This document shows positions 1-32,611 of a stretch of 32,611 bases of DNA, in pieces. A program made the position numbers and the translations under genes. The DNA comes from a virus: IMG/VR virus record IMGVR_UViG_3300037427_002084, positions 1 through 32,611 of that record; one strand, given 5' to 3'. How positions within the stretch are numbered: position 1 is the first letter of the stretch; every line of letters begins with the position of its first letter. The notes beneath the pieces were generated by a model. The model was given only the letters and a program-made list of their open reading frames with translations, had not been told where the DNA came from and ran no database searches.

Positions 1-2
1 AA

Positions 3-245
3 ACAGATTTACATTTTGAAAATTCCGATGGAACAGGTACCGATGATATAATTAGACTTATACACACAGCTGGTAAATATCCTGAAATTGTTAAAACAAT
101 GGAAGCAATAGATAATTGTGGTGTTTATAATAGAGCGGTAACGTTTTTTGATTTAGACATCAATGGTGTTCAAACGTTTGCCGGTGGACCAACGTTAAGC
201 GGCCAAAACGACTTAGGAATTGTTGGATGTTGGAGAACAACATAA
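3..245 (+). CDS. C-terminal part of an unidentified phage protein (5' end outside window)
   Basis: An open frame enters the window at its first bases and ends at TAA 243-245, giving about 80 residues of a protein tail. The segment is mixed polar and hydrophobic, with Gly/Asp/Thr-rich stretches (SDGTGTDD near the start, FAGGPTLSGQNDLG near the end) and two Cys residues. It has no motif I recognise. The next gene begins 5 nt downstream, in the same direction, which supports it as a real operon member. It might be the end of a virion or tail-associated protein, but that is only context. The frame is convincing; the function is unknown. Confidence 0.6.
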   Translation, partial: TDLHFENSDGTGTDDIIRLIHTAGKYPEIVKTMEAIDNCGVYNRAVTFFDLDINGVQTFAGGPTLSGQNDLGIVGCWRTT

Positions 246-250
246 TCTAA

Positions 251-691
251 TTGAGACTAACCGCGCAAGATTTGCGTGAAATGAATATCCTTAAGTATTA
301 CAGGCTCACTAGAAAGTGGGTCTGTAAAACTTACGGGTTAAAAGACGCAGACTTAGAATTATTAATTTATTTAGATTGTAAAGGAAGATTTACACGAAAC
401 GATTTTATCAACGGAGTTTATACATACTCATGGGATAAAGCAAGATGGGACAGATTAAGAAACGAAGGTTGGATAGATGTATGGAGACATAGAAATAGAA
501 CAACTATAATGTACTCTATATTTAAAACTTCGTGGAAATGTTCTCAAATGATAAGTAGAATTTACAGAATACTTCTAGGTGAGGAAGACATGCCTATATC
601 AGAGAGAAGTGTTTTTTATAAGAATAAATCATATACAGATAAAGTTTACAATAAAGCTATAGATGATATGATAAAAGACAAAGACCGATGA
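251..691 (+). CDS. Winged-helix-like small protein (possible DNA-binding)
   Basis: This encodes 146 residues if a TTG at 251 is the start; an in-frame ATG at 281 (peptide MNILKYYRL) is an equally good choice and gives 136 residues. The segment from DLELLIYLD through WDRLRNEGWIDVW and the Arg-rich stretch RHRNRTTIMYSI looks like a MarR-type winged helix: a helix, a Trp-rich recognition region, then a two-stranded wing. No ligand site or oligomerisation domain is visible. The gene overlaps the next by four bases (ATGA), so the two are likely translationally coupled. A role in transcription control or DNA handling is an inference from fold impression only. The gene itself is secure. Confidence 0.7.
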   Translation: MRLTAQDLREMNILKYYRLTRKWVCKTYGLKDADLELLIYLDCKGRFTRNDFINGVYTYSWDKARWDRLRNEGWIDVWRHRNRTTIMYSIFKTSWKCSQMISRIYRILLGEEDMPISERSVFYKNKSYTDKVYNKAIDDMIKDKDR

Positions 692-1005
692 GAACAAGAA
701 GATACATGCATGGCCGTAGAAGAGCAAAGCGATCTCCCGCTAAATCATGGATTGGGGATTTATGGGGGAAGAAACGGCAAAAGAGAGTTATCGATAGTGA
801 GGACAAAGATCCTACTTCGGCAAATGCAATGACTGCTAAAAGCGAGGCAATGAAAGGTGGAGAGCAAAACAATCACGACACCACGCATTCGCATCCAGCA
901 GCGTCTTTCGAACAAGGGGAAGATGGTGGAGATTCTAAAGCTCTAGAAAAAGAAAGAAATACTGGTCCAGTTGGATCATGGGGACAAAGAACATTTGGAT
1001 GGTAA
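688..1005 (+). CDS. Small basic protein ending in WGQRTFGW
   Basis: A 105-residue protein with no recognised family. The N-terminus is strongly basic (RTRRY, GRRRAKR, SPAKS), a second basic patch follows (GKKRQKR), the middle is acidic and polar with a His-rich bit (HDTTHSHP), and the last eight residues are WGQRTFGW. The same eight residues end the internal-virion-protein candidate at 28623-29414. Both proteins also carry an R-x-[KR]-[KR]-S-P-x-K-S element near the N-terminus (residues 12-20 here, 18-26 there). This protein may therefore be a miniature paralogue that keeps both ends and has a different middle. It overlaps the upstream gene by ATGA and is followed after 10 A/T-rich bases by the metallopeptidase-like gene. 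Confidence 0.7.
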   Translation: MRTRRYMHGRRRAKRSPAKSWIGDLWGKKRQKRVIDSEDKDPTSANAMTAKSEAMKGGEQNNHDTTHSHPAASFEQGEDGGDSKALEKERNTGPVGSWGQRTFGW

Positions 1006-1015
1006 AAATATATAT

Positions 1016-1450
1016 ATGGCATTTAAACTAGGATCAGAAAAAGGAAATTACGCTATAAGCGGTGAGATAAAGACAAAGATGAGATTTGGAAAAGAATCTG
1101 GATCTTCTGATGTTTCTGTACCTGGAACACCTGTTATAAGAAAAGATGATTTACAGCCTGGTGTTTTTGGTGAAGCTAATATGGATGGAACAATATACAT
1201 AAGTGACAAGCTAGGTGCTGGTAGTTATGAAGAGCGCCAAGTTATAATACACGAAATGAGGCACGCAACAGATATAAAGATTGGTAAGTTAACTTACGCT
1301 GATGATCATATTATGTACAATGGCGAGAGATTTGAAAGAGAAGATGTTAATGGGGTTGATTCTATATTGGTTGACGGGAAATGGAAACCAGCGGGGACTG
1401 ATGATTTTCCTTGGGAAGTAGATGCTAACAACGGTGATAATAAAATGTAA
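1016..1450 (+). CDS. HExxH zinc-metallopeptidase-like phage protein
   Basis: A 144-residue protein. I chose ATG 1016 because it follows the preceding stop by a short A/T leader; the frame stays open upstream to 971, but that part overlaps the previous gene. Residues 79-83 are HEMRH inside VIIHEMRHATD, the classic zinc-binding HExxH helix with hydrophobic residues before it. A likely third ligand is Glu134 in PWEVDAN near the C-terminus, or Asp86. The preceding SYEERQ helix is also typical of small zincins. It lies directly upstream of two holin-like genes, so it could be a lysis endopeptidase. Alternatively it could process virion proteins. The substrate cannot be read from sequence. The catalytic motif is clear; the biological role is open. 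Confidence 0.7.
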   Translation: MAFKLGSEKGNYAISGEIKTKMRFGKESGSSDVSVPGTPVIRKDDLQPGVFGEANMDGTIYISDKLGAGSYEERQVIIHEMRHATDIKIGKLTYADDHIMYNGERFEREDVNGVDSILVDGKWKPAGTDDFPWEVDANNGDNKM

Positions 1451-1455
1451 AAAAT

Positions 1456-1677
1456 ATGTGGAGTCTATTTAAAGATAAAAACGAAATAAATGAAAAGAAT
1501 GTGGTGGGATTTGCATCTTTTGTGGTTATGGTATTGTTTGCTATAGCAGATCTAGTAACTAGTTTTATATTCGTAGATGGAGAACTAGTAATTAATGAGG
1601 TGATATATAATTCATTCGTATGGGTAACATTAGGATGTTTTGGTATCAGTTCTTTTGAAAAAGTAAAAAGTAAATAA
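1456..1677 (+). CDS. Small two-helix membrane protein, holin-like
   Basis: A 73-residue protein with a short charged N-terminus (MWSLFKDKNEINEKN), a first membrane segment at about residues 16-39, a loop with acidic residues (VDGEL), a second hydrophobic segment at about 50-66, and a basic tail SFEKVKSK. This size and topology suit a phage holin or antiholin acting in the host inner membrane. The ending resembles that of the other holin candidate at 1920-2306 (SLEKVKK), so the pair may share ancestry in the second membrane helix. It starts 5 nt after the metallopeptidase-like gene and ends 1 nt before the next. Membrane nature is seen in the sequence; the holin role is inferred from size and context. 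Confidence 0.6.
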   Translation: MWSLFKDKNEINEKNVVGFASFVVMVLFAIADLVTSFIFVDGELVINEVIYNSFVWVTLGCFGISSFEKVKSK

Positions 1678-1678
1678 A

Positions 1679-1912
1679 ATGGCTTATAAACAAAAAAAAT
1701 CAATGATAGCTGGAACTGATCCAGTAAAGAAGGCTAAGAAAAAAATTGGACCAAAAGTTGATCCAGACGCACCTGGTACCCCGGGAGAGTCTGGATATGA
1801 ACCACCGGTTAAGCGTTCTGATTTAGATAAGAAAGGTAAAAAACTTTGGGATTCAAAACACAAATGTCCTAAGTGTGGAAAACTTAAAAGCCAATGTGGC
1901 TGTAATTACTAA
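1679..1912 (+). CDS. Small zinc-ribbon-tailed hypothetical protein
   Basis: A 77-residue, Lys-rich, probably mostly disordered protein with a Pro/Gly segment (DPDAPGTPGESGYEPP, residues 28-43) and a compact C-terminal Cys cluster: C63-x2-C66, then C73-x-C75 (CPKCG ... QCGC). Four closely spaced Cys residues suggest a small zinc knuckle. A related CGC pair occurs in the 57-residue peptide at 14403-14576. The start follows the upstream TAA by one base, with an AAATAAA leader instead of a Shine-Dalgarno site. It sits between two holin-like genes. I do not recognise the family. It could be a minor virion or nucleic-acid-binding protein. Confidence 0.6.
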   Translation: MAYKQKKSMIAGTDPVKKAKKKIGPKVDPDAPGTPGESGYEPPVKRSDLDKKGKKLWDSKHKCPKCGKLKSQCGCNY

Positions 1913-1919
1913 ATAAGTT

Positions 1920-2306
1920 ATGTTAGGTAAATTATTTTCAGGAGGAGCAGCAGAGTTAGTTAAAGGCGTGGGAGGGGTAATAGACAACCTACACACATCT
2001 GCTGAAGAAAAACTAGAGGCAGAAAGAAAAATAAAAGAATTAGTTGCTAACTATCAGGTAGAAATGGAAAAGAACATTACTAGTAGATGGGAGGCAGATT
2101 TAAAATCAGACTCTTGGTTAAGCAAAAACGTTAGACCATTAGTATTAATATTTTTAATAGTATGCACCATGCTATTAATATTTATAGACGCAGGTGCATT
2201 AAATTTCGAAGTAAAACCAACGTGGGTTGATTTACTTCAATTAGTATTAATAACTGTGATCGGTGCTTATTTCGGCGGTAGATCACTAGAAAAAGTAAAA
2301 AAATAA
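1920..2306 (+). CDS. Phage holin (3-TM holin superfamily type)
   Basis: A 128-residue protein with a Gly-rich N-terminus, an amphipathic charged helix (about residues 24-52), then W57-x2-D60, SDSWLSKNVRP (63-73), a membrane segment at about 73-89, an aromatic/acidic loop (PTWVDLL) and a second membrane segment at about 107-122 that ends in FGGRSLEKVKK. The W...D...SW...N.RP signature followed by hydrophobic helices is typical of the phage/GTA holin family often annotated as holin_3TM. It would permeabilise the inner membrane at lysis. No canonical endolysin is recognisable next to it, so the metallopeptidase-like gene at 1016 is the nearest candidate partner. Confidence 0.72.
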   Translation: MLGKLFSGGAAELVKGVGGVIDNLHTSAEEKLEAERKIKELVANYQVEMEKNITSRWEADLKSDSWLSKNVRPLVLIFLIVCTMLLIFIDAGALNFEVKPTWVDLLQLVLITVIGAYFGGRSLEKVKK

Positions 2307-2310
2307 AATT

Positions 2311-2886
2311 ATGGGACAAAATTCAACAGAAGTAGCATATGGCTTTGGCCAATTTGGATCTGCTCTTTCACAGTTAGCTGCAAATACAATTACAGCTCCT
2401 GAAGGCCATGTGATTGTTGCTATTCAATTTTTAGACGATACTTCACTTAGTGCTTTAGTAGCTGAAGATTCGAAAGTATTTATGAATACAGCCGCAGCAT
2501 CTCACACTGGTGAATACGTTAGAACGGTAAATCAAGGTGCTTCTACTACAAATAAAATTATATTTGACAGTGAAACCAACGAAGCTGCTGGCGCAAGAGT
2601 TGGCGACTATGTTTATGATAGTACTGGTATTTTACACGGTGTAATTACATTGTTAGATCCAGATGGAAATAACACTAGTGAAATTCAAATAAGTAATAGT
2701 GTCGCTATTACAGATAACGAGATTTTACACTTTTCATCCAAAGCTCTTCCAGTAGGTGGTGGTGGTCAACAATTAGCATCTGCAGATGTGTTTCCAAAGG
2801 GATTAACTATTTATGGTAGATGGACATCAGCTTCATTACAAGCTGACGCAGCTACCGCTGGAATAATATGTTACTTTGGTAAGTAA
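2311..2886 (+). CDS. Probable virion surface/decoration protein with beta-module
   Basis: A 191-residue protein, poor in charge and rich in Ala, Thr, Ser and Gly, with a beta-strand-like alternation throughout. The end (ADVFPKGLTIYGRWTS and a final YFGK) looks like a compact C-terminal beta domain. The middle (about residues 75-145, containing GARVGDYVYDSTGILHGVI and then an ITDNEILHFSS strand) resembles a small beta-module that recurs in several other virion proteins of this window. It is followed by the first LamG-like gene with a one-base overlap (TAATG), so the two are likely co-translated and may share a location on the particle. The virion assignment comes from composition and context. 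Confidence 0.6.
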   Translation: MGQNSTEVAYGFGQFGSALSQLAANTITAPEGHVIVAIQFLDDTSLSALVAEDSKVFMNTAAASHTGEYVRTVNQGASTTNKIIFDSETNEAAGARVGDYVYDSTGILHGVITLLDPDGNNTSEIQISNSVAITDNEILHFSSKALPVGGGGQQLASADVFPKGLTIYGRWTSASLQADAATAGIICYFGK

Positions 2887-3689
2887 TGCTAGGCTTAGCA
2901 TCTTCAGTACATACAACTAACTATATTGGTGGTGTCGCTGAGTTTGTAGAAAACACTAGGTCAATTCAATTAGATGGCGTTGGTGACTATATAAAACATC
3001 CAGTTGCGGATAGTGTATTCGCTAGTACTAATGGCCACACTATATCAGCTTGGGTTAGATATCCGGATCCATATAGTACTAGTTTTGGAATGTTATACGG
3101 CGTTTCAGGTAGTGGTGGTGCTACGTATTTAGGTAATCATGGTTCACAAAAACATTATTTTTGGTTGGGCGCTGCTGGTAGTGCTTCAAATTTAGCTATA
3201 ACAAACAGCTCTTCTGGATTGACAGATGGTGTAGATACAGGTTGGATACATATGGTTACTAGAGTGCAGTTAAACTCTAGTGGTGATCCAGCTAATAACA
3301 CTAATAGATCTTTTTGGATAGATGCGGATTCAAAGAATTCCGGTAATCTAGCGCCAAACATGAATAATTTAGATGACTTTTCCACAAGTAAACAACTTGG
3401 TATAGGGGTTTATAGTTTTAGTACATCTTCTTGGAGCTATATTACAAACCAAGTATATATAGCGGAATTCGCTATATTTGATACGGCTCTAACTGATGGA
3501 GAGATTCAAAAAGTATACGAAGGTGGAGGGGCATTTAATTTATTAAATCCTGATTTCGCCCCATCTGACAATTTAGTAACTTGGTATAGATTCGAGGATG
3601 ACAATACAGATCAAATAACTGATTATTCAGGCAACGATAACCACGGCGAACCGATTGGAGATCCATCTTATCACGCTGACACACCTTAA
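2886..3689 (+). CDS. LamG/concanavalin-like jelly-roll protein, copy 1
   Basis: A 267-residue protein with the hallmarks of a LamG-type (concanavalin A-like) jelly roll: the opening strand SIQLDGVGDYIKHP (about residues 26-39), HTISAWVRY around 51-59, GWIHMVTR in the middle, the AEFAIFDTALTDGEIQKVYEGG strand-helix near 190, and a final LVTWYRFEDD...ITDYSGNDNHG. These domains usually bind carbohydrate or act as adhesion modules, so a receptor-contact or head-decoration role is likely. The start ATG overlaps the stop of the upstream gene (TAATG). The protein begins MLGLASS, like copy 2 at 3947-4732 (MLGLGNS), and the two are evidently paralogues. The bound ligand is unknown. Confidence 0.75.
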   Translation: MLGLASSVHTTNYIGGVAEFVENTRSIQLDGVGDYIKHPVADSVFASTNGHTISAWVRYPDPYSTSFGMLYGVSGSGGATYLGNHGSQKHYFWLGAAGSASNLAITNSSSGLTDGVDTGWIHMVTRVQLNSSGDPANNTNRSFWIDADSKNSGNLAPNMNNLDDFSTSKQLGIGVYSFSTSSWSYITNQVYIAEFAIFDTALTDGEIQKVYEGGGAFNLLNPDFAPSDNLVTWYRFEDDNTDQITDYSGNDNHGEPIGDPSYHADTP

Positions 3690-3698
3690 TAAAGCAAA

Positions 3699-3947
3699 AT
3701 GGCATATAATAACAACAAGTATATAGTAATGAACGTTTCTGAAGTTGACGAAAGTATTGATTTTTCTCAATTAAACACTAAAGGTGTTGATAGCGCTAGG
3801 AAAAACAACGACGGAACTAAGATAGTATTAAGATCCCCAGCTGAAGTCCCTTCTTTTTTAAATGGTAAAACAGTTTATTCACACGAAGAAATGATAAACA
3901 AGTTGAAAGAAAGTGAGTGGATTGAACCAGACCCACTAGGTATATAA
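3699..3947 (+). CDS. Hypothetical 82-aa protein between the LamG paralogues
   Basis: An 82-residue soluble protein, opening MAYNNNKYIVMNVSEVDE and ending ESEWIEPDPLGI. It has a short N-terminal beta-like segment, a basic central part (SARKNNDGTKIVLRSP), and a helix rich in Glu and Lys (SHEEMINKLKESEW). No family is recognised. It sits between the two LamG-like genes and overlaps the second by one base, an arrangement suggesting stoichiometric expression with copy 2. In similar phages such small proteins next to decoration genes are often minor structural proteins, but nothing in the sequence shows that here. Confidence 0.55.
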   Translation: MAYNNNKYIVMNVSEVDESIDFSQLNTKGVDSARKNNDGTKIVLRSPAEVPSFLNGKTVYSHEEMINKLKESEWIEPDPLGI

Positions 3948-4732
3948 TGTTAGGTTTAGGTAATAGCTTGATGACTCCTACCGTAAGCTCTGGGCTTGGT
4001 AAACGTGGTTCACTAATTTTTGATGGTGTGGGTGATTATATGACCGTGGGCGGTAGTAATAGTATTTTTAATGATACGTTTACAATAACATGGAGGATAA
4101 TGTTTGATGACTCTAATATAACAAACCATCAAATTAGTGGCCAAGCAAACGCAACCGCTCAAGACATGACTTACCTGGGTTTTCTTAGTGGAACACATTT
4201 TTATGGGTGGCATAAATCAAATAATTATCTAAATAATATGAACGGTGGTACGATGTGGACTGAGAACGCGGGTACTCCCACTCCTTGGATAACTATCGGT
4301 ATGTCATTTGACTGTACTGGTGGTGGTAGTAATGCAACAGGTCGTTTTTTCTGTGAATTACCAAGTAAAGAATCACACACGGCGTTCACTTCCATGCCAA
4401 TAACTAATGTTAACGCTTTTGATAGTCCGCATGCTTTTGGGATTGGGGTATGGATAAATAGCGGTGGTAGCGCGCAGTGGATTCACGAGGGAGGTGCGAT
4501 TGCTGACGTGGCGATATATAAGGGGTATGCTTTTACTCTCGCTGATTTTCAGGAAATATTTGATAGCCCAGAGAAAGATTATAGGACTCTTTCTCACGCC
4601 GCGTATCTAACTTCTTATTTTCCATTTGGTGAAGCTGGAATGCAAGATGTAATAGGTGGTTTATCTCCAGAACCAGGAGGAGTAACATATGGTGGTGATC
4701 CAACGGTTTCTATGGTACACCCAAGTGATTAA
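3947..4732 (+). CDS. LamG/concanavalin-like jelly-roll protein, copy 2
   Basis: A 261-residue protein, paralogous to the product of 2886-3689. The recognisable pieces occur in the same order: MLGLGNS start, SLIFDGVGDYMTVGG (about residues 22-36), a TITWRIMFDD strand, PWITIGMSFDC, SPHAFGIGVW, IADVAIYKGYAFTLADFQEIF and a closing YLTSYFPFGE strand. The terminal part lacks the NDNHG-type ending of copy 1. It is likely another carbohydrate-binding or adhesive virion protein. The start codon overlaps the previous stop (TAATG). Divergence between the copies is considerable, so this is an old duplication or two separate acquisitions of the same family. Confidence 0.72.
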   Translation: MLGLGNSLMTPTVSSGLGKRGSLIFDGVGDYMTVGGSNSIFNDTFTITWRIMFDDSNITNHQISGQANATAQDMTYLGFLSGTHFYGWHKSNNYLNNMNGGTMWTENAGTPTPWITIGMSFDCTGGGSNATGRFFCELPSKESHTAFTSMPITNVNAFDSPHAFGIGVWINSGGSAQWIHEGGAIADVAIYKGYAFTLADFQEIFDSPEKDYRTLSHAAYLTSYFPFGEAGMQDVIGGLSPEPGGVTYGGDPTVSMVHPSD

Positions 4733-4758
4733 TAAATTAAACAATTAAATTAAATAAA

Positions 4759-5055
4759 ATGGCAAAAAACACAAGTAAAAAAATAAAAGAACTAAAAGGT
4801 ATTAAACCTGAAAAAATAACTGAAGATCAGTTAAAGAGAATTCAAGATATCGTAAACTCTATAAATAGAGGACAAATGGAAATAGGCTCAATGGAAATCC
4901 AGAAGCATGAAATAATGCATAAGATGGCTATTGATAGAGATAAACTAACCATTCTTCAAGATGAGTTGCAAAAAGATTACAAAACAACCGATATTAATAT
5001 CCACGATGGAACAATAAATTACCCGGAAAATGGCGAAGTTAATAAGGAAGATTAG
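4759..5055 (+). CDS. Coiled-coil hypothetical protein
   Basis: A 98-residue, highly charged and almost entirely helical protein (MAKNTSKKIKELKGIKPEKI start; a long helix from about residues 22 to 75 with regular Ile/Leu/Met spacing, e.g. QLKRIQDIVNSI and IDRDKLTILQDELQKD), ending in an acidic tail. It probably forms a coiled coil. The leader is A/T-rich (ATTAAATAAA) with no Shine-Dalgarno site. Its last 26 bases overlap the following gene in another frame. No family is recognised. Position ahead of the GroES-like and terminase genes suggests an assembly helper, but this is only context. Confidence 0.6.
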   Translation: MAKNTSKKIKELKGIKPEKITEDQLKRIQDIVNSINRGQMEIGSMEIQKHEIMHKMAIDRDKLTILQDELQKDYKTTDINIHDGTINYPENGEVNKED

Positions 5056-5251
5056 TATAGGTAAAGATTATAAGAACGATGCAATGCACTATGCTGTTGG
5101 TCAAGAGGTATATGGTGGGCATACGATTTGTGATATAATAGAAGAAGAGGATAAATTCTCTGTTTATATTAAGAAGAATAAAGATGTTTTACCATGGAAA
5201 GACTTTAATAAGAATATGGCTGTATCTGTAGAGTATAATCTAGAATACTAA
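5030..5251 (+). CDS. Hypothetical 73-aa protein
   Basis: A 73-residue protein starting MAKLIRKISIGKDYKNDAMH inside the end of the previous gene (26-nt overlap) and ending one base into the next (TAATG). Its pattern of short beta strands (YAVGQEVYGGHTICDIIEEEDKFSVYIKK) suggests a small beta barrel. VGQEVYGGHTICDI is the most distinctive stretch. No catalytic or metal site is visible. The tight overlaps at both ends argue that the gene is real despite its size. I do not recognise its function. Confidence 0.6.
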   Translation: MAKLIRKISIGKDYKNDAMHYAVGQEVYGGHTICDIIEEEDKFSVYIKKNKDVLPWKDFNKNMAVSVEYNLEY

Positions 5252-5832
5252 TGAAAAGCGTTTACAACTTTGTTGTAAAACCAAAAGGAGAAAGATATAA
5301 TAACACTAAAAAACTAGATGGAGGTGATTTGATTATCAATACAGAGATCTCTAACCATCAATATGTTAATAGAGAAGCCGAGATTATATCAACTCCTATG
5401 ATTGGTGATACAGATATACAACCGGGAGATACAGTTGTATTACATCATAATGTTTTTCGTAGATGGCACAACCAATATGGTATCGAGAAAAATAGTAGAA
5501 GTTATTTCAATGAATCTACTTATTTTATAAACCACGATCAAATCTTTTTATACAAAAGAGATGATAAGTGGGTAGCTCCAAAGGGTTATTGTTTTGTAAA
5601 ACCTTTGAAAGCAATAGATCAATTTAATGTTGAATCTGAAAAACCACTTCAAGGTATTGTCAAATATTCTGATGGTACAGTTGAAGTTAATGATCTAATT
5701 GGTTTTAGACCAAGTAGTGAATACGAGTTTATCGTCGATGGCGAAAGACTATATCGAGTTTTATCTAATTTTATTACAATCAAATATGAATATCAAGGAA
5801 ACGAAGAAGAATATAATCCAAGCTGGGCATAA
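5251..5832 (+). CDS. GroES-like co-chaperonin protein with two tandem GroES folds
   Basis: A 193-residue protein, about twice the length of GroES. The N-terminal half (about residues 5-102) follows the GroES strand order: NFVVKPKGERY, a polar loop then KKLDGGDLII (compare the GroES mobile loop followed by GGIVL), a NREAEIISTP strand, IQPGDTVVLHH (compare VKVGDIVIFND), and a closing YFINHDQIFLYKR (compare the ESDILAIVE end). The C-terminal half (about 110-187) repeats the theme: GYCFVKPLK, PLQGIVKYSDG, VNDLIGFRPSSEYEF and IVDGERLYRVLSNFITI. Phage GroES analogues such as T4 gp31 help the host GroEL fold the capsid protein, a plausible role here just upstream of the head genes. The first half carries an insertion around RRWHNQYGIEKNSRS. 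Assignment is by eye. Confidence 0.6.
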   Translation: MKSVYNFVVKPKGERYNNTKKLDGGDLIINTEISNHQYVNREAEIISTPMIGDTDIQPGDTVVLHHNVFRRWHNQYGIEKNSRSYFNESTYFINHDQIFLYKRDDKWVAPKGYCFVKPLKAIDQFNVESEKPLQGIVKYSDGTVEVNDLIGFRPSSEYEFIVDGERLYRVLSNFITIKYEYQGNEEEYNPSWA

Positions 5833-6061
5833 AGCTGTTGAGGAATTGATTAAGGTAGCTAGAGAAGCTATTGTAGATTCAGATGACGATATATCAGCCG
5901 ATAGATTAAAAAACGCTGCAGCAACTAAAAAGTTGGCTATATTTGATGCGTTTGAAATACTTAACAGAATCCAAGAAGAAGCAAATTTACTCGACGGAAA
6001 AACACCTGAGAAGAAAGAGGAAAAGGTTTTTAAAGGTTTCGCTGAAGGTAGATCAAAATGA
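5786..6061 (+). CDS. Terminase small-subunit candidate
   Basis: A 91-residue helical protein if started at ATG 5786 (MNIKETKKNIIQAGHKAVEE), which I prefer because the open frame further upstream lies deep inside the previous gene. Predicted helices span about residues 3-24, 33-60 (DRLKNAAATKKLAIFDAFEILNRIQEEA) and a charged C-terminal tail (PEKKEEKVFKGFAEG). It overlaps the GroES-like gene by 47 nt and the large terminase by four (ATGA). Its place directly before terL, its size and its helical charged character suit a small terminase or DNA-recognition subunit. No helix-turn-helix is obvious, so this remains a positional guess. Confidence 0.5.
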   Translation: MNIKETKKNIIQAGHKAVEELIKVAREAIVDSDDDISADRLKNAAATKKLAIFDAFEILNRIQEEANLLDGKTPEKKEEKVFKGFAEGRSK

Positions 6062-8277
6062 AGTACGAACAAAGTTTAGTTAAAATAATAGAACCTATTA
6101 AGAAGACTACCATCAGTAGACTTAATAAGGGTAAAAAATGGAAATATGGATATGATAAAGAACACGATATCGTTGTTATCTCTAAAACTGGAAAAATTGG
6201 TGAAATACTTGAAATCCAAGGCTTGCAAATTGGCTTGCCGTTGGAACCAAAAGGAGTGTACATGCACCCCAAAAATAAATGGGTAAAGTTTGAACAACCA
6301 AAAGATTTAGAGCGTTTAAAAAATATATTTGATTGGAGAAGTTATCCCGACGAGCACAAGGAGCAGTGGTATGATTATATAGACGAGGAGTTCAAGAGAA
6401 GAGACGAGGGATTTTGGTTTATGAATAATGGTAAACCAACATACATAGTGGGAACGCACTACATGTACTTACAATGGAGTAAGATTGATGTTGGTGCACC
6501 TGATTTTAGAGAGGCAAATAGATTGTTCTTTATATTTTGGGAAGCCTGCAAGGCAGATAAAAGGTGTTATGGAATGTGTTACTTGAAGAACAGGCGTTCT
6601 GGATTTTCTTTCATGTCTTCTGCCGAAACAGTTAATTTAGCCACTCTTGCAAGTGATAGTAGATATGGTATACTATCTAAAACAGGTGCAGATGCTAAAA
6701 AAATGTTCACGGACAAAGTCGTTCCTATATCAATTAATTACCCATTCTTTTTTAAACCTGTCCAAGATGGTATGGATCGGCCTAAATCTGAACTTGCTTA
6801 TAGAGTACCTGCTAGTAAGTTTACAAGAAAAAAGATTACAGCGAACGAGAAGTTGGAGGATATCAAGGGTTTGGATACGACGATTGACTGGAAGAATACG
6901 GGAGACAATAGCTATGATGGTGAAAAGTTAGCCTTGCTAGTACATGATGAGAGTGGTAAATGGGAGAGACCTGATAACATATTGAATAATTGGCGTGTTA
7001 CAAAAACATGTCTTAGATTAGGTAGTAGAATTGTTGGTAAATGCATGATGGGTTCAACATCAAATGCTTTAGATAAAGGAGGTGATAACTTTAAAAAATT
7101 ATACAATGCATCAGATGTCACTAAGCGAAATAGAAATGGCCAGACGAAATCTGGTTTATACTCTTTGTTTATCCCAATGGAATGGAACTACGAAGGATTT
7201 ATTGATGAGCACGGAGTTCCAGTATTCACTACTCCTGACATCGATGTGCTCGCCCCAGATGGTGAACTAATAGATGTAGGCGTAATAGATAGTTGGCAGA
7301 ACGAGGTTGATGGTTTAAAGGGAGATTCTGATGCTTTAAATGAATTTTACCGTCAATTTCCAAGAACTACAGAGCACGCTTTTAGAGATGAAGCAAAGGG
7401 AAGTATATTCAATCTAGTAAAGATATACGAGCAGATAGATTACAATGAGGAAATGTCTAACACATTAGGGGTAACAACTGGTAACTTTCAATGGGTGAAT
7501 GGCGTTAAAGATTCTCAAGTTATATTTTACCCAGATAGGCAAGGTAGGTTTAAAATTAGTTGGGTACCACCTCAACAATTACAAAACAGAGTAATACTTA
7601 AAAATGGTATTAAATATCCCGGGAATGAACACATGGGGGCTTTTGGTTGTGATAGTTATGATATCAGTGGTACTGTAGATGGAGAAGGTTCTAAGGGAGC
7701 GTTACACGGTTTAACAAAGTTTTCAATGGAAGATTCTCCAGCAAATAGTTTTTTTTTAGAATACCTATCTAGACCGCCAACTGCTGAGATATTTTTTGAA
7801 GATATGTTAATGGCTATTGTGTTTTATGGGATGCCAATACTAGCAGAGAACAACAAACCTAGATTACTCTATTACCTAAGACGTAGAGGTTATAGAGGAT
7901 TTAGTATGAATCGCCCCGATAAAGTTTGGAACAAATTATCTGTGGCTGAAAGAGAGGTTGGTGGTATACCAAACTCAAGTGAAGATATAAAGCAAGCGCA
8001 CGCGGCAGCGATTGAAATGTATATACAAGATCACGTTGGTATGAAGCAAGATGGAACTTTTGGAGATTTGTATTTTAATACATTATTAAATGATTGGACT
8101 AGATTTGATATAACAAAGAGAACTAAGTATGACGCGACGATAAGTTCTGGATTAGCTATTATGGCTTGCAATAGACACCTATACGCTCCAAACGCAAAGG
8201 TTGAAAAACCAAAGTTAAATATAAATATTTCCAAATATAGTAACACTGGAAATAATTCAAGAATAATTAAAAATTAA
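6058..8277 (+). CDS. terL: Terminase large subunit (ATPase/nuclease packaging motor)
   Basis: A 739-residue DNA-packaging motor. The ATPase part shows a divergent Walker A in YLKNRRSGFSF (Arg179-Arg-Ser-Gly-Phe-Ser184, with no GKS/GKT) and a clear Walker B in LALLVHDESGKW (Asp297-Glu298). The nuclease part begins with AFGCDSYDISG (Asp532, the expected first metal ligand of the RNase H-like fold) and continues with FFEDMLMAIVFYGMPILAENNKP, typical of the second acidic site in terminases. The N-terminal 150 residues (with FWFMNNGKPTYIVGTHYMYLQW) match a conserved leader seen in large phage terminases. It overlaps the upstream gene by ATGA and the portal gene follows after 2 nt. The call is firm. 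Confidence 0.92.
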   Translation: MKYEQSLVKIIEPIKKTTISRLNKGKKWKYGYDKEHDIVVISKTGKIGEILEIQGLQIGLPLEPKGVYMHPKNKWVKFEQPKDLERLKNIFDWRSYPDEHKEQWYDYIDEEFKRRDEGFWFMNNGKPTYIVGTHYMYLQWSKIDVGAPDFREANRLFFIFWEACKADKRCYGMCYLKNRRSGFSFMSSAETVNLATLASDSRYGILSKTGADAKKMFTDKVVPISINYPFFFKPVQDGMDRPKSELAYRVPASKFTRKKITANEKLEDIKGLDTTIDWKNTGDNSYDGEKLALLVHDESGKWERPDNILNNWRVTKTCLRLGSRIVGKCMMGSTSNALDKGGDNFKKLYNASDVTKRNRNGQTKSGLYSLFIPMEWNYEGFIDEHGVPVFTTPDIDVLAPDGELIDVGVIDSWQNEVDGLKGDSDALNEFYRQFPRTTEHAFRDEAKGSIFNLVKIYEQIDYNEEMSNTLGVTTGNFQWVNGVKDSQVIFYPDRQGRFKISWVPPQQLQNRVILKNGIKYPGNEHMGAFGCDSYDISGTVDGEGSKGALHGLTKFSMEDSPANSFFLEYLSRPPTAEIFFEDMLMAIVFYGMPILAENNKPRLLYYLRRRGYRGFSMNRPDKVWNKLSVAEREVGGIPNSSEDIKQAHAAAIEMYIQDHVGMKQDGTFGDLYFNTLLNDWTRFDITKRTKYDATISSGLAIMACNRHLYAPNAKVEKPKLNINISKYSNTGNNSRIIKN

Positions 8278-8279
8278 GT

Positions 8280-10697
8280 ATGGCACACTCTGGTATTAAA
8301 AGTTTTTTTCCAAGTCAAACCGTTAGCGACGCTGAGAAGTTGAGCCATGATTATGGTTTAAAGGTTGGGAAAGCTATTGCTGCTGAATGGTTTGATAATG
8401 ATAGAACACATAACAGATATAGAACTAGCAATAATAATTTTCATAATTTAAGATTGTACGCTAGAGGCGAGCAATCTATTCAAAAATATAAGGATGAGTT
8501 ATCTATAAATGGTGATTTGTCCTATTTAAATTTAGATTGGACACCTGTACCTATTATATCTAAGTTTGTTGATATAGTTGTTAACGGTATGACAGATAGG
8601 ATGTACGATATAAAAGCATATTCTCAAGATCCGTTTGGAGTAGAAAAAAGAACTGAGTATATGGAGTCTTTGTTGAGGGATATGAGATCTAAAGAATTTA
8701 ATGCCGCTGCTCAACAAGCGTTTGGTGTTTCTCTAGAAGAGAATGATCCAGATAAAATACCAGAAACAGAAGAAGAGCTTAAGCTTCATATGCAATTGAG
8801 TTACAAGCAATCGGTAGAGTTAGCAGAAGAGCAAGCTTTAAACGTTTTAATGAGAGGTAACAATTACGACTTGATAAAAAAACGTTTTTACTATGATTTA
8901 GCTGTATGTGGTATTGGCGCTGTAAAAACATGCTTCAACACGTCTGAAGGTGTTACTATAGATTATGTTGACCCAGCTAATCTCGTTTATTCTCATTCTG
9001 ATTCTCCTTATTTTGACGATATATATTACGTTGGTGAAGTTAAGGAGATACCAATAAATGAACTAGCAAAACAGTTTCCGCATTTAAAAGAAGATGATTT
9101 AAGAGATATTATTAAAACAAGAACTTTTAATCATAATAATAATTCAGCTAGACATTATAGTAAAGATGATGATAGCAATAAGGTTCAAGTTTTATATTTT
9201 AATTTTAAAACCTACATGAATGAGGTTTATAAAATAAAAGAAACTGGAAGTGGTGGTAATAAAATACTTCAGAAAGACGACCAATATGATCCACCTGAAA
9301 ATATGGAGGGAGGTTTTGGTAGGATGTCTAGATCGATAGAATGTCTGTATGACGGCGCGATGATACTTGGTTCTAACAAACTGTTAAAATGGGAAATGGC
9401 GAGAAATATGATTAGACCTAAGAGTGATTATACTAAGGTTAAAATGAATTACGCTATAGTTGCCCCTAGAATGTATAACGGTAAAATAGAATCTTTAGTT
9501 AGTAGAATAACAGGTTTTGCTGATATGATCCAATTGACACATTTAAAGCTACAACAAGTTATGGCTAGAATGACACCCGATGGTGTTTATTTAGATGCTG
9601 ATGGTTTGGCTGAAATTGATTTAGGTAATGGAACTAATTACAATCCACAAGAAGCATTAAATATGTTCTTCCAAACTGGATCTGTTATAGGAAGAAGTTT
9701 TACTTCAGAAGGAGATATGAATCCAGGTAAAATACCTATTCAAGAAATATCCAGCGGAAGTGGAGGTCAAAAAATGCAAGCTTTAATAGGTAATTATAAT
9801 TATTATTTACAAATGATTAGAGATTGCACTGGGTTAAACGAAGCTAGAGACGGTAGTATGCCAGAGAAAAACGCTTTAGTAGGAGTTCAAAAACTAGCCG
9901 CAGCTAATTCTAACACGGCAACTAGACACATATTAGACGCTGGATTATTCTTAACATCGTCCGTTGCAGAGTGTCTTACACTTAGAATATCAGATATTAT
10001 AGAATATTCCCCAACTAAAGATGCTTTCATACAAGCTATAGGTGCTCACAATGTCGCTACATTGGAAGAAATGTCAGAATTACATTTATATGATTTTGGT
10101 ATATTTATTGACTTACTACCCGATGATGAGGAAAGACAGATGTTAGAGAATAATATTCAAATGGCACTTCAACAGCAAAGCATAGAACTTGAGGACGCTA
10201 TTGATCTTAGAAACGTAAATAACATTAAATTTGCTAATCAACTGTTAAAAGTACGTAGAAAAAAGAAACAAGATAGAGATCAACTTTTACAACAACAAAA
10301 TATACAAGCTCAATCTCAAGCACAGCAACAAGCGGCACAGGCACAAGCTCAGGCTGAAATGCAGAAAAATCAAATGATGACTCAAAACCAAGCTCAATTA
10401 GAACAAATGAAAGCTCAACTTGACGCTACAAAATCTCAACAAGATCATCAGTTTAAAAAAGAACTTCTATTCTTCGAACACCAAATGAGCATGCAGTTAA
10501 AAGGTTTAGAAGTTCAAGGCTTACAATCTAGAGAAAAAGAAAAAGAAGATCGTAAGGATGAAAGAACAAAGATACAAGCTTCACAACAAAGCGAAATGAT
10601 TGACCAAAGACAAACCGGAAAACCCCCAAAGAATTTTGAATCTGGAGCTGCTTTAAACAGTAGTGGCTTTGATTTAGGTTCTATTAACATGGGATAA
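8280..10697 (+). CDS. Portal protein
   Basis: An 805-residue protein, the expected portal by position directly after terL and by length for a podovirus-type portal. The core (about residues 60-600) contains YLNLDWTPVPIISKFVDIVVNGMTDRMY, the wing-like region ITGFADMIQLTHLKLQQVMAR, and the LNEARDGSMPEKNALVGVQKL segment seen in portal families. The last 140 residues are a Gln/Ala-rich coiled coil (about 670-770: QAQSQAQQQAAQAQAQAE and onward) ending in a Gly/Ser tail. This resembles the extended barrel helices of P22-type portals that project into the capsid. It would form the dodecameric ring where terminase docks and DNA passes. The start overlaps nothing and follows terL by two bases. Confidence 0.88.
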   Translation: MAHSGIKSFFPSQTVSDAEKLSHDYGLKVGKAIAAEWFDNDRTHNRYRTSNNNFHNLRLYARGEQSIQKYKDELSINGDLSYLNLDWTPVPIISKFVDIVVNGMTDRMYDIKAYSQDPFGVEKRTEYMESLLRDMRSKEFNAAAQQAFGVSLEENDPDKIPETEEELKLHMQLSYKQSVELAEEQALNVLMRGNNYDLIKKRFYYDLAVCGIGAVKTCFNTSEGVTIDYVDPANLVYSHSDSPYFDDIYYVGEVKEIPINELAKQFPHLKEDDLRDIIKTRTFNHNNNSARHYSKDDDSNKVQVLYFNFKTYMNEVYKIKETGSGGNKILQKDDQYDPPENMEGGFGRMSRSIECLYDGAMILGSNKLLKWEMARNMIRPKSDYTKVKMNYAIVAPRMYNGKIESLVSRITGFADMIQLTHLKLQQVMARMTPDGVYLDADGLAEIDLGNGTNYNPQEALNMFFQTGSVIGRSFTSEGDMNPGKIPIQEISSGSGGQKMQALIGNYNYYLQMIRDCTGLNEARDGSMPEKNALVGVQKLAAANSNTATRHILDAGLFLTSSVAECLTLRISDIIEYSPTKDAFIQAIGAHNVATLEEMSELHLYDFGIFIDLLPDDEERQMLENNIQMALQQQSIELEDAIDLRNVNNIKFANQLLKVRRKKKQDRDQLLQQQNIQAQSQAQQQAAQAQAQAEMQKNQMMTQNQAQLEQMKAQLDATKSQQDHQFKKELLFFEHQMSMQLKGLEVQGLQSREKEKEDRKDERTKIQASQQSEMIDQRQTGKPPKNFESGAALNSSGFDLGSINMG

Positions 10698-10700
10698 ATT

Positions 10701-10723
10701 ATTAACTATTATTATATTATATT
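10701..10723 (+). promoter_or_regulatory. A/T-only translation leader of the scaffold gene
   Basis: The 20-odd bases before ATG 10724 are exclusively A and T apart from one C, in the repeating pattern ATTATATTATG. Almost the same leader precedes ATG 13518, and both genes then continue ATGGCAAAAAAA. No Shine-Dalgarno match is present. This is consistent with Bacteroidota-type initiation, where unstructured A/T leaders replace the anti-SD interaction. It marks a likely efficient ribosome entry site, not a proven promoter. Confidence 0.35.
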
Positions 10724-11923
10724 ATGGCAAAAAAAGAAAAGCCAATCGTAGATAACGATACTGGCAAGATTAAAGTAAAAGCGAAAAAAGAAAAACAACC
10801 AAGTGGTAACGAAACAAAAGGTGATGTTACTAAGGTTAAAGAAAAAATGAAAATGAAACCTGTTGTAGAAGAGGAATCTATTACTAAGGTTGAATTAAAT
10901 AAAAAAGAAGAAATTAAAGAAGATACTCCAGTAGAAGCGGAAACTAAGGTGGAAGAGCAAAAGCCTGTTGAGGAAGAAAAAGAATCTACACCTGCTTTAG
11001 AAGAAATAACAGAAGAAGCAAAAGAGGAGGTAGTGGAATCTACACCTGAAGAAGTTATAGAAGCTGTTAAAGAAGCTGAAGCTACTGGACAACCATTACC
11101 AGAGAATATTCAAAAGTTAATGAACTTCATGGATGAGACTGGTGGTGATTTAAGTGACTACGTTAAGTTAAATAAAGATTACAGTAAGTTAGATGATAGA
11201 AATTTACTTCATGAATATTACACTCAGACAAAACCTCATTTAAACAACGAAGAAATTAACTTCCTTATGGAAGATCAATTCTCTTACGACGAAGACGTCG
11301 ATGAAGATAGAGATATACAGAGAAAAAAACTAGCGTTAAAAGAGCAAGTTGCCAACGCTAAAAGCCACTTGGACGGGCAAAAGTCCAAATACTATGAAGA
11401 CATCAAAGCTGGATCGAAACTCACTAGTGAGCAACAGAAAGCTATTGATTTCTTTAATAGATACAACAAGGAATCACAAGAAAACGAAGCAAAAGCTAAA
11501 GCGCAGCGATCTACTTTCGAAGATAAAACTAATGGTCTATTTAACGACAAATTCAAAGGTTTTGAATATAAAGTCGGAGACAAAAGATTTAGATTTAACG
11601 TGAAGGATGTAGATTCTATAAAGGAAGCACAGAGCGATAGTGATAATTTTTTCAAAAAGTTTTTGGACAAAAACAATCATTTAAAAGATGCTCAAGAGTT
11701 TCACAAATCTTTATACACAGCTAGTAATGCTGATGCTATAGCTAGTCACTTTTACGAACAAGGAAAAGCCGATGCTATGAAAAATAGTATGGAAACCTCT
11801 AAAAATGTTGATATGACACCTAGACAATCTCATGGTGAAATTGAAGCTGGAGGTATTAAAGTAAAAGTGCTTGGTGAAGATTCTAACGATTTTAAGTTTA
11901 AAATTAGAAATAAAAACAAATAA
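10724..11923 (+). CDS. Capsid scaffolding protein
   Basis: A 399-residue protein located between portal and major capsid, the standard position of a scaffold. The first 125 residues are a low-complexity, Lys/Glu-rich disordered region (KAKKEKQPSGNETKG, EEKESTPALEEITEEAKEEV). The middle has the acidic stretch FSYDEDVDEDRDIQ (around residue 185), followed by long charged helices to about residue 320. A short basic C-terminus (IKVKVLGEDSNDFKFKIRNK) could contact the capsid protein, as scaffold C-termini do in other phages. No protease motif is seen inside. It would chaperone procapsid assembly and then leave. Assignment rests on position and composition; the sequence itself is weakly conserved, as usual for scaffolds. 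Confidence 0.75.
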   Translation: MAKKEKPIVDNDTGKIKVKAKKEKQPSGNETKGDVTKVKEKMKMKPVVEEESITKVELNKKEEIKEDTPVEAETKVEEQKPVEEEKESTPALEEITEEAKEEVVESTPEEVIEAVKEAEATGQPLPENIQKLMNFMDETGGDLSDYVKLNKDYSKLDDRNLLHEYYTQTKPHLNNEEINFLMEDQFSYDEDVDEDRDIQRKKLALKEQVANAKSHLDGQKSKYYEDIKAGSKLTSEQQKAIDFFNRYNKESQENEAKAKAQRSTFEDKTNGLFNDKFKGFEYKVGDKRFRFNVKDVDSIKEAQSDSDNFFKKFLDKNNHLKDAQEFHKSLYTASNADAIASHFYEQGKADAMKNSMETSKNVDMTPRQSHGEIEAGGIKVKVLGEDSNDFKFKIRNKNK

Positions 11924-11942
11924 CAATTAAAAATTTACAATT

Positions 11943-13448
11943 ATGGCAATTACACCTGGACCTAGTTTGAATAGTGTTCCTGCTCCACAAAAGCAAACGC
12001 TAAACACAAACTATCTAGACCTTTCATCTGCTGCAAACGCAGGATGGGGGCAACAATATGTACCAGACCTAATGGAAAAAGAAGCTGAAGTTTTCGGACC
12101 GAGAACTATTTCAGGTTTCTTATCTCAAGTTGGGGCTGAAGAATCTATGACGGCTGATCAAGTTATTTGGTCAGAACAAGGTAGATTACACTTATCCTAT
12201 AAAGGATTAGTAACTAACTCTACTGGTGCCAACGCTGGAACTGGTGCTTCAAACACTATTACAGTTACTACTGATATGGATGGATTGACACCTACTAAGC
12301 ATGGTGTTAGAGTTAATGACATGGTTATTATCGCAAATTCAAATGGCGTTCACAAATGTTTAGTAACAGCTGTTACTGGTAACTTAGCTTTTGAAGTTTA
12401 TGCTTATGACTTAGCAGCTGGTGGTTTAGCAGATACTACTGATACTACTGGAACAACTATATTAGTTTATGGTTCTGAATACGGTAAAGGAGTTTCTTAT
12501 ATGGTTGGAGGAACATCTACAGCTGAGCAAGAATCAAGAGGAGCTAACGAACCATTATTCAAAACGTTTACTAACAAACCAATCATCATGAAAGATTACT
12601 ACGAAGTATCTGGATCTGATGTTTCTAAAATTGGTTGGGTTGAAGTAGCGTCTGAAAATGGGGCTTCTGGATACTTATGGTATTTAAAAGCTGAGTCTGA
12701 CACTAGAGCTCGTTTCAACGATTATATTGAAATGGCTATGTTAGAATCTGAAAAAGGAGTTACAGCTACAGGTATTATCGATGGATCTAACGTAATGACC
12801 GGTACAACTGCTGGTGATCAAGTTGGTACTGAAGGTTTATTTGAAGCTATTGAGCAAAGAGGTAACTTAACTTCAGGTATTACTGGTGTTAACGCTGCGA
12901 CTGATTTAGCTGAATTTGACGCTATCTTAGCTGAGTTTGATTCTCAAGGAGCTATTGAAGAAAACATGATGTTTGTAAACAGAGCTACTTCGTTAGCAAT
13001 GGATGACATGTTAGCTGCAATGAATTCTTATGGAGCTGGTGGTACTTCTTACGGAGTATTCGATAACTCAGAAGATATGGCATTAAACTTAGGTTTCTCT
13101 GGATTTAGAAGAGGTTCTTATGACTTCTATAAATCTGATTTCAGATACTTAAATGATTTAGCAACAAGAGGTGGTGTTAATGCTGCTGCTGGAGCTAACG
13201 CAATTAGAGGTGTCATGGTTCCTGCTGGAACTTCAACTGTCTATGACCAAATGTTAGGGAAAAACTTAAAACGTCCATTTTTACACGTTCGTTATAGAGC
13301 TTCTCAAACTGATGACAGAAAGATGAAGACTTGGACAACAGGTTCTGTTGGAGCTGCTACATCTGCTTTAGATGCGATGCAAATCCACATGTTAACTGAA
13401 AGATGTCTAGTTACTCAAGGTGCTAACAACTTCATGTTATTGAAGTAA
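11943..13448 (+). CDS. Major capsid protein
   Basis: A 501-residue shell protein. Features consistent with an HK97-fold capsid protein are an N-terminal arm (about 1-50), the E-loop-like segment around YVPDLMEKEAEVFGPRTISG, a long helix MLESEKGVTA region, and the C-terminal HVRYRASQTDDRKMKTWTTG. An insertion of about residues 98-180 (NTITVTTDMDGLTP, VNDMVIIANSNGVHKCLVTAV) looks like a beta-rich surface domain related to a module found in other virion proteins here. Codon use is more biased than in neighbours (frequent AAC, GCT, GGA/GGT), as expected for the most abundant product. It is followed by a strong terminator, another sign of a high-output gene. Confidence 0.85.
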   Translation: MAITPGPSLNSVPAPQKQTLNTNYLDLSSAANAGWGQQYVPDLMEKEAEVFGPRTISGFLSQVGAEESMTADQVIWSEQGRLHLSYKGLVTNSTGANAGTGASNTITVTTDMDGLTPTKHGVRVNDMVIIANSNGVHKCLVTAVTGNLAFEVYAYDLAAGGLADTTDTTGTTILVYGSEYGKGVSYMVGGTSTAEQESRGANEPLFKTFTNKPIIMKDYYEVSGSDVSKIGWVEVASENGASGYLWYLKAESDTRARFNDYIEMAMLESEKGVTATGIIDGSNVMTGTTAGDQVGTEGLFEAIEQRGNLTSGITGVNAATDLAEFDAILAEFDSQGAIEENMMFVNRATSLAMDDMLAAMNSYGAGGTSYGVFDNSEDMALNLGFSGFRRGSYDFYKSDFRYLNDLATRGGVNAAAGANAIRGVMVPAGTSTVYDQMLGKNLKRPFLHVRYRASQTDDRKMKTWTTGSVGAATSALDAMQIHMLTERCLVTQGANNFMLLK

Positions 13449-13460
13449 GCATTATATTAA

Positions 13461-13495
13461 GGATCGAGGCTTCGGCCTCGACCCTTTCTTTTTAT
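13461..13495 (+). terminator. Rho-independent terminator after the major capsid gene
   Basis: GGATCGAGGC and GCCTCGACCC form a 10-position stem with one A-C mismatch, closed by a TTCG tetraloop, and are followed by TTTCTTTTTATT. This is the only strong intrinsic terminator visible in the window. It would reduce transcription into the connector and tail genes relative to the capsid gene. Confidence 0.85.
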
Positions 13496-13517
13496 TAATT
13501 TTATTATATATTATATT

Positions 13518-14357
13518 ATGGCAAAAAAAACAAAAAAAGTGGTGGAACCACAAGTAGAAGAAGCGTTTGAACAAACGTTTGAAGAAACAATAATTGAAGA
13601 ACCAGTAGCAAGAGAGAGATTAAAACCATCTAACGAATGGGAAATTAAGGATAGAATATACTATCTAAAAGGTGATAAAAAACCTCTTTCAAGAACGGTT
13701 AAATCTTCAAGTATATATTGGTTTGATGAAGAAAAAGGTTACGAAAGAGAACTTAAATATTGTCAAAATCAAAAAACTTCTTTTGTAGATGAAATGAAAG
13801 GCGATCAAAGATTAGAACATATAGTGTTTAGATCTGGGTCTTTATTTGTACCAAAAGAAAAAACAGTATTACAAAAATTACTTTCTATGTATCACCCACA
13901 GAAAGATAAGACTTATTACGAATACAAACCACAAGCTATAGCTGAAGAAGAAATTGATGTTTTAGAACAACAAGTAGAGGCTTTAGTAGCTGCTAGAAAC
14001 ATCGATATAGATACTGCTGAAGCTATCATGCGTGTAGAGGTTGGTTCTAAGGTATCAGATTTGAGTTCTAAGGAACTTAGAAGAGATTTACTGGTATTTG
14101 CTCGTAATAACCCTAGATTATTCTTAGAATTAGCGGATGATGAAAACGTAATGTTAAGAAACTTTGGGATTAGAGCTGTAGAAGCTGGTATATTAAGACT
14201 ATCTTCGGATCAAAGGAACTTTTTATGGGGTTCTAACGGTCGAAAAGTAATGGTTATACCGTTCGACGAACATCCATACACCGCCTTGGCACATTGGTTT
14301 AAAACTGATGAAGGAATGGAGGTCTATTCTAACATAGAGAAGAGACTTAATCAATAA
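13518..14357 (+). CDS. Head-completion or structural protein, function unassigned
   Basis: A 279-residue protein starting MAKKTKKVVEPQVEE with an acidic linker, then a beta-rich region (YYLKGDKKPLSRTVKSSSIYWFDEEKGYERELKYC), the conserved-looking segment FRSGSLFVPKEKTVLQKLLSMYHPQKDKTYYEY (about residues 96-130, split by me only for reading), and a helical C-terminal half (EEIDVLEQQVEALVAARNI, DLSSKELRRDLLVFARNN, VMLRNFGIRAVEAGIL). It is flanked by two UUCG hairpins and lies between the capsid and connector genes, where head-completion proteins are usual. I do not recognise an experimentally known family. A/T-only leader as in the scaffold gene. Confidence 0.55.
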   Translation: MAKKTKKVVEPQVEEAFEQTFEETIIEEPVARERLKPSNEWEIKDRIYYLKGDKKPLSRTVKSSSIYWFDEEKGYERELKYCQNQKTSFVDEMKGDQRLEHIVFRSGSLFVPKEKTVLQKLLSMYHPQKDKTYYEYKPQAIAEEEIDVLEQQVEALVAARNIDIDTAEAIMRVEVGSKVSDLSSKELRRDLLVFARNNPRLFLELADDENVMLRNFGIRAVEAGILRLSSDQRNFLWGSNGRKVMVIPFDEHPYTALAHWFKTDEGMEVYSNIEKRLNQ

Positions 14358-14363
14358 TAAAAT

Positions 14364-14383
14364 GGCTGCCCTTCGGGGCGGCC
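14364..14383 (+). other. UUCG-loop hairpin, weak or read-through terminator
   Basis: GGCTGCCC and GGGCGGCC pair over eight positions (one T-G wobble) around a TTCG tetraloop, 6 bases after the stop of the preceding gene. The tail that follows is AATTATTAAAAG, with no real T-run. It could be an inefficient terminator, an RNA-stability element protecting the upstream 3' end, or a processing signal. Confidence 0.6.
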
Positions 14384-14402
14384 AATTATTAAAAGTTTAA
14401 AA

Positions 14403-14576
14403 ATGGGAAATGAAAAATCAAAAGGATTAGGAGATACAATAGAAAAAATAACAAAAGCAACTGGTATAAAAAAAGTTGTTGAAAAAATAAGTAAAGCAAC
14501 CGGTAAGGATTGTGGTTGTGATCAAAGGAAGGATAATTTAAATAGATTATTTCCTTATAATTATACAAACAAATAA
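14403..14576 (+). CDS. 57-aa Cys-pair peptide with internal helix repeat
   Basis: A 57-residue protein, too short for most gene callers. It starts with ATG 14403 and ends TAA 14574-14576, with the next gene's ATG two bases later. The first part has a near-duplicated helix: IEKITKATGIK (residues 13-23) and VEKISKATGK (26-35). It is followed by DCGCDQRKDN and an aromatic, basic end FPYNYTNK. The CGC pair recalls the QCGC of the 77-residue protein at 1679. Its neat fit between connector-region genes and its coding composition support it. Function is unknown; it is possibly a minor virion or metal-binding peptide. Confidence 0.65.
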   Translation: MGNEKSKGLGDTIEKITKATGIKKVVEKISKATGKDCGCDQRKDNLNRLFPYNYTNK

Positions 14577-14577
14577 T

Positions 14578-15258
14578 ATGGTACTTATAGACACGGTATA
14601 TCAAAGAGTTTTAGCATTAGCTAATAAAGAACAAAGAGGTTATATAACACCTCAAGAGTTTAATTTATTTGCTAACCAAGCGCAATTGGAAATATTAGAT
14701 CAATATATTAATAATGTGGCGTTTTTTGGGCGTACGCCTGGTAATAGTGAAGAGTTCTCTGATACATCTAGAACTTTAGATGAGAAACTAGGTGTCTTTA
14801 AGGTGGAAGCAACTGTACCTATAACAGGTGGATTTGGTAGTTTCCCAGTAGACTTATATAGATTAGGGAAAGTTTACTTTGGTAATAACGAAGCTAATCA
14901 ACTAACTATTGATCAAATTAGAAAGATTCAGAAATCACCACTAACAAACCCAACAACTAACAGACCTGCTTTTGATATTGTTAACAATCAAATAAGGCCT
15001 TTCCCTTCTATAAGTAACGTTACTATGACTTATTTAAGAACACCTGTATCTGTTCGTTGGGGATATGTAGTGGTAAACAATAAAGCTCTTTATGATCCAA
15101 ATCCAGCTAAAACTGTTAATTTTGAGTTGCAAGATTCTGAAGAGACAGAATTAGTTTATAAAATACTAAAACTAAGTGGCGCTGCAATACAAAGACAAGA
15201 TATAGCTCAGTTCGCTCAAGCACAAGAACAAGGCATACAACAATCAGAAAAAATATAA
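14578..15258 (+). CDS. Head-tail connector (adaptor/neck) candidate
   Basis: A 226-residue protein. The N-terminal helix with the GYITPQEFNLFANQAQLEIL segment (about residues 21-40) is typical of short head-tail adaptor proteins in podoviruses. The middle is beta-rich (FKVEATVPITGGFGSFPVDL, RLGKVYFGNNEANQL) with the NVTMTYLRTPVSVRWGYVV strand pair. The C-terminus is a helix (SEETELVYKILKLSGAAIQR) ending in a Gln-rich tail. The order terminase-portal-scaffold-capsid-connector supports a ring that joins the portal to the tail. It starts two bases after the 57-aa peptide gene and is followed after 4 nt by the next structural gene. Assignment by position and pattern. Confidence 0.6.
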   Translation: MVLIDTVYQRVLALANKEQRGYITPQEFNLFANQAQLEILDQYINNVAFFGRTPGNSEEFSDTSRTLDEKLGVFKVEATVPITGGFGSFPVDLYRLGKVYFGNNEANQLTIDQIRKIQKSPLTNPTTNRPAFDIVNNQIRPFPSISNVTMTYLRTPVSVRWGYVVVNNKALYDPNPAKTVNFELQDSEETELVYKILKLSGAAIQRQDIAQFAQAQEQGIQQSEKI

Positions 15259-15262
15259 ATAA

Positions 15263-16636
15263 ATGGCATTATTAAGTGGAACAGAACAAAATTATTATGA
15301 ATTAGGTGATTATGGTGGTTATCAATTTGTTAGTTTACAAACTATAATAAATCAATTTTTAATATCTTATGTTGGTGATAATAAAGTTATACCTAGGGTA
15401 AATAGTTATGAAGTTGAGTTTCACGCTCAAAGAGCTATGCAGGAGCTTTCTTTTGATACATTTAAATCGTGTAAATCACAAGAGGTAACAGTTAGACCAA
15501 ACTTGCAAATGCCTCTACCCCGTGACTACGTTAATTATACTAAAATAAGTTGGGTAGATGGAAGTGGTATAAAACATAGAATCTTACCAACATCATTAAC
15601 ATCAAATCCAAAACCTACATTTACAAACGAAGAAGGAGGTCATAGAATAATCGCTGCAGCGACGGCATCAACTAGTGGTAGTCCTAATTTAGTATTAAAT
15701 GGCGCTTATCCTGAAATAATACCAGGTATGGTGTTGAGAAGTTCTAACGAAGCCGTTGGTATGAATAACTCTTATGTTGTTTCTATGTCAACCGTTGGTG
15801 GTGTAACCACTTTAGTAATGAGTGTTAATGCTGCTAATAGTATTGTTGGTACCCCTTTGCCTCTTGAATTTGTTGCGGCTGGCGGGTCTGCTTTACACGC
15901 TACTAATGGTGAAGAAAATATTGAAGTTGGATATTTTAGCACTACTAGTGGTCAAAAGTGGGCGCAATCTTATGTAGCTAGTGGTCCAGCTGATAATTTT
16001 AACAAGATTGAAGTTGGTATGACCGTGCATCACTCGGCGTTTCCAACTGGAACTAAAGTGGTATCTATAATACCAGGAGGAGCAACGGCAGCTGGTTTTA
16101 ATATAGTATCTTTTGATACAGCAGCTACTGCTACTACCACTTCACCATACTCGCAAACTTTCATTTTTTCTAATGAAGACAATCAAACTTCAAAATCTTG
16201 GGATGCTTACAAGGGTGGTAATGCTATAAATAATAATATTAACACCGTTGATGCTATTGAAGATGAAGATTTTAGTAGATACGGACTCGATCCACAGTTT
16301 GCAAATAGAAATGGATCTTTTTATATTGATTGTGGGTCTGGAAAAATACATTTTAGTTCTGATTTAATAGGCAAGACTATAGTTTTGGACTATATAAGTG
16401 ATGGTGTTGGAACAAATGATGAAATGCAAGTTCACAAGTTTGCTGAAGAGGCTATGTATAAGTGGATAGCCCACGGTATATTGTCCACCACTATGAACAT
16501 ACCAGAAGGACTGATCGCTAGATATAAAAAAGAGAGATTCGCTGCTATTAGAACTGCTAAATTAAGACTTTCCAATATTAAATTGGAAGAAATCACTCAA
16601 ATTTTAAGAGGTAAATCGAAACAAATAAAACATTAA
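15263..16636 (+). CDS. Neck/tail-tubular-like structural protein with two beta-module inserts
   Basis: A 457-residue protein. Its start and end are conserved-looking structural parts: NSYEVEFHAQRAMQELSFDTF and PLPRDYVNYTKISWVDGSGIKHRI at the front (about residues 45-110), and a C-terminal helix block (VHKFAEEAMYKWIAHGIL, RYKKERFAAIRTAKLRL). Between them lie two tandem beta-modules (about 135-210 and 238-305): one with IIPGMVLRSSNEAVGMNNSY, the other with IEVGMTVHHSAFPTGTKVVS and a following DTAATATTT. The flanks suggest a neck or tubular tail protein attached between the connector and the nozzle. The inserts probably decorate its surface. The identity of the core is inferred from position, and the modules are seen directly. 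Confidence 0.6.
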   Translation: MALLSGTEQNYYELGDYGGYQFVSLQTIINQFLISYVGDNKVIPRVNSYEVEFHAQRAMQELSFDTFKSCKSQEVTVRPNLQMPLPRDYVNYTKISWVDGSGIKHRILPTSLTSNPKPTFTNEEGGHRIIAAATASTSGSPNLVLNGAYPEIIPGMVLRSSNEAVGMNNSYVVSMSTVGGVTTLVMSVNAANSIVGTPLPLEFVAAGGSALHATNGEENIEVGYFSTTSGQKWAQSYVASGPADNFNKIEVGMTVHHSAFPTGTKVVSIIPGGATAAGFNIVSFDTAATATTTSPYSQTFIFSNEDNQTSKSWDAYKGGNAINNNINTVDAIEDEDFSRYGLDPQFANRNGSFYIDCGSGKIHFSSDLIGKTIVLDYISDGVGTNDEMQVHKFAEEAMYKWIAHGILSTTMNIPEGLIARYKKERFAAIRTAKLRLSNIKLEEITQILRGKSKQIKH

Positions 16637-16640
16637 TTAA

Positions 16641-19600
16641 ATGCCTGATATTAAACACCAGTTTTCTAGTGGGAAAATGAACAAAGATCTCGATGAGAGA
16701 ATTGTTCCAAATGGAGAATATAGAGACGCTATGAATATACAAGTGTCAACGTCAGAAGGATCTCACGTTGGTACTGCGCAAAATATACTTGGTAATATCG
16801 TTCACCACTCGTCGACTTTCCAAATGCCTGCCGACCCAGTTGTAGTCGGTGTTATTGGAGATGAGAAGAATGATTTTGTATATTGGTTTGTTTACGGTTC
16901 TAACGCTGATTGTATATTAAGAAAGAGCACTAATAATAAAGCGGTAACCGCTGTCTTCGTAGACTTACACGGTCATTCTAGTAGATCGTCTTCCAAAAGA
17001 GTGTTAGGTTTTGGGGATGAAGGTTCTATAGTTTATAGTTCTGATCAATACATGAGACAGATAACTGGAATAAACATTATAGATGATTTACTTTTCTGGA
17101 CTGATAATTATGGCGAACCTAAAAAAATAAACATATCAAAGAGTATCGCTGGTACTGTTCAAGCGGGTACTTCCCATACTAAACTAATGAATGACGACAC
17201 TGGTAATGTCGGGACTACTGATGTTGAAGAAAAGCATATCTGTGTTATACGAAGAGGTCCTTCGAATCCATTAAACTTAGAATTCAACACAATAAAAGGT
17301 AGGGATGAAGATAAATCATACGGAGGTATTATTAAGATTACTGATAACCCAGGAACCTTAGCTAATACCTCTTCTCTTTTTGTTCCAGCTGGAGTTTACC
17401 CAGCCCCACCCTTAAACGATAATTATGATTTTTCATCCTATTCTGTTGGTGAGATAATATATACAACTGTAAATACTGATTTAGATGGTAATCCTGACTT
17501 CACTTTAGAATGGGAAGTTGGGGATGTAGTGGTATTAAAAGAGTACGATGATGATGGGGTTGCTCCAACCACACCGCTACGTGACTACCGTATAAAAGGT
17601 AAAATAGTGGACTTTAATAACCCTGTTACTAATGTAAGTGGGGCTAGTTCTTTTACACAAGATACCTCAGCTGTAGGGTTTGGTGTTAGTGCTTCTAACT
17701 TTCTTAATTGGGGTATTGGTAGAGTTATTGTTGCTATAGAAATACAATCTATAAACGGTTATCCACCAACTGCTATAGGTGGGTTTGGTGCTGGTAGTTT
17801 GGATTACGTTGTAGATTTATTTGATGATGAAACAAAGTTGTTTGAATTTAAATTTCCTAGATTTTCTTATAGATACAAATATGAAGATGGTGAGTATTCT
17901 ATTTTTGCTCCTTGGTCCGAAATAGCCTTTTTACCTAGTTCTTATGATAATCACCCTCAGAAAGGTTATAACCTAGGTATGACTAATAAGATACAAGATA
18001 TATTACTAGAGGGATTAGTACCTTTAGATATACCTTTAGATGTGGTTGAGATCGACATATTGTATAAGGAAGATACATCAACAAATGTATATGTTGTTGA
18101 AACTATAAGTCCTAAAGACACCCCAACTGGACCAGGTTTGCTTAATATTTGGCAGATAGGTTCTTATTATCTAACATCTGAAACTATAAAATCTTTAGTT
18201 CCCTCTAATCAATTATTGAGAACTTGGGATAATGTACCTAGAAGAGCTCTTGGCCAAGAGATAACAGGTAATAGAGTTGTTTATGCTAATTACTTACAGC
18301 AATTCAATTTAAGAGAAGGTAGTCCCTATGACAACACTCTTCCTTACTGGCAACCTAAATTTGAAATTAGTGTTGAACAAGTTCCAAATGCGTTACCTTC
18401 ACCTATAAAAACTATAAAATCATTAAGAGAGTATCAATTGGGAGTTGTTTTTGTTGATGCGTACGGTAGAGAAACACCTGTGTTATCTAACAATACTGGC
18501 TCTATAAAACTAGACAAATCATACGCTCTTACAGGTAATAAGCTTAGTGTTTCATTCGCTAACACAACTGGACCTGAAAACATGTCTTATTTCAAGTTCT
18601 ACGTAAAAGAGACATCAGGAGAATACTATAACATGGCTATGGATAGATTCTATGATGCCGCTGATGGTAATGTTTGGTTAGCTTTTCCTTCTTCTGATAG
18701 AAACAAGATAGATATAGATACCTTCTTGATACTTAAAAAGGGTACTGGTCCAGACACTGTGGTAAACGAACCTGCTAGATATAAAGTTTTAGCTATAGAG
18801 AACGAGGCTCCAGATTTTGTTAAAACAACAAAATTATTAATATCAACAAAAACACATACTACCTCTGGGTCGGGAGCTATAGATATATTTGGAAACTCAA
18901 TGATCGATGCTCCTGAAACTGGCAATTTTAAATTTAAGGTTAAATACGAACCTTTTTACTCGGACAGTGGTGGTGATTTACATAAGTTAATACAACCTGG
19001 AGTTGAATTATGGGTTGACTTTAAATTATCAGCTGAAGATGAGATTTCTAATAGATATAGAATAACTAGCGTTAAGTGTGATTTTGAAGTTGGTGGACCA
19101 GTTTCTATGTCAGACTCTTATTACTATATAACAATTGATGGTTTATTTAATGATGATATAAACTTTATAACAGATGATCCAACTGGTGCTGCTTCTACAA
19201 AAATCATTGAAACCGCTCAAATAAGATTTTGGAAATACGCTGTTGAGAATAGACCTCAATTTGACGGTAGATTCTTTGTTAAAATATATAACGACGGTAT
19301 ATTTAAACAGTATGTAACAAAAGATTTTGATAATGCCAGTGCTAATGATTATAGAATATTGTCTAGAAAAGAAGTATACTTTTTAGATGAATCACTACAC
19401 GAACCTGATTTTGCTGGTGGTAGTGTACAAATATGGAACGCTACTTTAGATAAGCCTCAAGGTCAAGCCCCTCACTATGCTACTGGTATCCCAACTTATC
19501 ATGGTACTAGTAATTCTACTTATTTTACAGCTCTTGGAGATGGTGAAATGTTTCAATATGAAGATTATTACACCACAACCTCTAACCCCTGGAGTTCCGC

Positions 19601-22600
19601 ATACGCTGCTACTGTTCAAGCGGCTGGAGCAATGGATCCAACACGAGATGGTGGAAAACCATCTAAAGGTTGGTGGAGAAAATCACAGTTTTGGGCTTGG
19701 TTTGTAGATTACGCTTGGAGTACTGCTGGTTGTAATTTACAATCAAATTCGCTAACGCTTGGGAGTAATCTTGGTGCTGATTTAGATCAATATGGTGTAG
19801 CTGGTCACTTCCATTCTTCCGATAATTTCGAATGGTTGGCAGCTGATCCAATATTAGGTGTTGCTGCTAATAAACCAGATAAAAAACATGAGGTTTGGTT
19901 TATAGATAATGGTAAGTGGAGAGGTAGACACACAGAAGCAGATAAAGTTGGAACAACAACCACGGGTTTTAATACTAGTAGTCAACCTAATGGCGGTTGG
20001 ACTGCTGGTGGAATTGAAAATTACCATGACACAGAATACAGTAAGATAAACCTTTCTTTTGGTCCTATATGGTCAGAGGATCCTCTTAACAATGATGATC
20101 ACTTTAATATTAGTGAGGGTTCACCAAACTATCCACACCAAGCTGATTTTGTTGGTAAAATGAAACCAGGAGCACAATTTAGATGGAAGGAAGACCCAAA
20201 CCAAACAGTTTATACTGTGGGTGCTAACGTTAGAGAATGGAACATCTCTAGATACACATCTCCAATAGGAGATCCCGATTTAGGTGGTGTCGCTAGGAAT
20301 GAATCTAGTGATCTTTACCCGGCAAATTTCAATAAATATTACTATTTAAAAGTTACACCAAATATGGGTAGTGTTTGGGATCCTACTAGCAACACGTTAG
20401 GACCAATAATTGGAGGTCACAATATAACCTTACCAATATCATCTGGTGGTGGAAGTATGACAAGTGGAGTTAATGCTGTTGATGATGTTTGGATAATGAT
20501 GGATTCTATTGTTGGTGTTGACGTTGATAATGGTAGTATTGAAGCACAACTTAGACAGGGTATGATAGTAGAGAGTTACGTTAACGGAGGTGTAACTATA
20601 AACATGCCCGAGGTACCGTCTGTAGTTAATAGTCAAATGGTTGGTCAATACCTCTGTATCTCCGAAATAGAATACGTTGCAAGTCTTCAAAAATATAAAG
20701 TATATTTAGTTGGTTATAAATGGCCTTTAAAAACAGGTGATATACCTGGTAATGGAGCGGGTGCTTTACCTAATGGCTTTGAATCAGGGGCTAATGTAAA
20801 ATTTAGACAGGCTTCTATGAATATGGTTTCACCTACCTACTGTGATAACTTTGAGAAAATGCAAGCAAACCAATCTCAAAACTACGGTGGTGTTGGTGTT
20901 GTACACCAAAGAAATACGTTATTTCCAGTTGGTTATACTCTTGAGTGGATTGAACCTGTAGATAGAGAAGAAGTTATGCCTGATTTCCCAGCGGTTTGGG
21001 AAACAGAACCTAAAGAGCAGCCTGAATTAGATATTTATTACGAGGTTGCTGGTTTACACCCTTTAAGAACAGATAGTGCGAATGTTGGTAGAATCGGGTC
21101 AACGGCTATTCAAACAGCTATTCCTTATGCATCCACAATAACATCTACGCATGCTTATTTACCAGGCGTATATAGCGTCTTGGATATTGTATTAACAGAA
21201 ACTAATGGTAACTGGATAGTTCTCGATGGGTTAACCACGAGTGCAAATGTTAATGGCGTAGTAACTGGGGAGAGTTTAATGGCTTTTTGGCCATTAGTTA
21301 GTCTATATGTTACTAAACCAGATGAAACTGAATTTGGCCCAATAAGTATAGAGCATATAATTGACGCTAACTATTTAAACCCGGGTACATATACAACTCC
21401 AAACGTATATCACGCTGTTAAGATTAACGAATCATTATTTGATGAGACAAACTTAGCTTTTAAAGGGGATGTTTCTAGAAAGATGAATTGGAAGTTACCA
21501 TACTTCAACGCTTATTCTTTTGGTAACGGCGTTGAATCAAATAGAATTAGAGACAACTTTAACTTACCTTATATATTAAACGGTGTTAAAGCTTCAACTA
21601 CTTTAGCTGAGCAATACAAAGAGGAAAGAAGAGAAACTGGGTTAATATACTCTGGTATATATAATTCGGTAACTGGTATAAATAATTTAAACCAATTTAT
21701 TCAAGCTGAAAAAATTACAAAAGATTTAAACCCAACATATGGATCAATACAAAAGCTGTTTTCACGAGACACTGATTTAGTTACATTTTGTGAAGACAAG
21801 GTGTTAAAAGTATTGGCAAATAAAGATGCTGTTTATAATGCTGATGGAAATCCTCAGTTAATAGCAACTCCAAATGTATTAGGCCAAACAATACCTTTTT
21901 CTGGAGATTATGGTATATCTAGAAATCCAGAATCATTTGCGTCAGAATCTTATAGGGCTTATTTTACAGATAAACAAAGAGGCGCTGTATTAAGATTATC
22001 ACAAGACGGTTTAACACCAATATCTGATTACGGTATGAAAGATTGGTTTAAAGATGCTTTAAATGTGAGATCAGGTGATTCTCTAAGTGTTTATGGTATT
22101 AATCAGAATCAAGGTGAACCTCCCGTGAATATAATAGGAAATTATGACACTAGAAATAACGAGTATAATTTAAAATTTGGATTTACAGGAGACGAAGCAA
22201 GTGGAGGCTTGACGAAAGTTCAAAAAGTAGTCTCGTTTAAAGAGGAGAATAAAGGATGGGTTAGTTTTAAATCCTTTGTGGATATGGAAAATGGAATAAG
22301 TGTTTCTGATAAATACTTTACTTTTAAAGAAGGTAAAGCTTATTTCCACAACTCTCACGATGTTGATAGAAACACTTTTTATGGTAGATATGAAAATTCA
22401 TCTATAACAGTTCTTCTAAATGACGATCCTGGTGTGGTTAAAACATTTAACACTTTGAATTATGAGGGTTCACAAACAAAAGTAGATAGGTTTGTAGAGT
22501 ATGTTGATTCTTTAGGTTTTACTCATACGGATAGAGATTATTACAATTTAGCAGATATTGATGGTTGGTGGGTTACAAATATACATACAGACATGCAAGA

Positions 22601-25600
22601 TGGAGGCGTGCCTGAATTTATAAATAAGGAAAACAAATGGTTTAACTTCATAACAGGTATTGATGATCCAAATAACAATATGGATGGTCTTGATGAAAGT
22701 GAATTCTCTTTCCAAGGGTTAGGTACTGTTGCTAGTTTTACTGTAGCCGCTATAGTGCCTGGGTGTATGGATCCTTTATATGTCCAGTACAATCCAGCTG
22801 CAACTATTGATGATGGTTCTTGTTTAACATTAGTGGTTTTAGGTTGTATGAATGCTAGTGCTACTAACTATAATGCTTTAGCAAATGTTGATGATGGTAG
22901 TTGTCAAATAGTTGGTTGCACATGGACTGGAGCCTTTAACTACCAACCACCACCGGTTAATGTACCTTGTCAAGATAGTAGTGGTACACCTAATGGTACG
23001 GGTATGGATGCTAATGGTAATTGGGAGTGTTGCGAACCTATTCTTATTGGCTGTATGAACGCTAATATAATTAACACTCCCGCTGCTTCTCCAGATGTAT
23101 TTGGAAATTGCGCACCACCTGATGAAAACATTGTGGGTGATCCAAACTGGCCTAGTGCTGCTAGTTTAGGTGCTTGTTACAGTATTTCTGGTGGGCCTTA
23201 TAGTGGTTATGATGTTTTCAATTTCAATCCATTCGCTAACACAGCTAGCGCTTGTGCCCCACTACCTGGTGGATGTACTGATTCTAACGCTAGTAACTAT
23301 GGAGGTTGCACTCTGTGCGTTGATGATGGATCATGTCTATATGAAGGATGTACAGATGCTACAGCTTTAAACTACAACGCTTTGTGGGACACAGATGATG
23401 GGTCTTGTTGTTATGATGGTGGATGTACTGATTCTGATTCTTCAAATTACGATCCCGGCGCTTGTTGGGATGATGGTTCTTGTATTCCTTGCGTATATGG
23501 ATGTATGGATATTAATGATGGTAACTATGACCCACTAGCAACGTGTCATGATTGCGCTAACTATTGCGCTGGTGTTTGTGGTTGTAACGATCCTAACGCT
23601 GCGAATTACGATGCTAGCGCTACGTCTAATGATGGTAGTTGTATTTACGATGGATGTTTAGATCCAACAGCGGCCAACGCATTAACATTAAACGGTGTTA
23701 TTATAAACTGTACTGATATTGATGCTAGTTATGCTGGTCCCGCGAATTATATAGGTCAAATAAGTCAAACCTGCGGACCAATACCTGACGCTTGGGCTGT
23801 GATGCCTGGCGTAGGAGGTTCTATAATGGATGGTGTTTATGGCGGTAATCCGCAAGTAATGTATAACACGTGTTTATATGTAATACCTGGATGTACAGAT
23901 GTTACAATGTTTAATTATGATAATCAAGCGACTGTAGATGATGGATCTTGCTACCCTGTTATTACTGGGTGTATGGATCCTACAGCAGTTAACTTTGTTT
24001 CTATTACAGGAGATCCACAAGTTGATATAAATACTTCGGATCCTACCGCTTGTTGTTACACGGGTGGTTGTACAAACCCAATGGGTACTAATTATGATCC
24101 AAACGCTTGTTATGATGATGGTAGTTGCATAGTGCCCGTGCTCGGTTGTATGGATACTACAACTGGATATTTTAATACCGCTGGTCCAAGTGGTGTTAGT
24201 GGTTATGATTCATTAGGCCCAACCCTTGGTTATCCTAGCACTAATCTATGTGATGACCCTACTTATGCGACTGATCAATTTGGATTAAATCTCTGGAACA
24301 ATGATGGTTGTATGGATCCTGGAACAGTAAATCCAATTGGTTTCGCTGCTACAAACTACAACCCATTAGCAACTGCTAACGGAGGTTGTACTTACCATCA
24401 AGGGTGTATGGATCCTAGTGCTTATAACTATGATATAACAGCTTATTACCCAGCTTCTACACCAAGTACCGAAGGATGTATGGATACTAACGCTAGTAAT
24501 TATGATGCCAACGTCACAACTGATAATGGATCTTGTTGCTTCCCTATAATAGAAGGTTGTTTATACGAAAATTATACAAATTTAAATGGGGATTCTTTTG
24601 AGAACTATAATTATGGATCTGGTTCTTTAGGTAACCCATATAATGTTCAAGGTTGGAGTCAATTTAGAGTTACAGCATTAACAAACCCTGGGTTAACAGG
24701 TAGTGTAGGTTACGATGTAAATACTCACGATCAAAACATGTGTATATTAAAAGATGGTACTGCGACTACACATACTACTAACACTAATGGCTCGTCCCCA
24801 TTGTTTGGTGAGAGAAACCCTGCTGGTTGTACTGACAACACTGGTCAAGACGCTTACACTAGAGATTATTGGTATGATTACCACGCGGGTCTTACAACAT
24901 TACCAGGAACATCGACTAATTATGGTGGTGGAACAGCTAGTGGTCCTTTCAACTGGAGTCATGTTGGTGATCGCGTTATAACTATTCAAACATACCATGG
25001 TAGTGCTATAACCTCTTCTCACACACACCCATTTAACTGGAATGAAAACTGGACAGAGTTTGCTGCGAATGGTACGTATCCAACAGATACAGATTTTTAT
25101 GAAGCCGACGCTCTTGTTGGTGGTGTCGCTAACTCTACCAATTGGATCGCTGATGGACAGGGTAATATTGAGGCTCCATCTGGAGCCCCTTGGATTGGAC
25201 AATGGGATCCAAGTGTTACCAATGCTTGTTGTAGAAAAGCTGGATGTTTACATCCTTACGCTTTAAATTTTGATGCAAAAGGATACAAGCGTAATCCAAG
25301 TTCACCTATGGATCCTATATATGTTGGCGTTGGTGTTCAAAGAAGAAACCCATCAACAGGGCAAGTACACATAATGGAAAAAGCTGACCAAGACAACCCA
25401 GGTAGCGTAAACAATCCTTATGACCAACTTGGACCGGTCACAGCTAATGCTGGTATAAACTTTGACGAAGGTGGGCAAGCATGTGTAACGTGTACTGGTT
25501 CAACTGGCGAGGTAAGTGGTTATACACCTGGTGGTACAACTGGTGAGCCTGGTGAGCGTTTCCAAAGATGGTTTAACAATGGTTATGATGATAATGGAAA

Positions 25601-26132
25601 TTATACTGGAGATTTTAGCCCTAAAAACAGATGTGGCTCTTCTGGTAACGAAATATGGGAAATGGCCTCTGATACTGGTCTAACAGCTGCTCAAGCAGCT
25701 ATAACATCTGGTTGTGCGAGTTGGAGGTTAGACGATCCAGAATGGAGAGATTGCTGCGTATTCCCTATGGAATACAGTGGGCATCATCGATATGATGCAA
25801 ACTCCATGAACGGTCCTTGTTGGAATGGAAATAGCACAACAAATATGGTTCCAAGTTGGATTGCTCCTAATCAACAGAATAACTTCTGTAGGAATAATGG
25901 TAATTCACCTGATTATCCTGATGTTATGTTTGGTGGGTGTACAAACCCAGGTGCTTGTCCAGTGCCTTATTCAACCCATCCTCAATCTGGATATCAGCAA
26001 GGTAAAATGCCGTATAGACAAGCCGCTATGTGGGATGATGGTAGTTGTTGTTATTCTATCCCCGTAAACCAAGGTGGTACTGGTAACTGTAACCCTTGTA
26101 AGGGTATATTCCAAGGAAAAATTAACCTTTAA
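16641..26132 (+). CDS. Giant tail nozzle protein with C-terminal Cys-repeat arm
   Basis: A 3163-residue protein, the largest in the window. The N-terminus (HQFSSGKMNKDLDERIVPNG, followed by YRDAMNIQV and GTAQNILGN, residues 7-50) is the signature of phage tail stabilisation/nozzle proteins. Further tail-tip signatures lie at about 1754-1804 (GDYGISRNPESFASESYRAY, then FTDKQRGAVLRLS) and at the GWVSFKSF segment. From about residue 2041 to the end the protein changes to around 20 degenerate Cys repeats (GC[MT]D..A.NY...A..DDGSC), broken by several longer insertions. The first part would seal and extend the portal channel. The last part would be an extracellular arm, probably disulphide-braced and perhaps calcium-binding. 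No signal peptide, as expected for a virion protein. The next gene overlaps its stop (TAATG). Confidence 0.8.
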   Translation: MPDIKHQFSSGKMNKDLDERIVPNGEYRDAMNIQVSTSEGSHVGTAQNILGNIVHHSSTFQMPADPVVVGVIGDEKNDFVYWFVYGSNADCILRKSTNNKAVTAVFVDLHGHSSRSSSKRVLGFGDEGSIVYSSDQYMRQITGINIIDDLLFWTDNYGEPKKINISKSIAGTVQAGTSHTKLMNDDTGNVGTTDVEEKHICVIRRGPSNPLNLEFNTIKGRDEDKSYGGIIKITDNPGTLANTSSLFVPAGVYPAPPLNDNYDFSSYSVGEIIYTTVNTDLDGNPDFTLEWEVGDVVVLKEYDDDGVAPTTPLRDYRIKGKIVDFNNPVTNVSGASSFTQDTSAVGFGVSASNFLNWGIGRVIVAIEIQSINGYPPTAIGGFGAGSLDYVVDLFDDETKLFEFKFPRFSYRYKYEDGEYSIFAPWSEIAFLPSSYDNHPQKGYNLGMTNKIQDILLEGLVPLDIPLDVVEIDILYKEDTSTNVYVVETISPKDTPTGPGLLNIWQIGSYYLTSETIKSLVPSNQLLRTWDNVPRRALGQEITGNRVVYANYLQQFNLREGSPYDNTLPYWQPKFEISVEQVPNALPSPIKTIKSLREYQLGVVFVDAYGRETPVLSNNTGSIKLDKSYALTGNKLSVSFANTTGPENMSYFKFYVKETSGEYYNMAMDRFYDAADGNVWLAFPSSDRNKIDIDTFLILKKGTGPDTVVNEPARYKVLAIENEAPDFVKTTKLLISTKTHTTSGSGAIDIFGNSMIDAPETGNFKFKVKYEPFYSDSGGDLHKLIQPGVELWVDFKLSAEDEISNRYRITSVKCDFEVGGPVSMSDSYYYITIDGLFNDDINFITDDPTGAASTKIIETAQIRFWKYAVENRPQFDGRFFVKIYNDGIFKQYVTKDFDNASANDYRILSRKEVYFLDESLHEPDFAGGSVQIWNATLDKPQGQAPHYATGIPTYHGTSNSTYFTALGDGEMFQYEDYYTTTSNPWSSAYAATVQAAGAMDPTRDGGKPSKGWWRKSQFWAWFVDYAWSTAGCNLQSNSLTLGSNLGADLDQYGVAGHFHSSDNFEWLAADPILGVAANKPDKKHEVWFIDNGKWRGRHTEADKVGTTTTGFNTSSQPNGGWTAGGIENYHDTEYSKINLSFGPIWSEDPLNNDDHFNISEGSPNYPHQADFVGKMKPGAQFRWKEDPNQTVYTVGANVREWNISRYTSPIGDPDLGGVARNESSDLYPANFNKYYYLKVTPNMGSVWDPTSNTLGPIIGGHNITLPISSGGGSMTSGVNAVDDVWIMMDSIVGVDVDNGSIEAQLRQGMIVESYVNGGVTINMPEVPSVVNSQMVGQYLCISEIEYVASLQKYKVYLVGYKWPLKTGDIPGNGAGALPNGFESGANVKFRQASMNMVSPTYCDNFEKMQANQSQNYGGVGVVHQRNTLFPVGYTLEWIEPVDREEVMPDFPAVWETEPKEQPELDIYYEVAGLHPLRTDSANVGRIGSTAIQTAIPYASTITSTHAYLPGVYSVLDIVLTETNGNWIVLDGLTTSANVNGVVTGESLMAFWPLVSLYVTKPDETEFGPISIEHIIDANYLNPGTYTTPNVYHAVKINESLFDETNLAFKGDVSRKMNWKLPYFNAYSFGNGVESNRIRDNFNLPYILNGVKASTTLAEQYKEERRETGLIYSGIYNSVTGINNLNQFIQAEKITKDLNPTYGSIQKLFSRDTDLVTFCEDKVLKVLANKDAVYNADGNPQLIATPNVLGQTIPFSGDYGISRNPESFASESYRAYFTDKQRGAVLRLSQDGLTPISDYGMKDWFKDALNVRSGDSLSVYGINQNQGEPPVNIIGNYDTRNNEYNLKFGFTGDEASGGLTKVQKVVSFKEENKGWVSFKSFVDMENGISVSDKYFTFKEGKAYFHNSHDVDRNTFYGRYENSSITVLLNDDPGVVKTFNTLNYEGSQTKVDRFVEYVDSLGFTHTDRDYYNLADIDGWWVTNIHTDMQDGGVPEFINKENKWFNFITGIDDPNNNMDGLDESEFSFQGLGTVASFTVAAIVPGCMDPLYVQYNPAATIDDGSCLTLVVLGCMNASATNYNALANVDDGSCQIVGCTWTGAFNYQPPPVNVPCQDSSGTPNGTGMDANGNWECCEPILIGCMNANIINTPAASPDVFGNCAPPDENIVGDPNWPSAASLGACYSISGGPYSGYDVFNFNPFANTASACAPLPGGCTDSNASNYGGCTLCVDDGSCLYEGCTDATALNYNALWDTDDGSCCYDGGCTDSDSSNYDPGACWDDGSCIPCVYGCMDINDGNYDPLATCHDCANYCAGVCGCNDPNAANYDASATSNDGSCIYDGCLDPTAANALTLNGVIINCTDIDASYAGPANYIGQISQTCGPIPDAWAVMPGVGGSIMDGVYGGNPQVMYNTCLYVIPGCTDVTMFNYDNQATVDDGSCYPVITGCMDPTAVNFVSITGDPQVDINTSDPTACCYTGGCTNPMGTNYDPNACYDDGSCIVPVLGCMDTTTGYFNTAGPSGVSGYDSLGPTLGYPSTNLCDDPTYATDQFGLNLWNNDGCMDPGTVNPIGFAATNYNPLATANGGCTYHQGCMDPSAYNYDITAYYPASTPSTEGCMDTNASNYDANVTTDNGSCCFPIIEGCLYENYTNLNGDSFENYNYGSGSLGNPYNVQGWSQFRVTALTNPGLTGSVGYDVNTHDQNMCILKDGTATTHTTNTNGSSPLFGERNPAGCTDNTGQDAYTRDYWYDYHAGLTTLPGTSTNYGGGTASGPFNWSHVGDRVITIQTYHGSAITSSHTHPFNWNENWTEFAANGTYPTDTDFYEADALVGGVANSTNWIADGQGNIEAPSGAPWIGQWDPSVTNACCRKAGCLHPYALNFDAKGYKRNPSSPMDPIYVGVGVQRRNPSTGQVHIMEKADQDNPGSVNNPYDQLGPVTANAGINFDEGGQACVTCTGSTGEVSGYTPGGTTGEPGERFQRWFNNGYDDNGNYTGDFSPKNRCGSSGNEIWEMASDTGLTAAQAAITSGCASWRLDDPEWRDCCVFPMEYSGHHRYDANSMNGPCWNGNSTTNMVPSWIAPNQQNNFCRNNGNSPDYPDVMFGGCTNPGACPVPYSTHPQSGYQQGKMPYRQAAMWDDGSCCYSIPVNQGGTGNCNPCKGIFQGKINL
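22761..26053 (+). repeat. Cys-rich repeat array, about 20 units, in the giant tail protein
   Basis: Each unit is close to 20 residues and starts GC[MTN]D, has [AS]xNY in the middle and ends DDGSC or a variant. Good units start at 22761, 22843, 23338, 23414, 23576, 23889, 24066 and 24474; others have decayed or carry insertions. The DNA is also alike: GGKTGTATGGATCC-type starts at 22761, 23967, 24306 and 24402, and GATGATGGTTCTTGT-type ends, which point to expansion by duplication or recombination. The same kind of repeat is known from flavobacterial secreted and surface proteins. Confidence 0.85.
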
Positions 26133-26527
26133 TGAAACTATATACTAGTGATAAAATTGAAGTTAGGAAATCTAATATACATGGTTTTGGTGTTTTTGCA
26201 AAAACCGATATAAACATAGGTGAGGTTTTAGAAGAGTGTAATTATGTTAAGCTTTCCGGATGGAGCGGAGAAGATATAGAAGCTTACCAATTCTCTTGGC
26301 CAACAAGTCCAGATGAATTTAAGTACAACACTATACCTTTTGGATTCGCGTGTGTGTATAATTCAGCAGACTCAAGAGACACTCGAAATACAAGTTGGTA
26401 TTGTGATGAAGAAAGAGATGTTTATGTGTTTAAAACAACGAGAAACGTTTCAGCTGATACAGAACTCTTAACTTTTTATGGTGACGTATATGTTAAGTTA
26501 ATAGGTAATAATTTTAAAAAAATATAA
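26132..26527 (+). CDS. Stand-alone SET-domain protein
   Basis: A 131-residue minimal SET domain. The opening signature SNIHGFGVFAKTDINIGEVL (residues 14-33) matches the S-adenosylmethionine-binding start of SET proteins. FGFACVYNSADS (70-81) takes the place of the usual NHSC-type motif, and TRNVSADTELLTFYGD (103-118) matches the closing GEEL-x-x-x-Y motif, with Tyr116 as the candidate catalytic tyrosine. SET proteins methylate lysines in proteins. The target here is unknown; it could be a virion protein or a host protein. The gene overlaps the giant tail gene by one base (TAATG) and is followed at once by another virion gene, so it is expressed late with structural genes. The NHSC motif is altered, so activity is not assured. 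Confidence 0.75.
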   Translation: MKLYTSDKIEVRKSNIHGFGVFAKTDINIGEVLEECNYVKLSGWSGEDIEAYQFSWPTSPDEFKYNTIPFGFACVYNSADSRDTRNTSWYCDEERDVYVFKTTRNVSADTELLTFYGDVYVKLIGNNFKKI

Positions 26528-26528
26528 G

Positions 26529-26918
26529 ATGGCATTTATTTCAATAACTTTTAATGACCCGATCAATATATCTTGTGATGTTGGAGATGATATATACACA
26601 ACTCCCACTGTATCACAGGATTCTGCTAACACATTATACTTGGGGCAAATGAATACACTAATATTTGTTGGTACTGTATTCGCTGTTTTAAATGGTGATG
26701 GTTTAGACCCATCATCTCCAATACAGTTAATAGTAGATCACGGATCGGCACCAGTACCAAATGTATCTAGCGGTGATTTTATGACATTTTCTAAAAACAA
26801 ACAAGCTAACTCATCTGGAATAACAGGCTACTACGCGGAGGGTACTTGGAAAAATAATAGTAAAATAGAGGCAGAGTTATTTGCTGTTGGATCATCTATA
26901 GCTTTAAGTAGTAAATAA
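26529..26918 (+). CDS. Small virion-associated protein, family unassigned
   Basis: A 129-residue protein with alternating beta-strand pattern from start to end: ISITFNDPINISCDVGDDIY, a Thr/Ser-rich loop, TLIFVGTVFAVLN, and the C-terminal half DFMTFSKNKQANSSGITGYY and NNSKIEAELFAVGSSI. The sequence around FSKNKQANSSG and the final AELFAVGS looks conserved in character. There are no catalytic residues or membrane helices. It follows the SET gene by one base and precedes a larger virion protein gene after 14 bases. A structural role is likely from company; no function is known to me. Confidence 0.6.
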   Translation: MAFISITFNDPINISCDVGDDIYTTPTVSQDSANTLYLGQMNTLIFVGTVFAVLNGDGLDPSSPIQLIVDHGSAPVPNVSSGDFMTFSKNKQANSSGITGYYAEGTWKNNSKIEAELFAVGSSIALSSK

Positions 26919-26932
26919 TAAATAATATTAAA

Positions 26933-28579
26933 ATGGTTAAATTTATAAAAGAGTTTAATATAAGTGTTGATAGTATCAACTATAATGGTGAGAACAGATC
27001 GTTTACTGTTATTGGAGATGCTGGTGCCAAGTTTGAGTTAGAAGTCAAAAACTCTACTTTATATTATGATTTTAGAACAAGATCATTAACGTCAACAAGA
27101 AAAGTTCTTACAGTGGTAATGGACAGGGAGCGATATCAAAAAAGTATTAATTTCCCCAGTGTTTTTAGTCAAGAGAAGTCTAGTGATACTTATACATTAA
27201 CTTTAACAGCTATTTCCGATGACTGCGCAACAACTCAACATGTATCATATGTAGAGGTTAGAGATACAGACGGTGATTATATAGGACCTATTAACGAAAA
27301 TAGTTCTATTGGTTCTAGTGGCGTTTCTTTAAAAAAGACCATACCACAGAGCGCTGCTCAGACAATAAGCTTGTATCCATATGGATCTGACGACCCAACG
27401 GCTTGGCCAACATTCTCAGCTATTATTCTTGGGACAGCTAGTCCCCGCGGCTCCTTTAAAAGTAATTTTACCATAACTGTAACTGCTGATGCTAAAGAGG
27501 CTGTAAGAATAGATAGACAACCAACTCAAGATGATTTCTTTTATGCGACAGCTACCGCTGTGAGCGCGACATTACCTATAGATGGACAAGACGTTTTTGA
27601 CGGTAAAGCTAGGAGCACCGATACAACTGACGCGGTGATAAGTGGGACATTGGTAACGATGAAAACAAATGTTGCTGATAAAATGGCACCAGGAGATAAA
27701 GTAACTGGAACAGGTATAAGCGATACCGCTGTTGTTACGGTTAGTAATATAACAGATGGAACAGCAAAACAATTTAGAGCGTCAGAATCTGTTAGTATAG
27801 CTGACGATATTGAATTAACGTTTACACCGCCTAGAAACTACAGATTTCCAGTTGCTGATATAACTAACATAAGAGCTGGGATGAGAATTTCTCCAGCTTT
27901 AAATGGTGGGGGTTCTATCGTAGGTGGTTATGCTAGAAGCCGTACAATACAACAATACTTAAAGAAAGAATGTAGTTTTGAATTAGTCGATAAAAGTATA
28001 ACATTAGCCTCTGTACCAGCTATAGAAGCTACTGGCATACCAACTTTTAGTAATGGTAAAATATCATCACAAGCTGGTAACATTTGTTTTCAAGAACCTA
28101 TTGGAGCTGAATTTACAGCTGCATCATATTCTTTCCAAGGTTATGGTATTAAAATGATAGAGGATTTAACTGGTTTTGGTAGCTTAAGTTTCACAAACTT
28201 AAAAGCAGAAATACTAGATGCTAACGTGATAACAACCACTATAAGTGACGCTAGTGCTAACAATATAAGTTCATTAAGTGATTTTGATGTAGCTAATAAA
28301 GATGGAATAATGAACAACGTTAGTAGGGTTAAAGGTGTTAATTTTGACACTAGCACTGGAGTAGACCCACTCGTAACAACTATTGGTAGTTCTACTAACA
28401 CTAATATAACCGTAACACCAGGTGGTCATATCTTACAAAATGGGCAAGCGGTTGAGTTTACCGGAGCCGCAAAGATAATAACAATAACTGGTAATGTGGA
28501 AATTAAAGACATTGGATTTAACAGTCAAAACTTATATCTTGACGTCGGTAGATTTTTGACTATAGCTTCAAATGCTTAA
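26933..28579 (+). CDS. Virion structural protein with beta-module (tail or fibre associated)
   Basis: A 548-residue, beta-rich, Ser/Thr/Gly-rich protein. The N-terminal 85 residues hold the pattern SFTVIGDAGAKFELEVKNS, then YYDFRTRSLTSTRK, reminiscent of a small Ig-like or carbohydrate-binding-like domain found in phage tail proteins. Around residues 228-300 lies another copy of the recurrent beta-module (MAPGDKVTGTGISDTAVVTV, SESVSIADDIELTF). The C-terminal part has a further repeated strand pattern ending KDIGFNSQNLYLDVGRFLTI. No enzyme motif is visible. It is separated from the next gene by 43 A/T-rich bases. The protein is probably on the tail or a fibre. Confidence 0.6.
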   Translation: MVKFIKEFNISVDSINYNGENRSFTVIGDAGAKFELEVKNSTLYYDFRTRSLTSTRKVLTVVMDRERYQKSINFPSVFSQEKSSDTYTLTLTAISDDCATTQHVSYVEVRDTDGDYIGPINENSSIGSSGVSLKKTIPQSAAQTISLYPYGSDDPTAWPTFSAIILGTASPRGSFKSNFTITVTADAKEAVRIDRQPTQDDFFYATATAVSATLPIDGQDVFDGKARSTDTTDAVISGTLVTMKTNVADKMAPGDKVTGTGISDTAVVTVSNITDGTAKQFRASESVSIADDIELTFTPPRNYRFPVADITNIRAGMRISPALNGGGSIVGGYARSRTIQQYLKKECSFELVDKSITLASVPAIEATGIPTFSNGKISSQAGNICFQEPIGAEFTAASYSFQGYGIKMIEDLTGFGSLSFTNLKAEILDANVITTTISDASANNISSLSDFDVANKDGIMNNVSRVKGVNFDTSTGVDPLVTTIGSSTNTNITVTPGGHILQNGQAVEFTGAAKIITITGNVEIKDIGFNSQNLYLDVGRFLTIASNA

Positions 28580-28622
28580 AAAACACATAAAAACTGTAAT
28601 AATAAAGTAACAAAATACAATT

Positions 28623-29414
28623 ATGAAAATAAATAAACCAACACCTTTTAGATATAGCGTTAATCCCATTAAAAGAACTAGGAAATCACCGCTTAAATCT
28701 AAAGCATTTGACACGATGATGGATGATTTCTCAGCAATGGGGAAAAATTTAGGAGCGATTGATGTAGGTAAAGCATCGTTAATATCTGCTCCAGATGCAA
28801 AAGACCAGAAGTTTAAAAATATGTTTGCTGACGCTTCAAACGCTTATTCAAACATGGATACTCAGAATTTTGCAGAAGATCTTACTGTGAACCAAGGACA
28901 GGCGCAATTTGAAAAAGAAATGGGAATGCAGCAAGAAGCGAACATGTTAGACGCTATGAGGAGTGGTGGAGGTTTTAACGCTGGTAATATTCAAGCTATG
29001 GCAAACGCTGGTTCTCAAAGAAGACAAGCCGCATCAGCTTCTATTGGCCAGCAAGAAGCAGCTAATCAATCAGCTAAAGTCGCTGGTGCGCAAGACGTGC
29101 AAAGAAGAAGAGAAATGCAGATGGGAGGCCAAGCAGAGGCTGAGAGAATGCAGATGCAAGGCGCCGCTGATACTCAAGCTGCTAAAGCTGCTTCTGGAAT
29201 GCAACAAGCTCAAATGGCACTAACAGCATCTCAAGCAAATCAACAATCCAAGCAAGCACATCAAGCATTATCTTACCAAGCTGCTAATGATGCTAGAAAT
29301 ACACAATTACAACACCAACAAGGTATGATGCAGTTGCAATCTGGAAAAGACGCTGCTGACGCCGCGAATAAAGAAGCTGAGAAAAATTGGGGCCAAAGAA
29401 CTTTTGGTTGGTAA
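28623..29414 (+). CDS. Internal virion (ejection) protein candidate, gp14-like position; ends WGQRTFGW
   Basis: A 263-residue, Ala/Gln/Met-rich, almost wholly helical protein. After a basic start (IKRTRKSPLKSK, residues 16-27) come long helices (EKEMGMQQEANMLDAMRSGG, then QRRQAASASIGQQEAANQSA, later QMALTASQANQQSKQAHQAL) ending in EAEKNWGQRTFGW. The composition matches small internal virion proteins such as T7 gp14. The order small, medium, large over this and the next two genes matches T7 gp14-gp15-gp16. It would be ejected into the host envelope with the DNA. Its last eight residues are identical to those of the basic 105-aa protein near the window start, and the N-terminal basic SPxKS element is shared too. 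Confidence 0.65.
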   Translation: MKINKPTPFRYSVNPIKRTRKSPLKSKAFDTMMDDFSAMGKNLGAIDVGKASLISAPDAKDQKFKNMFADASNAYSNMDTQNFAEDLTVNQGQAQFEKEMGMQQEANMLDAMRSGGGFNAGNIQAMANAGSQRRQAASASIGQQEAANQSAKVAGAQDVQRRREMQMGGQAEAERMQMQGAADTQAAKAASGMQQAQMALTASQANQQSKQAHQALSYQAANDARNTQLQHQQGMMQLQSGKDAADAANKEAEKNWGQRTFGW

Positions 29415-29431
29415 ACAATAAAAATTAAAAA

Positions 29432-31429
29432 ATGGCAAATACTAAAAACATAATAGATATGGAGGGGTTGTACCGTGCAGGTTACAATTCTCAGATCGAT
29501 GCTGAAAATGTTAATAAAGACCGTAGAGTTGACTTAATTGATCAACTTTTTATGAAAGCTGGGCAGTGGGTTGTAGGAAGATACCAACAAAACCACGCTG
29601 AATTAAAGGGTTTAAAAACTCTAGGTAGGGCTAGCAATTCTCAAATTCAAATGGAAATTGAAAAGCTTGGTAGTAGATTAACACCTAAAATGCAAGCAAG
29701 TTTAGATTTATACAAAGCAGAGTATGACAAGGGCGCTAGAATGTCTGTTAAAGGCATGACAAAAAAGAAAAAGCAAGAGGGTCAATTATTAATGGACATG
29801 GCTTTTCATAAAATGCAAACAATGCAAAAGGGTTTAAAGGGTGTTCAAGATAAGATGCAAACGCAAGTTGATAACGGTATGATAGAACTTGGTGAAAAAC
29901 CTTTTAATGGTACCGCTGTTACTGGATGGAATTCTGGAGCTACAGAAGAAGAGTATACTAACGGCGTTAGATTAGCCACTGGAGAAATGTTAGAAAACTT
30001 GTCGATAGATGATGAAACAGGAGAGATATACTATATGTCTCAAGAGATGGCTGATACCGGCGAAGAAGCCTATAATGAGTATAGAGGTGAAATGGGAGGA
30101 ACGCAGGGTACTTACGATGACTACGTAACCCAAATGCAAGGTGAAAGAAGAGAAAGCGAGATCCTTGGAGAAGATGAGTGGAACAAGCAAGACGAAGGTA
30201 TTTTAAGTCATGAAGAGTGGGCTGAGTTGAATGAAAACAACCCACAACTAGTGGCTACATTGTTTAATAGGGTTAAATTTCCTGGAGAAGAAGACAACAC
30301 TTTACAAGATGGTTATATGGATCTATTAACTAAACATGAAAAGAGTGGTTTAGATGGATTTGAAATTGACGAACAGTCTACTGAAAAACTAAAAATGGAG
30401 TTAAATGATAGATTTTCTAATGCAAACGAAGGTCAAATAAGAAGTTTTTTGTTTGGTGGGCAAGTGACTATGGTGGTGGATGGTAAATTAACAAGAGTAA
30501 CACCAGCTCATAAATTACTAGTTGATGCTGGTAGTGACCCTGGAAATGCTAATGGAACAAAAGAAGAGCAGGCTGCATACTTAAAATTTCAAGGTAAATT
30601 AGAAGAGATGAAAGGTGAGGATCTTGCCAAAGGAAGTCCACGTAGAGTAGAACTTGTTGATATGGTTACTAAATCAGTTGAAGGTTACCAAAATAACTCG
30701 TATAAAAAATATTTAGATAAAGAAGAGAAAGCCACAAATCTAAGAAACAAAGGTAACAAGAAGGAAGAAGAGAACCATGGTACTTGGCCAGATGGAAAAT
30801 CAGATAGGAGATATATCAACAAGCAGTGGATGTATCCAGATGACTTTGCTAGAGATGTTCAACCTACAATTGATGCTTTAAACAGTGAGGAGGATAATAT
30901 TGCTGAGATAAACACTTTAAATGGTACCGCTATCAAGAAAGAAGAGGGAACTTGGTATTGGTGGAACTCTACTGGTGGTGACGGTAGTGGTGCTTGGGTA
31001 AAAAGTAATAGAAACTATCTAGCTAGAAATAATAACGTGCTTAAATATCTTTCGAATATAGAGGAGGTGTCCAAAGGTTCTCAAGTAGAGCTATTACCAA
31101 CACAGCATAACGCAATAAATGAATTGAGCATAATCAAACGTGATGATGGTAATTACGGAACTTATCCTCATGAGGGTGGTGATATTAAGTATGACAAGTC
31201 CACATATGCTGTTGTACCGGCTATAGCGGGTAAAAATAAAGGAAAAATGGTTTCTGTTACCAAGCAAGAGTATGGAGATTTAATCAAGTACAATAAGAAA
31301 AATAAAGATTATTTAAAACAAGTTGTCAAGGGGAGACAAGATTTTGCTAACTTCCAATTCTATTTAAAGGGAGCGAAGAAAGGAGATAAAGAAGCCTTGA
31401 GAAAACTAGGTCTAACAAAAGAAGAATAG
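29432..31429 (+). CDS. Internal virion (ejection) protein candidate, gp15-like position
   Basis: A 665-residue hydrophilic, helical protein without membrane helices. The start is helical (MANTKNIIDMEGLYRAGYNS), followed by a long coiled-coil-like section (KKKKQEGQLLMDMAFHKMQT around residue 120). The acidic middle (GQGTYDDYVTQ-type, EEEY, EYNEYRGEM stretches) and a beta-containing part near 500-560 (GTWYWWNSTGGDGSGAWV) precede a basic C-terminus (KYNKKNKDYLKQVVKGRQDF). By size, helicity and position it fits the middle member of the ejection trio. It ends in TAG and the next gene starts 7 nt later. No lytic enzyme motif was found. Confidence 0.6.
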   Translation: MANTKNIIDMEGLYRAGYNSQIDAENVNKDRRVDLIDQLFMKAGQWVVGRYQQNHAELKGLKTLGRASNSQIQMEIEKLGSRLTPKMQASLDLYKAEYDKGARMSVKGMTKKKKQEGQLLMDMAFHKMQTMQKGLKGVQDKMQTQVDNGMIELGEKPFNGTAVTGWNSGATEEEYTNGVRLATGEMLENLSIDDETGEIYYMSQEMADTGEEAYNEYRGEMGGTQGTYDDYVTQMQGERRESEILGEDEWNKQDEGILSHEEWAELNENNPQLVATLFNRVKFPGEEDNTLQDGYMDLLTKHEKSGLDGFEIDEQSTEKLKMELNDRFSNANEGQIRSFLFGGQVTMVVDGKLTRVTPAHKLLVDAGSDPGNANGTKEEQAAYLKFQGKLEEMKGEDLAKGSPRRVELVDMVTKSVEGYQNNSYKKYLDKEEKATNLRNKGNKKEEENHGTWPDGKSDRRYINKQWMYPDDFARDVQPTIDALNSEEDNIAEINTLNGTAIKKEEGTWYWWNSTGGDGSGAWVKSNRNYLARNNNVLKYLSNIEEVSKGSQVELLPTQHNAINELSIIKRDDGNYGTYPHEGGDIKYDKSTYAVVPAIAGKNKGKMVSVTKQEYGDLIKYNKKNKDYLKQVVKGRQDFANFQFYLKGAKKGDKEALRKLGLTKEE

Positions 31430-31436
31430 AAATAAT

Positions 31437-32611
31437 ATGAGTGTTAATTATAATCCTTTCGCGGCTGATAGTAATCAAGGTAAAAAAGATTACAATCCAT
31501 TTGATAGTAATCAAGACAAAAGAGATTACAACCCGTTTGGAACCGATTCTAATGTTGTTACTAAACCTAAGTTTGGTAGTGATACCTCACCTATTGACTA
31601 CAATGATGAGGATAAAAAGAAAAGTATCTATGAGATAGGTAGAGAGTATTTTGATGCTTTAAAAACAGGTTGGCAAACCGGTACTGTTTTAGAGGAGTAT
31701 TTAGAAGTGTTTAAAGGTAATCATTCTCCAGAGGCTATTGAAGCGATGATTAAAGCTGGGGATAAACTAAACAAATTACCACAAAACGATAGAATGGCTA
31801 AGTATGTTAAAGCCGTTGATGACGCGGGTGGTGGTTTATGGAATGGTATTATTGAATTAGCGAATACCGATGGTGCTTTAGTAGCCTCTCAAGTAGCTTT
31901 ACAATCTTTAGCTATGATGGTTTCAGGAGCTGGAGATTCTCTTGTTGATTTAGCAGACGGTAAAACACCAGATGTTCTTGGTTACATGGCCGCTGGAGCT
32001 GGTATTGGAGCTGGTACCTTTGGCCTCGCTGGTAGTGTTGTTCCTGGTCTTGGTAATATAATAGGTGCAGGTGGTGGTGCTGTAGCCGGTGCCATGGGTG
32101 GTTTGTCTACTGCTTTAGAAAACGGATTAACCTTTGTTGAGATGATGAAGGAAAAAATTGAAGAGGAAGGTGGAGAGTATAATAGAGAGAATATTAGATC
32201 GTTTTTAGAGGACGACGATAAATATAATGAAGTAAGGAATGACGCTCTTAAACGGGGTTTAACTATTGGAGCTGTTGACATGCTTACGGGTGGTATTGCT
32301 GGAGCTGTTGGTGTTAAAGCTGGGACTAGTGTTTTTGCTAATGCTTTGGGACCAAGGGTAGCTAAAGGTGTTGGTATATTAGCTGGTACAGCTGTTGAGG
32401 GTATTGGTGGTGGTATCGGTGAAGCCGCTGGTCAAGTTGCTGGTGGGCAAGAGATGAACGCTGCTGATATTATTTTAGAGGCTTTCGCAGAAACCCCAGG
32501 TGCTTTAGCGACTGTTGTGCCTAAAGTTTTAATGAACAAACCTAAGTACACTATAACTGAAAACGATCAAGAAATAAAATATACCAGAGAACAATTTCTA
32601 GAACAAATTGA
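31437..32611 (+). CDS. N-terminal part of a large internal virion (ejection) protein, runs past the window
   Basis: The frame opens at ATG 31437 and stays open to the end of the window (over 390 codons), so the gene is longer than shown. It begins with three YNPF units in a 12-residue tandem repeat (DYNPFDSNQDKR type), followed by a charged helical segment, then Gly-rich hydrophobic runs at about residues 182-232 (GYMAAGAGIGAGTFGLAGSV and onward) and 275-335 (GGIAGAVGVKAGTSV and onward) with GxxxG spacing. Such Gly-zipper hydrophobic stretches suit insertion into membranes. It follows the other two ejection-protein genes, in the place of T7 gp16, the largest ejected protein, which breaches the cell envelope. 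The enzyme part, if any, lies outside the window. Confidence 0.7.
   Translation, partial: MSVNYNPFAADSNQGKKDYNPFDSNQDKRDYNPFGTDSNVVTKPKFGSDTSPIDYNDEDKKKSIYEIGREYFDALKTGWQTGTVLEEYLEVFKGNHSPEAIEAMIKAGDKLNKLPQNDRMAKYVKAVDDAGGGLWNGIIELANTDGALVASQVALQSLAMMVSGAGDSLVDLADGKTPDVLGYMAAGAGIGAGTFGLAGSVVPGLGNIIGAGGGAVAGAMGGLSTALENGLTFVEMMKEKIEEEGGEYNRENIRSFLEDDDKYNEVRNDALKRGLTIGAVDMLTGGIAGAVGVKAGTSVFANALGPRVAKGVGILAGTAVEGIGGGIGEAAGQVAGGQEMNAADIILEAFAETPGALATVVPKVLMNKPKYTITENDQEIKYTREQFLEQI
31449..31538 (+). repeat. Tandem YNPF repeat at the start of the last gene
   Basis: YNPF occurs at residues 5-8, 19-22 and 31-34. The intervening sequence repeats as DSNQGKKD and DSNQDKRD, so the unit is about 12 residues (DYNPFDSNQDKR). 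The nucleotide copies (GATTACAATCCATTTG and GATTACAACCCGTTTG) differ mainly at third positions, so the repeat is kept at the protein level. It is a possible short linear binding motif or a substrate for assembly contacts. Confidence 0.7.

Follow-up and report, generated by a model that had tools for sequence, protein, structure and literature searches.

The open reading frame at positions 1016–1450 of the window (the whole stretch of viral DNA analysed, a 32.6-kb record of 32,611 nucleotides) is a genuine gene and not a chance reading frame. Its product, P0001, is very probably a small zinc-dependent protease (a zincin). It starts with a clade-specific tag that also opens unrelated small proteins of the late region. 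We tentatively favour the reading that the zincin is a tagged cargo protease, which would enter the particle together with the other tagged proteins, be delivered along with them and cut a host protein early in infection. Computed observations were the conservation of catalytic residues, a zincin-like model, tag sharing beyond chance, restriction of the strict form of the tag to one clade among the contigs tested and a separate endolysin gene in relatives. The zincin is probably not the enzyme that lyses the cell. The features of the window are listed in Table 1.

Table 1. Positions of the zincin gene, its motifs and selected neighbours in the window
Feature	Position	Strand	Remarks
cl3, conserved 146-aa protein, syntenic anchor	251..691	+	Upstream of the zincin gene
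Basic 105-aa protein	688..1005	+	Between cl3 and zincin; RSPAKS near the N-terminus, C-terminal WGQRTFGW
Zincin gene (P0001, 144 aa)	1016..1450	+	ATG start; homologues, alignment, dN/dS, model
N-terminal tag MAFKLG, residues 1–6	1016..1033	+	Heads a stretch (1–31) disordered in the model; F3 and K4 conserved
HEMRH motif, H79–H83, predicted zinc binding and catalysis	1250..1264	+	70/70 close homologues
PWE motif, containing the predicted third zinc ligand E134	1409..1417	+	Invariant in 70/70
73-aa protein, hydrophobic by eye	1456..1677	+	Relatives abut the zincin gene in many loci
Holin-family protein	1920..2306	+	PHROG 3427 'holin', E 1.8e-29
cl18, putative internal virion protein	28623..29414	+	N-terminal KSPLKS, C-terminal WGQRTFGW; no PHROG match

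The initial annotation had proposed a small zincin whose third ligand would be Glu134. The two motifs on which it was based are present in the gene, as H79-E80-M-R-H83-A-T-D86 in VIIHEMRHATD and as E134 in FPWEVDAN. A scan of IMG/VR with P0001 gave 413 pattern-matched stretches, 410 of which encode a relative, and the best 80 were retained. H79, E80, H83, D86, P132, W133 and E134 were each found in 70 of 70 distinct aligned sequences (window included), and the invariant E134 and the zincin-like model uphold the proposal. The median dN/dS was 0.23 across 1902 pairs, which are not independent (NG86 script, dS 0.1–1.2). A scan of cellular genome contigs gave one relative, on a contig binned as Sphingobacteriales. 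P0001 would be a single-domain gluzincin-type zinc protease, in which His79, His83 and Glu134 hold the zinc and Glu80 activates water.

A wider set of 204 loci, screened for ORFs of 90 codons or more at E ≤1e-4, yielded 150 distinct homologues. HExxH was intact in 148, and P-x-E was found in 146 of 148, with EWE in the other two. Divergent homologues from contigs with the strict form of the tag (see below) retained HExxH together with PWE (or PHE, HWE, EWE). The remaining two of the 150, L154 (about 5077–5511) and L167 (about 2529–2945), carry EExxH: the first zinc-binding histidine is replaced by glutamate, and the rest is intact. Judged by sequence, these two are possible pseudoenzymes, so the activity may be dispensable in some phages. 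The zincin is very probably active in most members of the family.

Among 48 diverse homologues, 90% or more kept the tag residues F3 and K4, and a [FY][KR][LMI] tag stood at the start or within 12 residues of it in all 150 distinct homologues. The pattern M-x(0-3)-[FY][KR][LMI] was read from the first ATG in 139 of them and from a later ATG in 6. It followed a GTG start in L056 and L144, and it was located at residues 9–12 in L131, L141 and L214. Divergent proteins start with MAFKM, MAFKL, MGYKM, MAFRM and similar; residues 7 to about 35 lose similarity in them, and the tag is still kept.

The same tag, in the fuller form MAFKMKGSP..SPxK, opens unrelated small late-region proteins of the clade. 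Among 372 proteins from seven contigs, zincins excluded, 11 carried the tag, whereas shuffling gave 0.14 on average and never more than 2 in 2000 rounds; two of the seven contigs (G002 and G003) overlap in content. A pattern search gave 161 tagged ORFs. After removal of recognised zincins, 154 were left (a few divergent zincins and chance matches among them), with a median length of 115.5 aa and a median net charge of +9. At least 100 aa were encoded by 101 of the 161, and SPxK was found at residues 7–45 in 44 of these and at residues 61–99 in 6. The tagged proteins fall into recurring sub-types (QRNFGIG, KLGTIQGTSGHxSALK and FKLRSGN..FKMMGSSPVK); examples of tagged small basic proteins are L082:8437–9219, L095:632–901 and L276:19067–19516. 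As in a T4-type system, one leader is common to a protease and several unrelated proteins.

An exact DNA search of IMG/VR for starts of the form MAFKMKG-[S/T-like]-P (the strict tag) gave 44 stretches. Three repeats of contigs and seven contigs of 6.5–14.3 kb were left out. The remaining 34 contigs all had the terminase of the clade, with 71–92% identity, and the strict tag was restricted to one phage clade among them. The zincin was found in 32 of the 34. The other two fall short of the zincin slot by position: the sequence of G054 opens with the terminase, and that of G035 stops 1.8 kb upstream of the terminase. Within the literature searched (titles and the opening parts of abstracts, with most subscription papers outside the search), neither the tag nor the string MAFKMKG was found.

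The zincin is common in the clade but dispensable, that is, accessory: in 80 loci anchored on cl3, it was present in 70 and absent from 9 of 79 that could be evaluated, each of the nine with more than 3 kb of downstream sequence. The last locus was cut off, and its contig has a zincin. Of the 70 cl3 loci with a zincin, 35 had tagged genes, as did 2 of the 9 without one (Fisher P 0.16; some of the genes counted as tagged, a few in number, are divergent zincins). Tagged proteins occupied the slot directly after cl3 in two zincin-less loci, and three incomplete contigs (G030, G032 and G033) had tagged genes and no zincin. A strict linkage of tag and zincin was dropped on account of this cl3-anchored test and these three contigs. 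Two further contigs, G026 (62.5 kb) and the short G029, had neither tag nor zincin.

The tag may be explained as a clade-specific targeting signal, common to a changing set of small basic late-region proteins. Most likely it would send the zincin and the other tagged proteins to one place during assembly, most plausibly to the inside of the particle, as cargo. The zincin would then be delivered with the DNA and would cleave a host protein early in infection. What calls for an explanation is the shared tag, and a cargo role of this kind would account for most of the data.

It is on the doubtful side that the zincin is instead a maturation protease, co-assembled by means of its own tag and trimming the tagged proteins, as a zinc-protease analogue of the T4 system. 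The protease does bear the tag of its putative substrates, the zincin is present in every tested strict-tag contig that reaches its slot, and no prohead-protease gene was seen by eye between portal and major capsid genes in seven contigs. The window protein encoded between portal and major capsid had no PHROG match at E 0.01. Against a maturation role stand the lack of a significant difference between zincin-positive and zincin-negative loci and the three zincin-less contigs that keep tagged genes, although these contigs are incomplete. The latter argue against an obligatory tag-processing protease. We prefer an effector to a maturation enzyme on two grounds: the zincin is dispensable, and in the incomplete contigs seen, tagged genes remain where it is absent. 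A more specific version appears unlikely: an uncultured clade near flavobacterial podophages with a cargo system of its own, in which the tag (M-x-F-K-[ML]-K-G ... S-P-x-K) would bring a rapidly changing set of small basic proteins into the virion and the tagged zincin would be the maturation enzyme, a metalloprotease counterpart to the leader system of T4 with its serine protease.

A link of the zincin to the virion is made more plausible by the shared N-terminal tag. By gene order, cl18 would stand in the ejection-protein position, and genes with a structural annotation are found at the corresponding place in Calle_3. The N-termini of cl18 were of the SP[LIA]K type in the window, G011 and G002/G003, but not in G004. 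One of four scanned cl18 proteins matched a virion structural protein (PHROG 13764, E 5.8e-05), and the other three matched no PHROG. In the window, cl18 and the unrelated 105-aa protein share the C-terminus WGQRTFGW and an N-terminal [RK]SPxKS patch. WGQRTFGW was rejected as a general C-terminal tag: it was found in only these two window proteins and, loosely, in one protein of G011.

There are precedents elsewhere. According to PMC5512222, no domain is commoner in the polyvalent proteins of phages and conjugative elements than the zincin-like metallopeptidase, for which processing or effector roles are proposed. PMC7824862 describes SprT-like or ArdC-like zincins of some jumbo phages, with host proteins as their presumed targets, and suggests a part in maturation for one uncharacterised zincin. 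In crAss001, cargo proteins are stored in capsid and tail (PMC10172136).

AlphaFold models were built from 29 close and 48 diverse sequences, with a mean pLDDT of 76.2 and 74.6, respectively. In the second model, pLDDT was below 50 for residues 1–31, and the core was confident over most of residues 32–140. E134 was located within a predicted helix (132–137), and the long stretch from HExxH to this glutamate contained beta-strands. The initial annotation had suggested a structure search for zincin relatives, and its outcome was mixed. The top-ranked PDB alignments were indeed zincins, at Z 4.5–6.6: 6cyy (Z 6.6, rmsd 5.0, 87 aligned), 6mdx (Z 5.7, rmsd 4.3, 83 aligned), PprI 8sln (Z 5.2, rmsd 4.0, 85 aligned) and abylysin 4jiu (Z 4.5, rmsd 3.2, 73 aligned), with selecase also among the top rows. 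All Z values were below 8, however, and a Foldseek search of the PDB with the first model gave nothing below E 0.9, the best rows being non-zincins. The family names of the top PDB entries (IrrE/PprI, abylysin and so on) are our attributions: we take 6cyy, a transcriptional regulator of M. tuberculosis, to be IrrE-like, and 6mdx is presumably a SprT-domain protease. Unrelated PDB rows (PIH1, GAR domains) scored Z 3.4–4.0. A profile search of PDB sequences gave no meaningful match for the zincin. Five matches with E ≤0.001 came from a library of viral models (E 1.3e-06 to 7.6e-04); a phage SprT-like protein and the pT24 protein were among them. At these modest Z values in the PDB, the model appears similar to proteases of the IrrE/PprI, SprT-like and minigluzincin kinds.

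The zincin matches to Pfam (E ≤1) among 29 members were all sub-threshold, with M90 in 15, M91 in 9 and eCIS core in 9. P0001 had no match at E 5 to PF06114 (M78, ImmA/IrrE) or to PF10263 (SprT-like); the best family member scanned reached 13.0 bits for PF06114 (cut-off 22), and L230 reached 13.4 bits for PF10263 (cut-off 25.6). PHROGs 16532 and 10499 were matched by P0001 at E 0.1 and 0.24 only, and by the best divergent member at E 5.3e-11 and 4.6e-09. Three of five scanned members matched these PHROGs (E 5.3e-11 to 7.2e-04), and the other two matched neither.

The SprT-like relatives, by fold and by sub-threshold sequence matches, would suit a protease that is not packaged: an effector or housekeeping enzyme, made late and acting on host or phage proteins in the infected cell, for example in the removal of DNA–protein crosslinks. 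The tag would then serve some other localisation. Comparable stand-alone zincins without a tag are found in T4-like and jumbo phages. This explanation seems quite unlikely, as it does not account for the tag on unrelated late proteins or for the retention of the tag while adjoining residues diverge.

The terminase of the window has its kin in phages of Flavobacterium, Cellulophaga and Tenacibaculum (31–44% identity among the matches listed) and also of Maribacter. It is related as well to that of MW202828, a genome from Manatee Spring (64% identity). No match to the zincin was found in five complete related records (MW202828, elemoA_7-9A, phi13:2, Gundel_1 and Calle_3). According to PMC8776804, the Maribacter phage Molly encodes a zinc metallopeptidase of 199 aa that has a lipoprotein domain.

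The gene order was cl3, zincin, holin and then terminase, portal and capsid, with small variable genes between, both in the window and in six long contigs from its close clade. Neighbour distances were measured in 159 loci; some of these lie on the same contig, and 80 had been collected by searching with the zincin. Both cl3 and zincin were found in 141, with cl3 at most 2 kb upstream and, in 58, abutting (stop then start). Both zincin and holin were found in 142, with the holin at most 1.4 kb downstream. In most of the loci, the zincin gene stood after cl3 and before the holin. A membrane protein of the 73-aa type began within 50 bases of the zincin end in 82 of 84.

Other genes of the window were observed in passing. 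The product of 16641–26132 is a 3163-aa protein with repeated cysteine motifs of the GCMDPxAxNYxxxAxxDDGSC type in its C-terminal part. A 131-aa protein (26132–26527) has a SET domain (PF00856, E 8.2e-07, above cut-off), which is unexpected in a phage. The products of 2886–3689 and 3947–4732 belong to the same cluster and flank an 82-aa ORF; the former matches Laminin_G_3 (PF13385), and the latter has no Pfam family match.

The proximity of cl3 raises the question of a protease that cleaves a regulator. In the ImmA/ImmR and IrrE/DdrO systems, a protease cleaves its paired regulator, and the zincin might cut the cl3 product in the same manner. The cl3 homologue of MW202828 lies within a CDS annotated 'repressor protein', and the fold neighbours of the zincin include the IrrE/PprI type; cl3 itself had no Pfam family match. 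We consider this improbable. In the nine zincin-less loci, cl3 persisted at 87–94% identity; where both are present, cl3 and the zincin are often separated by further small genes; and P0001 lacks a Pfam M78 match.

The initial annotation had suggested that the protein may be a lysis enzyme of a new type, or else a protease for virion-protein maturation, noting that two holin-like genes follow and that no endolysin was seen nearby. Two membrane-type genes do follow. Family support was obtained for 1920–2306, for which GTA_holin_3TM was also slightly below the cut-off (22.5 versus 24.8 bits), but not for 1456–1677, which had no significant PHROG or Pfam match. The window had no match to the M15 endolysin of its relatives, and no lysis enzyme was found among the window proteins scanned (part of the ORFs). 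This may reflect truncation, because the window has 32.6 kb and related contigs reach 67–72 kb.

A recognisable endolysin was found in relatives that carry the zincin. Peptidase_M15_3 (PF08291) was matched in G004, G007 and G011 (E 7e-15, 9.3e-15 and 1.6e-13) at 43, 48 and 40 kb after the zincin, and the G007 protein matched PHROG 894 'endolysin' (E 5.6e-29). A search of 21 records, the window included, gave the M15 gene in 13 of 20 longer relatives, one of them a partial weak match (G055, E 1e-7), and all 13 had a zincin. In 12 of these 13, M15 followed the zincin at a distance of 34–48 kb; in G069, the order was reversed, with 20 kb between them. It was missed in the window and in G003, G059, G026, G041, G063, G070 and G072. 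G003 ends ahead of the M15 region. G059 is near-complete, since the terminase spans both contig ends; it carries the zincin together with a gene, located about where M15 lies in the others, that matches PHROG 33083 'endolysin' (E 7.7e-13) and has its best match in PHROG 3000, of unknown function. G026 has neither zincin nor M15, and it has a DUF5675 gene in the late region. MW202828 has a homologous M15 gene (43% identity, E 1.9e-34), near its terminase; in the present clade, M15 and the terminase lie far apart. The end of the late region was thus occupied by M15 in G004, G007, G011 and G002, by the PHROG 33083 type in G059 and by DUF5675 in G026. The lysis enzyme in the relatives seen is apparently a separate, exchangeable gene.

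Judged in these relatives, the zincin is not the sole muralytic candidate of the genome. The initial annotation had named a canonical endolysin elsewhere in the genome, together with unprocessed virion proteins in a mutant, as counter-evidence. The sequence half of this was found, though in relatives and not in the part of the genome that the window lacks. A lysis enzyme or accessory, acting as a hydrolase of peptidoglycan or envelope proteins with the neighbouring holin, was therefore lowered to highly improbable, though the adjacency of the holin and the membrane-type gene is genuine. The holin was kept in all nine zincin-less loci. P0001 matched no lysis or peptidoglycan-hydrolase family (PHROG, Pfam), and the only cell-wall-related row among 29 members was PF17890 at E 0.15. 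The idea that the zincin replaces an endolysin beside the holin was dropped; the neighbouring 113-aa protein of MW202828 had no match to the holin cluster.

Some observations also weigh against the cargo protease that we favour. The packaging of the tagged proteins is something we infer, and the five complete related records have no zincin. The position between cl3 and the holin would fit lysis or regulation as well. By eye, the SPxK half of the tag is mostly absent from the zincin. Most of the scanned cl18 proteins lack a PHROG match, and the fold support is modest, with non-zincin rows not far below the zincins in Z.

If the tag is a packaging signal, sequence alone would mark proteins that are delivered into hosts, and these would be candidates for takeover or counter-defence. 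The shared tag gives a handle on the role of unexplained small late proteins. The nearest phage zincin families, PHROGs 10499 and 16532, carry no assigned function.

These two families were matched by Melnitz gp69, p413 of Ochrobactrum phage OC (annotated ImmA/IrrE) and gp172 of Tenacibaculum phage pT24. Like the present protein, they are small stand-alone phage zincins with HExxH followed by P-W-E-x-E-A, and they align through both motifs. Unlike it, they have no MAFKM-type tag and are found in other genomic contexts. The SprT-like and M78 IrrE/PprI proteases appear similar in predicted fold and ligand arrangement; the differences are the beta-strands between HExxH and the glutamate and the lack of a Pfam match above cut-off. 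The Peptidase_M15_3 endolysin of the same phages is also a metallopeptidase-family gene of the same late region, but it belongs to an unrelated family and coexists with the zincin as a separate gene.

T4 has internal proteins with a capsid targeting sequence and the protease gp21, a serine protease. As with the T4 internal proteins, a changing set of small late proteins has a common N-terminal leader and a protease among them, here seen in sequence only. The protease differs from gp21 in being a predicted metalloprotease, and the leader is a different one. The zincins of polyvalent proteins (PMC5512222) likewise have a glutamate ligand on a later helix; they are found in delivered phage proteins of phages and plasmids, and cargo processing or a role as injected effector has been proposed for them. 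One phage-type clade among them has an aspartate three residues past HExxH, comparable to D86 here. They are domains of multidomain proteins, whereas the present zincin is a solo domain of ~100 aa behind a short tag.
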